NCBI RefSeq assembly: GCF_003575965.1
Contig: NZ_QWJJ01000002.1
Span: forward strand, 248,001-312,000
Reading direction: 5' to 3'
DNA: 64,000 nucleotides
Source of the DNA: Pseudooceanicola sediminis
Lineage (GTDB): Bacteria; Pseudomonadota; Alphaproteobacteria; Rhodobacterales; Rhodobacteraceae
Both the position numbers and the translations under genes were made by a program. The notes below the pieces were generated by a model that was not told the DNA's origin, searched no databases, and saw only the letters and a list, made by a program, of their open reading frames with translations. The number at the start of each line of letters is the position of its first letter. The first letter of the stretch is position 1. Below are positions 1-64,000 of the stretch, piece after piece.

Positions 1-1
1 C

Positions 2-1144
2 ACCGGGGATGACCTGCTGGCCGCGGTCGGGCAGCGCCTGGTCGAGATCTGCCCCGCCCCCGATATCGTCGCCCGCCTCAGCGGCGATGAATTTGCCGTT
101 CTGTGCCACACGCCGAAATGCGATCTGCCGGTGCTGATGCAGCGCATCGTGGTGGCGATGGCGCAGCCCTTTCGCGTCAACGACATCAGCATCCATACCG
201 CCATTTCCGTCGGCGCCGCCCTGTGCCCCGACGATGCTCGCGACCCCGAGCGCCTGATGGGCATGGCCGACCTGGCACTGCGCGACGCCAAGAACGAGGG
301 CCACGCGCAATATTGCATCTACAGCCCCGCACTTGGCCAATCCTTCGAAGAAGCCAATCACCTGGCGGACGAAGTGCGCATCGCCCTGCGCAATGGCGAC
401 CTGTCCATGCGCTATCAGCCGAAATTCCGCCTGACGGACGGCAAGATGTCGGGCGCCGAGGCGCTGATACGCTGGTACCACGCCGACATGGGCTTTGTTT
501 CGCCCGACCGGTTCCTGCCGATCGCGGCAGAGCGTGGCCTGATGCTGGACGTGACGACGGCGGTTTTCGACATGGTGCTGAACGACATGATGGCCTGGCG
601 CGCCGCCGGCATCAGCTTTGGCCCCGTGGCGATCAACCTGCATGCCAACGACCTGAAATCGCCCGATGTCCTGCTGAGCCACCTGGAGCGGGCGCTGGGA
701 TTGGGGTTCGGTCCCGAGCATCTGATCCTGGAGATCACCGAGGGCTGTTTCAGCGAGCGCAACCCCGAGGCCGCGATTGCCCTGCTGCAACAGATCTCGG
801 ACATGGGGTTTGAATTGTCGCTGGACGATTTCGGCACCGGCTACGCCGCCCTTTCGCATCTGCGGACGCTGCCGGTGTCGGAAATCAAGATCGACCGGTC
901 CTTCGTGGCCGAGATCAACCAGTCAGAGCGTGATCACACCATCGTCGCCGCGACCCTGTCGATTGCCCGCAGCGCCAACCTGCGCACGGTTGTCGAAGGG
1001 GTCGAAACGCTGGACCAGGTACGCACCCTTCAGGCGCTTGGCGCGGATTATGGCCAGGGCTATTACTGGACGCCCGCCCTGAGCGCGCCCGATCTGCAAC
1101 GAATGGCCCTCAAGGGACCGCGGCCCGACGAGCCGCGCCATTAG
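2..1144 (+). CDS. GGDEF-EAL cyclic-di-GMP protein, C-terminal part
   Basis: The gene enters from outside the window, so its 5' end is missing. The first ~45 codons are the end of a GGDEF domain whose signature reads SGDEF (after RL) instead of GGDEF, so cyclase activity is uncertain. The EAL phosphodiesterase domain (about 370-1110) keeps its key motifs: EALIRW, INLHA, LEITEG, DDFGTGY, EIKIDRSF, VVEGVET and GQGYYW. That pattern is expected of a catalytically competent c-di-GMP phosphodiesterase. It ends convergently with the minus-strand operon that terminates near 1173. Any N-terminal sensor domain lies upstream of the window. Confidence 0.93.
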   Translation, partial: TGDDLLAAVGQRLVEICPAPDIVARLSGDEFAVLCHTPKCDLPVLMQRIVVAMAQPFRVNDISIHTAISVGAALCPDDARDPERLMGMADLALRDAKNEGHAQYCIYSPALGQSFEEANHLADEVRIALRNGDLSMRYQPKFRLTDGKMSGAEALIRWYHADMGFVSPDRFLPIAAERGLMLDVTTAVFDMVLNDMMAWRAAGISFGPVAINLHANDLKSPDVLLSHLERALGLGFGPEHLILEITEGCFSERNPEAAIALLQQISDMGFELSLDDFGTGYAALSHLRTLPVSEIKIDRSFVAEINQSERDHTIVAATLSIARSANLRTVVEGVETLDQVRTLQALGADYGQGYYWTPALSAPDLQRMALKGPRPDEPRH

Positions 1145-1172
1145 CCGCCGGATACCCGGCCAAAAAAACGCC

Positions 1173-1199
1173 AAAAAACCCCGGCAACGCCGCCGGGGG
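1173..1199 (-). terminator. Rho-independent terminator of the minus-strand iron/flavin operon
   Basis: On the minus strand a GC-rich stem (CCCCGG pairing with CCGGGG, 1179-1198) is followed by a run of six T (1173-1178). It lies about 30 bp after the stop of the beta-propeller gene and plausibly ends the seven-gene operon. Confidence 0.7.
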
Positions 1200-1229
1200 G
1201 CAGGGTGTGCGCAGGCAGGGTGCGCTGCC

Positions 1230-2693
1230 CTAGTCCTGGCGGGGCCGGATCACGCTGATCAGATCGCCACGCGCGTCCTGCGCGCCGAAGGATTTGTTGA
1301 CGGCATAGACCGTGCCATCCCGCGTGGCGGTGACATCGTTGGGATAGCTGCCAAGATCGAGGTTCGCGGCAATCGTGCCATCACGACCGACCGCCGTGAT
1401 GGTGCCCGCCCCCCGGTTCACGACCCAGGCAAGCCCGTTGGCCGCATCGAACCCGACGCTGAGCGCACCTGCGCCCACCGGCACATCGTGGCGCACATCG
1501 CCCGTATCGGGATCGACCAGCAGCAGGTCGTCGGACCCCTGGCCGGCCACGAACACCAGACCGCTGTCGGGATCATAGGCCACGCCGGTCGCATGGATCG
1601 CACCGGGCAGGGCGAATACCTGGGTAACCTCGGCCGTCTGCGTGTCGATCACCGCCAGTTCGCTGGTGGCGCGCGACGTGACGAATAGCCGCCCCCCCGC
1701 CGCATCCAGCGCCATGTTCATGACATAGAAGTTTTCGCCGCGCAGAGAGCTGTCGATCTCGATGATCTGGCGGGGCTCAAGCGTTTCGGCGTCGAAGACG
1801 TGCACCTTTGCGGTGGCAGAGGAGGTCACGAAGACACGGTCGCTCGCCGCATCCACCAGCACCTCCCGGCTGTGATAGACCTGCCCCTGCGGGAACTGCC
1901 GGATCAGCCGCAGATCGTCGGCGGCATAGACCGCGACACTGTTGCTGGCGGTGTTGGTGACCCAGACGTGGCCGCGCGCCTCGTCCAGACCGATGCCGAA
2001 GGCGGCGGCGGGCGCGTCCGCGAACCGGCCACCTTCGGTCGTGCGCAGCGCTTCTGGGTAGGGCGCGGGAGTGGTGCAGGCAATCACCCCGAGCGTCCGG
2101 GGATCCAGTTTCAGGATCTCGGCCGCCATGGGCCGGAACGACGAGGCCGTGACGAACAGCGCCCCGGCAGAGGGACTGTAGGCAAGCTGGTACAGACCCG
2201 GAGCGGGCGATTTCACCGAGGTGATGTCATACTCCTGCGCGCCCGACAGCGGCACGCGGGGCGAGATCTTGAGATCGAGCAGATCCGTGGTCGAGGGCGC
2301 GCTGCCCAGCACGACAATCGGGTGCATCCCCACGGCGGCGGTCTCGGGCAGGGTGAATTCAAAGGCCAGGGCGCCCTCGGCATCTGCGGTCAGCGGCGCG
2401 TCGCCGGTCAGGCTGTCCGGGCCGCGCTGAAGGGTGATGGCCTGCCCCGGCACCAGACCCTGACCGCTGAGCACGACCGTGCTGCCGGGATAGATCGGTT
2501 GATCCGGGGTGGTCGGGGCCACGCGAAAGCTGCCCGTCTGGGTGACCGGCGGCGGAAAGGCGGATTGCGCCATGGCGGGCAGGGTCGTGGCTAGCAGGGT
2601 CGCGGCGGGCAGGGTCGCGGCGGGCAGCGCGCCCAGCATCAGGACAAGCGCGGCGGCGCGGCACCCGGGGGCGGGTTTCTGTTTCAGGGTCAT
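1230..2693 (-). CDS. secreted YncE-like beta-propeller protein
   Basis: About 487 aa, last gene of the minus-strand operon. The start at 2693 (MTLKQK) is preferred over an ATG 51 bp upstream because AGGATCCCACC precedes it and a signal peptide follows (hydrophobic stretch ending PAMAQ). After an Ig-like N-terminal part (about 50-160) come repeated blade sequences such as VFVTSSATAKVHVFDAETLE and LFVTSRATSELAVIDTQT, typical of the YncE/YVTN seven-bladed beta-propellers. E. coli YncE is an iron-repressed periplasmic propeller of unknown job, which suits this operon. The signal-peptide coding region is built of 15-bp tandem repeats. Ligand or partner is not evident. Confidence 0.8.
   Translation of the reverse strand: MTLKQKPAPGCRAAALVLMLGALPAATLPAATLLATTLPAMAQSAFPPPVTQTGSFRVAPTTPDQPIYPGSTVVLSGQGLVPGQAITLQRGPDSLTGDAPLTADAEGALAFEFTLPETAAVGMHPIVVLGSAPSTTDLLDLKISPRVPLSGAQEYDITSVKSPAPGLYQLAYSPSAGALFVTASSFRPMAAEILKLDPRTLGVIACTTPAPYPEALRTTEGGRFADAPAAAFGIGLDEARGHVWVTNTASNSVAVYAADDLRLIRQFPQGQVYHSREVLVDAASDRVFVTSSATAKVHVFDAETLEPRQIIEIDSSLRGENFYVMNMALDAAGGRLFVTSRATSELAVIDTQTAEVTQVFALPGAIHATGVAYDPDSGLVFVAGQGSDDLLLVDPDTGDVRHDVPVGAGALSVGFDAANGLAWVVNRGAGTITAVGRDGTIAANLDLGSYPNDVTATRDGTVYAVNKSFGAQDARGDLISVIRPRQD
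2574..2633 (-). repeat. 15-bp tandem repeat inside a signal peptide
   Basis: Four consecutive 15-bp units of the form GGCGGGCAGGGTCGC (2574-2588, 2589-2603, 2604-2618, 2619-2633; the last is degenerate) encode a repeated Leu-Pro-Ala-Ala-Thr-like pentapeptide in the hydrophobic region of the beta-propeller signal peptide. The unit is a multiple of three, so copy-number changes would stay in frame. Confidence 0.85.
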
Positions 2694-2770
2694 GGTGGGA
2701 TCCTTTCGGTTCGGCCTGCTGGATGCAGGAGTGAGAAGGGCCAATCAGCACCGGCAGGGCCGACGGGCGG

Positions 2771-4084
2771 TCAGTAGAAATCGGTCAGGAAACGGCCCGA
2801 CTGCTGCATCTGGTGCAGGTCCGAGGCGTTGAGGCTGGTGCCGAGGGCCGCAAGGATCGCCCGTCCGGGGTCCCGGCTGCCGCAGACGAAAAGGGTGGGC
2901 TGGCGGCCCGGAGCGCCGGGCGCGACAAAGGCGCTGAGGGCCTCGGCATGGTCGCGGATCCAGTCCGGCAGGCGTTGTGGCCGTGGTCCGCGCGACAGCA
3001 CGCAATCGATCCGCAGGCGGTCGGGCCCGGTGCGGGCCAGATCGCGCAGCGGGGCAAAGGCCGCATGACGTTCGCCGTGGACCAGCCACAGAGGCGCGGT
3101 GCCCGACCCCGCCAGACGCGCGCGCAGCGGCCCCAGCACGGCGGCAAGGCCGGTGCCCGTCGCGATCATCAGCAACGGCTGGTCGTCACGGTCCGCGATC
3201 GCAAGAGCGTCCATATGCGGACTGTCGCGCAGGCTCAGCTGTACCCGCCCGCCCTGCGCCAGGCCTGCGGTCAGCCAGGCCGAGCCGAGGCCCGGCGGGC
3301 CATCGGGGCCATGCCGACGCCGCAGGATCAGCTCGACTTCGCCGCTCTGGGGGAGGGAGGCAACCGAATAGCTGCGCTGCTGCGGGGTGCCGTCCGGGGC
3401 AAGCAGCGCCACATCGGCAATCGCGCCGGGCGTCCATTCCACCGGCACATCGGGGCGCAGCCGCAGATGATACGCGGGATCCCCAGCCTGACGCGGTGTC
3501 AGCAACCGACGCTCGGTCAATCGCCACTGGCCCGGTGTGTCGGCGCCCACCCTTGCGTGCCATTGCGCCAGATCCGCAGGCGCGCCGCGGTCAACCTCGA
3601 CCCGCGGGAACAGCGGATGCGCGCCGCAGGCCACAAGCGCGGCGTCGACCTGCCGTCCGAAGCCGCAAAACGCTGGATAGCGCCGGTCGCCAAGGGCCAG
3701 CAGGCCGTACCGCAGGCCGGTCAGATCGCACTGGCGCAACGCGCCCAGGCGGCGGGCAAAGGCGCGGGCGTTGTCGGGTGCCTCGCCATCCCCGGCCGAG
3801 GCCAGCAGGAACCAGGCCGTGCTGGCGCGCCGCAGGATTTGCGGCGTGACGCTGTCCAACGGGTGTGGCGTCGTGCCCAGCCGTCGCGCCTGATCCCAGG
3901 CCAACCTCTCGGCCAGACCCGATTGCGATGCAAACAGCACCAGGGTGTCGCCCGATGCGGTGTCGCCCCCGCCGGGGGCGGTCGCAGCGGCGCGGCGCTG
4001 CCACAGCAGAACCGCCAGCCAGCCCAGCCCAAGAACCACGGCAAGGCTGATCCGAAACGCCGAAAGGGTCAGGGCCGGGATCAC
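2771..4084 (-). CDS. membrane-anchored flavodoxin / FAD-NADPH reductase
   Basis: 437 aa from a GTG (4084) that overlaps the apbE stop as GTGA. One membrane segment (about 8-28) is followed by QRR, so by the positive-inside rule the catalytic part faces the cytoplasm. Residues ~47-180 are a flavodoxin domain with FMN phosphate loop FASQSGLAE. Residues ~185-437 are a ferredoxin-NADP reductase fold with FAD motif QRSYS (236-240), NADPH-binding MIATGTGLA (307-315), CGSRDPGRAI (401-410) and a C-terminal Tyr437 that could stack on FAD. This is a compact CysJ/P450-reductase arrangement. By context it would pass NADPH electrons to the PepSY membrane protein encoded by the same operon. Confidence 0.85.
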   Translation of the reverse strand: MIPALTLSAFRISLAVVLGLGWLAVLLWQRRAAATAPGGGDTASGDTLVLFASQSGLAERLAWDQARRLGTTPHPLDSVTPQILRRASTAWFLLASAGDGEAPDNARAFARRLGALRQCDLTGLRYGLLALGDRRYPAFCGFGRQVDAALVACGAHPLFPRVEVDRGAPADLAQWHARVGADTPGQWRLTERRLLTPRQAGDPAYHLRLRPDVPVEWTPGAIADVALLAPDGTPQQRSYSVASLPQSGEVELILRRRHGPDGPPGLGSAWLTAGLAQGGRVQLSLRDSPHMDALAIADRDDQPLLMIATGTGLAAVLGPLRARLAGSGTAPLWLVHGERHAAFAPLRDLARTGPDRLRIDCVLSRGPRPQRLPDWIRDHAEALSAFVAPGAPGRQPTLFVCGSRDPGRAILAALGTSLNASDLHQMQQSGRFLTDFY

Positions 4085-5064
4085 GCCGCGTCCTCCCATT
4101 CTTGCAGGCAGGTACCCACGCGGGCGCCGTCGGGCAGGGTCAGCAGCGCGGGCAGGTCCTGCGCGCGGGCCAGCGCCAGCCCCTGCTGCGGCGGCAGAAC
4201 CATCAGCGCGGTCGCCCAGGCATCGGCCAGCGCCGCGCGGCGGTGAAAGACATGGGCCGACAGAACCGCCCCTCCGCCCGGCTGGCCCGTGACTGGGTCG
4301 AGCGTATGGCTCCAGCCTGCGCCGGGCCCCGCGCGCCGCCGCCAGTGGCCAGACCCGGCCAGCGCCATGCCGTGCAGCGCCGCCAGATGACGGGTCGCAT
4401 CGTCGCGACAGGTCGGTGGGGCTTCGATGTCGATCCACCAGGGTTGACCGTCCGGCGACAGGCCACGCGCCGCGACCTCGCCCCCGATCTCGACCATGTG
4501 CACCCGCAGCCCGGCGGCCACCAGGTGCTGCGCGGCACGCTCGACCGCCCAGCCCTTTGCGATGCCGCCGAAGTCGAGCCACAGGCCGCCGGGTTGAAAG
4601 GCATGATCCCCCTCGATCCTGAGCCGCGCGCGCCCCGAGGCGGCGCGCGCATCGCGCAGCTCGGTCGCGTCCGGGGCTGCGGCAACCGGCCCGGAGGGGC
4701 CAAACCCCCAAAGGTCGGCAAGCCGCCCCAGCGTCGGATCCAGCGCGCCCCCTGTCAGGTCGCAGATGCGCAGGCTGTCGCGCAACAGCGCCATCAGCGG
4801 CCCCGGCAGACGATGCCAGCCCGGCGGTGCCGTATTGAACCGGGACAGCGCGCTGTCAGCCGCCCAGGGGCTGAACAGCGCGACGGTTTCGGCGCAGGCC
4901 GCGGCCACCAGCGGCGCGGGGTCGGGCAGGCCGGGGGCCGTCCAGGCGATCAGATGCCAGCCGGTGCCCATGCTGGTGCCGCGCGCCGTGATCCGCCGCC
5001 AGCCGGGCCCGGCCATGTCGCCCGGCGCGCCGGGTTCGATCAGGATATGGCGCGGCCCGGTCAT
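4081..5064 (-). CDS. apbE: FAD:protein FMN transferase (ApbE family)
   Basis: 327 aa; ATG at 5064 overlaps the pepSY stop (ATGA). ApbE proteins attach FMN covalently to Thr or Ser of target proteins using FAD. Family landmarks are present: SMGTGWHL (31-38), TGGALDPTLGRLADLWGFG (104-122), LDFGGIAKGWAVERA (163-177), VEIGGEV (191-197), SHTLDPVTGQP (252-262) and ALADAWATAL (279-288) with the metal-binding Asp. Unlike many ApbE proteins it has no visible signal peptide or lipobox, which is odd because the likely targets are exported. It is translationally coupled on both sides to pepSY and the reductase gene. Confidence 0.92.
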   Translation of the reverse strand: MTGPRHILIEPGAPGDMAGPGWRRITARGTSMGTGWHLIAWTAPGLPDPAPLVAAACAETVALFSPWAADSALSRFNTAPPGWHRLPGPLMALLRDSLRICDLTGGALDPTLGRLADLWGFGPSGPVAAAPDATELRDARAASGRARLRIEGDHAFQPGGLWLDFGGIAKGWAVERAAQHLVAAGLRVHMVEIGGEVAARGLSPDGQPWWIDIEAPPTCRDDATRHLAALHGMALAGSGHWRRRAGPGAGWSHTLDPVTGQPGGGAVLSAHVFHRRAALADAWATALMVLPPQQGLALARAQDLPALLTLPDGARVGTCLQEWEDAA

Positions 5065-5705
5065 CCGCCGTGCACGAACAGCAGGAACAGCACGGCCGGC
5101 AGGACAAGACCGCCCAGGGTCACCGGCCAGGTGGCGGGACGGGCGCGCGCGTGCATCGCCAGAATGCCCAGCCCGCTGAGCGCAAACAGCACGGTCCCGA
5201 GCGCCAGCGCGTCGATCACGAAGGGCCAGGCCGCACCGCTGTTGCGTCCCTTGTGCAGATCGGCGGCCAGCGCCAGCCAACTGCGCCGGGTGATGCTGAT
5301 GTCCGCCGTGGCGGTGGCGCGGTCGATGATCACGCGGCCTTCGCCGCCCGGTCTGGGCAGGTCGATCCAGACCTCGCGCGTGTCGAAATCAGCGACGCTG
5401 CCGCGCAGAGGCACCCCGACACGCGGCGCCAGCCAGTTAGCCAGCGGGCGCGGCAGCGGCGCGGTGCCCGATGTCGGTGCGGCGCCGAGCACCTCTTGCA
5501 GCGTCACGGGCAGCGTCAGGGCGCGCACTTCGGTATCCACCCGTGCCGGGATCAGGCCGGGGTGGTTCAGGAAAACGCCCGTAGCAGCGAAAAAGATCAG
5601 GATCGACAGGCTGGCCGCGCCGGTGATCCGATGCCACAGGGTCAACTGCCGCAGCCACCAGGCGCGGGCCGTCGACCCCGGCAGAGAGGATGCGTTTCCT
5701 GCCAT
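5061..5705 (-). CDS. PepSY-associated transmembrane protein
   Basis: 214 aa. Three membrane segments (about 30-47, 161-184, 195-211) flank one long presumably periplasmic loop (48-160). Histidines at or near membrane edges (H25 in LWHRITG, H48, H151 in DLHKG, H185) could ligand heme or lie on an electron path; that role is inferred. The LWHRITG start and LHKGRNSG signature match PepSY_TM proteins, which sit beside ApbE and DUF2271 genes in other proteobacteria. The start lies one base after the DUF2271 stop, so coupling is tight. Likely role: carry electrons from the cytoplasmic flavoreductase across the inner membrane. Confidence 0.85.
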   Translation of the reverse strand: MAGNASSLPGSTARAWWLRQLTLWHRITGAASLSILIFFAATGVFLNHPGLIPARVDTEVRALTLPVTLQEVLGAAPTSGTAPLPRPLANWLAPRVGVPLRGSVADFDTREVWIDLPRPGGEGRVIIDRATATADISITRRSWLALAADLHKGRNSGAAWPFVIDALALGTVLFALSGLGILAMHARARPATWPVTLGGLVLPAVLFLLFVHGG

Positions 5706-5706
5706 C

Positions 5707-6294
5707 TCAGGGCGCGATGGTCAGCGTCACGGCGCCCAGCTCTTGCGTGCCGGTACCGGTGGCAGTGGTGGTGATCCCGCTGGCGGTCGCCGCGCCGGTT
5801 TCGCGGGCGGCGGACCCGCCCCAGTCGAAGGGCAGCCGCACCAGGTCGCGGTCGCCGTCTTCGCGGGCGACCTCGACCGCCAGCACATACGCGCCGGGCG
5901 CCAGTGCGGACAGCGGCGCGGCGTCATCCGTCAGCCGCACCTGGTAGCTGCCCGGACCGCGTGTCGGGCCGCTGATGCCATCTGCGGGCAGGGTCATCTG
6001 TTCGCCCGTGGCGCGCCACCAGCTGCGCAGATGCCTGAGAAACCCCGTGCCCAGGTCATCGCGCAACCGGGTGTCGTACCAGACCGCCAGCGTCGCCTGC
6101 GGCACCCCGTCAGGGGTTTCGACCCATGCCGCCAGGTAGGGGCGGTAATAGGGGGCCGCCGCCACGCGGGGCAGGGTCAGGTCGATCGTGACCTCTCCGG
6201 CACCGGCGGCCGGGGCGACCAGGCTGGCCGCGACCACAGGCAGCACACCGCGGCAGAGGGGCCGTGGCAAGGGCCGTGGCAGGGACCGTGGCAT
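5707..6294 (-). CDS. DUF2271 periplasmic protein
   Basis: 195 aa from ATG 6294, preceded by GAGGG at a suitable distance; longer upstream starts would run back through the EF-hand gene. A basic n-region with Leu-Pro-Arg-Pro repeats and a hydrophobic stretch ending near APAAGAG form a signal peptide. The mature part carries DUF2271 features: PYLAAWVETPDG, TLAVWYDTRL, LRSWWRATG and a terminal QELGAVTLTIAP. The biochemical role is unknown; the family co-occurs with ApbE and PepSY genes. A Thr/Gly/Ala-rich linker (TGAATASG) precedes the last strand. Confidence 0.85.
   Translation of the reverse strand: MPRSLPRPLPRPLCRGVLPVVAASLVAPAAGAGEVTIDLTLPRVAAAPYYRPYLAAWVETPDGVPQATLAVWYDTRLRDDLGTGFLRHLRSWWRATGEQMTLPADGISGPTRGPGSYQVRLTDDAAPLSALAPGAYVLAVEVAREDGDRDLVRLPFDWGGSAARETGAATASGITTTATGTGTQELGAVTLTIAP
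6259..6294 (-). repeat. 12-bp tandem repeat at a start codon and signal-peptide n-region
   Basis: Three 12-bp units (6259-6270, 6271-6282, 6283-6294) read GGGCCGTGGCAA/G on the plus strand, the last containing the DUF2271 start codon. They encode MPRS-LPRP-LPRP, so copy number would lengthen the positively charged n-region in frame. Confidence 0.8.
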
Positions 6295-6298
6295 CGGA

Positions 6299-6883
6299 TC
6301 AGCCCTCGTTGGTGCCGGTGGCACCATTGCTGTCACCTGTCGCGCCCGCCCCGGTATCACCGTCATCCTCGGGGTCCGGGATCGGATCGGCATCGTTGAC
6401 GATTGCATTCTCGTCCGTGTCATGGCGGGCGAACGTCGACGCGGCGACAAGCTGTTGCTCGGACCAGGACAGCGACCCGTCGCGGCTGCGGTCGACAATG
6501 GCGAACCGCACGTGCGCCTGTTCGATGGACCGGTCGTAGCGCTCGTCCTTTTCCAGCCCCTGATCGGCATATTGCTGATCCAGTCGGCCCTGGAACTCGG
6601 CCACGTATTCCGCCTCGTTCAATGCGCCGTCGCCGTCGGCATCCGCACCGTCAAAGCGGGATTTGCGGATGGCGTCGTATTCGTCCAGCGTGACGGCACC
6701 GTCGCCGTCGGTGTCATAGGCTGCGATGAACGCCGCCTTTCGGTGGCCGCCAGCCACACCGGGGGCGGGGCGGTCGTTTTCGCCGGCGGCGGTTGCAGGC
6801 TGATCCGCCGCCTGCTGGGCCATCACGGGCGCAGCGGCAGGTGTCAGCAGGGCAAGGGCAAGCGGGATCAGGATGGGGCGCAT
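6299..6883 (-). CDS. secreted EF-hand protein with Gly/Ala/Asp-rich tail
   Basis: 194 aa from ATG 6883 with a clear signal peptide (cleavage near PVMAQ). Three canonical calcium loops are visible: DTDGDGAVTLDE (57-68), DADGDGALNEAE (81-92) and DRSRDGSLSWSE (131-142); a fourth at 155-166 is degenerate. The acidic C-terminal tail (about 167-194) contains DTGAGAT (176-182) and DSNGAT (184-189), which resemble the Asp-x-x-Ser/Thr-Gly-Ala-Thr sequence that ApbE enzymes flavinylate. It may therefore be a calcium-binding flavin carrier, but this is inference; a plain acidic linker is the alternative. It ends four bases before the DUF2271 start. Confidence 0.85.
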   Translation of the reverse strand: MRPILIPLALALLTPAAAPVMAQQAADQPATAAGENDRPAPGVAGGHRKAAFIAAYDTDGDGAVTLDEYDAIRKSRFDGADADGDGALNEAEYVAEFQGRLDQQYADQGLEKDERYDRSIEQAHVRFAIVDRSRDGSLSWSEQQLVAASTFARHDTDENAIVNDADPIPDPEDDGDTGAGATGDSNGATGTNEG

Positions 6884-6924
6884 GTCTGTTCTCTTCTCTC
6901 GGCAGGTGGGTGGTGGGGGAACGG

Positions 6925-6950
6925 CGGGCGGGGTATGTCGGCCCCGCCCG
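6925..6950 (-). other. intercistronic hairpin without T-run
   Basis: A perfect 9-bp stem (CGGGCGGGG with CCCCGCCCG, 8-nt loop) lies in the 94-bp gap between the receptor gene and the EF-hand gene. No T-run follows, so it is more likely an mRNA stabiliser, processing or attenuation element than a full terminator. It could set receptor expression above that of the redox genes. Confidence 0.5.
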
Positions 6951-6977
6951 TCGGGTGATGGATCGGTGCCTGTCGGA

Positions 6978-8927
6978 TCAGAACGTCCGACCCAGCGAAA
7001 CCTTGACGGTGCGCCCCGGTGCGGGCCGCGTGGCAAGGTGCGGCTGATAGTATTCGTCCAGCAGGTTCTCGACGCCCAGCCGCATGTCGACGCCCTTGAG
7101 CATCCCGCTGTCGGCGGTGTAACCGACCGAGACATTGTGCAGGACGACACCCGGGGTCGGGGTCGTGGCGCGGTCCATGTCCAGCGCCCAGACACCTTCC
7201 CATTTCAGGTTCAGACCCGAGTCGAACCGCTTGCCCAGCCCTAGGCGCACCTTGTCGGCGGGCTGTTGCGACCAGAAGTTGCTGGCGGCGTCGGGGGTGC
7301 GGTTGTAGCCGTTGGCGAAACTGGCGTTCAGATCACCGTAATAGCCCGCGTCGGTAGCATAGGAGGCTTCGATCTCGACGCCTTCGACCTCCAGATCGGT
7401 GATGTTGCTATAGCTGGTCACGTCCCAGACGTCGGTGTGATAGGCATTGACCTTGAGCGCCAGGCGGTCCCCCGACGCCAGCAGGTCGCGACGGTCGAAC
7501 GACACCCCCAGCTCCCAGGTTTCGGCCTTTTGCGACTGGGTCATGTAGGCGGCATTCGTCAGGTCATCCAGGATCGGCATCCCCTCGGTATAGGACCAGG
7601 ACCCGAAGACGGCGAAACCGCTGGCCCACTGGTGGCGCAGCGACGCGCCACCCATCAGGGCCGTATTGTGATAGGTGCCATAGCCGTATTCGCTGCCATC
7701 GATATCCTGATCCTCGAACCGCACCGCCGGCGAAAAGGTGAAACCACCGAAGGTGATGTCGTCGACCAGGAACAGCGCATGGCGTTCGTCATCGCCGCCC
7801 GGCGCCGACGACGCATCCAGCCGGTCCTTGAGGATGTATTCCGCCCCCATCCGCAGGCGGTGGTCGGCCTGCCCGGTGACAAACTCCATGGTGTTCTTGG
7901 CCGTCAGCTTGGTCGTGACGTAATCCTGATCGGCGTTGAGCAGCGACATCGTGCTGCCGGTCGAGGATTCCTGGTCGATGGTCTGCTGGGCCCGGCTGAG
8001 GATCACATCGACGTTCACCAGGTCACTGTTCAGCGAATCGTAGCTGTATTTCAGCACGCTGGTCTTGGAATGCACGTCGCGGTCGACATTGCCGAAATTG
8101 GACGATCCGAATTGATCGTAGGGCACATCCTTTTCCGAGCTTTGCGTGTCGGAATAGCTGAGGGTCAGCGAATGCTCTCGGTCCTGACCGAAATGCACGG
8201 TCCCCTTTGCAAGGTAGGACGGCGTTGCGAAATCGGTGTTTTCCACCGTTTCGCCATTTCCATCCTCGTAGGCCCCCTGTTCGCGCCACGTATAGTTGAA
8301 CAGCAGCTCCAGGGCGTCGCTGGCCTGCCAGGCCAGGGTCGAGGACGTGACCAGACCGTCGCCGTTCGAATTGTAACCAAGGTACTGGCGGGCGGCGAAA
8401 CCGTCTTGGCCATTGGTGAAATCCGACGCGTCCTTGGTGTCGAAACGCACCATGCCGCCGATCGCCCCCGAGCCGTATTCGAAGGTGCCGACGGATCCGC
8501 GGATCACCTCGGCCTGCTTGTACAACGCCGGATCGGTATAAAGCTGCGTACCGATGCGATACAGTTCCTCGGCCCCGCTGGTCGCGCCGTCAACGATGAT
8601 CTGCACGGTCTGATCGGTGCCATATGTGCCGGACCAGGCGCCCATGCCGCGGATGTTGATGGCCGACCCGCCGGGCGTGGATCCGTTGACCAGGTTCACA
8701 CCGGGCACGGAATCCAGCAGCTCGGCTGTGGTCGAGGCCTGCCTGTCGTCGATCTCTTCCTGGTCGATGACGGTGACGGGGGTGGCGGTCTGGGTCTGCA
8801 CCTCGCGGTCGGATTCGACAACGATGGGGGCCAGCGTGATCTCTTCGGATTGGGCAAGGGCGGCATGGGGAAGCACAAGCGCCACACTGCCCAAAAGCAG
8901 TCGGCGCAGGGTCGCGGAACGATCCAT
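6978..8927 (-). CDS. TonB-dependent outer-membrane receptor (heme/iron type)
   Basis: 649 aa, first gene of the operon. Signal peptide ends HAALAQ, and a TonB-box-like stretch EEITLAPIVV follows. The plug (about 40-165) has VIDQEEI, LLDSVPGVNL, INIRGMG, VIIDG-like IIVDGATSG and EVIRGSVGTFEYGSGAIGGMVRF. The rest is a beta-barrel ending in the outer-membrane signature Phe (KVSLGRTF). The YRIGTQLYTDPALYKQ plug sequence resembles hemoglobin/heme receptors, but the substrate cannot be fixed from sequence alone; a ferric siderophore is also possible. An iron-box-like palindrome lies at its promoter. Confidence 0.9.
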   Translation of the reverse strand: MDRSATLRRLLLGSVALVLPHAALAQSEEITLAPIVVESDREVQTQTATPVTVIDQEEIDDRQASTTAELLDSVPGVNLVNGSTPGGSAINIRGMGAWSGTYGTDQTVQIIVDGATSGAEELYRIGTQLYTDPALYKQAEVIRGSVGTFEYGSGAIGGMVRFDTKDASDFTNGQDGFAARQYLGYNSNGDGLVTSSTLAWQASDALELLFNYTWREQGAYEDGNGETVENTDFATPSYLAKGTVHFGQDREHSLTLSYSDTQSSEKDVPYDQFGSSNFGNVDRDVHSKTSVLKYSYDSLNSDLVNVDVILSRAQQTIDQESSTGSTMSLLNADQDYVTTKLTAKNTMEFVTGQADHRLRMGAEYILKDRLDASSAPGGDDERHALFLVDDITFGGFTFSPAVRFEDQDIDGSEYGYGTYHNTALMGGASLRHQWASGFAVFGSWSYTEGMPILDDLTNAAYMTQSQKAETWELGVSFDRRDLLASGDRLALKVNAYHTDVWDVTSYSNITDLEVEGVEIEASYATDAGYYGDLNASFANGYNRTPDAASNFWSQQPADKVRLGLGKRFDSGLNLKWEGVWALDMDRATTPTPGVVLHNVSVGYTADSGMLKGVDMRLGVENLLDEYYQPHLATRPAPGRTVKVSLGRTF

Positions 8928-9031
8928 CTCAAGGTCCTGTCGGTTGCGCGGGGGTGCAGCGGTGCACGCCCGTCGTCAAATATGTTTTAGGGGAAGTGCT
9001 GGATGCCTTGAGAGGCTCTGGCCTGCGGGCG

Positions 9032-9059
9032 CTTATAAAGGGGCAGGGCGGGCTGTCAA
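9032..9059 (-). promoter_or_regulatory. sigma70-type promoter of the receptor/flavin operon
   Basis: On the minus strand TTGACA (9054-9059) and TATAAG (9032-9037) are separated by 16 bp, about 105 bp upstream of the receptor start. It is the only strong match seen in this gap. Confidence 0.75.
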
Positions 9060-9080
9060 TCCTGATAGATATACTCAGGA
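9060..9080. promoter_or_regulatory. iron-box-like operator TGA-N9-TCA
   Basis: A palindrome of TCCTGA (9060-9065) and TCAGGA (9075-9080) around a 9-bp AT-rich spacer abuts the -35 element of the operon promoter. TGA-N9-TCA is the pattern described for RirA-type boxes and related iron-responsive sites of alphaproteobacteria. Position next to the -35 fits repression (or activation) by an iron-sensing regulator; which regulator cannot be told. Confidence 0.7.
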
Positions 9081-9334
9081 AATATTTTCGCGCCCTTGCG
9101 CGCCTTTCACCGACCCCTGCACATCTGCGCCGCATCCCGGCGGTGCTGCGCAGGGCAACCGGGTGCGGCCCGCCTGGACAGGACTGCCATTGCCCGCCGT
9201 GTCCGGGTCGGGTTCACCGTCGGTTTCGGGGTCAGTATCAGGCGACGCCGCCCAGCCCGCTGGGAAAAACGCCATCCTGTGAAGATCGGCAGGCCGGGAA
9301 AAATGAATGGGGCAGGCGCAGGTCGGCAGAAACG
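9081..9334. other. intergenic stretch with no recognised gene
   Basis: Between the iron-box-like operator and the tRNA terminator I see no reading frame with coding character, no convincing repeat and no further operator. Confidence 0.6.
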
Positions 9335-9358
9335 AAAAAAGCCACCCCGGAGGGTGGC
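9335..9358 (-). terminator. Rho-independent terminator of tRNA-Thr
   Basis: On the minus strand a perfect 7-bp stem GCCACCC/GGGTGGC (9341-9358, 4-nt loop) is followed by TTTTTT (9335-9340), about 28 bp after the tRNA 3' end. Confidence 0.85.
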
Positions 9359-9386
9359 AATTTTCGGACCAACCCGCTGGGGTTGG

Positions 9387-9462
9387 TGGTGCCGCTGAAG
9401 GGACTCGAACCCCCGACCCCATCATTACGAATGACGTGCTCTACCAGCTGAGCTACAGCGGC
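9387..9462 (-). tRNA. tRNA-Thr (anticodon CGU)
   Basis: 76 nt including an encoded CCA. The acceptor stem GCCGCTG/CAGCGGC pairs perfectly with discriminator A. The D-arm is GCTC...GAGC, the anticodon stem CGTCA/TGATG encloses loop TTCGTAA giving anticodon CGT (codon ACG), and the T-loop is TTCGAGT. Confidence 0.97.
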
Positions 9463-9549
9463 CCTTAGTCGAAACAAGGCCCGGCCACCGGAGTGGAAAA
9501 GAGCCTTGTGCGGCGGGGCTATAACACCCCTCCGCGGCTGGGGAAAGTG

Positions 9550-11112
9550 CTATTTTCGACCGAAACGCGGTGCCTCTGCCGGGGCGATGGCTGCCTCTTC
9601 CTCTGTCAGCACCTCTGCATCGGGAACGGATTCCGTGGCCGACGTTTCGGTTTCCGGTTCGGCGCGACGGGGTGTCTCGGGTGCGGTGTGGTCAGGCGCC
9701 GGATCCGCCGGGGCGGGCACGTTCACCGCATCGTCGATCCGCCCCACGATCAGCGGCAGCATGTGTTGCGACATCGGGGTCTGATATTCGGTTGCAGGCG
9801 GCACCTTCCAGGCCAGCGTATCGAAGGCCTGGCAGTTTTCGCAGACCGGCACCCATTCCGCGTGGACCTGGTTGCAGTTCTCGCAGGTCCATTGCGGGCC
9901 ACGCGGCGCGCTGACGGCGCGGGTCAGCCAGCCCTTGACGATGGCATCGGCGCTGCCTTCGCCGCGTTCGATCGCGGCCATGATGGTCAGGGCGCGGGCG
10001 TCGGGGGCGGTCACGGCCAGATCCCCCAGGGCCCGGCGCGCTTCGGGGAAATCTTCGGCCCCGATGTTCAGCTCGGCCAGCAGCAACCGGGTCTCGCGGT
10101 GCTCGGGCTGAATACGCGTCAGCGTGCGGAATCGCTTCAGGCGGGCTTCTGCGCTCTCGTCCGGTTCAAGGGCTGCAAAGGCGGCGGCAAGATCGGGATG
10201 CGGCAGTGTCTCCCACGCCTTTTTCAGCACGCGGGTGGCGTATTTCACCTTGCCCTGCTCGGCATAGGCGCGGGCGGCGAAACAGGCGGCGGGGATCAGG
10301 TCGGGCGACAGGCGGTTGGCCTCGATCGCGGCCTCGCGTGCCTCGATGCTGCTATCCTCGTCGATGACGGTCTTGGCCTCGCTCAGCGCCAAGACCGCGT
10401 CGCGGCGCTTGTGCACATCGCGGGGCAGGGCGCCGGTGCGCAACTTGGCCTTCAGCGTGGCGCGCGCGCCCTGCCAATCCTGATTGCCGGCCTGAAGGCG
10501 CAGCAGGGTGTCCTGCACCTCGACGTGGCCCGGTTTCAGCGCAAAGGCCTTTTCGGCCAGCTTCATCGCCGTCTCGGTATCGCCCTCTTCCAGCTTTTGC
10601 TTCATCAACCCGCGCACCCCGACAAACCGCGTGCGTTCATCGGTCAGCAGGCGTTTGTACGCCTCTTCGCGCTTGCGCTTGTCGCCCGTCAGCTCCGCCG
10701 CCTGGGCGGTCAGCAGGTTGGTCAGCTCGGGCCGGTCAAGATAGCGGTCGGCCTTGTTCGCCTTGGCGATCGCCAGCCGCCCCTCGCCCGAGGCCAGCGC
10801 CATCATGCCCTCGCTCAGCGCCTGAAGGCCCTTGCGTTCGCGGTTGCGGTCGAAATAGCGCGTCAGCGCGGTCTCGTCACCGTTGATAAAGCGCAGCAGC
10901 GCCACCAGCAGCCCGACCAGCTTGCCCAGCACCCAGATCGCGGCGACCAGCAGCAACAGCGCGATGACCGCCTTGATGGGGGTCAGGTTGTATTCATAGG
11001 CACCAAACGCAATCCGCACCCCCCCCTCAAGGTCCAGCAGATAGCTCGCGCCAAGGGTAAGAGCGGCGACGATGACGACGAAAACGACGATTTTGACAAG
11101 CGACCATAGCAT
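9550..11112 (-). CDS. hemY: HemY-type TPR membrane protein
   Basis: 520 aa. Two N-terminal membrane segments (about 2-24 and 44-67) match the HemY_N domain. Residues ~90-400 are helical TPR-like repeats. A zinc-ribbon motif follows (C410, C413, C424, C427 in WTCENC ... PVCENC), then an acidic, proline-rich low-complexity tail. It is not the oxygen-dependent protoporphyrinogen oxidase also called HemY; the gene earned its name from linkage to hem genes, and its biochemical role is unclear. It lies 12 bp behind mic60 in the hemD-mic60-hemY operon. The Zn ribbon is probably structural. Confidence 0.88.
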   Translation of the reverse strand: MLWSLVKIVVFVVIVAALTLGASYLLDLEGGVRIAFGAYEYNLTPIKAVIALLLLVAAIWVLGKLVGLLVALLRFINGDETALTRYFDRNRERKGLQALSEGMMALASGEGRLAIAKANKADRYLDRPELTNLLTAQAAELTGDKRKREEAYKRLLTDERTRFVGVRGLMKQKLEEGDTETAMKLAEKAFALKPGHVEVQDTLLRLQAGNQDWQGARATLKAKLRTGALPRDVHKRRDAVLALSEAKTVIDEDSSIEAREAAIEANRLSPDLIPAACFAARAYAEQGKVKYATRVLKKAWETLPHPDLAAAFAALEPDESAEARLKRFRTLTRIQPEHRETRLLLAELNIGAEDFPEARRALGDLAVTAPDARALTIMAAIERGEGSADAIVKGWLTRAVSAPRGPQWTCENCNQVHAEWVPVCENCQAFDTLAWKVPPATEYQTPMSQHMLPLIVGRIDDAVNVPAPADPAPDHTAPETPRRAEPETETSATESVPDAEVLTEEEAAIAPAEAPRFGRK

Positions 11113-11124
11113 ACGGGGAAATCC

Positions 11125-12576
11125 TCAGTTCGTCTTGAAATCGGCCGACATCGCCTCTTGGGCGGCGACGGCTTCGGCCCGGCCCGACGCAGGGTCGATC
11201 CAGGGTTGCATTTCGGCCTTGGCGGCGTCGGGCAGCGACGAAAGTTCGTCCAGCGCCGCACGCAGCTGACCATCCCGCAGCTTGCCCTCGGCGCGCGACA
11301 GGATCGCGTCGGGGTCGTCGCCGTCGCGCGGGTTCAGCGATCGCGCGCCCAGCTGGGTCTTGAGGAACGACACGACAGACGAGGTATCGCCGCTGTCACG
11401 TGTCACCGCCAGCGCCTTGCGGGCGTATTCGGGGAAATCGTCGCGCAGACGTGCCATCGTGACAACCCCGGCAGAGGCATGGTCCTGCAGCGGGGCCGGG
11501 ATCTCAAGGCCCATGTCCGCCAGCGCACTCAGCGGTGTTTCGTAGGGATCGCCGGCATCCAGCGCCGACCCGATGCGCACCAGGGCCGCGCGGATCTGCG
11601 TGTCGCGGGCCGTGCTGGCGGCGTCGGCCTTCATCTCTTCGGACTGCGCGATCATGTCCTCGATCTCTGCGCGCTGGTCCTGCATGGCCTGCTGCAACTT
11701 GCTCAGCTCGCCCTCATAGGCCTGGATCGCCTCTTGCGACACGCCGGTTTCTACGGGCCGCTTTTCAATCTCGGTCAGACGCGCGGCCAGGTTCGACAGG
11801 CTGGCGGTATTCTGATCGGTGGCCGAGGACAGCTCGGACAGGCCGGATTTTACCTCCGCGACATCGCCGCTCATCCCCTCCAGCGCCGACAGGTCCGGGC
11901 CTGCGTCGACACGGGCGCGCAGATCCTCGATGGCACTGGCCTGTTCGTCGATCCGCGCCGAAAGCCCATCGTCGCGGCCGCCGCCACTCATGAACGGGGC
12001 ACCTTCGGGATAGAGCGCCAGCGCCAGGCCAAAACCCAGGCCAGCCGCGATGACCCCACCCAGCAGCGCCGGGAAAAACCCGCCGCGCTTGACGATGACG
12101 CGTTCGGCGACAGGCGCGCCATTCTGCGCGGCACCCGAGGCGGTGTTCTTGGCTGCGTCCCGGGCTGGGTCCGGGGCTGTGGTCGGGGCGGGTTTGGTCG
12201 AGGGAATGCTGCTGGCCGAAACGGCCGCGCTCTCGGGTGCGGCATCCTCTGACGGGATGTCACCGTCGGCTTCCGCCCCCAGGGTCGCGGCATCGCCGTC
12301 ATATTCGTCCGCCGCACGCGGATCATGTTCCGGGGGGGCCAGGGCAGCGGCAGGGGTCAGCGACGTTCCGTCGCGCGGATCATGCAAAGGCGCGCGCAAC
12401 ACGACCTTGCCGGTCTGCGCAGGCGCGTCAGCGTCCGCGTCGGGCACCGCGTCGACTTCGGACGCGCCCGTGTGCGGTAGATCATCGCCGGATGCTGCCG
12501 CCTCGGGGGCGCCGGTTCCGGTCCCCGTCGACGCGATCTCGGCCTTGTCTGTCTTGTCGCTGGTCTTCTTGGCCAC
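11125..12576 (-). CDS. bacterial mitofilin / Mic60 homologue
   Basis: 483 aa. A long acidic Ala/Asp/Pro-rich N-terminal region (1-160) precedes one membrane helix (about 167-189). A periplasmic coiled coil (about 195-310) and a C-terminal mitofilin-like domain follow (IRAALVRIGSALDAGDPYETPL, region ~325-480). Mic60 bends membranes at crista junctions in mitochondria; alphaproteobacterial homologues shape intracytoplasmic membranes or envelope contacts and are typically encoded between hemD and hemY, as here. The N-terminal region is low complexity and likely disordered. Confidence 0.88.
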   Translation of the reverse strand: MAKKTSDKTDKAEIASTGTGTGAPEAAASGDDLPHTGASEVDAVPDADADAPAQTGKVVLRAPLHDPRDGTSLTPAAALAPPEHDPRAADEYDGDAATLGAEADGDIPSEDAAPESAAVSASSIPSTKPAPTTAPDPARDAAKNTASGAAQNGAPVAERVIVKRGGFFPALLGGVIAAGLGFGLALALYPEGAPFMSGGGRDDGLSARIDEQASAIEDLRARVDAGPDLSALEGMSGDVAEVKSGLSELSSATDQNTASLSNLAARLTEIEKRPVETGVSQEAIQAYEGELSKLQQAMQDQRAEIEDMIAQSEEMKADAASTARDTQIRAALVRIGSALDAGDPYETPLSALADMGLEIPAPLQDHASAGVVTMARLRDDFPEYARKALAVTRDSGDTSSVVSFLKTQLGARSLNPRDGDDPDAILSRAEGKLRDGQLRAALDELSSLPDAAKAEMQPWIDPASGRAEAVAAQEAMSADFKTN

Positions 12577-12625
12577 GGATCAATCCTCTTCGATTCTCAA
12601 ATATCGCCGCATAACTTCCGGCAGC

Positions 12626-13354
12626 TTAGCCGCCACCCCCACGCGTCTCAAGTTGATGCGCTGCGGCGATAAGTCCAGTTACCACACCTAGCATTGTTTC
12701 GCTGCCGGGGTGCGCAGCAATTTCGACGCGAATGCGTTTCAAACCCGCGATCTGGGGTAAAATCATCGGGCTGATCGCCGCGATGAGCAAGGGCGCATCG
12801 CCCTGCCAGGCGTCTGCGAACAACCGCGCAGAGCGGGGTGAGTATAATGGCGCCACAATCGGTGCCACCCCGGTCATCGCCGCCCTCGCCTGGGGTGTCG
12901 GCGGGCAGGGGCGCTGCTGATATGCCTCGATCGCCTCGGCCCTCAGGCCCGCGGCCTGCAACGCGCCCACCAGGTCGCCCCGATGGTTCCTGCCCCGCAA
13001 ATGCAGCAGGGGAACACCAGGGTTTTCTCTCAATATCAGGGCCTTGAGGTCTTCGGCATTGCCATCGGCAGACATCGCGTCGTGCCCAGCCGCCCGGGCC
13101 AGCTCTGCCGTGGCATCGCCCACGCAATAGGCAACCCGCGCGCCGCCTCGCCAGCTGCGCACGCCGTTGCGCGAGGTAAAGATCAGGGCGCATTCGGGAT
13201 CGCGCGCGGCAAGGTCGGCCAGCACCGCCGCATCGAACACCACCTCCTGCAAGGGCGAGATCACGATGCGCACATCTCCAGCGCGTGCCGTGACAGCCTC
13301 TGCCAGGCGCTGCGCCTCGGCCTCGGGCCGGGTGATCAGGACAACGGGTTGCAT
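12626..13354 (-). CDS. hemD: uroporphyrinogen-III synthase
   Basis: 242 aa. HemD closes hydroxymethylbilane to uroporphyrinogen III in cytosolic tetrapyrrole synthesis. The sequence starts with the family pattern VVLITRPEAEAQRLAE, has LIFTSRNGVRSW, VGDATAELARAAG and the central PLLHLRGRNHRGDL. Sequence conservation in this family is weak, so context matters: it is followed by mic60 and hemY and is divergent from tsaD, the order known from Rhodobacterales. hemC, often the preceding gene, is not present here. Confidence 0.9.
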   Translation of the reverse strand: MQPVVLITRPEAEAQRLAEAVTARAGDVRIVISPLQEVVFDAAVLADLAARDPECALIFTSRNGVRSWRGGARVAYCVGDATAELARAAGHDAMSADGNAEDLKALILRENPGVPLLHLRGRNHRGDLVGALQAAGLRAEAIEAYQQRPCPPTPQARAAMTGVAPIVAPLYSPRSARLFADAWQGDAPLLIAAISPMILPQIAGLKRIRVEIAAHPGSETMLGVVTGLIAAAHQLETRGGGG

Positions 13355-13471
13355 ATCTTTACCCCACTGGGGGCGCCGCGCCTGCCCACAGCGGTTTCGT
13401 GCCGCCGGCAGAGTTGTTTGCGCCCTGTCCCGGTGTTACCTGCCACGCAGTGATTTCGCAACGGACCGGCC

Positions 13472-14563
13472 ATGACCCAAGACCTCACCTTCCTCGGTAT
13501 CGAGAGCAGCTGTGACGACACAGGCGCGGCTGTCCTGCGGGGCCGGCCCGGCGCGGCGCGCGTCTTGTCCTCGGTCGTCGTCGGCCAGAACGACCTGCAC
13601 GCGGCCTTTGGCGGCGTGGTGCCCGAAATCGCCGCCCGCGCCCATGCCGAAAAACTGGATACCTGCGTGGTCGAGGCGCTGTCGCAGGCGGGGCTTTCCC
13701 TGGCCCAGGTCGATGCCATCGCCGTCACCGCAGGCCCCGGCCTGATTGGCGGCGTGCTGTCCGGTGTCATGTGCGCCAAGGGGCTGGCCGTGGCCACGGG
13801 CAAGCCGCTGATCGGGGTCAATCACCTTGCCGGTCATGCGCTGACGCCACGCCTGACCGATGGCATCGCCTTTCCCTATCTGATGCTGCTGGTGTCGGGC
13901 GGGCACTGCCAGTTCCTGCTGGTGCGCGGTGCGCAGGATTTCACCCGCCTCGGCGGCACCATCGACGACGCCCCGGGCGAGGCGTTCGACAAGACCGCCC
14001 GCCTGCTGGCCCTGCCGCAGCCCGGCGGCCCCTCGGTCGAGGCCGAGGCGAAGACGGGCGACCCCGACCGCTTTGCCTTTCCCCGCCCGCTGCTGGACCG
14101 CGACGGCTGCGACATGAGCTTTTCCGGCCTGAAAACCGCCCTTCTGCGCACCCGCGACAGCGTGATGGACGGCGATGCCCTGCGCCGGGGCGACCGCGCC
14201 GACCTCTGCGCCGGGTTTCAGGCCGCCGTGGTCGATGTGCTGCGTGAAAAGACCCGCCGCGCGCTGGCGCTCTACCTGGCCGAGGCACCTGCACAACCGA
14301 CCCTTGCCGTCGCCGGGGGCGTCGCCGCCAATACCGCGATCCGCTCCGCCCTGATGGGCCTGTGCGCGGAAACCGGAACCACCTTCACCGCCCCGCCGTT
14401 GGCCCTGTGCACCGACAATGCCGCGATGATCGCCTATGCGGGCATCGAACGCTTTGCACTGGGCGAACAGGATGACATGACACTGATGGCCCGCCCGCGC
14501 TGGCCATTGGACACCGCCAGCCCGGCCATGCTGGGCAGCGGCAAGAAAGGGGCGAAGGCATGA
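13472..14563 (+). CDS. tsaD: tRNA N6-adenosine threonylcarbamoyltransferase TsaD
   Basis: 363 aa. TsaD transfers the threonylcarbamoyl group to A37 of ANN-decoding tRNAs, working with TsaB, TsaC and TsaE (tsaE lies at 26180). Motifs: [10 protein letters not shown] (9-18), [10 protein letters not shown] (87-96), metal-binding H118 and H122 in [30 protein letters not shown] and AVAGGVAAN. Length is normal for the family. It overlaps gpsA by four bases (ATGA). Confidence 0.96.
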
Positions 14564-15525
14564 TTTCCATCCTCGGGGCAGGGGCCTTTGGCACCGCGCT
14601 CGCCGTGTCGATGCAACGCGAAAGCGACGCCCGTACCGTCTGGCTCTGGGGTCGCAACGCGGATGCCATGGCGCAGATGCAGGCCAGCCGCGAAACCCCG
14701 CGCCTGCCCGGCGTCACCCTGCCCGACGGGCTGACCTGTGCGTCGGAGATGTCGGCGCTGCCCGACCACGGCCCCATCCTGCTCGCCACCCCGATGCAGA
14801 CGCTGCGCGCCCTGCTGACCACCCACGCCGATCAGCTGTCGCACCGCACGCTGGTGATCTGCTGCAAGGGGATCGAGCTGTCGAGTGGTCTGCGCGCCTC
14901 GCAGGTGCTGGCCGAGGTGCTGCCCGATGCCACCCCCGCCACCCTGACCGGCCCCAGCTTTGCCGCCGACATCGCCCGTGGCCTGCCGACCGCGCTGACC
15001 CTGGCCTGTGGCACCGCCGCCTGCGCCGAAACCCTGCAAACCCAGCTGTCGACCCACAACCTGCGCCTCTACAGTTCGACCGACATTATCGGCGCGGAAC
15101 TGGGGGGCGCGCTGAAAAACGTCATCGCCATTGCCTGCGGCGCCGCCATCGGCGCGGGTCTGGGGGAAAGCGCCCGCGCCGCCCTGCTGACACGCGGCTA
15201 TGCGGAAATGCAGCGCATGGCGGCTGCCCTTGGCGCCGAACCCGAAACGCTGGCGGGCCTGTCCGGCTTTGGCGACCTGACGCTGACCTGCACGTCCGAG
15301 CAATCGCGCAACTACCGCTTTGGCGCCTCCATCGGGCGGGGCGAGGCGTTTGATCCCGCCGTCACGGTCGAAGGCGCCGCCACCGCCCGCGCCACCCATG
15401 ACGTTGCCACGCAGCGCGGTCTCGACATGCCCATCACCGCCGTCGTCACCGGCCTTGTCGAGGCGCGCCTTGACGTGGCCACCGCGATGGACATGCTGCT
15501 GTCACGCCCGCTGAAAAAGGAATGA
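14560..15525 (+). CDS. gpsA: NAD(P)H-dependent glycerol-3-phosphate dehydrogenase
   Basis: 321 aa. Reduces dihydroxyacetone phosphate to sn-glycerol-3-phosphate for phospholipid synthesis. The Rossmann motif [14 protein letters not shown] is at the N-terminus; the catalytic region has [36 protein letters not shown] and [20 protein letters not shown]. Starts inside the tsaD stop and is followed five bases later by the YciI gene, so the four genes are probably one transcript. Confidence 0.96.
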
Positions 15526-15529
15526 CCCG

Positions 15530-15802
15530 ATGCCCTTTGCCCTGATTGCCCGTGACAAACCCGATGCGCTGGACCTCCGCATGGCCAACCGCGCTGCCCA
15601 CCTCGCCTATGTCGAGGAAACCGGCGTCGTGATGTTCGGCGGCCCGCTTCTGTCGGATCAGGGCGACATGCGCGGCTCCCTCGTCGTGCTCGACCTGCCC
15701 GACCGCGCCGCAGCCGAGGCCTGGGCCGCGGGCGACCCCTATGCCCGCGCGGGCCTGTTCGAAGATGTCGAAATCTCGGCCTGGAAAAAGGTCGTCGGCT
15801 GA
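15530..15802 (+). CDS. YciI-like protein
   Basis: 90 aa, one YCII domain: FALIARDKPDALDLRMANRA, then HLAYVEETG and a central GPLLSDQGDMRGSLVVLD. The fold is ferredoxin-like and related to chlorite dismutase and muconolactone isomerase, with a conserved His/Asp pair, but no firm cellular role is known. Its stop overlaps the start of the EVE gene (TGATG). Confidence 0.88.
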   Translation: MPFALIARDKPDALDLRMANRAAHLAYVEETGVVMFGGPLLSDQGDMRGSLVVLDLPDRAAAEAWAAGDPYARAGLFEDVEISAWKKVVG

Positions 15803-16224
15803 TGCGCTACTGGCTGTTCAAATCCGAACCCGGCACCTGGGGCTGGGACGATCAGCGTGCCAAAGGCGACGCGGGCGAGGAATGGAATGGCGTGCGCAAC
15901 TACCAGGCCCGCAATTTCATGCGCGAGATGGAGCTGGGCGACCGGGGTTTCTTTTACCATTCCGTCAACGAGAAACGCGTCGTCGGCATTGTCGAGGTTT
16001 GCGCCACCGCCCACCCCGACAGCACGACCGAGGATACCCGGTGGGAGTGCGTCGATATCAAGGCGGTCCGATCGTTTGAGGTGCCAGTCACCCTCGACCA
16101 GATAAAGGATGACCGCAGGCTGGCCGAAATGGTGCTGGTCAAGAACTCTCGCCTGTCCGTTCAGCCTGTAACCCCCGCTGAATGGCGACGCGTCTGCGAA
16201 ATGGGGCAGACGGACCCGGATTGA
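15802..16224 (+). CDS. EVE domain protein
   Basis: 140 aa, essentially a single EVE domain (PUA-like): MRYWLFKSEPGTWGWDD, EWNGVRNYQARNFMREM, GDRGFFYHSVNEKRVVGIVEV and LVKNSRLSVQPV. EVE domains resemble YTH domains and are thought to recognise modified bases in DNA or RNA; no catalytic residues are expected. Carriage in a transcript with tsaD fits a nucleic-acid modification setting, but this is inference. Confidence 0.9.
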   Translation: MRYWLFKSEPGTWGWDDQRAKGDAGEEWNGVRNYQARNFMREMELGDRGFFYHSVNEKRVVGIVEVCATAHPDSTTEDTRWECVDIKAVRSFEVPVTLDQIKDDRRLAEMVLVKNSRLSVQPVTPAEWRRVCEMGQTDPD

Positions 16225-16835
16225 TGTCCCCTGCCGTGACATGCGGCAACGACGCGTCCCCCCTCGGGACGCGCCGCTCGGCGTCCGGGCTTACCCAAAG
16301 ACGCGCTGCCTGAATTAAACGAAGGGTCGGCCTTACCCGTTACCCTCCGTCACCCCACGTGCTCCCTAAGCACCACACGTGTATCTGATCTGAAAGGTCC
16401 GGGCCTACATGGCCGTGCCTCAGCAATAGCGTGAAACACCCCCACATTGCAAATTCCGAATGCGAAAAATGCGCTTGGTTTTTGAAAGGTTTCGATAACC
16501 TGCGCCTCCGTTCGCAATCCTCCGCACCCGCCATTTACGCACAAACGCACAACCTCCGGCGGCACCCGCCACCGTTCCGACATGCGGAACGAGAGGGAAA
16601 TCGCGGAGAAAATCTGCGCCGCGCCGCAGCAAAATCACGCCCTTTATCCCCAAAATGGCCGAAAAAGCGCGAAATCCGAACCCTTTCCGTGAAAAATCCA
16701 TGACACGGCGCGCCTGGCCAAGGCAGGCTGGTGCCATGCAGCGTCAGATCCGCCGCAGACGACCAAACATCGCACCAAACGGGGGACCGATCCGGACCCG
16801 ACCGGAGGGTACCCCCGAAAAAACAGGGGGAAGTA
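16225..16835. other. 611-bp intergenic region, no gene recognised
   Basis: The gap begins with two overlapping, mutually exclusive hairpins (CGCGTCCC/GGGACGCG at 16253-16273, and GGACGC/GCGTCC at 16267-16286) that lack a T-run but could end the tsaD transcript. Short open frames exist on both strands around 16340-16740, but none shows a start with a ribosome site or a recognisable family. The last part must hold the uspA promoter; I could not place one with confidence. Confidence 0.55.
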
Positions 16836-17270
16836 ATGTCGAAGGAAATTTTCGTCGTGGCTTACGAGGGCGGGGATGACAGTACGCTGTTGAACTACGC
16901 CATCGAACGGGCCCGCAGGGAGGATGCGACGCTTCATATCGTCCACGTCCTCGAATGGTCGCCCTATACCTTTCTCACCCCGCAGGAAGTCGAGGAGCGT
17001 CACACCCGCCGCAAGCAGGAAATGACACGCGCGAAAGAGGCGATCATTGATCCCGCCATCGCCACGGCAACCGCCGCCGGTGTCGAGGCGACGGGCGAGA
17101 TGCGCTATGGTCAGGTCGTCGAACTGATCGCCGCCACCGCCACCGCCAAGGCCGCCGCGATGATCTTTGTCGGTCGCTCGGGGTCCAACTCCATTTCGGC
17201 CCGCGTCTTCGGATCGGTCCCGCTGGGTCTGGCGCAGATTGCGCCCGTGCCCACCGTCATCGTCCCCTGA
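16836..17270 (+). CDS. universal stress protein (UspA family)
   Basis: 144 aa from ATG 16836 (MSKEIFVVAYEGG), preceded by AGGGGGAA. Single Usp domain with the ATP-binding signature G-2x-G-9x-G-S near the C-terminus (GRSGSNSISARVFGSVP) and a terminal VPTVIVP strand. ATP-binding Usp proteins respond to energy or redox stress. It lies 17 bp upstream of a sodium:amino-acid symporter, suggesting it monitors or tunes that transporter. Confidence 0.9.
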   Translation: MSKEIFVVAYEGGDDSTLLNYAIERARREDATLHIVHVLEWSPYTFLTPQEVEERHTRRKQEMTRAKEAIIDPAIATATAAGVEATGEMRYGQVVELIAATATAKAAAMIFVGRSGSNSISARVFGSVPLGLAQIAPVPTVIVP

Positions 17271-17287
17271 ACAGAAAGGCCGAACAC

Positions 17288-18832
<1,545 letters not shown>

Positions 18833-18849
18833 TCCCGATCCGAAAAACG

Positions 18850-18879
18850 AAAGGCCCCGCATCACCTGCGGGGCCTTTC
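18850..18879. terminator. bidirectional Rho-independent terminator
   Basis: AAAGGCCCCGC/GCGGGGCCTTT forms an 11-bp stem with a 7-nt loop between the convergent symporter gene and ahcY, with T-rich sequence on both sides in the respective orientation. Confidence 0.85.
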
Positions 18880-18912
18880 CTGTCTGAAAGGGCGACAAAG
18901 GCCGCCGCAGGA

Positions 18913-20307
18913 TCAATAGCGGTAATGCTCGGGCTTGAACGGGCCATCCGGCGTCACGCCGATATAGGCCGCCTGCTCGGGGCTCAGCTTGGTCAGCTTG
19001 GCACCGACACGTGCCAGATGCAGGGCGGCAACCTTCTCGTCCAGATGCTTGGGCAGAACGTAGACTTCGTTCTTGTACTGGTCGCCCCGGGTCCACAGTT
19101 CGATCTGGGCCAGCGTCTGGTTGGTGAAGGACGCCGACATCACGAAGGACGGGTGGCCGGTCGCATTGCCGAGGTTCAGCAGACGCCCCTCGGACAGCAG
19201 GATGATGCGATTGCCTGACGGCATCTCGATCATGTCCACCTGTTCCTTGATGTTCGTCCACTTGTGGTTCTTCAGGCTGGCGACCTGGATCTCGTTGTCG
19301 AAGTGGCCGATGTTGCCGACAATGGCCATGTCCTTCATCGCGCGCATATGCTCGATCCGGATGATGTCCTTGTTTCCGGTGGTGGTGATGAAGATATCGG
19401 CGCTGTCGACGACGTCTTCCAGCAGAACCACCTCGAACCCGTCCATCGCCGCCTGAAGGGCGCAGATCGGATCGGCTTCGGTCACCTTCACACGCGCTCC
19501 GGCCCCGGACAGCGACGCCGCCGACCCCTTGCCGACATCGCCATAGCCACACACGACGGCAACCTTGCCCGCCATCATGGTATCGGTGGCGCGGCGGATA
19601 CCGTCGACCAGCGATTCCTTGCAGCCGTACTTGTTGTCGAACTTCGACTTGGTGACGCTGTCGTTGACGTTGATCGCGGGAAACGGCAGATGACCGCTTT
19701 TCTGCAATTCATACAGACGGTGCACACCCGTGGTGGTTTCCTCGGAAACGCCCTGGATGGCCTCGCGCTGCTTGGTGAACCAGCCGGGATTGGCCGCCAT
19801 GCGCTTCTTGATCTGCGCGAAGAGAAAGGTCTCTTCCTCGCTCTGCGGCACTTCGATCAGGTCGGTTTCACCGGCTTCGACGCGCGCGCCGATCAGGATG
19901 TACATCGTGGCATCGCCACCGTCGTCCAGGATCAGGTTGCAGGTACCTTCGGGGAAATCAAAGATCTTGTCGGCGTAATCCCAGTATTCTTCCAGCGTCT
20001 CGCCCTTGATGGCGAAAACCGGCGTGCCGGTTTCGGCAATCGCCGCCGCGGCGTGATCCTGAGTCGAGAAAATGTTGCAGCTCGCCCAACGGACCTCCGC
20101 ACCAAGAGCGACAAGCGTCTCGATCAGCACGGCGGTCTGGATCGTCATGTGCAGCGACCCGGCGATCCGTGCACCCTTCAGCGGCTGGCTGTCGCCGAAT
20201 TCCGAACGCAGCGCCATCAGGCCCGGCATTTCGGTTTCCGCGATATCCAGTTCCTTCCGTCCGTAGGCGGCAAGGTTAATATCCTTTACGATGTAGTCCT
20301 GGGTCAT
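18913..20307 (-). CDS. ahcY: adenosylhomocysteinase
   Basis: 464 aa from ATG 20307 ([10 protein letters not shown]) with GGAG upstream; an upstream in-frame ATG would add 21 unrelated residues. Hydrolyses S-adenosylhomocysteine to adenosine and homocysteine using tightly bound NAD. Motifs: [44 protein letters not shown], the Rossmann [30 protein letters not shown] and C-terminal FKPEHYRY. It includes the usual insert of bacterial enzymes. No SAH riboswitch was recognised in the short leader. Confidence 0.97.
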
Positions 20308-20416
20308 ATAGTCCGTTCTCCTGGTGGGTCGGTCCCTAGCCGGGATATCAGTTGCCCGAAAGCTCGACAATGGCAGGCCCGGATATGTACGGCCTCAGCA
20401 TGACGAAGGTGTAAAC

Positions 20417-21010
20417 ATGAAGCAAGCCAGAGCATGGCAACGCATGTTGTCCGGGCGCCGGCTGGATTTGCTCGACCCGACCCCGGTGGATATCGAGATC
20501 GAGGATATCGCCCATGGCCTGGCCTTCGTGGCCCGCTGGAACGGCCAGACGCACGGCGACCACGCCTATTCCGTGGCCGAACATTCGCTGCTGGTCGATA
20601 CGCTGTTCTGCCGCCTGAACCCCGGTGCGAAACCGCCCGAACGGCTGACCGCGCTGCTGCACGACGCCCCCGAATACGTCATCGGTGACATGATCTCGCC
20701 CGTGAAATCCGCCATCGGCCCGGATTATGACGTGCTCGACAAACGCCTCGCGGCGGCGATCCACATCCGCTTTGGCCTGCCCGCCAGCACGCCCAAGGGC
20801 CTGAAGACCCGTATCAAGAAGGCCGACCGCGTTTCCGCCTGGATGGAGGCCACCCAGATCGCCGGGTTTTCCGAAGCCGAGGCGACCCGCTTTTTTGGCC
20901 GCCCCGATGCCGCGCTGATCGACGGGTTGGACATCGTGCTGCGCCCCGCCCCAGCGGTGCGCGCCGATTTCACCGCCCGCCACGCGCACCTGATGGAGCA
21001 GATGACATGA
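20417..21010 (+). CDS. HD-domain hydrolase (YfbR/5'-nucleotidase-like)
   Basis: 197 aa from ATG 20417. HD metal ligands appear as H33, H56 (YSVAEHSLLV), the H82-D83 doublet (LLHDAPEYVIGD) and a later Asp in IKKADRVSAW. This layout resembles YfbR-type deoxynucleoside 5'-monophosphatases. Substrate is not proven. It overlaps the following GNAT gene by four bases (ATGA) and is divergent from ahcY. Confidence 0.85.
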   Translation: MKQARAWQRMLSGRRLDLLDPTPVDIEIEDIAHGLAFVARWNGQTHGDHAYSVAEHSLLVDTLFCRLNPGAKPPERLTALLHDAPEYVIGDMISPVKSAIGPDYDVLDKRLAAAIHIRFGLPASTPKGLKTRIKKADRVSAWMEATQIAGFSEAEATRFFGRPDAALIDGLDIVLRPAPAVRADFTARHAHLMEQMT

Positions 21011-21495
21011 CCACGATCCTGACCCGCCGCGCAGGGGTGCTTGATTGCGCCGCCCTCGCGGACCTGCTGAACGAGGTGATCTTGCAGGGGGGCACCACCG
21101 CGATGCTCGACCCCGTGACGCGCGATGATCTGGCCTCCTGGATGGCGCGCAGCGACCGCGCGGTCTGGACCCTGGCCGAGGACGAGGCGGGCACGCTGCT
21201 CGGGTTTCAATGGATCGAACCGCACGCCCGGCACGGTGCCAGCGTTGGCCAGATCGGCACATACGCCCGCATCGGCAAGACCGGCCTCGGCATCGGTTCG
21301 GCGCTGTTCGAGGCGACAAAGGCCGGCGCCCGCGCCGCGGGGTATACCTGGATCAACGCCGAGATCCGCGCCGACAACACCGGCGGGCTGATCTATTACC
21401 AAAGCCGCGGTTTCGAGGATTATGGCCGGATCGACGATTACGTCCTGTCCGATGGCAGCCACGTCGACAAGGTGCTCAAGCGCTACGATCTGTGA
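21007..21495 (+). CDS. GNAT-family N-acetyltransferase
   Basis: 162 aa single GNAT domain. The acetyl-CoA loop region is IGTYARIGKTGLGIGSALFEAT (G-x-G-I-G-S); the later strand has YTWINAEIRADNTGGLIYYQSRGF, resembling phosphinothricin-type or small-molecule acetyltransferases. Substrate unknown. Coupled to the HD hydrolase gene and followed by a likely terminator. Confidence 0.85.
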   Translation: MTTILTRRAGVLDCAALADLLNEVILQGGTTAMLDPVTRDDLASWMARSDRAVWTLAEDEAGTLLGFQWIEPHARHGASVGQIGTYARIGKTGLGIGSALFEATKAGARAAGYTWINAEIRADNTGGLIYYQSRGFEDYGRIDDYVLSDGSHVDKVLKRYDL

Positions 21496-21550
21496 TCCGG
21501 GGCGGGCGGGCGGCAACACACCCGCAAGACTTCGGCAACAAAGATGAACG

Positions 21551-21578
21551 CCCGGGTTAACCCCCGGACGATTTTTTT
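21551..21578 (+). terminator. probable Rho-independent terminator
   Basis: A short GC stem (CCGGG/CCCGG around TTAACC) is followed by ACGATTTTTTT about 55 bp downstream of the GNAT gene. It separates it from the convergent regA. Confidence 0.6.
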
Positions 21579-21658
21579 CGCACCGCTCACCTACCGAATA
21601 GATACCGTCAAGATACCGACGTTGCGATTTGGCGCAAAACCCTTGTTTCGCAGGGGTG

Positions 21659-22207
21659 TTAACGCGGCGAACGCTTGGCCAGAATCCGCTGCAAGGTACG
21701 TCGGTGCATGTTCAGCCGGCGGGCGGTCTCGGAGACGTTGCGATCACACAGCTCATAGACCCGCTGAATGTGTTCCCAGCGCACCCGGTCCGCGCTCATC
21801 GGGTTTTCCGGTGGCGGCGGCAGGGCATCGCCCAGCGCCAGCAGCGCATTGGTGATATCCGTCGCATCGGTCGGCTTTGACAGGTAATCCGTTGCCCCGA
21901 TCTTGACCGCCGCAACAGCCGTCGCAATCGCGCCATAACCGGTCAGCACCACGACCCGGCAATCGGGGCGCTGTTCGCGCAGAACCTCTACCACGTCTAG
22001 TCCGTTGCCGTCCTCAAGTCTCAGATCGCAAACGGCAAATCGCGGTGGCCGCGCCGTGGCAAGCGCCTTGCCCTCGGCCACCGAACCGGCAGTTTCAACG
22101 TCGAAACCGCGCTTTTCCATGGCCTTGGCCAGGCGTTTCAGAAACGGCTCGTCATCATCGACCAGCAGCAATGTCCTGTCTTCGCCGATATCCAACTGGT
22201 CATCCAT
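21659..22207 (-). CDS. regA: global redox response regulator RegA/PrrA/ActR
   Basis: 182 aa from ATG 22207 (MDDQLDIGED); a longer start would add 11 residues absent from family members. Receiver domain has the acidic pocket DDDE (17-20), phospho-acceptor D61 (CDLRLEDGNG) and K111. The proline hinge (LPPPPENP) leads to a Fis-type helix-turn-helix (NVSETARRLNMHRRTLQRIL), almost invariant in this family. RegA controls photosynthesis, carbon and nitrogen fixation and respiration genes in response to RegB. It follows senC on the same strand. Confidence 0.96.
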   Translation of the reverse strand: MDDQLDIGEDRTLLLVDDDEPFLKRLAKAMEKRGFDVETAGSVAEGKALATARPPRFAVCDLRLEDGNGLDVVEVLREQRPDCRVVVLTGYGAIATAVAAVKIGATDYLSKPTDATDITNALLALGDALPPPPENPMSADRVRWEHIQRVYELCDRNVSETARRLNMHRRTLQRILAKRSPR

Positions 22208-22312
22208 CTGTGCCACGCCTTCCTGCATCACGCGCGGCACCCCGGCCCGCGGAAAACCCGCGCTTTCCCAAAGTAGTAAGCGCGAAGCAGGCCGCCGTCA
22301 AACCCGACCCGC

Positions 22313-22966
22313 TCAGGACGCGGCGTCGATAAAGCACGACATCTGCTCTGCAAGCTGCTCGGCACTCAGGTTGCGGCGATAGAAGTCGGCAAAGCCCAGA
22401 TCGGGGAACATAAGGTAGGAAAACGTAGAATGATCAACAAGATAATAGTCTTCGTCAGCCGGATCTTCCGGCGGATTTATCTTGTAGTAGGTGCGGTAAG
22501 CCTGGCTCGCAGCCTTCAGTTGTGCGTCACTTCCACTCAGGCCCAGCAGGCGGGGGTGCAGATAGTCGGTGAACTGCGCCAATTGGTCCGGCGTGTCGCG
22601 CGCGGGATCGACCGAGATGAAGACCGGCGTGACGTCCTTGCCCTGTTGTTCAAGGATTTCCACGGCTTGCACATTGCGCGCCATGTCCATCGGGCAGACA
22701 TCCGGACAATAGGTATAGCCGAAATAGATCAGCGTCGGCCCGGTGATCACATCCGCGTCAGTCACCGTCCTGCCCGTTTCGTCGACCAGTTCGAACGGCC
22801 CGCCGATCTGGCCCGATCCACCGGAAACTGCGCTTCCCCGGCAGGCCGCAAAGGCATCCTCGGACCCCTGCCGGGAACTGTACCACAAGGCCCCGGTCAG
22901 TCCGACCATGGCCGCGACGGCCGCCGCTGCATATAGGCGCAACATCTGCTTTTTCCTCTCCGGCAA
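22313..22966 (-). CDS. senC: SCO1/SenC/PrrC copper chaperone
   Basis: 217 aa (possibly 210 from ATG 22945). One N-terminal membrane anchor (about 9-29) and a periplasmic thioredoxin-fold domain. Copper ligands are C87 and C91 in YTYCPDVCP and H179 in VDHSTFSY. SCO proteins deliver copper to cytochrome oxidase CuA; in Rhodobacter PrrC takes part in redox signalling to the adjacent RegB/PrrB. It is divergent from regB and upstream of regA. Confidence 0.94.
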   Translation of the reverse strand: MPERKKQMLRLYAAAAVAAMVGLTGALWYSSRQGSEDAFAACRGSAVSGGSGQIGGPFELVDETGRTVTDADVITGPTLIYFGYTYCPDVCPMDMARNVQAVEILEQQGKDVTPVFISVDPARDTPDQLAQFTDYLHPRLLGLSGSDAQLKAASQAYRTYYKINPPEDPADEDYYLVDHSTFSYLMFPDLGFADFYRRNLSAEQLAEQMSCFIDAAS

Positions 22967-23049
22967 TTGCCTGATGGTGGTCCAACACCTATCAATCAGG
23001 GCACCAAATGCAATGCGACCCGTTGCGCCCCACCCCCAAGAAGGCCGCC

Positions 23050-24441
23050 ATGTCAGATACCGACTTTCCGATCCAGAAAGGCCACAATCGCGGCAATTGG
23101 ATCAGGCTCAGAACCCTTATTTTGCTGCGTTGGGGCGCCATCACCGGCCAGCTTTCGGCACTGCTCGTCGCCGCCGAGATCTACCAGCTCGACCTGCAGT
23201 ACGGACTGTGTTTCTTCGTCGTCGGCATCTCGGTCATCGGCAACCTCGTCGCCAGTGTGATCTTTCCCGAAAGCAAGCGCCTGACCGAAGCCGAGAACCT
23301 GCTGATGGTGCTTTTCGACCTGCTGCAACTGGGCCTGCTGCTGTATCTGACAGGCGGGCTGCACAACCCATTCTCGATCCTCATCGTCGGCCCCGTCACC
23401 GTCTCCGCTGTTGCGCTGACCGCGCGCTCCTCGCTCTTTGTCGGTTCGACCGCCATCGTGCTGGTGACGCTGCTGTCGGAATTTCACCTGTCGCTGCGCA
23501 CACAGGATGGCAACGCGCTCGAGGTGGCCGAGCTGTTCCTGTTCGGCAACTGGCTGGCCATTGTTATTGCAGTGATTTTCCTCGGGATCTATTCGCGGTG
23601 GATCGCGACCGAGATGCATTCGATGTCAGACGCCTTGCAGGCGACGCAGATGGCCCTGGCACGTGAACAGAAACTGACCGACCTGGGCGGGGTGGTCGCC
23701 GCAGCCGCGCACGAACTGGGTACCCCCCTGGCCACCATCAAGCTGACCTCTGCCGAGCTGATCGACGAGCTGGATGCCTCCCCCGAATTGCAGGAAGACG
23801 CGCGGCTGATCCGCGATCAGGCTGACCGGTGCAGGGATATCCTGCGCTCGATGGGGAGGGCCGGCAAAGATGACCTCCACATGCGCCAGGCACCTCTGTC
23901 GACGGTGATCGAAGAAGCCGCCGAGCCACACCGCGAACGTGGCAAGGTGATCCACTTTACCCACGGCGACGGCATTGATCTGCCCCCCGCAATCCTGCGT
24001 CAGCCCGAATTGATCCACGGCTTGCGAAACCTCGTCCAGAATGCCGTCGATTTTGCCAATGCCAACGTCTGGGTCGAAAGCGCGTGGGATGACACCGAGA
24101 TTTCGGTCCGCATCATGGATGACGGACCCGGCTATTCGCCCACCGTCCTGGGCCGCATCGGAGATCCGTTCATGCGGCGGCGGCGCATGTCATCGGACCG
24201 CCACGCGCGCCCTGAATACGAAGGCATGGGGCTGGGTCTGTTCATCGCGAAAACCCTGCTTGAGCGCACCGGCGCCGAGCTGACCTTTGCCAACGGCAGC
24301 GACGACCCACTGGACGCCGGCGATACGGACCCCGAGCGCAGCGGAGCGGTCGTCGAAGTGACCTGGCCACGCAGGAAGATCGACGCGCGCAACGGCGAGT
24401 CTGCCCTCCCGCCGGGAGAAAATATTCAAATTACCAGATAG
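23050..24441 (+). CDS. regB: redox sensor histidine kinase RegB/PrrB
   Basis: 463 aa from ATG 23050 (AGAAGG upstream); an ATG at 23008 is possible. Six membrane segments span about 20-185 and include the ubiquinone-binding heptad GGLHNPF (102-108). The phospho-His is H221 (AAAHELGTPLAT). C261 in DRCRDILRSMG corresponds to the redox-active Cys described in R. capsulatus RegB. The ATPase domain has NLVQNAVDFA, DDGPGYS and GMGLGLFIAKTL. RegB autophosphorylates when the quinone pool is reduced and activates RegA. Confidence 0.95.
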   Translation: MSDTDFPIQKGHNRGNWIRLRTLILLRWGAITGQLSALLVAAEIYQLDLQYGLCFFVVGISVIGNLVASVIFPESKRLTEAENLLMVLFDLLQLGLLLYLTGGLHNPFSILIVGPVTVSAVALTARSSLFVGSTAIVLVTLLSEFHLSLRTQDGNALEVAELFLFGNWLAIVIAVIFLGIYSRWIATEMHSMSDALQATQMALAREQKLTDLGGVVAAAAHELGTPLATIKLTSAELIDELDASPELQEDARLIRDQADRCRDILRSMGRAGKDDLHMRQAPLSTVIEEAAEPHRERGKVIHFTHGDGIDLPPAILRQPELIHGLRNLVQNAVDFANANVWVESAWDDTEISVRIMDDGPGYSPTVLGRIGDPFMRRRRMSSDRHARPEYEGMGLGLFIAKTLLERTGAELTFANGSDDPLDAGDTDPERSGAVVEVTWPRRKIDARNGESALPPGENIQITR

Positions 24442-24539
24442 AGGCTGAAAACAAACGCAAACATGATAGTGTGATTTGAAGTTAAGAAATTCTTTACCAC
24501 TTTACGGCCTCCTTGTTGAGTAAGTTATTGGAGCCTGCT

Positions 24540-26114
24540 GTGACCTTCGATATCGGCACACATCTGGCTGGGTTGAGCCTTTACGACACACTGCTTGCGG
24601 TCACGCTCAGCGTGCTTCTGTCACTGGGCAGCATTGGGTTGATCACCATCGTCACGCGGCGTGTAGCACGGGCGCACACGGGTTCGCCGGATGTCGCAGC
24701 GCCGACAACGTCTGTCTTTCTGTTTGATGAACAACGGCTTGTATCGGCGCCTGCCGACTGGCGCGACAATCTTGATACGGCTGGTCAGGATGCGTCGGAC
24801 TGGGATGTCCTGCGGCGGCAACTTCTTCCACGGTTTCCCGATCTGCCTGAACTGCCTGAGCTTGGGCCAGATGAAACATTTCGCAGCCTCAAGGCGCGCT
24901 GTTCCGATGATCATGGCGTCCTGCGGATCCGACAGATCGGCCGCAGGCTACGCCTGACCCTGCGGGAATCCGAAGCAGGCAGCCTTGTCCACCTTCATGC
25001 CGCACAACTGAACGGGCAGCGACTGGATCAGATGACCGCACTTGTGGAATATCTGCCGATCCCGATCTGGACCATGGACACGTCCGGCCACGTCCTGCGC
25101 AAGAATGCCGCCTATCGCGCACTTGAGGAGCAACTGGAGGGATCGTCCGACGTCAACGTGCCCCTTGTCCGCAATGGCGAAACAGCGACGGACCGCCCCG
25201 TTCTGACCTATCGGATCATGCTGGATCCACGTGGTCGACTGCCGGAACGCTGGTTCGACGTCTCCGCGCGCCGGATCGAGGACGGGTGGCAGTGTTCAGC
25301 CCAGGATGTCACCGCGTTGGTGCGGGCCGAACTTGCGCAGCGGAATTTCGTTCAGACCCTGACCAAGACCTTTGCGCAGCTCTCGACCGGCCTTGCCATA
25401 TTCGACCGGGACCGCCAGCTGATCCTGTTCAATCCGTCGCTGGTCGACCTGACGTCCCTCTCCCCGGAATTCCTGACATCTCGACCCGCTCTTTCGCATT
25501 TCTTCGACCATCTTCGCGATCAGCGCATCATGCCGGAGCCAAAGAACTATGCCTCGTGGCGTGAACAGCTGAATGCCCTTGTCAGCGCTGCCGCCGACGG
25601 GCGCTATCAGAAAACATGGAGCCTGCCATCGGGCGCGACCTATCGGGTCACCGGACGCCCACACCCCAACGGGGTCGTCGCGTTCCTCTTCGAAGATATC
25701 AGTGACGAAATCTCGATGACGCGGCGGTTCCGGCAGCAACTGTCTCTGTCCCAATCCGTTCTGGATGCCATCACCGACCCGATCGTGATCTTTGATGCCC
25801 AGGGCCTCATGAGCTATTGCAATGCCGCCTACAGGCGATTGTTCCACATCGACCCGGATGAGGACCTGTCGCAGGTGGTGATCCGAGACGCACATCGCAC
25901 CTGGTGCCGCAAGGCGACAACCTCGACCGGTCTCGGTGAATTGCTGGAGCGGCTTCTGACACGACCGGACCGACAGGACTGGACCCATACCCTGCAACTC
26001 CGTGACGTGGGCGAGGTGTCTTGCAGGGTAGTGCCCCTGGTTTCGGGTGCCTGCATGGTGAACTTCGGATTGATGCGGGTCGCCGCGCTGCCGGTGGAAA
26101 CGGCCGCCGAATAA
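24540..26114 (+). CDS. membrane-anchored multi-PAS protein without output domain
   Basis: 524 aa from GTG 24540, chosen because GGAG lies six bases upstream; a TTG at 24513 has no ribosome site. One membrane helix (about 14-34) is followed by three PAS-like segments: about 155-260 (LVEYLPIPIWTMD), 270-385 (LSTGLAIFDRDRQLILFNPSL) and 395-505 (DAITDPIVIFDAQGLMSYCN). There is no HisKA, HATPase or GGDEF domain, so it is a sensor or scaffold rather than a complete kinase. It sits between regB and tsaE after a 98-bp AT-rich gap. Function unknown. Confidence 0.85.
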   Translation: MTFDIGTHLAGLSLYDTLLAVTLSVLLSLGSIGLITIVTRRVARAHTGSPDVAAPTTSVFLFDEQRLVSAPADWRDNLDTAGQDASDWDVLRRQLLPRFPDLPELPELGPDETFRSLKARCSDDHGVLRIRQIGRRLRLTLRESEAGSLVHLHAAQLNGQRLDQMTALVEYLPIPIWTMDTSGHVLRKNAAYRALEEQLEGSSDVNVPLVRNGETATDRPVLTYRIMLDPRGRLPERWFDVSARRIEDGWQCSAQDVTALVRAELAQRNFVQTLTKTFAQLSTGLAIFDRDRQLILFNPSLVDLTSLSPEFLTSRPALSHFFDHLRDQRIMPEPKNYASWREQLNALVSAAADGRYQKTWSLPSGATYRVTGRPHPNGVVAFLFEDISDEISMTRRFRQQLSLSQSVLDAITDPIVIFDAQGLMSYCNAAYRRLFHIDPDEDLSQVVIRDAHRTWCRKATTSTGLGELLERLLTRPDRQDWTHTLQLRDVGEVSCRVVPLVSGACMVNFGLMRVAALPVETAAE

Positions 26115-26179
26115 GTCCGACGCGACGCGTAGCGCCATATCCCGCTTGCGACGGGTCAGGGGCACGGTAATGTCGCGCC

Positions 26180-26665
26180 ATGAGCAGGCAAACATTTCAA
26201 CGAGATCTCACCCTGGTTTCGCCGGACGCCACCTGCGGGTTCGCGCAGCGCCTCGGTTCGGGCCTTTCGACCGGTGACGTATTGCTGCTGTCGGGTGGCA
26301 TTGGTGCGGGCAAGACCCATTTCGCCCGCTGCCTGATCCAATCGCTCCTGACCCTTCCAGAAGACGTGCCATCGCCCACCTTCACGTTGGTGCAGGAATA
26401 CGACACACGCAAAGGCCCCCTCTGGCACGCGGATCTGTATCGGCTGACCGACCCGCTGGAGGCCATCGAACTTGGCTTGGAAGATGCATTCGAACAGGCG
26501 ATCTGCCTGATCGAGTGGCCTGATCGACTTGGCGACCTTGCGCCGATGGCGGCTCTGCGGATCGACTTTGCCACGGACCCGGTTCATGACGAGGCGCGGC
26601 GTGTGCGGATCGAAGGCCCCGTTGCCATGCAGACACTAATCGAAGAGGCTTTGGCACATGGATAG
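26180..26665 (+). CDS. tsaE: tRNA threonylcarbamoyladenosine ATPase TsaE
   Basis: 161 aa. Walker A GGIGAGKT (39-46), switch region SPTFTLVQEY, WHADLYRL and IEWPDRLG are diagnostic of TsaE/YjeE, the ATPase that resets the TsaBD complex in t6A37 tRNA modification. Overlaps amgK by 8 bp. The tsaE-amgK-murU order is common in alphaproteobacteria. Confidence 0.95.
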   Translation: MSRQTFQRDLTLVSPDATCGFAQRLGSGLSTGDVLLLSGGIGAGKTHFARCLIQSLLTLPEDVPSPTFTLVQEYDTRKGPLWHADLYRLTDPLEAIELGLEDAFEQAICLIEWPDRLGDLAPMAALRIDFATDPVHDEARRVRIEGPVAMQTLIEEALAHG

Positions 26666-27677
26666 AACCGCGCGAAAACTGCGCTTTGTCGCCGGAACCG
26701 ACTGGGCCGATGCCCGGATCGTTCCCCTGGCCGGCGATGCCTCGATGCGCAAGTACGACCGCCTGCACAAGGCCGATGGCCGCACGGCTGTTCTGATGGA
26801 TGCGCCACCCGACAAGGGCGAAGATGTGCGGCCCTTTCTGGTGATCGCCCGATATCTGCTGGGTCTCGGACTGTCAGCGCCGCAGATCCTGGCCACGGAC
26901 GAGGCCGAAGGTTTTCTGCTGATCGAGGACCTTGGGGATGCGCTTTTTGCTCGCGTTGTCATCGAAAGGCCAGCGCTGGAAAGTACACTCTACCAGGCCG
27001 CGGGCGATGCCTTGGTCACCCTGCATGCCGGCACCCCGCCCGAAGGTCTCGCCACCTATGATCCCGCCACGATGACCCGGCTCAGCGCGCTGTCCTACAG
27101 TTGGTATCAAAGCGGTGCACGCGGGACGGACCCGACGGGGATGGAAGACTTTGCCAAGGCGTTCGAACCGCTGCTCGGCCAGACCACCGGCACCCCGGAC
27201 GTGGTGATCCTGCGGGATTATCATGCCGAGAACCTGCTGTGGCTGCCCGAGCGTGACGGCGTGGCCCGTGTCGGACAGCTGGATTTCCAGGATGCGATGC
27301 TGGGGCACCGGGCCTATGACCTCGTCTCGCTGCTTCAGGACGCCCGCCGTGATGTGCCACCAGCCCTGGAAGAGAAGATGATCGCCCGTTTCATAGCTTC
27401 TTCGCACGCGGATCCCGACACGTTCCGCCGGGCCTACGACGTGCTGAGCGTTCAGCGAAACCTGCGCATTCTCGGGGTGTTTGCCCGCCTGTGCATGGCG
27501 TACGGACGGCCACATTACGTGGACCTCATCCCCCGCGTCTGGGCCTATCTTTTGCGCAGTCTTGATCGCCCCGCGTTGTCCGACCTGCGTGCTAGACTGC
27601 TGCACGACCTGCCTGCCCCGACACCGGAAACCCTTGATAAACTGAAAGAACAATGCGCCACACGCCCGCTGCCCTGA
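26658..27677 (+). CDS. amgK: N-acetylmuramate/N-acetylglucosamine kinase AmgK
   Basis: 339 aa aminoglycoside-phosphotransferase fold. PLAGDASMRKYDRL is the family N-terminal motif; the catalytic Brenner loop is LRDYHAENLLW (D187, N192) with metal Asp D209 in LDFQDAMLGHRAYDL. AmgK phosphorylates MurNAc at C1 for peptidoglycan recycling that bypasses de novo MurA/MurB. The assignment is strengthened by murU overlapping its 3' end by 25 bp. Confidence 0.9.
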   Translation: MDRTARKLRFVAGTDWADARIVPLAGDASMRKYDRLHKADGRTAVLMDAPPDKGEDVRPFLVIARYLLGLGLSAPQILATDEAEGFLLIEDLGDALFARVVIERPALESTLYQAAGDALVTLHAGTPPEGLATYDPATMTRLSALSYSWYQSGARGTDPTGMEDFAKAFEPLLGQTTGTPDVVILRDYHAENLLWLPERDGVARVGQLDFQDAMLGHRAYDLVSLLQDARRDVPPALEEKMIARFIASSHADPDTFRRAYDVLSVQRNLRILGVFARLCMAYGRPHYVDLIPRVWAYLLRSLDRPALSDLRARLLHDLPAPTPETLDKLKEQCATRPLP

Positions 27678-28345
27678 TGTTGTTCGCTGCCGGGAACGGG
27701 ACCCGGATGCGTCCGCTGACCGAGACGGTGCCAAAGCCCCTGATAGAGGTGGCCGGCAAGCCCTTGCTGGCGCATGCGATGGACCAGGTCGCGACCATGC
27801 CCAACCTGCGGGTCGTCGCCAACGCCCATTACAAGGCCGACCAGATCGAAGCCTATTTCGCCGGCTCCGATGTTGTCGTGAACCGCGAGTCGCCCGACCT
27901 TCTGGATACCGGCGGGGGCCTGCGAAATGCGTTACCGCTGCTGGGCGATGGTCCGGTTTTCACGATGAATACCGATGCCGTATGGCTTGGTCCGTCGCCG
28001 CTGGACTGCCTGGCCAGGGCGTGGGACCCGGTAAGGATGGATGCACTCCTGCTGGGGATTCCGTTGGATCGTGCCCATGGTCATGCAGGTCACGGCGATT
28101 TCAGCGCCGATCCCGATGGACGCGCCGCGCGCGGGCCGGGCCTGATCTATTCAGGTGTGCAGATCCTGTCGACGAAGGAGCTTCTGGAAATCGAGGGGTC
28201 GGTATTTTCACTGAACGCCCTTTGGGATCGCCTGCTGGTGCGGCAACGCGTCTTCATTCAGCCCTATCCAGGACAATGGTGTGACGTTGGACGACCGGAA
28301 AATATCGCTGTCGCTGAGGCGATGTTGCGGGGCGGCGATGTTTAG
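27653..28345 (+). CDS. murU: N-acetylmuramate-1-phosphate uridylyltransferase MurU
   Basis: 230 aa nucleotidyltransferase. The signature LFAAGNGTRMRPLTETVPKP binds UTP; LDTGGGLRNALPLL and FTMNTDAVW (metal Asp) follow. MurU makes UDP-MurNAc from the AmgK product in the anabolic recycling route. Its last 8 bp overlap the addB start. Confidence 0.9.
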   Translation: MRHTPAALMLFAAGNGTRMRPLTETVPKPLIEVAGKPLLAHAMDQVATMPNLRVVANAHYKADQIEAYFAGSDVVVNRESPDLLDTGGGLRNALPLLGDGPVFTMNTDAVWLGPSPLDCLARAWDPVRMDALLLGIPLDRAHGHAGHGDFSADPDGRAARGPGLIYSGVQILSTKELLEIEGSVFSLNALWDRLLVRQRVFIQPYPGQWCDVGRPENIAVAEAMLRGGDV

Positions 28346-31259
28346 GGAAACCGGCCCGGCGCGTGTATTCGGCGTTCCGCCCGGGGCAGATTTCCCCAGG
28401 GAATTGCTGCGGGGATTGAACGCACGGATGCAGGGCCGCCCCCCACACGAGATGGCCCAGGTTCAGCTGGTGGTGAACACCCGACGCATGGCGCGGCGAA
28501 TACGCAGCATTTTCGATGCCGGGCCACCCGCGTTGCTGCCTCGCGTTCTGTTGCTGACAGATTTGCAAGGCGCTGAGCCGATCCCGACAGCGGTTTCCCC
28601 CATACGCAGGCGACTGGAACTGATCCGACTGCTGTCGGCGCTGCTGGATGCAGAGCCTGATCTGGCCCCGCGTGCCGCGCTGTACGACTTGGCCGACAGC
28701 CTGGCCAAACTGCTGGACGAAATGCAGGGCGAGGATGTGACGCCCGAAGATATTGCCCGCCTGGACGTCACTGACATGTCCGGGCACTGGGCGCGCAGCC
28801 TGCGCTTTCTCGAGATCGTGAACAGCCTGCCTCGTGACAGCGACACGCCAGACCCCGAGCAACGTCAGAGGCGGGTCGTCGAATCGCTGATTGCGGAATG
28901 GCAGGCGCGACCGCCGCAGCATCCCATTCTGCTGGCCGGGTCCACCGGATCGCGCGGTGCAACCCATCTGCTGATGCAGGCCGTCGCACGCCTGCCGCAG
29001 GGCGCGGTCATCCTGCCCGGGTACGACGACCATGTGCCAGAGGCGATCTGGCAGCGACTGGATGAACCCCTGACGGGAGAGGACCACCCCCAATTCCGCT
29101 TTCGCAAGCTTATGCTGGGTCTCGACCTTGCCCCTGCTGATATCACGCCTTGGGTTGACGACGTTCCATGCAATACCGCGCGCAACCGGTTGGTGTCGCT
29201 GGCCATGCGGCCCGCCCCGGTGACGCACCAATGGCTGGAAGAAGGACCGGCCCTTGGTGATCTTGAAACGCCGACCCGCGATATCACCCTGGTAAAGGCA
29301 GCCACACCCCGGGCCGAGGCGATGGCGATTGCGCTACGCCTGCGCAAGGCGGCCGAGGATGGCCAGACCGCCGCCCTTATCACGCCCGATCGGATGCTGA
29401 CGCGCCAGGTCAGCTCTGCACTCGGACGGTGGGGCATTCTGCCGGACGATTCCGCCGGAACGCCACTTCAGGTGACACCTCCTGGCCGCCTTCTACGCCA
29501 GGTTGCGGCGCTGTTCGTCGCCGCCCCCAATGCAGTGGAGCTTTTGGCGCTGCTCAAGCATCCATTGACACATTCGGGTGCAAAGCGTGGTCCCCACCTG
29601 GATCTGACCCGCAAGCTTGAGATTTACCTGCGCCGCCGCGCCCGTCCGAAACCAGACCACGAGGATGTGCTGGCCTTTGCCGCGCAACAAAGTGGGGACT
29701 TCGCGCCGCTTTGGGCCGACTGGCTTTGCAGTCACGTCTTCGGGGTGGCCGCCCCCCAGGCTACGTCGCTCGCGGATCGGGTCATCGGACATATCGCCCT
29801 TGCCGAGGTGATCTCTCGGGGCTGTATCGACGACGCCACGGGAACGATCTGGGACAAGGACGCTGGTGTCGAGGCGCAGCGGATCATGGCCAGCCTCGCC
29901 CAGGATGCGGTCCACGGCAGTGATTTTGCGGCCCGAGACTATGGCGATCTGGTCGGTGCCATCATCGCCAACGGCGAGGTGCGCAATCCTGATGAACCGC
30001 ACCCCCATATCCTGATCTGGGGCACGCTAGAGGCGCGTGTCCAGGGTGCGGACCTGGTGATCCTCGGTGGTCTGAACGAAGGCAGCTGGCCCGAGGCCGC
30101 AACGCCCGATCCCTGGCTGAACCGGCAGATGCGCAAGGATGCCGGTTTGCTGCTGCCCGAACGACGCATTGGCCTGTCCGCGCATGACTTTCAGCAGGCG
30201 ATTGCCGCAAGAGAGGTTTGGCTCAGCCGCTCCATCAGATCGCAAGATGCGGAAACCGTCCCGTCGCGATGGCTGAACCGGCTGACGAACCTGTTGAACG
30301 GGCTTTCCGATGGCGGGCCCGCCGCATTGGCGCAGATGGAGGCGAAGGGCGATGACTGGCTGGCCAGGGCACGACTGATCGAGGCGCCCTTTGACACGCC
30401 GCCCGCAACACGCCCCGCACCTTGCCCCCCCATAGAGGCACGACCCCGAGAGCTATGGGCCACCGACATCCGCAAGTTGATCCGGGACCCCTACGCGATC
30501 TACGCCAAGCGGATCCTGCGCCTGTCGCCGATGAATCCCCTGATGCGTGAACCCGATGCCCTGATGCGTGGGATCGTCAGCCACGAGGTCATCGAGGCGT
30601 TCGTCAAGGGTGTCTGCGAAGACGGGTTGCCCAATACGCCCGAAGCGCTGCTGGAAATTGCCGGCGAGGTGTTGAACCGAGAGGTTCCCTGGGGCGAGGC
30701 GCGCGTGCTTTGGCACGCCCGTTTGGGGCGGATCGCCGGGTGGTTCACCGCGCACGAAGCCGCCCGACAGGAAGACGCCGCGGAAATCCAGTATGAACAG
30801 GTTGGCAAGGCGATGGTCGCAGGCCTCGGGTTTACGCTGGCGGCCAAGGCGGATCGTATCGACCTGGACCATGCCGGGCGCGTGCACCTTTTCGATTACA
30901 AGACAGGGGCACCCCCTACCAAGGATCAACAGGCGCTTTTCGACAAGCAGCTGCTGTTGGAATCCGCGATCGCAGAACGTGAAGGGTTCGGCAAGATGGG
31001 GGCGCGTCCCGTCGCGCGCGCCGTCTACATCGGTCTGGGCGCCAACCCGGTTGAGGCCCCGGCGCCGCTTGACGACAATCCCCCCGGCCAGGTCTGGGAA
31101 GAATTCACCGAGCTGGCGCGCGCCTGGTTGGAACCGACGCGCGGATACACGGCCCGTCGCGCAATGTTCGACATGAAGGATGCCAGTGATTACGACCTGC
31201 TGTCACGACATGGAGAATGGGACGTGACGCAGGACCCCGACAAGAGGACCGTCGAATGA
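28338..31259 (+). CDS. addB: double-strand break repair protein AddB
   Basis: 973 aa from ATG 28338, inside the murU stop. Alphaproteobacterial AddB: inactivated helicase-like N-terminal half with VVNTRRMARRIRSIF and HPILLAGSTGSRG, central ADLVILGGLNEGSWPE and NRQMRKDAGL, then a C-terminal RecB-type nuclease (SHEVIEAFVKG and DLDHAGRVHLFDYKTG, about 843-858). With AddA it resects DNA ends to Chi-like sites and loads RecA. Overlaps addA by four bases (ATGA). Confidence 0.94.
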   Translation: MFRETGPARVFGVPPGADFPRELLRGLNARMQGRPPHEMAQVQLVVNTRRMARRIRSIFDAGPPALLPRVLLLTDLQGAEPIPTAVSPIRRRLELIRLLSALLDAEPDLAPRAALYDLADSLAKLLDEMQGEDVTPEDIARLDVTDMSGHWARSLRFLEIVNSLPRDSDTPDPEQRQRRVVESLIAEWQARPPQHPILLAGSTGSRGATHLLMQAVARLPQGAVILPGYDDHVPEAIWQRLDEPLTGEDHPQFRFRKLMLGLDLAPADITPWVDDVPCNTARNRLVSLAMRPAPVTHQWLEEGPALGDLETPTRDITLVKAATPRAEAMAIALRLRKAAEDGQTAALITPDRMLTRQVSSALGRWGILPDDSAGTPLQVTPPGRLLRQVAALFVAAPNAVELLALLKHPLTHSGAKRGPHLDLTRKLEIYLRRRARPKPDHEDVLAFAAQQSGDFAPLWADWLCSHVFGVAAPQATSLADRVIGHIALAEVISRGCIDDATGTIWDKDAGVEAQRIMASLAQDAVHGSDFAARDYGDLVGAIIANGEVRNPDEPHPHILIWGTLEARVQGADLVILGGLNEGSWPEAATPDPWLNRQMRKDAGLLLPERRIGLSAHDFQQAIAAREVWLSRSIRSQDAETVPSRWLNRLTNLLNGLSDGGPAALAQMEAKGDDWLARARLIEAPFDTPPATRPAPCPPIEARPRELWATDIRKLIRDPYAIYAKRILRLSPMNPLMREPDALMRGIVSHEVIEAFVKGVCEDGLPNTPEALLEIAGEVLNREVPWGEARVLWHARLGRIAGWFTAHEAARQEDAAEIQYEQVGKAMVAGLGFTLAAKADRIDLDHAGRVHLFDYKTGAPPTKDQQALFDKQLLLESAIAEREGFGKMGARPVARAVYIGLGANPVEAPAPLDDNPPGQVWEEFTELARAWLEPTRGYTARRAMFDMKDASDYDLLSRHGEWDVTQDPDKRTVE

Positions 31260-34200
31260 TTGCCCGCGACCCCGCCTCGGCCCGCCAGATCCAGGCCGCA
31301 CTGCCGGACCGGTCGACCTGGCTATCGGCCAACGCCGGGTCCGGCAAGACCCGTGTGCTGACCGACCGCGTCGCACGCCTGTTGCTGGATGGCGTGTCGC
31401 CCCAGAACGTGCTGTGCCTGACGTACACCAAGGCCGCCGCCTCCGAGATGCAGAACCGCCTGTTCAAGCGCCTCGGTGAATGGGCAATGCTGGCCGATAG
31501 CGACCTGCGGACGGCGCTTGCGCGGCTCGGAGTCGAGGATGCGATTGACAGCACCCGCCTTGCCCGCGCACGTACTCTTTTCGCCAGCGCGATCGAAACC
31601 CCCGGTGGCCTCAAGATCCAGACAATTCACTCTTTCTGCGCCTCCCTGTTGCGGCGGTTTCCGCTTGAGGCCGGGGTCAGCCCGCAGTTCCAGGAGATCG
31701 AGGACCGAAACGGCGTCATCCTGCGCGACGAAGTGATCCAGAAGATCGCCGAAGGTCCGGATGCGGCCGTTCTGGAACGGGTCGCCTACCTGCTGACCGA
31801 CGAGACATTTCGTGCCCTCACCCAGGAGGTCGCGCGACACCAGGACCTGTTCGCCAGACCACTTGAGCCGGGCGCGGTCGAAGCGGCGCTGAACCTTGCG
31901 CCCGATGTCACCGTGCAGGACGTTCTGGACAATGCCTTTACGGACGCGGATCTGGCGTTTCTGCCGGAGCTGATCGAGATGCTGCGATCAGGCACCACGA
32001 AGGGCGACCAGACGGCGCTGGAACAACTCTCGGGGATTGGTCAGCGTTCGCTTGCGGCGCTCGCGATACTGGAGGACCGGTTTCTGACGAAGTCAGGCAA
32101 GGCCCCGTTCACGCCCGCCAAGTTCCCCGGAAAGGATGCCAGGTCGGCGCACCCGCACCTGGTCGACCGGATCGACGACTGGCAGCAGCGTGTTTGCGAA
32201 TGGCGCGATACCCGCGTTGCCCTTGCCGCGCGCGATAAGGCACTGGCCCTGCATGATTTCGCACGGATATTTCTGCCCGCCTATGCCGCCGCGAAAGAGG
32301 CCCGTGGCTGGCTGGATTTCGACGACCTGATCCTGCGAACCCGCGACCTGTTGACCAACACCGTTGTATCGCAATGGGTACTTTGGCGGCTGGACGGCGG
32401 CATAGACCACATCCTTGTCGACGAGGCGCAGGATACATCGCCCGTGCAATGGCAGGTGGTGTCGGCACTGGCACGCGAATTCACATCCGGGGCAGGGGCG
32501 CGCGACGACGTCATGCGCACGATCTTTGTCGTCGGTGACAAGAAGCAGTCGATCTATTCCTTTCAGGGGGCCGACCCCAGCGAATTCGATCGGATGCGCG
32601 AGGCGTTCGGTGACAGCCTGCGCCACACCGGCGAACCCCTGCAATCGCTGGAGCTGGAGTATTCCTTTCGATCAGCCTCGACGATCCTGAACCTGGTGGA
32701 CCGCGTCTTTGACGGGCGCGAGGCAGCCGGATTTACCACAGACCAGCGCCACCGCGCGTTCAAGGAGGCTATGCCCGGGCGCGTCGACCTGTGGCCTCTG
32801 GTGGAAAAATCCAAGGACAAGGACGAGAGGGAGTGGTTCGACCCTGTCGATCTTCTGGCCGCCACCGACCATAACGTCGTGCTGGCCCAGCAGATTGCCC
32901 ACTCCATCCGTGACATGCTGGCCTCCGGTCAAACCATCCCCGAAGAGGTGGGGCATAGCGGCACTTACGTGCGTCGCCCGATCCGCGCTGGCGACATCAT
33001 GATCCTGGTCCGTGGCAGGTCCACGGTGTTCAACGAACTGATCCGCGCCTGCAAGAAGGCCGACCTGCCGATCGCCGGCGCCGACCGTCTAAAGGTTGCC
33101 GCCGAACTTGCGGTCCGCGACATCGGTGCCCTCCTCAACTTTCTTGCGCTGCCCGAAGACGATCTTTCGCTGGCCTCGGTCCTGAAATCGCCGTTGTTCG
33201 GGTGGGACGAACAGGCGCTATACGATCTGGCCCACAAGCGGGGCGATCACAAACGGCTGTGGGAGGCGATGAAGCTGCGTTCCGCTGATTATCCGGCCAC
33301 GATTGCGATGCTGACCGACCTGCTGGAACAGGCCGATTTTCTGCGCCCTTACGACCTGATCGAGCGTATCCTGACCCGGTTCGAAGGGCGGCGAAAACTG
33401 CTGGGCCGCCTTGGCGAAGAGGCCGAAGATGGTATCGACGCCCTGCTGGATCAGGCGCTGGTGTATGAGCGTACCGAAGTGCCCAGTCTTACCGGCTTTC
33501 TGGTCTGGATGGAGGCCGACGAGCTGGAAATCAAACGACAGCTCGACAGCGCCGGAAACCAGATCCGTGTCATGACGGTCCACGGCGCCAAGGGGCTTGA
33601 GAGCCCCATCGTGATCCTGCCGGAAACCCTGATCTCCGCACCACGATTTGAGGACAAGGTCGTGCCCGCGGGCAGCGTGCCCCTGTGGTCGATGTCGCAA
33701 GGCGAGGCACCCGCAGCCTACCGGGCCCTGCGCGAAGAAAAGATCGAGAGACTGACCCAGGAACGTGACCGACTGCTCTACGTCGCGATGACCCGCGCAG
33801 AAAAATGGCTGATCGTCGCCGGGGCCGGAACCGAGGGTAAGTCCGGGGCCGATTGGTACAGCCGTATTCGCGACTCGATGATCGAAATGGGCGCAGGAGA
33901 ACACGAGCATCCGGGCGGGCAGGGCCTGCGGTTGGAAAACGGTGCGTGGGACGAGCTTGACCTGATCCGCCCCCAAACAGTCGAACCCACGCAGCCGATG
34001 CTGGAGAGCTGGGCCACCGAAAAGGCCCCCCGAGCAGAAGGGCCCGCCAGGACGCTCAGCCCGTCCGACCTGGGCGGCGCAAAGGCCCTGCCCGGCGAAG
34101 CTGGTCTTGACGAGGACGCCGCCAAAAGGCGTGGGCGGCAGGTTCACCTGCTATTGGAACACCTGCCATTGCTGGATCAGGCCGAGTGGGAGGAGCAAAC

Positions 34201-34636
34201 AGAACGCCTGCTGGCCGACGGTCCTGACGCGGCAGTGCAGGCGGAGCGCGCATTGCTGTTGCAAGAAGCCCGCCGGGTTCTGACAAGCGCCGCGACCAGC
34301 CCGTTTTTCGAGGGAACCGCGCTGGCCGAAGTGTCGATCACTGCCACGTTGCCAGAGCTGGGCGGCCAACGCATCCACGGCACCATCGACCGCCTGATCG
34401 TCGCTGACGATCACGTGCTTGCCGTGGATTTCAAGACGAACGTCGTCATTCCCGAAACCGCCAGCGCTGTACCGGCGGGGCTTTTGCGCCAGATGGGGGC
34501 CTATGCCTCGGCGCTGTCGCAAATCTATCCGGACCTGCCCATTCGCACCGCAATCCTGTGGACGCGCAATGCGACACTCATGCCGCTGCCGCACGATATC
34601 GTCATAGCGGCGTTGCAAGACAGTCCCCCTGCTTGA
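31256..34636 (+). CDS. addA: double-strand break repair helicase-nuclease AddA
   Basis: 1126 aa from ATG 31256. UvrD-type helicase: Walker A ANAGSGKT (25-32), CLTYTKAAASEMQNRL, KIQTIHSFC, LVDEAQDTSPVQW, VVGDKKQSIYSFQGA, VMTVHGAKGLE and LLYVAMTRAEKW. The C-terminal nuclease has RGRQVHLLLEHLP and TIDRLIVADDHVLAVDFKT. It is coupled to addB. Length is normal for the alphaproteobacterial form. Confidence 0.96.
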   Translation: MIARDPASARQIQAALPDRSTWLSANAGSGKTRVLTDRVARLLLDGVSPQNVLCLTYTKAAASEMQNRLFKRLGEWAMLADSDLRTALARLGVEDAIDSTRLARARTLFASAIETPGGLKIQTIHSFCASLLRRFPLEAGVSPQFQEIEDRNGVILRDEVIQKIAEGPDAAVLERVAYLLTDETFRALTQEVARHQDLFARPLEPGAVEAALNLAPDVTVQDVLDNAFTDADLAFLPELIEMLRSGTTKGDQTALEQLSGIGQRSLAALAILEDRFLTKSGKAPFTPAKFPGKDARSAHPHLVDRIDDWQQRVCEWRDTRVALAARDKALALHDFARIFLPAYAAAKEARGWLDFDDLILRTRDLLTNTVVSQWVLWRLDGGIDHILVDEAQDTSPVQWQVVSALAREFTSGAGARDDVMRTIFVVGDKKQSIYSFQGADPSEFDRMREAFGDSLRHTGEPLQSLELEYSFRSASTILNLVDRVFDGREAAGFTTDQRHRAFKEAMPGRVDLWPLVEKSKDKDEREWFDPVDLLAATDHNVVLAQQIAHSIRDMLASGQTIPEEVGHSGTYVRRPIRAGDIMILVRGRSTVFNELIRACKKADLPIAGADRLKVAAELAVRDIGALLNFLALPEDDLSLASVLKSPLFGWDEQALYDLAHKRGDHKRLWEAMKLRSADYPATIAMLTDLLEQADFLRPYDLIERILTRFEGRRKLLGRLGEEAEDGIDALLDQALVYERTEVPSLTGFLVWMEADELEIKRQLDSAGNQIRVMTVHGAKGLESPIVILPETLISAPRFEDKVVPAGSVPLWSMSQGEAPAAYRALREEKIERLTQERDRLLYVAMTRAEKWLIVAGAGTEGKSGADWYSRIRDSMIEMGAGEHEHPGGQGLRLENGAWDELDLIRPQTVEPTQPMLESWATEKAPRAEGPARTLSPSDLGGAKALPGEAGLDEDAAKRRGRQVHLLLEHLPLLDQAEWEEQTERLLADGPDAAVQAERALLLQEARRVLTSAATSPFFEGTALAEVSITATLPELGGQRIHGTIDRLIVADDHVLAVDFKTNVVIPETASAVPAGLLRQMGAYASALSQIYPDLPIRTAILWTRNATLMPLPHDIVIAALQDSPPA

Positions 34637-34697
34637 CCCCTGCCCGGGGGAGACTTAGGTTCAGGTCCAACACGCATTCCCCCGATGGAGAGAAATC

Positions 34698-35018
34698 ATG
34701 ACGACCGTTGCTGTCACGGACGAAACCTTCGACGCCGAAGTCAAAAACTCCGATATCCCCGTTCTGGTGGATATCTGGGCCGAATGGTGCGGCCCCTGCA
34801 AGCAGATCGCACCCGCCCTCGAAGAGCTGTCGGACGAGATGGAAGGCAAGCTGAAAATCGTCAAGCTCGACGCCGATTCCAACCCGACCTCGGTCATGTC
34901 GATGGGCGTTCGCGGCATTCCCGCTCTGTTCATTTTCAAGGACGGCGAGATCATCTCCAACCGCACCGGCGCGGCGCCCAAGGCCGCTCTGAAAAGCTGG
35001 ATCGACGATTCCATCTAA
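34698..35018 (+). CDS. trxA: thioredoxin
   Basis: 106 aa, single thioredoxin fold with active site WCGPC (C31, C34), VKLDADSNP, and cis-Pro in [26 protein letters not shown] ribosome site precedes the ATG. General cytosolic disulfide reductant. Followed by a strong terminator; placement after addA is common in Rhodobacterales. Confidence 0.97.
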
Positions 35019-35043
35019 GGCATTTCACTGCCGACCGATTACG

Positions 35044-35070
35044 AAAAGGGCGCCCCAGGGCGCCCTTTTT
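35044..35070. terminator. bidirectional Rho-independent terminator
   Basis: AAAAGGGCGCC and GGCGCCCTTTTT flank a short loop between trxA and the convergent gene at 35086, with T-runs in both orientations. Confidence 0.9.
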
Positions 35071-35085
35071 CATGCGCCGGCGGCG

Positions 35086-35985
35086 TTACAAAGGCACTCC
35101 GCCTCGCCGCAGCGCACCCGTGATCTTTTGCATGGCGTCGTCACGACCGGCATTGATGCTCATCTTCTGCCAGAACCACCAGATGTAGCGGGCAAAATCC
35201 GGTACATGATCGGCAATGCGGTCAAAGTCCTGCGGGCCGAGCGCGATGTGATGAAAATCCACCCGACCGAACAGCAGTGCGGGTTTTTCAAACAGGAACC
35301 CCGAAAATGCCGCCGCCGAATTCTCGGTCACGACATAGTCGCAGGCCTGCAGGCATCTCTGCATCGGTGCCGTTGTCAGCTGCAATCGCGCAAACCTGCG
35401 CGACAGGTTTTCAAGCGCACCAAGTTCTGCCCCGGAATAGCGCACCCGTGGATGCAGCGTCGCCCAGATCGGGCGCGTCGGATCGGCTGCCAGGGTGCGC
35501 TCCAGCATTTCGATGGGGGCGCAAACCTGAAACAACCTGTGTTCCAGCAGTCGGGATTGCAGTGGCGCATAGATAAATCCATCTCGGGTTGCCTGATTTG
35601 GGGCATCATCGAACAACCGCTTTTGCCACCGCCGGAAGAATTGCCGCGAAACCCCCGGATCGACTTCGGAGGGCACGAAGTCTCGGCGGGCAACGCGCCA
35701 GTTCCAGCGTTCGGCAAACGGCTCTATCGCCCAGAAAGGATAGTGATAGACGCGGCGAAACGTCAGGGCCCTGTCGTGCGTCGGGTGTTCCATGTGAAAC
35801 ATCGCATAGCCCGGTAAATCAGGTGCCCGCGCGCGGGCTGCGGCACCCGTTTCCAGCAGATGAACCTGATACCCCGACCGCTCCAGAACAGTGCAAAGCA
35901 AACCGATGAAATTGTGCTGGCCTGCGATCGCGTCCGATCGCAGGCCAGGCTCAAGGTACAGCCGCATTTCCCTCGGGTGATCCAT
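35086..35985 (-). CDS. unrecognised protein, possibly capsule/glycan related
   Basis: 299 aa if started at ATG 35985; a longer (36021) or shorter (35967, with GAGGG almost adjacent) start is possible. No catalytic motif is certain. The pattern [30 protein letters not shown] and [26 protein letters not shown] recalls capsule-polysaccharide glycosyltransferase-like proteins, in which a late segment asks whether a donor site is occupied. No signal peptide or membrane helix. It is alone between trxA and hslV, divergent from the latter. Its coding region contains a degenerate parS-like sequence at 35786-35801. Confidence 0.75.
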
Positions 35986-36095
35986 GCCGCAAACGCTACC
36001 CGCGCCCCCTGGCTGCGGCAAGCGGGATATGGCCCAGGCCCTTGCCGCCCCGTGCCAAGGCCCTCATATACCTCCCCAGACCAAAGGAGATTTAC

Positions 36096-36650
36096 ATGGC
36101 AGAGAGCGACTTTCCCGGCTGGCACGGCACGACGATCATCGGCGTCCGCAAGGGGGACAAGGTGGTTGTCGCTGGCGACGGGCAGGTATCCCTGGGCCAG
36201 ACGGTGATCAAGGGGACGGCACGCAAGGTGCGCCGCCTGTCCCCGGGCGGCTATGATGTGGTCGCCGGTTTCGCCGGCTCCACCGCCGATGCCTTTACCT
36301 TGCTGGAGCGGCTGGAGGCGAAGCTGGAAGCGACCCCTGGCCAACTTGCCCGTGCCAGTGTCGAGCTTGCCAAGGACTGGCGCACCGACAAGTACCTGCA
36401 AAAGCTCGAAGCGATGCTGATCGTGACCGACGGCAAGGACCTGTTCGTGATCACCGGCGCCGGCGACGTTCTGGAACCGGAAAACAATATCGCTGCCATC
36501 GGGTCGGGCGGGAACTTTGCCCTGGCCGCTGCACGTGGCGTTTATGACTATATGGATGACCCTGAACAGATTGCGCGCCAGGCAATGGCGATTGCGTCCG
36601 ACATCTGCGTTTACACCAACGGAAACCTGACCGTGGAGACGATCGGCTAA
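36096..36650 (+). CDS. hslV: ATP-dependent protease proteolytic subunit HslV
   Basis: 184 aa from ATG 36096 with AAAGGAGATTTAC directly upstream. Threonine peptidase: [24 protein letters not shown] carries the nucleophile Thr after N-terminal processing; [16 protein letters not shown] and [15 protein letters not shown] are conserved. Forms a dodecamer with HslU, encoded 27 bp downstream. Confidence 0.97.
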
Positions 36651-36677
36651 GCGCCGATATCTCTTGAAAGGACCCCA

Positions 36678-37985
36678 ATGACTGACCTTACTCCCCGGGA
36701 AATCGTCTCGGAGCTCGACCGTTTCATCATCGGCCAGAAGGATGCAAAACGTGCCGTGGCCGTGGCCCTGCGTAATCGCTGGCGTCGCAAGAAATTGTCC
36801 GATGACATCCGCGACGAAGTCTATCCCAAGAACATCCTGATGATCGGCCCGACCGGCGTCGGCAAGACCGAGATCAGCCGCCGCCTGGCGAAACTGGCCC
36901 GCGCGCCCTTCATCAAGGTCGAAGCGACCAAGTTCACCGAGGTCGGCTATGTCGGTCGTGACGTTGAACAGATCATCCGCGACCTGGTAGACAGCGCCAT
37001 CGCAATGACCCGTGATCACATGCGAGAGGATGTGAAATCCAAGGCGCACGAAGCTGCAGAAGACCGCGTGATCGACGCAATTGCCGGCACCGACTCGCGC
37101 GACGCTACGCGCGAGATGTTTCGCAAGAAACTGCGCAACGGCGAGCTGGACGACACCGAAATCACGCTTGAGGTCGCAGACACCTCGAACCCTCTGGGCG
37201 GAATGGAAATTCCGGGACAGCCCGGCGGGCAGATGGGCATGATGAACCTGGGCGACATCTTCGGCAAAGCCTTTGGCGGTCGCAAGGTCACCAAAAAGCT
37301 GCGAGTCGCCGACAGTTACGCCCTGCTGATCAGCGAAGAGGCCGACAAGCTGCTGGACGAGGAAACCGTGAACCGCGCCGCAGTGTCGTCAGTCGAGGAA
37401 AACGGCATCGTCTTTCTGGACGAGATCGACAAGGTGTGCGCGCGCACCGACGCCCGTGGCGGTGACGTGTCACGCGAAGGCGTCCAGCGCGACCTGCTGC
37501 CGCTGATCGAAGGGACGACCGTGTCGACCAAGTACGGCCCGGTCAAGACCGACCATATCCTGTTCATCGCATCGGGCGCCTTTCACATCGCCAAACCGTC
37601 GGATCTGCTGCCCGAACTTCAGGGGCGGCTGCCGATCCGGGTGGAATTGAAAGCGCTGACCGAAGGCGATTTCGTTCGCATCCTGACCGAAACCGACAAT
37701 GCGCTGACGCGCCAGTATTCCGCCATGCTCGGCACCGAAGGGGTCGACGTGACCTTTACCGAAGACGGAATAGCGGCGCTGGCCCGGATCGCGGCCGAAG
37801 TAAACCAATCGGTCGAGAACATCGGCGCGCGGCGTCTCTATACGGTGATCGAGCGGGTGTTCGAGGAACTGTCCTTTACCGCTCCGGATCGCGGAGGCGA
37901 CTCGATCGCGGTGGATGCGGAGTTCGTCGACAAGAACCTTGGCGCACTGGCAGCTTCGACCGATATCAGCCGATACGTGCTGTAA
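36678..37985 (+). CDS. hslU: HslUV protease ATPase subunit HslU
   Basis: 435 aa AAA+ unfoldase. Walker A GPTGVGKT (57-64), pore motif [10 protein letters not shown], Walker [13 protein letters not shown], sensor [11 protein letters not shown], and C-terminal [18 protein letters not shown] with the terminal RYVL that docks into HslV. The variable I-domain (about 110-220) is normal in size. Confidence 0.97.
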
Positions 37986-37994
37986 AGGCGCGCT

Positions 37995-38600
37995 TTATCG
38001 GTTGCGTCTCAGATAGATATAATATGCCCCGGCCCCGCCATGCCTGGCGTGGGCCGAGGTTACCTGCAACACCAGTTGCGACAGCGGCGGAATGGACAGC
38101 CAGTGCGGCAACTGGTGGCGCAACACGCCGTGCCTTCCGGGAATGGGGCCATCGTCATCCTGGCGGCGGCCCTTTCCGGTGATGACGAGGACGAGGCGAA
38201 GCTCATTCTGCACGGAACGCAGGATGAACGACCTCAGCGCCTGATGCGCGCGCTCCACCGTCATGCCATGCAGATCAATTCGCGCTTCCGGCAACAGTTT
38301 GCCCTTTGTCATGCGCGAATGCGTCTTCTTGTCCATCCGTACGGGAGCAGAGCGCAACCGGTCCCCGATCGGGGCAAGCAGATCATGCGCACCGCCGCTG
38401 TGGGACGCCTTTTGGCCCACGTGGAAAGGCATGATCTCGTGCTTCGGAGCAGCAGGCACGTGCTCCGGCACCTGACGCCGTTCTTTCGTTACCTCTGGCT
38501 GCACAAGGTTTTTGCGCGCCGGGCCAAGTCGTTCCGTCGAACTGGCCACGCGTTCCCAAAGCTCAACTTCCTCGGGACGCAAACGACGGCGGCGGCTCAT
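37995..38600 (-). CDS. Smr-domain protein
   Basis: 201 aa. Basic N-terminal region (RRRRLRPEEVELWERVA) typical of the YdaL-type Smr family, then a C-terminal Smr domain with RIDLHGMTVERAHQAL, VITGKGRR and HGGAGAYYIYLRR. Smr domains nick nucleic acids or act in ribosome rescue; the role here is not known. The gene overlaps mltA by four bases and continues the tim44-mltA-smr order seen beside the Caulobacter origin. Confidence 0.9.
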   Translation of the reverse strand: MSRRRRLRPEEVELWERVASSTERLGPARKNLVQPEVTKERRQVPEHVPAAPKHEIMPFHVGQKASHSGGAHDLLAPIGDRLRSAPVRMDKKTHSRMTKGKLLPEARIDLHGMTVERAHQALRSFILRSVQNELRLVLVITGKGRRQDDDGPIPGRHGVLRHQLPHWLSIPPLSQLVLQVTSAHARHGGAGAYYIYLRRNR

Positions 38601-39667
38601 GGCGCATCCTCCACCATCATGGCATAGGCGCGTTGGATCGGCAGCAGAACGACCATCCGGCCTGCGTCCTTCATCCGCCCGGCCTCGCGCCCTGCACCCG
38701 CCCCCGTGCCCATGAAAACATCGGCACGTTGCGGTCCCTTGATCGCAGAGCCTGTGTCCTGTGCGACCATCAGGCGGCGCATTTCACGAAACCCTTTCTT
38801 CTCGATCCACACCGGCGCGCCCAGAGGTATGTATTGGGGATCTATCGCAAGGCTGCGCCCAGGGGTGATCGAACGATTCATTGCCCCCTTTGGGCCCGCC
38901 TCGGACGGTACGTCATCAAGAACGCGGAAAAACACGAATGACGGATTGTGTCGCAGCAGCTCCGCACCCTCGATCGGATTCCGCCTGACCCAATTACCAA
39001 TCACCTTGGCAGACACCTGGTGCGGCTCGTAAATCTCCCGTCGCACCATTTCCTTCCCGATGGATCTGTAGTCCTGCCCATTATTGCCCGCATATCCCAG
39101 GCGAATGTGGCTGCCATCCTGCAACAGGATTCGGCCCGATCCCTGGATCTGAAGGAACAGCAACTCGACCGGGTCATCGACCCATGCAATTTCCAACCCA
39201 CGTCCGGCAAGAGCGTTGCCTTCTTCGATTTCGCGGCGGGTCAGCCATGGCACTCCTTCGGTCACGTCGGGCGGCAGGCGATAGACAGGATAGCGGAAAC
39301 GGCTTGTGCGGGTTCTGGATCCATCCAGCTCGGGCTCGTAATAGCCGGTGAACAAGGCAGGGGAGCCATCCTGAATCAGGACCGGCCTGAAAAACAGTTC
39401 GAAAAACGTCTTGGCCTGACCATCCTGCTCCGACTGATCCTTTGCCATCAGGCAAAGCGTCTGCCAATCCACACCCTTCATGTCTCCACAGGTGTTCAGA
39501 AACACGCTCAACGCCGCCTGTTGATCGTCGGATGTCCAGCCGGTCAGCCCGTGGAAATCCAGCACTGAATAGGTCGGATCAACGGTTTCAGAGGCGGCAA
39601 CAGAAGCAAACTGGGCAAGCGCGGCACTGCAGATCGCCACATATGCCGCAGCCGCCCGCTGGTTCAT
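38597..39667 (-). CDS. mltA: membrane-bound lytic murein transglycosylase A
   Basis: 356 aa. N-terminal signal sequence ends near SVAASE; no lipobox Cys is seen, so it may be periplasmic. MltA domain: LFTGYYEPELDGSR, YPVYRLPPD, IAWVDDPVELLFLQIQGSGRI and RLGYAGNNGQDYRSIGKEMV; the 3D domain has AQDTGSAIKGPQRADVFMGTG with catalytic Asp. Cleaves peptidoglycan to 1,6-anhydro products. Coupled to the upstream Tim44-like gene. Confidence 0.95.
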   Translation of the reverse strand: MNQRAAAAYVAICSAALAQFASVAASETVDPTYSVLDFHGLTGWTSDDQQAALSVFLNTCGDMKGVDWQTLCLMAKDQSEQDGQAKTFFELFFRPVLIQDGSPALFTGYYEPELDGSRTRTSRFRYPVYRLPPDVTEGVPWLTRREIEEGNALAGRGLEIAWVDDPVELLFLQIQGSGRILLQDGSHIRLGYAGNNGQDYRSIGKEMVRREIYEPHQVSAKVIGNWVRRNPIEGAELLRHNPSFVFFRVLDDVPSEAGPKGAMNRSITPGRSLAIDPQYIPLGAPVWIEKKGFREMRRLMVAQDTGSAIKGPQRADVFMGTGAGAGREAGRMKDAGRMVVLLPIQRAYAMMVEDAP

Positions 39668-40323
39668 TCGCCCGTTGCGACAAGCTGCCAGTTCACGTTG
39701 TCCGAACCCATCTTGCGCTCGAATGTCCAGATATCCAGCTGGGTTTTGACCTTGCCCGGCTCGCCCTCGACGATTTCGCCATTGGCATCGCGAACGACCT
39801 GCGTCAGCTGGCCAAGATAGCGCACGGTCAGCTCTGCCGTCTGCGTGTCCTCGTGGAACACCGCTTCGGTCAGGGTCATTTCCTTGACGCCGACAAACTC
39901 ACCCTCGACCGTCAGGCCCTGTTGTTCGCGCATGTCCACGACCTGCGCGAAACTTGCGTAGACGTCAGGGGCCAGAAACGCGCGGACATCGTCAAGTTCA
40001 CCCTTTTCAAAGCCCATCAGGATCATCTCGTAGGCCGCGCGTGCGCCGCCCAGAAACTCCGAAACGCTGAAGCCTGGCTCGATCGACTTCATCTTTTCGA
40101 TGGCGCGCGCCGAAGGGCTGTTCGCGGGAACGTGATCTGTGATGTCGGGATCAGGGCCACCTTCGATCACCTCAAAGGAGGTGGATCGTGCCGTGGGTTG
40201 CGGACTGGTGGCAACCGGAGGTTTCTCAAAGCCTTCCCGTGTTCCAAGGACGTTTCTAAGACGGAGGATCAGGAAAACGGCGATCCCCGCAAGAACTAGT
40301 AGCTGGAGAATTGGCGAATTCAT
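39664..40323 (-). CDS. Tim44/TimA-domain membrane protein
   Basis: 219 aa. One N-terminal membrane helix (about 5-22, LLVLAGIAVFLILRLRNVL), a linker, and a Tim44-like domain (about 85-219) with FLGGARAAYEMILMGFEKGEL and VKTQLDIWTFERKMGSDNVNWQLVATG. Alphaproteobacterial relative of the mitochondrial import component; role in bacteria unsettled, maybe membrane protein quality. Overlaps mltA by four bases. Confidence 0.9.
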   Translation of the reverse strand: MNSPILQLLVLAGIAVFLILRLRNVLGTREGFEKPPVATSPQPTARSTSFEVIEGGPDPDITDHVPANSPSARAIEKMKSIEPGFSVSEFLGGARAAYEMILMGFEKGELDDVRAFLAPDVYASFAQVVDMREQQGLTVEGEFVGVKEMTLTEAVFHEDTQTAELTVRYLGQLTQVVRDANGEIVEGEPGKVKTQLDIWTFERKMGSDNVNWQLVATGE

Positions 40324-40428
40324 GAAAACCTCTTGGACCTCCGGGCATGGTAACAGAACGAACTCGCTCTTATGTAGGTGACGCGCAGGGTTGAGTCCAC
40401 TCTGCCACCCGAAAGAGGAGTAAGTTTC

Positions 40429-40908
40429 ATGTGGCTATTGATGGTGTTCATCGCAATCCCGATGATCGAAATTGCCCTTTTCATCCAGGTCGGCGGCCTG
40501 ATCGGCCTGGGCTGGACCTTGGCCATCGTGCTGTTCACCGCAGTTCTGGGCACTTGGCTGGTCCGCCAACAGGGCGCGCTGGCGATGAACAACATCCGCA
40601 AGAGCTTTTCAGAACTGTCCGATCCTTCGGCCCCCCTGGCGGATGCCGCGATGATCCTGCTGGCCGGCGCGCTTCTGGTGACGCCCGGTTTCTTTACCGA
40701 TGCGCTTGGGTTTGCCCTGCTGACACCGGCGTTCCGACGCGCCGCATTCACCTTTCTTCGAAAACGCATCAAGGTTCAGAGCTTTGCAATGGGGTCGGGC
40801 GCGGCCAACAGACCAGCGCAGGACGCCGATATCATCGAAGGCGATTATTCAGAGATCGACCCGCCCAAGCGCCCGACGCATCGCCCCTCCGGCTGGACAC
40901 AGCACTAG
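40429..40908 (+). CDS. fxsA: FxsA-family membrane protein
   Basis: 159 aa from ATG 40429 with GAGGAG upstream. FxsA domain with membrane segments at about 2-20, 25-45 and 70-95 (IPMIEIALFIQVGGLIG, TPGFFTDALGFALL) and a polar C-terminal tail. E. coli FxsA relieves exclusion of phage T7 by the F plasmid; chromosomal function unknown. Precedes secB, as in Caulobacter. Confidence 0.93.
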   Translation: MWLLMVFIAIPMIEIALFIQVGGLIGLGWTLAIVLFTAVLGTWLVRQQGALAMNNIRKSFSELSDPSAPLADAAMILLAGALLVTPGFFTDALGFALLTPAFRRAAFTFLRKRIKVQSFAMGSGAANRPAQDADIIEGDYSEIDPPKRPTHRPSGWTQH

Positions 40909-41021
40909 GATCTGAACACAATTTTCATCACTTCACACTTAGTTCATTGGGACGTTGAGACGCCCTTGCCAAGCTGGTAGGACATTTGCCAACATCTCAA
41001 CCTTCCGCAGGAGCAGACAAT

Positions 41022-41516
41022 ATGGCCGAAGAACTCCAGAACGGTGCCGCCCAGCAGGCGCCACAGGTAAAAATGAACGTCATGACGCAGTACATCCGCG
41101 ACATGTCGTTTGAAAATATCCTCGCGCGCAAACCGGCGACCGGCCAGGTACAACCTGACGTAAAGGTTCAGGTCGCTCTCGACGCTAAAAAGCGTGAAGG
41201 CGACAATCAGTTCGAAGTGATGATGAAGCTGACGATCAATTCGGTCACCAAGGAAACCGGTGATTCAATGTTCGTCCTCGAACTGGAGTACGTCGGTGTT
41301 TTCGCGATCGAGGGCGTCCCGGAAGAGCAGATGCACCCGTTCCTGCTGATTGAATGCCCGCGGATGCTGTTCCCCTTCGTGCGTCGCATCGTCAGCGATG
41401 TCACACGCGACGGTGGCTTCCCGCCGCTGAACCTGGACACGATCGACTTCGTGCAGCTCTACCGCGCCGAACTTCAGCGTCGCTCTGCCGCACAGGCGGC
41501 TGCCCCGGCCAACTGA
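41022..41516 (+). CDS. secB: protein-export chaperone SecB
   Basis: 164 aa from ATG 41022 (CAGGAG upstream). SecB fold with YIRDMSFENILAR, YVGVFAIEGVPEEQMHPFLLIECPRMLFPFVRRIVSDVTRDGGFPPLNLDTIDF core landmarks spread along residues 80-145. Holds preproteins unfolded and delivers them to SecA. Convergent with dnaQ, with only six bases between stops. Confidence 0.96.
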   Translation: MAEELQNGAAQQAPQVKMNVMTQYIRDMSFENILARKPATGQVQPDVKVQVALDAKKREGDNQFEVMMKLTINSVTKETGDSMFVLELEYVGVFAIEGVPEEQMHPFLLIECPRMLFPFVRRIVSDVTRDGGFPPLNLDTIDFVQLYRAELQRRSAAQAAAPAN

Positions 41517-41522
41517 TCGGTC

Positions 41523-42215
41523 TCAGCCCAGTTTTTTCCAGATTGCGGCGTCGCCCATCTTGTCGATGAACTCGGCATGGGCGGCGCTTTCCTTTTCGCT
41601 GAGCCGAGAGGGCAGGGCAACCGGGCGCGGCCGGGGCCGCCAGTCATCATCCACCGTGACCGTAGACTTGTTGTCTTCTTTCGGGGCCAGCACCAGGTCC
41701 GGCTGCCGGCCGCCAACAAGCTCCAGATAGACCTCGGCCAGAATTTCCGAGTCGAGCAGCGCTCCGTGCAAAGTCCGCGACGAATTGTCGATGCCGAAAC
41801 GACGGCAAAGCGCATCCAGCGACGCAGGCGAGCCGGGAAACCGCTTGCGCGCGATAGCCAGCGTATCCAACGCCTGTGACATGGGAAGTTTCGGTTTGCC
41901 CAGCCAACCCAGCTCGGCGTTCAGAAACTTCATGTCGAAGCTGGCGTTGTGGATCACCAGCTTGGAATCTCCGATGAAATCCAGAAAATCCTGCGCAACC
42001 TCGGAAAACACGGGCTTGTCGGACAGGAATTCCTCGCTCAGCCCGTGCACGCGAAAGGCATCGTCGGGCATGTTGCGTTTGGGATTGATATAGACGTGAA
42101 AGGTCTCGCCCGTCGGCATGTGGTTGAACAGCTCCACCGCACCGATCTCGACCAGACGATCTCCCTGCTCGGGTTCAAAACCGGTCGTTTCCGTATCAAG
42201 GACGATCTCACGCAT
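41523..42215 (-). CDS. dnaQ: DNA polymerase III epsilon subunit (proofreading exonuclease)
   Basis: 230 aa from ATG 42215, overlapping the coaE end by 8 bp. DEDDh exonuclease: DTETTG (7-12), VIHNASFDMKFLN and HGALLDSEILAEVYLEL. The C-terminal part carries a Pol III alpha binding tail. Lies next to the predicted oriC, in the conserved maf-aroE-coaE-dnaQ block. Confidence 0.96.
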   Translation of the reverse strand: MREIVLDTETTGFEPEQGDRLVEIGAVELFNHMPTGETFHVYINPKRNMPDDAFRVHGLSEEFLSDKPVFSEVAQDFLDFIGDSKLVIHNASFDMKFLNAELGWLGKPKLPMSQALDTLAIARKRFPGSPASLDALCRRFGIDNSSRTLHGALLDSEILAEVYLELVGGRQPDLVLAPKEDNKSTVTVDDDWRPRPRPVALPSRLSEKESAAHAEFIDKMGDAAIWKKLG

Positions 42216-42801
42216 TTTCCAGACCTTTTCTGACTTCCGCCACGATGGCTGCGACCTGTTCGCTGGCATGTTCGACGGTGTCCGTCAAAACGATATAGGT
42301 CGCGCGTTTGCGTTTTTCTGCATCAGGCATCTGTTTGGACAATATCATTTCGAACTGTGCCTCGGTCATCGCGCCCCGGGCCAGAACACGTTCTCTTTGA
42401 ACTGCTGGCGGGGCCGTCACGACGACCGTCGCATCCATGTCGTGCGCCCCCCCGCCTTCGAACAGCAAGGGGATATCGAGGACCACTATATCCGACGTAG
42501 CCTTGGCAACAAATGCGCGTCGATCTGCGGTCACGAGGGGATGCACGATTTCCTCGATGCGGTGCAGGGCTGTTGGATCGTTGGAAATGATCGTCTTCAA
42601 CGCGTCGCGCGAAACGGCCCCCTCGTGAACCGCATCCGGGAACGCTGTTGCGATCGATTCCACCGCTAAACCACCGACGTCATACAGACGGTGTACCGCG
42701 GCGTCTGCATCCCAGATATCGCAGCCCTCGGCGGCAAAAAGGCGGGCTGTCGTCGACTTGCCCATCCCGATCGATCCGGTCAATCCGATCAGGAAACTCA
42801 T
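42208..42801 (-). CDS. coaE: dephospho-CoA kinase
   Basis: 197 aa. P-loop GLTGSIGMGKST at the N-terminus, WDADAAVHRLYD, VLDIPLLFEGG and VVVTAPPAVQRERVLAR. Last step of coenzyme A synthesis. Start overlaps the aroE stop (ATGA). Confidence 0.96.
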   Translation of the reverse strand: MSFLIGLTGSIGMGKSTTARLFAAEGCDIWDADAAVHRLYDVGGLAVESIATAFPDAVHEGAVSRDALKTIISNDPTALHRIEEIVHPLVTADRRAFVAKATSDIVVLDIPLLFEGGGAHDMDATVVVTAPPAVQRERVLARGAMTEAQFEMILSKQMPDAEKRKRATYIVLTDTVEHASEQVAAIVAEVRKGLENA

Positions 42802-43631
42802 CGCATCGCCGCGTCGCGCAACTCCGGCGTCACTTCCGGCCGCCGTCCGAACCAGCGTTCGAAACCCGGCACAGCCTGGTGCAACAACATGCCAAGACCA
42901 TCCACCGTTGTGCAGCCGGCCGCCTGCGCTGTCTGTAAAAATGTAGTCATAAGAGGGTTATAGACAAGATCCGTCACCACCTGCGCCCCATGCAGCCCAT
43001 CCATCGGCACACGAAGTTCGGGTTTTCCGATCATCCCCAGCGATGTGGTATTGACCACCAAGGCCCCCTCGGAAACCATATTTCCGGCCTGAACCCATTC
43101 GACCACATGCAGGCGCTTGCCGAACTCCTGCTGCAAACTGTCGGCCCGTGCCCTTGTCCTGTTGGATATCAGTATCTCGGGCACGCCCGCATCAAGAAGA
43201 GAAGAAATAACAGCCCGCGCCGCGCCCCCCGCGCCCAAAAGCGCAGCCGGCCCTGCTTTGGGATCCCACGCAGGCGCACACTGGCGCAGATTTTCGATAA
43301 AACCATACCCATCCGTATTGTCGGCATGGATACGTCCATCAGCCCCGAAAATCAGAGTATTCGCAGCCCCGATCAGAGTAGCACGATCCGTAACCTGGTC
43401 GGCTATGCGCAAAACCGCTTCCTTGTGGGGAATGGTGACATTCACACCCACGAACCCCAGCTTTGGCAGCATACGAAGTGCGGATTCAAGATCGCCGCCC
43501 GCGACATGCATCGGCACGTAATGGCCCTGCAAATTCATGGACTTGAGCCAAAACCCATGCACCTGCGGAGACCGAGAATGCGCAACGGGGTTACCGATCA
43601 CACCGGCCAAGGGAATACGCTCCAGGCTCAT
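42798..43631 (-). CDS. aroE: shikimate dehydrogenase (NADP+)
   Basis: 277 aa. Substrate-binding GVIGNPVAHSRSPQVHGFWL and NVTIPHKEAVL with catalytic Lys; ADNTDGYGF; nucleotide-binding LLGAGGAARAVISSLL; VVNTTSLGMIG; and C-terminal DGLGMLLHQAVPGFERWFG. Aromatic amino acid pathway. Overlaps maf by four bases. Confidence 0.96.
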   Translation of the reverse strand: MSLERIPLAGVIGNPVAHSRSPQVHGFWLKSMNLQGHYVPMHVAGGDLESALRMLPKLGFVGVNVTIPHKEAVLRIADQVTDRATLIGAANTLIFGADGRIHADNTDGYGFIENLRQCAPAWDPKAGPAALLGAGGAARAVISSLLDAGVPEILISNRTRARADSLQQEFGKRLHVVEWVQAGNMVSEGALVVNTTSLGMIGKPELRVPMDGLHGAQVVTDLVYNPLMTTFLQTAQAAGCTTVDGLGMLLHQAVPGFERWFGRRPEVTPELRDAAMR

Positions 43632-44227
43632 GACTCGATCGCTCCTCTCAAGGCAAGATAGTCAAGGACCTCCAGCAATGGCAAACCCAATACTGCAAAG
43701 TAATCCCCCTGAATCCGGGAAAACAGGCGGCTACCTTCCGCCTCGACCTGGTACGCACCACAGGAGTGCGAGACCTCAGGCCAGTTTCGCGCAAGGTAGG
43801 CCTCCAAATAGTCGTCGGAAATAGCGCGCATTGTCATCGTGACGTCGCTCACCTTGCGCCAAACGGTCTTGCCACCTTCGACGATGACTGCGGCGCTGTG
43901 CAACTGATGCTGCTTTCCGGCAAGCATCTGCAACTGACGCTTTGCTTCTTCCAGCCTCGCCGGCTTTGAAACAATCTGACCGTCAAATGCGAGGACTTGG
44001 TCACACCCGATTGTGAACGCGCCCGGTACTCTTGCGCCGATCTTCTCAGCTTTGGTTTGCGCCAATGCGTCCGCGACGTTCCGAGGGCTTTCACCTTCGG
44101 CCAGCAGGGATGCCTTGATGGACTGTTCGTCGACCCGCGCGGTCATCACTTCGAACGAAACACCTGCGCGTGCGAGTAGCTCAGCCCTGATTGTAGAACC
44201 GGACGCGAGGATGATGCTTTGCGACAT
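43628..44227 (-). CDS. maf: Maf-family nucleoside triphosphate pyrophosphatase
   Basis: 199 aa. ILASGSTIRAELLARAGV near the N-terminus, then DEQSIKASL, ADALAQTKAEKIG, TIGCDQVLAFDG and GAYQVEAEGSRLFSRIQGDYFAVLGLPL. House-cleaning pyrophosphatase acting on m7GTP/dTTP-type substrates; the exact subfamily was not decided. First gene on the left of the predicted origin, reading away from it. Confidence 0.94.
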   Translation of the reverse strand: MSQSIILASGSTIRAELLARAGVSFEVMTARVDEQSIKASLLAEGESPRNVADALAQTKAEKIGARVPGAFTIGCDQVLAFDGQIVSKPARLEEAKRQLQMLAGKQHQLHSAAVIVEGGKTVWRKVSDVTMTMRAISDDYLEAYLARNWPEVSHSCGAYQVEAEGSRLFSRIQGDYFAVLGLPLLEVLDYLALRGAIES

Positions 44228-44661
44228 GGGGATAACCTAGTGAAAAACCGCGCGATAAAGTCTGGTCAACTTCTGGAAAAAAACAGCTTGGAGCGCAAGA
44301 GGCCAACCTGCTGTGCAGGACTCGCCCGAGTCGCCCGAGTCCCGCAAGAAGCACCCTCTGTGGGGAAGGATAACCCGATTTGTCCTTTCTCAGGAGTCGC
44401 CCCGGGATTGATCCACAGCTGTCACGTTGGGCAAATGCCGCTTTATATTTGATATAACTATATGATTTTTATGTATAAAAAATATTTCAAGTTCTAACAA
44501 TCCCGACGTGACTCCAAGTTTACCCCCAACTTATCCACAATGTGCAAGATCGTAAGGAAAACTGAAGTATCCACAGGAAAAGGCAGCTCTACATCTAACA
44601 ACAATCTTTTCTTTAAATAGAATTGAAGGATATGTGGGACGAGGACGAACGGAGATAACTC
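44228..44661. other. predicted chromosomal replication origin (oriC)
   Basis: A 434-bp gap with no gene between divergent maf and hemJ. It holds a perfect DnaA box TTATCCACA (44531-44539), two boxes with one mismatch (TGATCCACA 44409-44417; GTATCCACA 44567-44575) and a weaker minus-strand one (44359-44367). A very AT-rich segment at 44442-44491 is a good unwinding element. Five GANTC sites cluster at 44319-44514. Flanking genes match those around Caulobacter Cori (maf-aroE-coaE-dnaQ-secB-fxsA on one side; rho-mnmE-mnmG-rsmG-parAB on the other), and most genes near it read away from it. hemE and the RP001 gene that flank Cori are not here; hemJ is. Confidence 0.85.
44531..44539 (+). other. perfect DnaA box
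   Basis: TTATCCACA matches the DnaA consensus exactly and lies about 40 bp downstream of the AT-rich unwinding segment in the predicted origin. Confidence 0.85.
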
Positions 44662-45108
44662 ATGTCTGACTTCCTCGCGCTGGCTTATCCTTGGACGAAA
44701 AGTCTCCACATCATCGCTGTGATCAGCTGGATGGCTGGCATTTTCTATTTGCCACGACTTTTCGTGTACCATGCGGAGCAGGGACAGGACCCGCAGGTCG
44801 ATCGCCTGTTTCAGACCATGGAATACAAGCTTCTGCGTGCGATCATGAATCCTGCGATGATAGGGACATGGATCTTTGGTCTCGCCCTGGTCTTCACGCC
44901 GGGCATCGTCGACTGGTCTTTTTTGTGGCCTTGGACCAAAGCAGCTTCGGTCTTGGCCATGACATGGTTTCATCACTGGCTAGGTAAGCGTCGCAAGGAC
45001 TTCGAGGCAGGGAAAAACGACCTCTCAGGCCGCCGCTACCGTATGATGAACGAGGTTCCGACACTTCTCATGCTGATCATCGTCATCTCGGTTGTCGTGA
45101 AGTTCTAG
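44662..45108 (+). CDS. hemJ: protoporphyrinogen IX oxidase HemJ
   Basis: 148 aa from ATG with GGAG eight bases upstream. Four membrane segments. Conserved His16 (SLHIIAVISWMAGIFYLPRLF) and His37, and a C-terminal MMNEVPTLLMLIIV. HemJ is the heme-b-containing, quinone-linked protoporphyrinogen oxidase of most alphaproteobacteria. First gene on the right of the predicted origin. Confidence 0.95.
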   Translation: MSDFLALAYPWTKSLHIIAVISWMAGIFYLPRLFVYHAEQGQDPQVDRLFQTMEYKLLRAIMNPAMIGTWIFGLALVFTPGIVDWSFLWPWTKAASVLAMTWFHHWLGKRRKDFEAGKNDLSGRRYRMMNEVPTLLMLIIVISVVVKF

Positions 45109-45113
45109 AAGAA

Positions 45114-45142
45114 TTGACTCGTTGCTCTCCAAGGCTTATGTA
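45114..45142 (+). promoter_or_regulatory. candidate rho promoter
   Basis: TTGACT (45114-45119) and TATGTA (45137-45142) are 17 bp apart, leaving a leader of nearly 90 nt before the rho start. Autogenous control by Rho acting on its own leader is known in enterobacteria and would fit, but is not shown here. Confidence 0.5.
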
Positions 45143-45234
45143 CCGCCCCAAGTCACCCGTCCGGGTGAGATACTTTCCAGACATAGAAGCGATCGCGTGC
45201 TCCACTGCTGAGCCGGTCCAAGGACATTTTTTCG

Positions 45235-46506
45235 ATGAGTGAGAACCGCCTCAATCTGTATGATCTCAAGGCCAAAAGCCCCAAGGATCTTTTGGCGATG
45301 GCCGAAGAACTTGAGATCGAGAACGCCTCGACCATGCGCAAGGGCGAGATGATGTTCCAGATTCTCCGTGAGCTTGCGGATGAAGACTGGCAGATTGGCG
45401 GCGATGGTGTGCTGGAAGTCCTCCAAGATGGATTTGGTTTTCTTCGTTCACCCGAGGCGAACTATCTGTCGGGGCCGGATGATATCTATGTCTCTCCCGA
45501 CATGATCCGTCAGTTTTCTCTCAGGACCGGCGATACTGTCGAAGGGCTGATGAAGCAGCCAGACGACAACGAACGCTACTTCGCCCTGACCACAGTGTCC
45601 TCGATCAACTTCGAAGATCCGGAAAAAGCGCGTCACAAGATCGCTTTCGATAACCTAACGCCGCTGTATCCCGACGAACGTCTGAAGATGGAAATTGAAG
45701 ATCCGACCATCAAGGACCGTTCCGCCAGGATCATCGACCTGGTGGCTCCCATCGGTAAGGGTCAGCGATCGTTGATCGTTGCTCCGCCGCGCACGGGTAA
45801 AACCGTACTGCTGCAAAATATCGCGAATTCGATCGAGAAAAATCACCCTGAATGCTATCTGATCGTGCTTCTTATCGATGAGCGTCCGGAAGAGGTGACC
45901 GACATGCAACGTTCGGTAAAAGGCGAGGTAATTTCCTCGACCTTTGACGAGCCTGCAACGCGGCACGTGGCTGTTTGCGAGATGGTCATCGAAAAAGCCA
46001 AGCGGCTTGTCGAACATAAACGAGATGTTGTTATTCTTCTCGACTCGATCACCAGACTTGGTAGGGCCTTCAACACCGTGGTTCCGTCCTCCGGTAAGGT
46101 TCTTACAGGGGGTGTTGATGCCAACGCTTTGCAGAGGCCCAAGAGGTTCTTTGGGGCTGCTCGAAATATCGAAGAGGGCGGTTCACTGACCATCATTGCG
46201 ACGGCACTGATCGACACCGGTAGCCGTATGGATGAGGTCATTTTCGAAGAGTTCAAGGGGACTGGCAACTCTGAGATTGTCCTGGATCGCAAGGTCGCCG
46301 ACAAACGCGTCTTCCCTGCCATGGATATTCTTAAGTCCGGTACCCGCAAGGAAGAGCTTCTTGTCGATAAGATCGATCTTCAGAAGACCTTTGTTCTGCG
46401 TCGCATCCTGAATCCGATGGGAACGACAGACGCTATCGAATTCCTGATCTCGAAGTTGAAGCAGACAAAGACAAACTCCGACTTTTTCGACTCGATGAAT
46501 ACCTGA
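45235..46506 (+). CDS. rho: transcription termination factor Rho
   Basis: 423 aa. N-terminal RNA-binding domain with [21 protein letters not shown] and [22 protein letters not shown]; ATPase with [20 protein letters not shown] (Walker A 184-191), [15 protein letters not shown]-loop [15 protein letters not shown] and C-terminal RKEELLV. Normal length. Head of the rho-mnmE-mnmG-rsmG-parA-parB cluster. Confidence 0.97.
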
Positions 46507-46536
46507 TCCGGGCGCCTGCCCGGAGAGGAGCTACCA

Positions 46537-47820
46537 ATGGACACGATCTTTGCCCTTGCTTCGGCGCCGGGAAGGGCGGGTGTATCAGTGGTCCGGATCT
46601 CCGGGCCCGATGCCCTCTCTGCTCTTTCATGCTTTGGAATTTCGACGCTACCCCAGCGGCTTGCCAGCCTTCGGATGCTTCGAACATCTGATGGGGAAGT
46701 TCTAGACCAAGCTCTGATTCTGTTTTTCCAGGCCCCCAATAGCTTTACCGGCGAGGATGTCGCTGAGCTCCATCTCCACGGTAGCCCAGCCATTATAAGC
46801 AGAACTCTTCATATTCTCGGTGATATCCCCGGGTTGCGTATGGCTGAGGCCGGAGAATTTACGCGCCGTGCTCTGGAAAACGGAAAAATGGATCTTTCTC
46901 AGGTCGAAGGCCTTGCGGATCTTATCGATTCAGAAACCGAAGCGCAAAGGCGCCAAGCACAGCGAGTCTTCTCAGGCAAGCTAGGTGATATTGTCCAGGT
47001 ATGGCGCAAGGATCTCATTCGTGCGGCTGCTCTTCTTGAGGCCACAATCGATTTTGTCGATGAAGATGTTCCGATCAACGTGCGGCCGGAAGTACAGGAG
47101 TTGCTTTTTGGTGTAGAGGCCAGCTTGCGCGAGCAAGCTGCAGGTGCCGAGGTCGCAGAGCGTGTAAGAACGGGCTTCGAGGTGGCTATAATCGGGGCAC
47201 CGAATGCGGGAAAATCTACGCTTCTAAACTATTTAGCGGGCCGTGATGCCGCCATCACTTCGTCGGTGGCGGGAACGACTCGTGATGTGATTGAAGTTCG
47301 TATGGATTTGCGCGGCCTCCCAGTCACCTTGCTGGATACCGCTGGTTTGCGCGAAACTGACGATGTCGTAGAAGCAATTGGGATCGAGCGCGCCCGTGCG
47401 CGTGCAGAATTGGCCGATCTTCGCATTTATCTTCTGGAACCTGGAGAAGCGCCTAAATTCCCTCTGAAACACGAAGATCTCATACTGCGTGGCAAGGCAG
47501 ATCTTTTTGACGGTGCAGAGGGTGTGAGTGGCATAACGGGGCAGGGTGTCGATAGGCTCATTGATCAACTGGCAGATATTTTTTCTGCGCGTTCGGCTTT
47601 GGTTGCGACGGCAACCAGGGAGAGGCACCGCTTGGCCATTATTCGTGCCTTGGGATATCTCGAAGCTGCGGAAGCCATGTTGAATAATTCCGCCTATGGA
47701 GAGGATGTGATCGCCGAAGAGCTGAGGTCGGCTATTCGCTCCCTCGATTCTCTGGTAGGGAAAGTCGATGTCGAGACTCTCCTGGCGGAGATCTTCTCAA
47801 GTTTTTGCATCGGAAAGTAG
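46537..47820 (+). CDS. mnmE: tRNA modification GTPase MnmE
   Basis: 427 aa, GGAG ribosome site upstream. N-terminal folate-binding TrmE domain ([36 protein letters not shown]), inserted G domain with GAPNAGKST (220-228), DTAGLRET and a G4-like IRGKADL (reads LRGKADL), then the C-terminal motif CIGK with catalytic Cys. Works with MnmG on wobble U34. The stop is three bases before the mnmG candidate TTG start. Confidence 0.96.
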
Positions 47821-47824
47821 GAGT

Positions 47825-47840
47825 TGTTTCACGTGAAACA
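47825..47840. other. parS site 1 (perfect)
   Basis: TGTTTCACGTGAAACA is an exact 16-bp match to the consensus parS recognised by chromosomal ParB. It spans the start of mnmG. Confidence 0.95.
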
Positions 47841-49701
47841 TTCGGATTTCGACGTAGTTGTGGTTGGCGGTGGTCATGCGGGTTGTGATGCGGCCCATGC
47901 GGCCGCGCGAGTCGGTGCAAAAACTGCGCTCATCACGTTGAAGATGAGTGGAATTGGCGTAATGTCGTGCAATCCCGCGATTGGCGGATTGGGCAAGGGG
48001 CATTTGGTCCGGGAAATTGACGCTCTTGATGGAGTTATGGGGCGGGTTGCTGATAAGGCAGGTATTCAGTTCCGCTTGCTAAATAGGCGGAAAGGCCCTG
48101 CCGTGCAGGGTCCAAGAGCGCAAGCTGATCGCGCGATTTACAAAGCGGAAATGCTTAAGGAGATCACTGATTGCCCTAATTTGAGCATATTGGTTGGTGA
48201 AGTAACTGATTTCGTTATCGAATCGGGCAGGGTTTCAGGACTGGTTCTAGCAGATGGATCGAAAATCTCAGCCTGTGCCGTCGTTTTGACGACGGGCACC
48301 TTCCTGCGAGGGTTGATCCATATCGGAGATAAGAGCTTTCCTGGTGGTCGTATGGGGGATAGCGCGGCAAATCTTCTCGGCGAAAGGATGGAGAGTTTTG
48401 GCCTTCCTCTGGGTCGATTGAAAACCGGCACCCCACCCCGGCTTGATGGTCGTACTATCGATTGGGATATCCTTGAAAGTCAGCCGGGAGATGATGCCCC
48501 CGTTTTTTTCTCATTCCTCACCAAGTCGACAAGTACGCCCCAGGTCTCCTGCGGTATCACCCATACCAACGAAAAAACGCATGAGATTATCAGGGCGAAT
48601 CTGGCGCGATCTGCGATGTATGGTGGTCATATAGATGGCGTCGGCCCTCGATATTGCCCGTCTATCGAGGATAAAGTCGTTCGCTTCTCAGAAAAAGATT
48701 CTCATCAAGTTTTCTTGGAACCTGAGGGGCTTAATGATCACACGATTTATCCTAACGGAATTTCAACATCACTGCCTGCGGATGTGCAGGAGGAGTACGT
48801 ACGCTCGATCAAGGCGCTCGAAGAGGTAAAAATACTTCAGCCTGGGTACGCCATCGAGTACGATTTTGTTGACCCCCGATCGTTAGATAACCGACTCGCC
48901 GTAAATGACGTTCCAGGCTTGTACTTGGCCGGCCAGATTAATGGCACAACGGGTTATGAGGAGGCCGCGGCGCAAGGGTTGGTCGCCGGCGTCAATGCGG
49001 CAAAAGATGCTCTTGGGCAGGATCCCGTCACATTCACCCGCTCCGATAGCTATATCGGTGTAATGATTGATGACTTGACGACGCGTGGCGTATCTGAGCC
49101 CTACCGTATGTTTACTTCTCGCGCTGAGTTTCGCTTGTCGCTCCGCGCTGACAACGCAGACCAAAGGTTGACGGGTCTTGGAATTGAGTGCGGACTTGTG
49201 GGTCCTAATCGCGCAAGTATTTTTAGGGCAAAGATGGATCGTCTTGAAAAGGGAAGGGCGATGCTGACCGATTGTGTCGTCACGCCGAAGACGCTGAATA
49301 AAAATGGGGTAAAGATTAGCGAAGATGGGAAGCAGAGATCCCTCTACCAGGTTTTGTCGTTCCCGGATGTCGCTATACAAGATCTTGTGAAAATCGAAGA
49401 AGATCTTGCTCTGTTGGATGGAGAGACACAGTCGCAGCTCAAAAACGACGCGCTCTATGCAACTTATGTTGAGCGTCAGCAGAAGGATACCGAAGCCCTT
49501 AAACGGGATGAACTGAGAGAAATTCCTTCGAATTTCGACTACGGCGTCCTGGATGGTTTATCTAATGAGCTTAAGCTTAAACTCAAAGTCGTCCGCCCGT
49601 CAAATCTGGCACAGGCGGGCCGTATTGAGGGGATGACCCCTGCGGCCTTGGCGCTCATTTTGTCTCGGCTAAATCGCTCGCTGAGGGAGCGTTCTGCGTG
49701 A
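47833..49701 (+). CDS. mnmG: tRNA uridine 5-carboxymethylaminomethyl modification enzyme MnmG
   Basis: 622 aa from GTG 47833, preferred because GGAG (47820-47823) sits nine bases upstream; TTG 47824 would start directly after it. Either way the start lies in or beside parS site 1. FAD-binding [56 protein letters not shown], the Cys-containing YCPSIEDKV and [16 protein letters not shown] are MnmG landmarks. Noticeably AT-richer than genes elsewhere in the window. Confidence 0.95.
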
Positions 49702-50312
49702 GCACTGAACAAAAAATCGAAAGCGGTGTTTCACGTGAAACATTCCAACGGCTTGAGATGTATGTTGACCTTCTTTCTCGCTGGAATGAGAAAATCAATA
49801 TAGTATCAAAAAATACTATTCCCTTGGTATGGGAACGCCATATAGCTGATTCCGCTCAGCTTTATTCACTTGCGCCAAATTTTTCGTCCTGGGTCGATCT
49901 TGGTAGCGGAGGTGGATTCCCGGGATTGGTGGTGGCTATCTACGCTTCGGAATTTCACCCCAGCGGCCATGTTACACTTATCGAGTCCGATCAGCGAAAG
50001 TGCGCTTTTTTACGGACAGTGGCGCGTGAGGCGGGGCTGAAAGTTACTGTTTTGGCGGAGCGAATAGAGCGCGCAGCACCCCAAAATGCTGATATCCTCA
50101 GTGCACGAGCTCTAACGTCCCTGAACGGACTGATAGAATTTTCTGGGCAACATATGTCTGAGGATGGAACCGCGCTTTTCCTTAAGGGCGCGCGGTGGCA
50201 AACGGAACTTGAGGAAGCCAGACAACATTGGCGCTTCCGCTGCGAGACTCACAAGAGTATGACCGAGCCAGAGGCCGTTATCCTGGAAATTGGAGGAGTC
50301 GAACGTGTCTAA
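49698..50312 (+). CDS. rsmG: 16S rRNA m7G527 methyltransferase RsmG
   Basis: 204 aa from GTG 49698, overlapping the mnmG stop (GTGA). [24 protein letters not shown] and SAM-binding [14 protein letters not shown] are diagnostic. A perfect parS encodes VSRETF near its N-terminus. Its end overlaps the parA start and ribosome site. Confidence 0.95.
49727..49742. other. parS site 2 (perfect)
   Basis: TGTTTCACGTGAAACA, exact consensus, within codons 11-15 of rsmG and about 1.9 kb from site 1. Confidence 0.95.
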
Positions 50313-51114
50313 TGGAATTTCCTCTCAAACTCCACGGATCGTTGCAATCGCCAACCAGAAAGGCGGGGTTGGGAAAACTACGACCGCTATCAACCTTGGG
50401 GCCGCGCTGGTTGAGCAGGGTAAACGAGTGCTTTTGGTTGATCTCGATCCGCAAGGCAACGCATCGACAGGTTTAGGTATTGAGCCTGATATGCGAGAGA
50501 ATACCACGTATGAATTGCTGCTGGATGATGCCAGTTTGCAAGATGTCATACAGGAGTCGTCGGTCAGGAACTTGGATATCGTGCCTGCGACGGTTGACCT
50601 TTCATCAGCGGATATCGAACTGATTTCAAACGAAAAAAGATCGCATCTTTTGTTCGACGCGCTTCGGCAACCTGCGATGAGCGACTATAATTACGACTAT
50701 GTGCTGATCGATTGTCCGCCTTCGCTAAACTTGCTGACAGTCAATGCGATGGTTGCGTCCCATTCTATCTTGGTACCACTGCAAAGCGAATTTTTTGCTT
50801 TGGAGGGTCTTTCGCAGCTCATGTTGACCATCAGAGAAGTGCGTCAAACGGCCAACCCTGACCTTCGGATCGAGGGCATCGTTCTTACGATGTACGATTC
50901 TCGAAACAATCTGAGCCAACAGGTTGAAGAAGACGCTCGCGATAATCTTGGTGATTTGGTCTTTAAGACAATCATTCCGCGGAACGTTCGAGTGAGCGAA
51001 GCGCCATCATTTTCTATGCCCGTCCTGGAGTTCGACGGGACGTCCAAGGGCGCCATGGCATACCGCGCTCTCGCCGACGAGCTTTTGAAAAAACACGAAC
51101 GAGTTGCCGCCTGA
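50305..51114 (+). CDS. parA: chromosome partitioning ATPase ParA
   Basis: 269 aa from GTG 50305, with GGAGGAG six bases upstream; the upstream TTG 50290 lies before that site. Deviant Walker A KGGVGKTTT (19-27), VDLDPQGNASTGLG, DYVLIDCPPSLNLLTVNAM. Chromosomal ParA lacking the extra N-terminal HTH of plasmid forms. Confidence 0.96.
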   Translation: MSNGISSQTPRIVAIANQKGGVGKTTTAINLGAALVEQGKRVLLVDLDPQGNASTGLGIEPDMRENTTYELLLDDASLQDVIQESSVRNLDIVPATVDLSSADIELISNEKRSHLLFDALRQPAMSDYNYDYVLIDCPPSLNLLTVNAMVASHSILVPLQSEFFALEGLSQLMLTIREVRQTANPDLRIEGIVLTMYDSRNNLSQQVEEDARDNLGDLVFKTIIPRNVRVSEAPSFSMPVLEFDGTSKGAMAYRALADELLKKHERVAA

Positions 51115-51130
51115 GGTCTAGGAGAGAACG

Positions 51131-52036
51131 ATGGAGAAGAAAAAAACGCGTGGTTTGGGCCGCGGACTCTCGGCCTTGATGGCGGATGTGACACATGATG
51201 ATGGCATGATCAGCGCCGGTGCTACGCGCCGTCCAGATATGCTGGTCCCGATCGAGAATGTGGTTCCCAACCCCGATCAGCCACGTCGTACCTTTACCTC
51301 ATCACAGCTCGAGGAACTGGCGTCCTCCATCCGTGAAAAAGGCGTGATTCAGCCTCTCATTGTGCGGCCTAGGCCTGGTGCGTCCGGTGAATACGAGATC
51401 GTTGCCGGCGAACGCCGTTGGCGCGCAGCACAAATGGCCAAGCTCCACGAGCTTCCAGTAATTGTTCGCGATTTCAATGACATAGAAGTCCTTGAAGTTG
51501 CGATTATCGAAAATATCCAGAGGGCTGACCTAAATCCAATTGAGGAAGCGGCTGGCTTTAAGCAATTGATGGAAAAGTTCGGCCATACCCAGGAGAAGCT
51601 TGCGCAAGCATTGGGTAAAAGCCGCAGCCACATTGCAAACCTGATGCGTCTTTTGCAATTGCCTGATGAAGTTCGGGAAATGCTGCAGGAAGGCCAGCTT
51701 TCTGCTGGTCACGCACGCGCGCTCATCACGTCCGACGATCCCGTTATGCTGGCGCGCCGGGTTGTGGATAACGGCCTCTCTGTCCGCGCGACAGAGCAAC
51801 TCGCAAAGAAGCCAGAGAGCTCATCTAGAAAAGTGCGCGTGGGTGCAGCGGCCAGTAAGGCACTCGGAGAGAAAGATGCTGATACCAAGGCGCTCGAGTC
51901 TGATCTGTCTGCTGCCCTTGGCATGAAAATAGAAATCGACCACGTGACCGGCCAGGAGGCCGGCAAACTGTCGATCCGCTATGACTCGCTTGAACAGTTG
52001 GACGAACTTTGTCAGATTCTGAGCTCGGCCCGCTAG
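51131..52036 (+). CDS. parB: chromosome partitioning protein ParB
   Basis: 301 aa. N-terminal KKTRGLGRGLSALMAD binds ParA; CTPase/ParB box with NPDQPRRTF, QPLIVRP and GERRWRAAQMA (GxxRRxxA); HTH with EKLAQALGKSRSHIANLMRLLQLP that reads parS; C-terminal dimerisation part SIRYDSLEQLDELCQIL. The 3' end is overlapped in antisense by the DUF454 frame. Confidence 0.96.
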   Translation: MEKKKTRGLGRGLSALMADVTHDDGMISAGATRRPDMLVPIENVVPNPDQPRRTFTSSQLEELASSIREKGVIQPLIVRPRPGASGEYEIVAGERRWRAAQMAKLHELPVIVRDFNDIEVLEVAIIENIQRADLNPIEEAAGFKQLMEKFGHTQEKLAQALGKSRSHIANLMRLLQLPDEVREMLQEGQLSAGHARALITSDDPVMLARRVVDNGLSVRATEQLAKKPESSSRKVRVGAAASKALGEKDADTKALESDLSAALGMKIEIDHVTGQEAGKLSIRYDSLEQLDELCQILSSAR

Positions 52037-52379
52037 GTCGTGTCCATATAAATGCCAAGACACAGGCTAGGGTAACGCCTTGGAATATCAAAAGCATCGA
52101 CCGTAGACCCATTACCAGGGCGATCAGGAAGACAACGCATACAGCAAGCGTAGCCAGACGCTTGCTGCGCTTGGATATAGCACCATATCTGTACCAATTC
52201 TGGATTGGGGGACCTAGATATGGGTGATAGATCAGCCATTGGTGCAACGCTTCGGAAGATCGGCTAAAGCAAAAAGCCGCGAGTAGCAGGAAAGGCACTG
52301 TCGGTAGCAGTGGTAAAACTATGCCGATTGCGCCCAGCCCGATGCAGATAACCCCGAGAAATACCCAGACGTATCGCAT
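51825..52379 (-). CDS. DUF454/YbaN-family membrane protein with antisense 3' extension
   Basis: 184 aa as read. Residues 1-115 are a normal DUF454 protein: GAIGIVLPLLPTVPFLLLAAFCFSRSS, then YHPYLGPPIQNWYR and two membrane segments (about 75-92, 95-112) ending FIWTRP. No stop follows; the frame runs 69 further codons in antisense inside parB (to 51825). The extension is polar and Ser/Arg/Pro-rich without family resemblance. Either the natural stop was lost or a sequencing error removed it. Function of the family is unknown. Confidence 0.75.
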   Translation of the reverse strand: MRYVWVFLGVICIGLGAIGIVLPLLPTVPFLLLAAFCFSRSSEALHQWLIYHPYLGPPIQNWYRYGAISKRSKRLATLAVCVVFLIALVMGLRSMLLIFQGVTLACVLAFIWTRPSGPSSESDKVRPTVQASHSGSTVCRPPGRSRGRFLFSCQGQQTDQTRAPWYQHLSLRVPYWPLHPRALF

Positions 52380-52382
52380 ATT

Positions 52383-53570
52383 TCACTCCGCCAATAACGC
52401 GTCCAGTACGGCGTTCAGCAGCATCCGGCCTTGGCTTGTGACCAAAAGCTGATCTCCTGCTTTCTCAATCAGACCCAAATCTCTCAATTCTTTGATCTTG
52501 GATCCTTTTAGCGGGTATCCATTAAGAGCTTCGAAACGCGAAAGATCGACTCCTTCGCGCAACCGGAGACCCATCAGCAGGTATTCCTGTGCCTGCTCTG
52601 GGCCGCTCAGTTGGTCACAAACTGAGTCTGCGCTGCCATTTTCGGCATATTTTATCCATTCACCGGGCGTACGAAATGCCTCGGTGGCGAATTTGGACCC
52701 ATTCAGGGTTACACGGCCATGGGCACCTGGCCCGACGCCAACATAATCTCCATAACGCCAATAGAGGGAATTGTGCCGACTGCGTGCACCTTCTCGGGCG
52801 TGATTTGACACTTCGTAGCATTCAAAGCCATGTGCTTCGCAGAGCGATTGGGTCAATTCATACATGTCTGCCGCGAGGTCGGGGTCGGGGAGTCCCCGGA
52901 GTTTGCCGCGCTTGTATCTGTCCCCGAAGGCGGTGCCATCCTCAACCGTCAACTGGTAGAGAGAGAGGTGATCCACGGCCAGTCCAAGTGCTTGAGTGAG
53001 CTCGGTTTCCCAACCCTTCAGTGTTTGATCCTGTCGAGCGTAAATCAGGTCGAAACTGACGCCATCAAAATGCGCGCGGGCGATATCAAAGGCCCTCATA
53101 GCCTCCTTGACGGTATGTAGTCGCCCCAATTTCGCAAGATCACGATCATCGAGCGCCTGAAATCCCATTGAGACGCGATTCACGCCGGCAAGCGAATATC
53201 CGTTAAAGCGTTCCGCCTCAACCGAGCCGGGGTTAGCCTCCAACGTGATCTCGACGTCATTGCCTTGGGGCCAGAGTCGACGGATGGTCGAAATAACAGC
53301 GTCGACTGTTTCCGGCTCCATCAGGCTGGGCGTTCCACCACCGAAGAATATCGACTGGACGACGCGGCCGGGCGTCAGGGCTGCGTAGCGTTCAAGTTCA
53401 CGAACATAGGCTAACGCCCACCGTTTCTGATCTACATATTGCGCGACATGGCTGTTGAAATCACAATATGGACACTTGGATTGGCAAAACGGCCAGTGGA
53501 CGTAAATGCCGAATCCCGCATTTTGCCAATCTTCACTCAAAACAGCCCGACACGAGTTTTGCGAAGGCAT
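52383..53570 (-). CDS. hemW: heme chaperone HemW (radical SAM)
   Basis: About 395 aa from ATG 53570; an ATG at 53591 or a TTG at 53540 overlapping the rdgB stop are alternatives, and no ribosome site decides. The CxxxCxxC cluster is CQSKCPYC in [64 protein letters not shown] and GVGPGAHGR follow. The second-position His/Cys features fit HemW rather than HemN. In the rph-rdgB-hemW transcript typical of alphaproteobacteria. Confidence 0.93.
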
Positions 53571-54141
53571 CTGCCCGATGGGACATAGCATTCTTGGTGT
53601 CAGCGTTCATTTCGCCGAACGTCTCTTCATAGCCGTTGGGCTGAAACATCGGATCATAGCCATGGCCCTGGCTTCCCCGCATAGGCCATGTCAAACGGCC
53701 GTCGACCTTGCCGACGAAGATCTCGTCATGGCCATCAGGCCAGGCAAGGCAAAGCGTGCAATTGAACGCCGCGGTGCGCGGCTGCGGCGACTTTTTTTCT
53801 TCCAACAGGTTCCAGACCTTTTGCATGGCCATCGGGAAATCACGGCCATTGGGGGTTTCGGCCCAATCTGCTGTATAAACGCCGGGCGCGCCATCCAGCG
53901 CATCCACGGAAATACCGCTGTCGTCGGACAAGGCAGGCAGGCCTGTTTCCTTGGCTGCGAAATGCGCCTTGATCCGGGCATTGCCGACAAAGGTATCTTC
54001 GGTTTCTTCTGGCTCTTCTAGCCCGTGCTCGGCCGCAGACGTTACCTTGATGCCGAACGGTGCCAGAAGGTCCGCAATTTCGACCAACTTGCCCTTGTTG
54101 TGGCTGGCAATGATCAGTTCGTTGCCGTCGAATTTACGCAC
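53533..54141 (-). CDS. rdgB: dITP/XTP pyrophosphatase RdgB
   Basis: 202 aa. [53 protein letters not shown], and [23 protein letters not shown] are the Ham1 family motifs. Removes inosine and xanthosine triphosphates. Overlaps rph upstream (8 bp) and the hemW start downstream. Confidence 0.95.
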
Positions 54142-54850
54142 CAGTCACCTCCTTTTGTATCGCGACCAGTTCATCAATGCCCTTTTCGGCCAAGTCCAGC
54201 AGTTCGTTCATCTGGGCGCGCGAATAGGTCGCCCCCTCTGCGGACATCTGGACCTCGATCAGTTTTTTCGTACCGGTCATTATAAAGTTTCCGTCGACAC
54301 CTGCTTCACTGTCCTCGGGATAGTCCAAGTCCAGAATTGGTTGGCCGGCGTAAATTCCGCAAGAAATCGCGGCGACGGGATCTACCAAGGGGTTCGATGT
54401 GACGTCACCGGTTTTCATCAACTTGTCGACGGCCAGTCGCAGAGCAACCCAGCCACCGGTAATCGAGGCGCAGCGTGTCCCGCCGTCGGCCTGGATCACA
54501 TCGCAGTCGATGGTGATTTGACGCTCGCCCAAGGCCACTCGATCCACTCCCGCACGCAGGGAGCGTCCGATAAGGCGCTGAATTTCAACTGTTCGTCCAC
54601 CTTGTTTGCCCATTGCCGCTTCGCGACGCATACGCGACGTCGTCGATCGGGGAAGCATACCATATTCCGCCGTCACCCAACCCAGCCCGGAGCCTTTGAT
54701 GAAAGGCGGAACGCGCGGTTCGATCGTTGCGGTGCACAGAACATGGGTGTCCCCAATCTTGATCAGGCAGGACCCCTCGGCATGTTTCGTGACACCGGTT
54801 TCGATTGAAACTGGCCGCATTTCGCTTAGATCTCTTCCAGATGGTCTCAT
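54134..54850 (-). CDS. rph: ribonuclease PH
   Basis: 238 aa from ATG 54850. [96 protein letters not shown] and [19 protein letters not shown] are conserved. Phosphorolytic 3' processing of tRNA. It is divergent from hrcA, sharing about 110 bp. Confidence 0.97.
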
Positions 54851-54962
54851 CGGGTCCCCCTTTATCTGCGGCCCCTGATATGCAAGCGGGTGGTGCAAAG
54901 GCAAGCCCCGTTGACCTTTCCGCACTGTGCACTCTAATGGCGTTTCGGGGAAGGTTGAGGAT

Positions 54963-56018
54963 ATGGAAACGAACAAGTCGATCCTTAACGAATTGAACGA
55001 CCGCACTCGCGAGGTTTTTCGTCGGGTGGTCGAGGGGTATCTGGATACGGGCGAGCCCGTAGGTTCACGAACCCTGACCCGGGTGATGAACGAAAAGATC
55101 AGTGCGGCCACCGTTCGCAACGTCATGCAGGACCTTGAGTATATGGGCCTGTTGGATTCTCCGCACGTCAGTGCCGGTCGTGTGCCGACGCAGCAGGGGC
55201 TGCGCATGTTTGTCGACGGCCTCTTGGAAGTGGGTGATCTTGCCAGTGATGACCGCGAAAAGATCGACGCGACAATCGGTAACGGCGGCGATGTCGGGGT
55301 GATCCTGGACCGCATCGGTTCGGCTCTGAGCTTTGCCACGCGCGGCGCGTCTCTGGTGTTGGCCCCGAAACATGAAGCACCGATAAAACACATCGAATTC
55401 GTTGGGCTTGGGCACGATCGCGCGCTGGTGGTCCTGGTGTTTGCCGATGGCCATGTGGAGAACCGCATCTTCAACCCTCCGCCGGGACAGACCCCGAGTT
55501 CGATGCGCGAAGCCGCTAATTTCCTGAACTCACTCATGGCCGGGCGTACGCTGAGCGATCTGAAAACGGTTGTTTCACGTGAAATAGAGGCGAGAAAACA
55601 ACAAATTGACGGGTTGTCGCGCGCGCTTGTCGAAAGCGGGCTGGCCGTCTGGGATGGCGAGGGCGAAAGCTATGAGCGCCTGATCGTACGAGGCCGCTCG
55701 AATTTGTTGGATGGCGAAGAGGCCGATCTGGACAAGATCCGTGTCCTTTTCGACGATCTTGAGCGCAAGCGTGATATCGCCGAATTTCTGGACCTGACCG
55801 AAGAAGGCGAAGGTGTGAGGATTTTTATCGGGTCCGAGAACAAACTTTTCTCACTTTCGGGTTCCTCTTTGGTGGTCTCTCCTTATATGAACGCGGATCG
55901 AAAGATCATCGGTGCGGTCGGGGTCATCGGGCCCACGCGGCTCAACTATGGGCGCATCGTTCCGATAGTGGATTACACGGCGCAGCTGGTGGGGCGGATG
56001 ATTTCCGACCGCCGCTAG
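54963..56018 (+). CDS. hrcA: heat-inducible transcription repressor HrcA
   Basis: 351 aa from ATG 54963 (GTG 54927 is possible). Winged-helix N-terminus [63 protein letters not shown], then GAF-like domain with [20 protein letters not shown] and [19 protein letters not shown]. HrcA represses groESL/dnaK-type operons at CIRCE elements. I found no convincing CIRCE in this window. A one-mismatch parS lies inside the gene. Confidence 0.95.
55571..55586. other. parS site 3 (one mismatch)
   Basis: TGTTTCACGTGAAATA differs from consensus parS at one base; inside hrcA, coding VVSREIE, about 7.7 kb from site 1. Confidence 0.8.
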
Positions 56019-56041
56019 CGGGCCGACGATAGAGGTGAACT

Positions 56042-56599
56042 ATGGCAGAGCCGAGAGACGAGGAATTTCTGGACGACCCCGAGGCCGTGGAAGCAGAGGC
56101 TTACGAGGCCGAAATGGAAGAAATCGATAGCGAGGAAGCCGAGATCGAAGCACTTCGGGCTGAACGGGATTCGTTCAAGGACAAGTTCATGCGGGCGCTG
56201 GCCGATGCGGAAAACTCGCGCAAGCGGGCAGACAAGCAGCGGCGCGAGGCCGAAAACTATGGCGGGGCGAAACTGTCGCGTGACATCCTTCCGGTGTATG
56301 ACAACCTGACCCGCGCGCTGGATGCGGCAGGCGAAAAAACCGAGGAAAATGCGGCACTTCTGGAGGGGATCGAGCTGACCATGCGCGAGCTGGTCAACAC
56401 GTTCCGCAAGCATGGGATCGAGCCGATCACGCCGAAAGTCGGTGACAAGTTCGACCCGAACCAGCACGAAGCGATGTTCGAAGCCCCCGTTCCGGGCACG
56501 AAATCCGGTGAGATCATCCAGGTTTCGGCCGAGGGTTTCATGCTGCATGATCGGCTGCTGCGGCCCGCGCAGGTGGGTGTCAGCTCCAACCAGGGTTAG
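56042..56599 (+). CDS. grpE: nucleotide exchange factor GrpE
   Basis: 185 aa. Acidic N-terminus and long coiled coil (about 25-85, EIEALRAERDSFKDKFMRALADAENSRKR region), then the beta domain with FRKHGIEPITPKVGDKFDPNQHEAMFE and PGEIIQV-like SGEIIQVSAEGFMLHDRLLRPAQVGVS. Co-chaperone of DnaK; behind hrcA by 23 bp, a classical pairing. Confidence 0.96.
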   Translation: MAEPRDEEFLDDPEAVEAEAYEAEMEEIDSEEAEIEALRAERDSFKDKFMRALADAENSRKRADKQRREAENYGGAKLSRDILPVYDNLTRALDAAGEKTEENAALLEGIELTMRELVNTFRKHGIEPITPKVGDKFDPNQHEAMFEAPVPGTKSGEIIQVSAEGFMLHDRLLRPAQVGVSSNQG

Positions 56600-56640
56600 G
56601 CGCAGCTGCCCCGAAAAAGGGGCGGCGAGTCGAGACAATC

Positions 56641-56678
56641 AAGAGGCGTTCCGCGTTAGTTTTCGCGGGATGCCTCTT
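56641..56678 (+). terminator. hairpin overlapping the mutS stop
   Basis: A near-perfect 15-bp inverted repeat (AAGAGGCGTTCCGCG with CGCGGGATGCCTCTT, 8-nt loop) lies just after grpE and includes the last mutS codons and stop. A short T-rich end makes it a plausible grpE terminator. Confidence 0.55.
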
Positions 56679-59313
56679 TCAGTTTGTAGAGCAGATCGAG
56701 CGCATCACGGGGCGAAAGTTCGTCCGGATGGATGTCGGAAAGCATGTCGGTAACGTGTCGGTATCCGGGCGGTATTTTTTCGGCAGGTTTGGGCGCAGGT
56801 GGCGCCGCGGCGAACAGGGGCAGGTCGTCGATCACTGCCTTGGGGTTCTTGCCTGAGCGCGCGGTATCTTCGAGCGAGGCGAGCACATCGCGGGCGCGGG
56901 CGACCACGCTGTCGGGCAGGCCCGCCAGTTTTGCCACCTGTACGCCATAGCTGCGATCCGCCGCGCCCATGCGCACCTCGTGCAGAAAGATCACGTCGCC
57001 TTCGTATTCACGCACGGCGACGGTGGCGTTTTCGACCCCGGCCAACCGCTTGGCCAGGTCGGTCATTTCGTGATAGTGGGTGGCAAAGAGGGCGCGAGAG
57101 CGATTGACGCCGTGCAGATGTTCCAACGTCGCCCAGGCAATCGACAGACCGTCATAGGTGGCGGTGCCGCGGCCGATCTCATCCAGGATCACCAGCGCGC
57201 GGTCGTCGGCCTGATTGAGGATGGCGGCCGTCTCGACCATCTCGACCATGAAGGTGGAGCGCCCGCGCGCCAGGTCATCCGATGCCCCGACGCGAGAGAA
57301 GATCTGGCTGACCAGACCGATATGGGCGCGGGTGGCGGGAACGTGGCTGCCCATCTGGGCCAGCAGGGCGATCAGGGCATTCTGGCGCAGGAAAGTCGAT
57401 TTACCCGCCATGTTCGGACCGGTCAGCAACCAGATGGCGGCAGCCTCGGCGTCGGCGGACAGGTTGCAATCGTTGGCGATGAAAGGATGGCCCTGCCGGC
57501 GCAGGGCCTGTTCCACGACGGGGTGACGACCGCCGGTGATGTCCAGCGCGCGGCTGGTATCGACCAGCGGGCGGGTCCAATCCTCGGCCCGGGAAAGATC
57601 GGCCAGCGACGTGGTCAGGTCAAACTCGGCCAGCGCGCGTGACAATTGCGTCAGGGCGGGGGCGTCGTTCAGGATCGCGTCGCGCAGGGCGGCGAACAGG
57701 CGCACTTCGATGGCCTGTGCCTGACCGGCGGCGTTCAGGATACGTGTTTCGATGTCTGACAGGTCGGGCGTGGTAAAGCGTACCTGATTGGCGGTGGTCT
57801 GGCGGTGCTTGAAGGCGTCCGAATGCGGCGGCTTGAGCATCTTTTCAGCGTGGGTCGAGGTAACTTCGATGAAGTAGCCCAGCACGTTGTTGTGCTTGAT
57901 CTTGAGCGCGGGAATGCCGGTCTGTTCCGCGTACTGCTGCTGCATCTGGGCGATGATGCCCCTGCCTTCGTCACGCAGGGTGCGGACCTCGTCCAGTTCG
58001 GCATCGTATCCGCGGGCAATGAAACCGCCGTCGCGTGCCAGAAGCGGCGGTTCGGCGATCAACGCGCTGTCAAGCAGGGCGAGCAGGTCGTCGTGGCCGG
58101 TGAGGTCGGCGGCAGCGCCGCTGAGCAGTTCTGGCAGGTCGGTGCCAGTGAGGGTCTGCGAAATCGCCTCGGCCTGTTCCAGCGCGTTGCGGATGGCAGC
58201 CAGATCGCGCGGGCCGCCGCGTTCCAGCGCCAGCCGCGACAGGGCGCGGTCAAGGTCGGGCACGCGGCGCAGGGCGGCGCGCAGGGTTTCAGACAGGCGC
58301 GTCTGATCGGCGGCGAAATCCACCGCATCAAGGCGGTCGGTGATGGTCGCGAGGTGGCGCGAGGGCGAAGAGATGCGACGTTCCAGCAGGCGTGCGCCAA
58401 CGGCGGTCACCGTCCGATCGATGGAGGAGAGGAGCGAGCCGGTGCGCCCGCCGCCGAGCGCATGGGTAATTTCAAGGTTGCGCCGGGTCGCCGCGTCGAT
58501 CTGGACGGAATTGTCGGCAGCTTCGCGCAGGGGTGGGCGCAGCAGGGGCAGTTTGCCCTTTTGCGTGATGTCGAGGTAGTCGACCAGCGCGCCCATGGCC
58601 GAAACCTCGGCGCGGGTGAACTGGCCAAAGCTGTCGAGCGTGCCGACACGGAACAGGTCCGTCAGGCGTTTGGTCGCATTGGTGCTGTCGTAGGAGCCGC
58701 GCGACAGAGGCGTCAGGGCGATGGCGAAATCTTCGACCAGCGGGCGCAGCGCAGCCTCGTCCGCGTCGCTGACCAGCAGTTCGGAGGGCGACAGGCGGGC
58801 CAGTTCCGGGCCGAGTTTGACGGTGGCCAGTGGCATCACGTGAAACGAGCCGGTCGAGATGTCGACCCAGGCCAGCGCGGCTTCGTCCCGTACGCTGGCG
58901 TATGCTGCAAGGAAATTGTGACGCCGTGCCTCGAGCAGCGAGTCCTCGGTCAGGGTGCCGGGGGTGACGAGGCGCACGACATCGCGGTGCACGACCGATT
59001 TGCCGCCCCGCTTCTTGGCCTCGGCGGGGTCTTCCATCTGTTCGCAGACGGCGACGCGGAACCCCTTGCGGATCAGGGTCAGCAGGTAGTTTTCGGCGGC
59101 ATGGACCGGAACGCCGCACATCGGGATATCCTCGCCCAGATGCTTGCCGCGCTTGGTCAGCGCAATGTCGAGCGCGGCCGAAGCGGCGGTCGCGTCGTCA
59201 AAGAACATCTCGTAAAAATCGCCCATCCGGTAGAACAGCAGGGCATGCGGATATTGTTCCTTGATTTCAAGGAATTGTGCCATCATCGGTGTGACTGCGG
59301 CAGCGGTGTTCAT
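56656..59313 (-). CDS. mutS: DNA mismatch repair ATPase MutS
   Basis: 885 aa from ATG 59313 ([20 protein letters not shown]); longer frames upstream lack MutS similarity. Mismatch-reading [14 protein letters not shown] contains the Phe-x-Glu wedge. Walker [10 protein letters not shown] (near 631-639), [34 protein letters not shown] and [10 protein letters not shown] follow. C-terminal tail [15 protein letters not shown]. Normal length. Confidence 0.97.
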
Positions 59314-59439
59314 GTGGCCCCCAAAGTGCTTTGCCCCAAGGTACAAATCATGAGCCAGCTGCGAAAGGCGAAAGCGCGTGACTGTTGAGAAGATCGTGGG
59401 CCTTGTGTATGACGCAGCGACCTTAGGAGTACCGTTGCG

Positions 59440-61695
59440 ATGACCAAAGCCAAGATCAGCCGCGAAGACGCGCTTGCCTTTCACCTGGAACCCAGCCCCG
59501 GCAAGTTCGAGATCACGGCGACTGTGCCGATGAACACGCAACGGGACCTGAGCCTGGCCTACAGCCCCGGCGTGGCCGTGCCCTGCGAGGAGATCCACGC
59601 CAACCCCGAGACGGCCTATGATTACACCAACAAGGGCAATCTGGTCGCGGTGATCAGCAACGGCACTGCGGTGCTGGGTCTGGGCAACCTTGGCGCGCTG
59701 GCGTCCAAGCCGGTGATGGAGGGCAAGTCGGTGCTATTCAAGCGGTTCGCCGACGTGAACTCGATCGACATAGAACTGGACACCGAGGACCCCGAAAAGA
59801 TCATCGAGGCGGTCAAGCTGATGGGCCCGACCTTCGGCGGCATCAACCTCGAGGATATCAAGGCGCCCGAGTGTTTCATCATCGAGCAGCGCCTCAAGGA
59901 AGAGATGGACATCCCCGTCTTTCACGACGACCAGCATGGCACCGCCGTGATCTGTGCCGCCGGTCTGATCAATGCGCTGCACATCAGCGGCAAGAAGATC
60001 GAGGACTGCCGCATCGTGCTGAACGGTGCCGGGGCGGCGGGCATTGCCTGCCTTGAGCTGCTGAAGTCGATGGGCGCCAAGCACGACAACTGCATCATGT
60101 GTGACACCAAGGGCGTGATCTATCAGGGCCGGACCGAAGGCATGAACCAGTGGAAGTCGGCCCATGCTGCGCGCACCGATCTGCGCACGCTGGCCGAAGC
60201 GCTGGACGGCGCGGACGTGTTCCTGGGTGTGTCGGTCAAGGGCGCCGTGACGCAGGACATGGTCAAGAGCATGGCCCCGAACGCGGTGATCTTTGCGATG
60301 GCCAACCCCGACCCCGAGATCACGCCGGAAGAGGTGCACGAGGTCCGCGAGGACGTGATCGTTGCCACCGGCCGTTCGGATTATCCCAACCAGGTGAACA
60401 ACGTCCTGGGCTTTCCCTACCTGTTCCGGGGTGCACTGGACATACACGCGCGCGCCATCAACGACGAGATGAAGATCGCCTGTGCCGAGGCGCTGGCGAA
60501 ACTGGCGCGCGAAGATGTGCCGGACGAAGTGGCGATGGCCTATGGCCGCGCGCTGACCTTCGGGCGCGACTACATCATCCCGACGCCATTCGACCCGCGC
60601 CTGATCTACGTCATTCCGCCCGCCGTCGCGCAGGCCGGTATGGAGACCGGTGCCGCGCGCCGCCCCATCATCGACATGGACGCCTATGAGCTGTCGCTGA
60701 AATCACGGATGGATCCGACGGCGAGCATCCTGCGCGGCATTCACGCCCGCGCGCGCAACGCACAGGCGCGTGTGATCTTTGCCGAAGGCGACGACCCGCG
60801 CGTCCTGCGGGCGGCGGTGATGTACCAGCGCTCGGGTCTGGGCGAGGCGATCGTCGTGGGTCGTGAAACCGACGTGATGGAGAAACTGGCGACGGCGGGC
60901 CTGGGGGATGCGTTCGAGGAGCTGACCATCGTCAATGCGGCCAAGACGGAGCATCTGACGCGCTACAAGGATTTCCTGTACGACCGTCTGCAACGGCGCG
61001 GCATGGACCAGCAGGATATTCATCGCCTTGCCGCCCGTGATCGTCACGTGTTTTCGGCGCTGATGCTGGCGCATGGCCATGGCGATGCGCTGATCACCGG
61101 GGCGACGCGCAAATCCGCGCATGTGATGGAGCTGATCAATCACGTCTTTGATGCTGACGCCGAACATGGCGCGGTCGGCACAACGGCGATCCTTCACAAG
61201 GGCCGTATCGTGCTGATCGCGGACACGCTGGTGCATGAATGGCCGAATGAACACGATCTGGCCGATATTGCCGAGCGTAGTGCCGAAGTGGCCCGCGACC
61301 TGGGGCTTGAGCCGCGTGTCGCCTTCGTGTCGTTTTCGACCTTCGGGTATCCGAATTCCGAGCGGGCTGAAAAGATGCACCTGGCCCCGACCGTTCTGGA
61401 AAAGCGCGGAGTCGATTTCGAGTTCGAGGGCGAGATGACGGTGGATGTCGCGCTGAACACCCGCTCGCGCGAGAATTATCCGTTCTCGCGTCTGACCGGG
61501 AATGCCAACATCCTGGTGGTTCCGGCGCGGCATTCGGCCAGTATCAGCGTCAAGCTGATGCAGGAAATGGCCGGCGCCACGGTGATCGGGCCGATCCTGT
61601 CGGGCGTCGATAAACCGATTCAGCTGTGTTCGACCGGATCGACGGTGAACGACATTCTGAACATGGCCGTTCTGGCCGCCTGCAAGGTCAAGTAG
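59440..61695 (+). CDS. maeB: NADP-dependent malic enzyme, PTA-domain type
   Basis: 751 aa. N-terminal malic enzyme (about 1-430): [15 protein letters not shown] with catalytic Tyr, [58 protein letters not shown] and [13 protein letters not shown]-terminal phosphotransacetylase-like domain (about 430-751): [28 protein letters not shown]-like [31 protein letters not shown]. The PTA domain is regulatory in such hybrids. Divergent from mutS; AGGAG ten bases before the ATG. Confidence 0.96.
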
Positions 61696-62553
61696 ATGGC
61701 GATCTGGAACCTCGGGTCGGTCAATGCCGATCTGGTCTATCGGGTGCGCCACATGCCCACGCCGGGCGAGACGCTGTCGGCGTACGACCATCAAAAGGGT
61801 CTTGGGGGTAAGGGCGCGAACATGTCCGTCGCCTGCCACCGCGCCGGGTCACACGTGGAACATATCGGCGCGGTGGGCGAAGACGGCACATGGATGAAGG
61901 ATCGTCTGGCCACCTATGGCGTGAAGGTCGGTCACCTTGCCAACCTGCCCGGTCCGTCCGGGCAGGCGGTCATCCTGCTGGATGATGCCGGCGAGAACGA
62001 GATCATCATCCTGGACGGAGCCAATCGCGACATTACCGAAGCGATGGTAGATGCCGCGCTGAGCCGGGCAAAACCGGGCGATACCGCGATCTTTCAGAAT
62101 GAAACCAGCGTGCAGGACCACTTTGCCCGTGCCGCACGGGCCGCCGGCCTGCGCCTGGCCTACGCGGCCGCGCCGTTCGAGGCCGCGGCGGTTGCTGCGG
62201 TGATGGAGCATCTGGATATCCTGGTGATGAATGCCGTCGAGGCCGAACAGCTGGAGGCCGCATTGGGGCAGCCACCCGAGGCATTGCCGATTGCGGATGT
62301 AGTGATCACGCTGGGCGGCGAGGGCTGCCGCTGGATCAACACCGCAACAGGCACGGTGCGCACCTTTGCGGCGCCCAAGGTGACGCCGGTCGACACCACC
62401 GGGGCAGGCGACACCTTTACCGGATACCTCATCGCGGGTCTGGATCAGGGGTTGGCCATGGAGGCCGCGCTGGAGATGGCGCAGAAGGCCGGGGCGCTGA
62501 TGGTCACGCGCCTTGGAACGGCAGATGTCATCCCGACGCGGGACGAGTTGTAA
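61696..62553 (+). CDS. PfkB-family sugar kinase (ribokinase-like)
   Basis: 285 aa, starting immediately after the maeB stop, so translation is probably coupled. Ribokinase-like: IWNLGSVNADLVYRVRHMPTPGETL, KGLGGKGANMSVACHRAG, ILDGANRDIT, and anion hole/catalytic Asp in VDTTGAGDTFTGYLIAGL. Substrate may be ribose or another furanose; cannot be resolved by eye. Confidence 0.88.
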   Translation: MAIWNLGSVNADLVYRVRHMPTPGETLSAYDHQKGLGGKGANMSVACHRAGSHVEHIGAVGEDGTWMKDRLATYGVKVGHLANLPGPSGQAVILLDDAGENEIIILDGANRDITEAMVDAALSRAKPGDTAIFQNETSVQDHFARAARAAGLRLAYAAAPFEAAAVAAVMEHLDILVMNAVEAEQLEAALGQPPEALPIADVVITLGGEGCRWINTATGTVRTFAAPKVTPVDTTGAGDTFTGYLIAGLDQGLAMEAALEMAQKAGALMVTRLGTADVIPTRDEL

Positions 62554-62682
62554 CGCATCGGTGAAGCGACGTGATCGCGATTTCGCATTTCGCGGGAAAC
62601 ACTTCGGCCGCGCGGGACGTGTCTGTTCAGGATCGGGGCAAGGATGGCCCCGGCTGAACCGATACAAACAGGGAATTATGAG

Positions 62683-63102
62683 ATGAACCGCATTCTGACT
62701 GCTGCCGCCCTTTCGCTGACCACATTTGCCGTTCCGGCGATTGCGGCGGATCACATGATGTCGCCGATGGTCGAGGCGATGGACCAGGACGTCTCCAACG
62801 GTGTTGTCAGCGCCAGCAAGGTGATGGCGCCGTCGAACGGCTGGATGGTCGTGCACCGTACGGACGCCGAGATGAAGCCCGGCCCCGTGGTCGGCTATGC
62901 GCCGCTGCGCATGGGCGAAACCGATGATGTGGCCGTGATCCTGCAAGAGCCGGTGATGTCCGGCGACATGCTGATGCTGATGGTACATGCCGAAGAGGGT
63001 GGCATGAAGACAGGCGTGTTCGAATACACGCTGGGCGCCAAGGAAGACGGTCCGATCAAGCCCGACGGCAAGCTGGTCATGTCGGTGATCACTGCGAAAT
63101 AA
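62683..63102 (+). CDS. small secreted DUF7282-type protein
   Basis: 139 aa from ATG 62683. Signal peptide ends AIAAD. The mature part has SNGVVSASKVMAPSNGWMVVHRT, GPVVGYAPLRMGETDDVAVIL, MLMLMVHAEEGGMKTGVFEY, an arrangement seen in DUF7282-like beta-sandwich proteins; Met-rich composition (MMSPMVEAMD) might suggest metal contact but is weak evidence. Function unknown. Own transcription unit, followed by a strong terminator. Confidence 0.75.
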   Translation: MNRILTAAALSLTTFAVPAIAADHMMSPMVEAMDQDVSNGVVSASKVMAPSNGWMVVHRTDAEMKPGPVVGYAPLRMGETDDVAVILQEPVMSGDMLMLMVHAEEGGMKTGVFEYTLGAKEDGPIKPDGKLVMSVITAK

Positions 63103-63129
63103 GCGTCTCTCATCAATCTATTTGAGGCG

Positions 63130-63160
63130 GGGTCGGGGCAGGGATGCCCCGGCCCTTTTT
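63130..63160 (+). terminator. Rho-independent terminator
   Basis: GGGTCGGGGCA and TGCCCCGGCCC form an 11-bp stem (one G-T pair), 4-nt loop, followed by TTTTT. 28 bp after the DUF7282-type gene. Confidence 0.88.
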
Positions 63161-63261
63161 GCGTCTATTGGCTTTTGTGTGCGTCGGGCCTAGCCTCGGG
63201 GCGAACAGGGGCTGTCGTTTCGGGTGCCCCTTGTCACACGTGAAACAGGATGGGATTCTAT

Positions 63262-63981
63262 ATGAAGCTGGCAGTCTGGTCCGGGCCGCGCAATATTTCC
63301 ACCGCGATGATGTATGCCTTTGGCAACCGGGCAGATTTTGCGGCGGTGGATGAGCCGTTCTATGCGGCCTACCTGGCGCTGACGGGGTTGCAGCACCCGA
63401 TGCGCGATCAGATCATGGCCGCGCAGAGCCAGGATGCTGCGGACGTGATTGCCGCGCTGACGGGCCCGGTGCCCGAGGGGCGCACGCATGTCTATCACAA
63501 GCACATGGCGCAGCACATGCTGCCCGAGATTCCGCGCGACTGGTTCAACGGAATGCGGCACGTGTTCCTGATCCGGCATCCGGCGCGCGTCGTGCCCAGT
63601 TTCGCGGCCAAGTATGACCAGACCACGCTGGCCGATATCGGGTTTGTGCAGCAGGCCGAGCTATACGATCAGCTGGTGGCCGAGGGGCACGCGCCGGTGG
63701 TGGTCGACAGCGTCGATATCCGCGCCGACCCAGAAGGAATGCTGCGCGCGCTCTGCGACGAGGTCGGGCTGGAGTGGGACCCGGCGATGCTGAACTGGCC
63801 AGCAGGCGCGAAACCATACGACGGCGTATGGGCAGATGTCTGGTACGGGGCCGTGCATGGGTCGACCGGGTTCGCGGGACCGGAGGGCGATCTGCCGGTG
63901 CTGAGCGGGGAGCTGGCTGAGATGGCCGAGGCGGCCTTGCCGTCTTACGAAAAACTGGCGGCCGTACGGCTGCGCACCTAA
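63262..63981 (+). CDS. sulfotransferase-like P-loop protein
   Basis: 239 aa from ATG 63262 (MKLAVWSGPRNIST); an ATG at 63250 would add four residues. The PAPS-binding-type loop is VWSGPRNISTAMMYAFGNR and a later HVFLIRHPARVVPSFAAKY resembles the 3'-phosphate binding motif of sulfotransferases. Acceptor unknown; proteins of this type in Proteobacteria are often annotated beside branched-chain aminotransferases. Ends 19 bp before the window edge. Confidence 0.78.
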   Translation: MKLAVWSGPRNISTAMMYAFGNRADFAAVDEPFYAAYLALTGLQHPMRDQIMAAQSQDAADVIAALTGPVPEGRTHVYHKHMAQHMLPEIPRDWFNGMRHVFLIRHPARVVPSFAAKYDQTTLADIGFVQQAELYDQLVAEGHAPVVVDSVDIRADPEGMLRALCDEVGLEWDPAMLNWPAGAKPYDGVWADVWYGAVHGSTGFAGPEGDLPVLSGELAEMAEAALPSYEKLAAVRLRT

Positions 63982-64000
63982 CCCAGCATCTTGCCCAGTT

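Follow-up and report, generated by a model that had tools for sequence, protein, structure and literature searches.

The window, a 64 kb stretch of the Pseudooceanicola sediminis genome, contains an operon that is probably iron-regulated and that combines a heme-type TonB-dependent receptor with an EF-hand protein and a predicted electron wire in the membrane (Table 1). We give roughly even weight to the reading that this is an iron-starvation operon that obtains iron from heme or from a chelate resembling it, in which a flavin/heme-b periplasmic reductase replaces the ABC importer and HemS. The arrangement is new, and its parts are mostly known; the gene set suggests, short of proof, a reductive route to iron from heme.

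Table 1. Genes and regulatory elements of the operon, in window coordinates
Feature	Position	Strand	Evidence or remark
Terminator-like stem-loop and T run	1179..1198	-	operon end
YncE-like beta-propeller, exported by look of N-terminus	1230..2693	-	roughly 110 residues between N-terminus and propeller
Membrane-anchored flavodoxin-FNR reductase, GTG start	2771..4084	-	PF00258 6e-18; CysJ-like; hydrophobic segment 9-27
ApbE (FAD:protein FMN transferase)	4081..5064	-	PF02424 9e-62; solved ApbE 6e-46
PepSY_TM_like_2 membrane protein with three helices, predicted to act as a b-heme wire	5061..5705	-	PF16357 4e-52
DUF2271 protein with site SGPT, predicted to carry covalent FMN in the periplasm	5707..6294	-	PF10029 7e-37
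Four-EF-hand protein, exported by look of N-terminus	6299..6883	-	loops begin at residues 57, 81, 131, 155
HmuR-type (heme) TonB-dependent receptor, lacking the FRAP motif	6978..8927	-	PF07715 5e-21
Promoter: TTGACA (9059-9054), 16 nt, TATAAG (9037-9032)	9032..9059	-	read by eye
Palindrome TCCTGA-N9-TCAGGA, proposed Iron-Rhodo-type box	9060..9080	.	abuts TTGACA

Seven minus-strand ORFs span positions 1230-8927, confirming the gene content of the operon, and six of them carry Pfam domains above cut-off (flavodoxin, ApbE, PepSY_TM_like_2, DUF2271, EF-hand and TonB plug). In line with the preliminary description, five of the seven genes are tightly packed, overlapping or sitting within 4 nt: the FNR and ApbE genes overlap by 4 nt, as do those of ApbE and PepSY, and gaps of 1 nt and 4 nt separate PepSY from DUF2271 and DUF2271 from the EF-hand gene. 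The YncE-FNR and EF-hand-receptor gaps are 77 and 94 nt. We infer that the seven genes form one transcript; a promoter read by eye and a terminator-like stem agree with the single promoter and single terminator proposed earlier. The consensus scan reported no sigma-70 site at the operon promoter, because it requires T at position 6 and TATAAG ends in G. The terminator is supported by its position rather than by rarity, since the region holds four terminator-like sites where 3.1 are expected. Search for the conserved gene set revealed all seven genes in the same order in Pseudooceanicola spongiae and parts of the order in three other genomes. Because the order recurs in these four loci, with the box beside TTGAC in two of them, the arrangement is more than chance.

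The receptor is assigned to the HmuR type by its nearest relatives and its place in the tree. It matches ShuA in the PDB (1e-23) and scores 239 bits against the TonB-hemin receptor model TIGR01785, under the curated cut-off of 316.85. Its identity to receptors L155-L159 is 43-53%, and L156-L159 adjoin HemS (Pfam) along with genes of HmuT and FecCD type. This kind of receptor is also found in named hmu loci, those of Parasedimentitalea pW43B and Sulfitobacter p2. The FRAP/NPNL motif is absent from the receptor and no histidine is invariant over the receptor set; FRAP is also missing from the hmu-locus receptors L156-L159. The nearest relatives outside reductase operons share the loop TE.(L/M)PI.DD or close variants of it and sit mostly in hmuRSTUV loci, which narrows the earlier "heme or siderophore" assignment towards heme.

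In the receptor tree, a clade of 12 rows (support 100/100) comprises seven reductase-linked receptors and five others, four of which are hmu-linked. The reductase-linked receptors occupy separate branches (the window group, L041, and L114/L118). The label 'reductase' needs three changes on the tree, two of them forced by well-supported branches; L117 lies far off. One gain followed by losses may be an alternative to several recruitments of the reductase.

The 397 searched genomes yielded 21 receptor genes. HemS lies near none of the five receptors in reductase loci compared to 13 of 16 others (P 0.0028, ignoring relatedness), a comparison in which the reductase loci offer little sequence on one side of the receptor (about 4 kb in L114), the fetched stretches being centred on DUF2271. 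Neither HemS nor a reductase is present at L155, L167, L168 or Paracoccus albus p1. Neither HemS nor FeoB_C is matched in the source genome, whose heme-degradation search covered HemS, which is one heme-degrading family only; within the 64 kb window, no match to HemS, HmuT or FecCD was found, and the receptor thus has no HemS/HmuTUV partner at that scope. Among the 14 controls of the HemS search, Caulobacter vibrioides gives no match; it does have a DUF2271 match.

The PepSY, DUF2271, ApbE and flavodoxin-reductase genes correspond to the published 'PepSY-like flavinylation system' (Meheust et al. 2021, eLife 2021, PMC8238504), a class described there as often containing ApbE, DUF2271 and DUF4198, in some cases with a TonB receptor, and for which an iron role was proposed. 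The window clusters a PF16357 PepSY protein with ApbE and DUF2271 and thereby fits the class, whose definition asks for a PF03929/PF16357 protein clustered with ApbE or DUF2271 and for a signal peptide on one of these (here a hydropathy call on DUF2271). Compared to these systems, the window lacks DUF4198, has an SGPT site, and includes the EF-hand protein, the propeller and an HmuR-type receptor among its contiguous genes; it also has a separate flavodoxin-FNR reductase, though this is common in the survey. Together with the conserved PepSY histidines (H25, H48 and H151), the published class agrees with the electron path put forward in the preliminary description, from NADPH through FAD, FMN and PepSY to a flavin carrier. 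The PepSY structure model, built from three sequences, has a pLDDT of 71.9 and a pTM of 0.48, and in its structural comparison, unrelated proteins appeared at like Z in the VIA list. Neither FoxB, by sequence, nor a DUF2271 structure was found in the PDB.

The flavin site of the window DUF2271 protein, SGPT, does not match the strict motif [ST]GA[ST]. In an alignment of 75 rows, which holds the window protein twice (itself and L038), the strict motif occurs in 36 rows, SGPT in 12, and T or S at the fourth place in all 75. DUF2271 flavinylation by ApbE was shown in another species (PMC8238504); for the window protein it is a prediction, against which stand the SGPT site and an ApbE that looks cytosolic, with no signal peptide visible at its N-terminus. 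Tat export of flavinylated DUF2271 was rejected as a general answer because a twin arginine occurs in only 9 of 67 hydrophobic N-termini, signal peptides being judged by hydropathy or by eye. The preliminary description, partly supported overall, had overlooked the SGPT site, the ApbE without signal peptide and the lack of HemS and FeoB_C matches.

The palindrome at the promoter, previously called an iron box, is supported as a box of iron type and recurs in relatives, adjoining TTGAC in two of four syntenic loci (L055 and L039) and being absent by score at L040. It is most readily interpreted as an Iron-Rhodo-type box, known from Rhodobacteraceae, for IscR or another Rrf2 regulator. A Fur box was set aside because sites like that of the operon lie at hemP and iscR in the same genome, and R. 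sphaeroides IscR is reported to bind those two promoters (PMC4618611). The box score at each promoter (operon, hemP and iscR) was reached in 8 of 1198 background windows, with sites from this genome as the yardstick; two of the three other TBDT genes of the genome were scored, at 11.4 and 5.1. IscR is the likeliest regulator candidate but not the sole one, because the genome has three Rrf2 genes over cut-off and the papers conflict on RirA: the IscR paper describes Rhodobacteraceae as lacking it (PMC4618611), whereas RirA homologs are reported in Paracoccus (PMC9409073).

No further exact copy of the palindrome exists in the 4.44 Mb genome. A one-mismatch scan returned 18 sites, including the operon's own, against 2 for the reversed control pattern. 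Fifteen of the other 17 lie inside called ORFs and two outside (L015 and L019), as placed by a crude ORF caller that, at the operon itself, also called a false ORF across the box; by eye, none of the 17 marks an evident iron-gene promoter. This outcome speaks against a wide regulon of the exact box. The joint pattern of box and -35 element gave four genome sites, one of them the operon's and none at hemP, where the spacing from box to -35 differs by one from that of the operon.

The EF-hand protein belongs to one orthologous family, present in 12 loci, that travels with this receptor; it is a recurrent partner and not peculiar to the window, where it had formerly been counted among the unusual members. 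At L161, an EF-hand ORF (6e-9; survey limit 1e-10) lies ~7 kb from the receptor. A strict tie of the EF-hand protein to DUF2271 appeared in the survey and was weakened by Novosphingobium resinovorum pSA1, which has receptor, TonB, DUF4198 and EF-hand genes without a reductase within 9 kb, so the reductase is not always beside the receptor/EF-hand module. The beta-propeller has weak matches to PF05096 (25.0 bits, cut-off 22.3) and to the YncE model NF052280 (80.8 bits, under the equivalog cut-off of 400), and it matches YncE 3vgz at 7e-11. In E. coli, the TonB receptor YncD is paired with the exported propeller YncE. The window likewise has a TonB receptor and a YncE-like exported propeller; however, this propeller is distant and has an N-terminal extension, and the receptor is heme-type.

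In Caulobacter, the CC2193 operon (EF hand, DUF4198) beside the hemin receptor CC2194 and the CC3059-3063 operon (PepSY, DUF2271, DUF4198, ApbE, FNR) are both reported as Fur- and iron-repressed (PMC3751524). Matched by annotation, these are the same two modules as in the window, but they form two loci under Fur, compared to one operon with an Iron-Rhodo-type box. Caulobacter HutA is termed a characterized heme/hemin transporter (PMC13001220). Roseobacter HmuRSTUV shares the receptor type, and the iron regulation shown there (PMC5225302) probably holds in the window too; in contrast, the window operon lacks HemS, HmuT, HmuU and HmuV, and its genome a HemS match. In the window, as with the FoxB/HiuB PepSY siderophore reductases, a membrane-bound PepSY protein that has conserved histidines is found alongside a TonB receptor; the PF16357 protein of the window, however, is short, has three helices and is accompanied by a reductase of its own and a putative flavin carrier.

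We propose that the HmuR-type receptor would take its ligand into the periplasm with TonB energy, where the reductive chain would act on it in place of the HmuTUV ABC importer and cytosolic HemS. Electrons would pass from NADPH to FAD and FMN of the anchored flavodoxin-FNR, then to the PepSY b-hemes, to the FMN that ApbE would attach covalently to DUF2271, and on to the ferric centre. In favor of such a chain, a PepSY protein is reported to be required for ferri-hydroxamate use (PMC13001220). Fe(II) or the reduced ligand would be taken up by some route other than FeoB that the operon does not encode. The EF-hand protein, the least certain step, may be a periplasmic receptor-linked factor, either a Ca-stabilised scaffold or a metal/ligand handler. 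An iron-sulfur Rrf2 regulator, most likely IscR, would repress at the box, with derepression upon iron loss. More tentatively, an HmuR-type receptor may have lost its tie to HmuTUV/HemS, perhaps repeatedly, and been joined to a flavin/heme-b wire and a dedicated EF-hand protein, giving ABC-free, HemS-free periplasmic iron removal from heme, or heme reduced for release.

It is somewhat unlikely, though the strongest of the alternatives, that the operon serves ordinary reductive uptake of a ferri-siderophore or other ferric chelate, the receptor having drifted from heme and the PepSY chain reducing ferric iron as proposed for FoxB or HiuB. The location of most of the nearest relatives in hmu heme loci and their common loop argue against a siderophore, and no siderophore gene was seen in the operon. 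Heme might instead enter whole through a heme ABC importer encoded at another locus, with the reductase serving general iron reduction, so that the two modules share regulation and not a pathway. The separate operons of Caulobacter (PMC3751524) and the reductase-free module of N. resinovorum pSA1 favor this arrangement, which we nevertheless consider improbable, as the genome lacks a HemS match and receptor and reductase are paired on separate branches of a clade otherwise mostly tied to hmu.

Uptake of lanthanide or another metal, with a lanmodulin-like EF-hand protein, is very improbable. LanM is the top NCBIfam match of the EF-hand protein, but its 37.4 bits fall under the cut-off of 135. 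None of the four EF-hand loops has a proline at position 2, which we take to be the place of the lanmodulin loop proline, and a lanmodulin identity was rejected on both grounds. Lanmodulin-specific prolines are mentioned in PMC10875860. In addition, Ln(III) needs no reductase, and the box is iron-type.

The preferred reading, reductive iron acquisition from heme or a chelate resembling it, poses a compartment puzzle, in that an ApbE without visible signal peptide would serve an exported DUF2271 protein. Because a single operon encodes the receptor, the EF-hand protein that accompanies it and the complete predicted reductase chain, deletions at this one locus could distinguish periplasmic reduction from heme import. 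The operon bears on heme-iron use in bacteria such as Caulobacter that show no HemS match, and, if the reading is true, the PepSY/DUF2271 flavin systems would gain a concrete substrate class.

The window operon comprises seven minus-strand genes. Within the run of five from EF-hand through FNR, neighbouring genes either share 4 nt or are spaced by ≤4 nt, whereas the two outer gaps measure 77 and 94 nt. As claimed in the preliminary description, a promoter-like sequence, a terminator-like stem and the palindrome are all present at its flanks. The promoter scanner did not report the promoter owing to its rule on the last base.

Features of the operon and its upstream flank (window coordinates)
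Feature	Position	Strand	Remark
Operon, seven genes	1230-8927	-	In transcription order: receptor, EF-hand, DUF2271, PepSY, ApbE, flavodoxin-FNR, YncE-like propeller
Terminator-like stem	1198-1179	-	Downstream of operon
Palindrome TCCTGA-N9-TCAGGA	9060-9080		Upstream of operon; directly abuts promoter
Promoter TTGACA-N16-TATAAG		-	Read by eye, adjoining palindrome
tRNA-Thr(cgt)	9387-9462	-	Directly upstream of operon
HemY-like and hemD-like genes	9550-13354	-	Beyond the tRNA; by eye

The flavinylation core belongs to a known class. PepSY-like flavinylation clusters were defined by Meheust et al. 2021 and, in the passages covered, DUF2271 is counted in 2833 of 3220 clusters, DUF4198 in 1500 and TonB receptors in 231; one DUF2271 protein was shown to be flavinylated in an ApbE-dependent manner, and iron reduction was proposed as the role of these clusters (PMC8238504). 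The core is therefore not new. Within the text covered by a literature search for PepSY with EF-hand, heme receptor, HmuR or DUF4198, the combination is undescribed. Overall, the core of the operon is ordinary and its coupling unusual. The window's family also contains a second type of flavinylation locus (L049-L052, L121, L125-L127, L131 and L148), which comprises a small DUF2271 protein, ApbE and a ~2.2-2.8 kb reductase ORF that matches FNR and is probably a PepSY fusion; receptor or EF-hand matches are absent from these loci.

The best PDB relatives of the window receptor are heme receptors (ShuA, 1e-23). A profile built from four receptor rows (E<=1e-40) matched 20 of 397 genomes in 22 rows; as the G075 gene is spread over two of these, the genes number 21. 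Five of them lie in reductase loci (window, L114, L117, L118 and L144) and 16 outside them (L155-L170), where neither DUF2271 nor PepSY was matched. HemS occurs near 13 of these 16 receptors versus none of the five in reductase loci (P 0.0028 if independent, with L117 and L144 from one genus). Pfam confirmed HemS in L156-L159, in addition to periplasmic-binding and FecCD proteins in L156. The L155-L159 receptors share 43-53% identity with the window receptor, and at the GFRAP place of FRAP receptors both they and the window-type receptors show TE.(L/M)PI.DD or a close variant. In the receptor tree, these five and seven reductase-linked receptors form one clade with support 100/100. Among 46 plasmid records matching the receptor, three annotated ones were examined: two are hmu loci, and the third, Paracoccus albus p1, lacks both partner sets. 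L155 also encodes a 146-aa exported-looking protein between receptor and ExbB (7954-8391, minus strand) without a Pfam match, and L161 has a similar-looking ORF (7684-8100).

PF10029 is present in 81 of 397 phylum genomes. HMMs made from the syntenic operon proteins were used to scan 77 places above its cut-off, with the window's own place and G242:C29 outside the count. The EF-hand family was found in six of these loci, all six with DUF4198 and a receptor of the window's family (E<=1e-10); among the other 71, such a receptor was found in two (L108 and L133), and five more had weaker matches (8e-10 to 4e-5). DUF4198 was found in none of the five window-type loci, of which L039 and L041 are truncated by contig ends. 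The aligned EF-hand proteins from 12 loci form one family, sharing a GH/SH/TH motif, paired EF-hands and a conserved QA.VR-like stretch. Plasmid pSA1 of Novosphingobium resinovorum carries receptor, TonB-like, DUF4198 and EF-hand genes together, with no reductase within 9 kb and, by eye, a FeoB-like ORF upstream. Thus, the EF-hand protein is a travelling partner of the receptor.

HemS (PF05171) and FeoB_C (PF07664) were both unmatched in the window's genome (99.59% complete), E. coli and other controls being positive. Caulobacter vibrioides, among 14 controls, matched FeoB_C and DUF2271 and lacked a HemS match. Its HutA is called a characterized heme/hemin transporter in the passages seen of PMC13001220. 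According to the portions covered of PMC3751524, a Caulobacter EF-hand/DUF4198 operon adjoins a hemin receptor gene, and both this operon and a PepSY-DUF2271-DUF4198-ApbE-FNR operon are strongly derepressed upon iron limitation or Fur loss. Whereas Caulobacter has two operons, the window has one that, by annotation, looks like a fusion of both modules.

The syntenic L055 and L039 carry TCCTGA-N9-TCGGGA and TCCCGA-N9-TCAGGA, respectively, each followed by TTGAC. A matrix built from these and the window site gave scores of 14.5 for hemP and 14.6 for iscR in the window's genome, a level reached by 8 of 1198 background windows. Promoter fragments of hemP and iscR containing the Iron-Rhodo-box are bound by R. 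sphaeroides IscR (PMC4618611, in the part seen). The matrix scored 12.8 at L041 and gave no site at L040; seven receptor promoters outside reductase operons (L155-L159, L180 and L183) reached only 5.1 to 11.3, and five of them contain TGA-N9-TC. Elsewhere in the window's genome, the exact box was found at no evident iron gene. Upstream of iscR in L149, a TTAGAA-N-TTCTAA-like dyad, which we take to be an Irr/ICE-like motif, adjoins an Iron-Rhodo-type site.

The compartment of flavinylation presents a puzzle. Among 60 ApbE rows, eight without the MG[TS] landmark were left unscored; 51 of the remaining 52 have no 11-residue stretch with hydropathy >=2.0 in the 75 residues preceding it (exception, L085). 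The window ApbE, whose start overlaps the PepSY stop, reaches at most 0.5. By contrast, 67 of 74 DUF2271 rows have a hydrophobic stretch >1.6 ahead of the domain, nine of these 67 also showing a twin arginine, a comparison that, with differing limits (2.0 vs 1.6), is a pointer rather than a test. DUF2271-ApbE fusions (L113, L115, L117, L118, L143 and L144) also possess signal-like N-terminal segments by eye, unlike stand-alone ApbE, so in the stand-alone type FMN may be attached to DUF2271 before export. In the published test, signal peptides were left out when the DUF2271 protein and its ApbE were cloned, and hence the ApbE of that species has one (PMC8238504, in the part covered). The literature passages searched did not discuss the compartment puzzle.

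The conserved gene set was sought by scanning 18 loci for all seven proteins, and it recurs whole in L055 (Pseudooceanicola spongiae HQ09), in the same order, and partly in three others. L039 has six proteins before the contig end. Five are present in L040, where PepSY is divided between two frames (8383-9027) and FNR was not found; L041 has six, with ApbE absent, YncE divergent and the PepSY/ApbE/FNR stretch shortened near the contig end (9900-11191). The split and the shortening reflect either decay or an assembly fault. The DUF2271 protein was matched in 7 of 394 family genomes (E<=1e-3), two strongly, including the window's own; PF16357 was matched in 11 of 390 order genomes, nine above cut-off, and is absent from two other genomes of the genus. 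Insertion of the operon at the tRNA side is possible. The gene set is rare and patchy within the family, which, together with a GC content of 68.9% in the operon versus 61.0% in the remainder of the window, suggests its horizontal spread.
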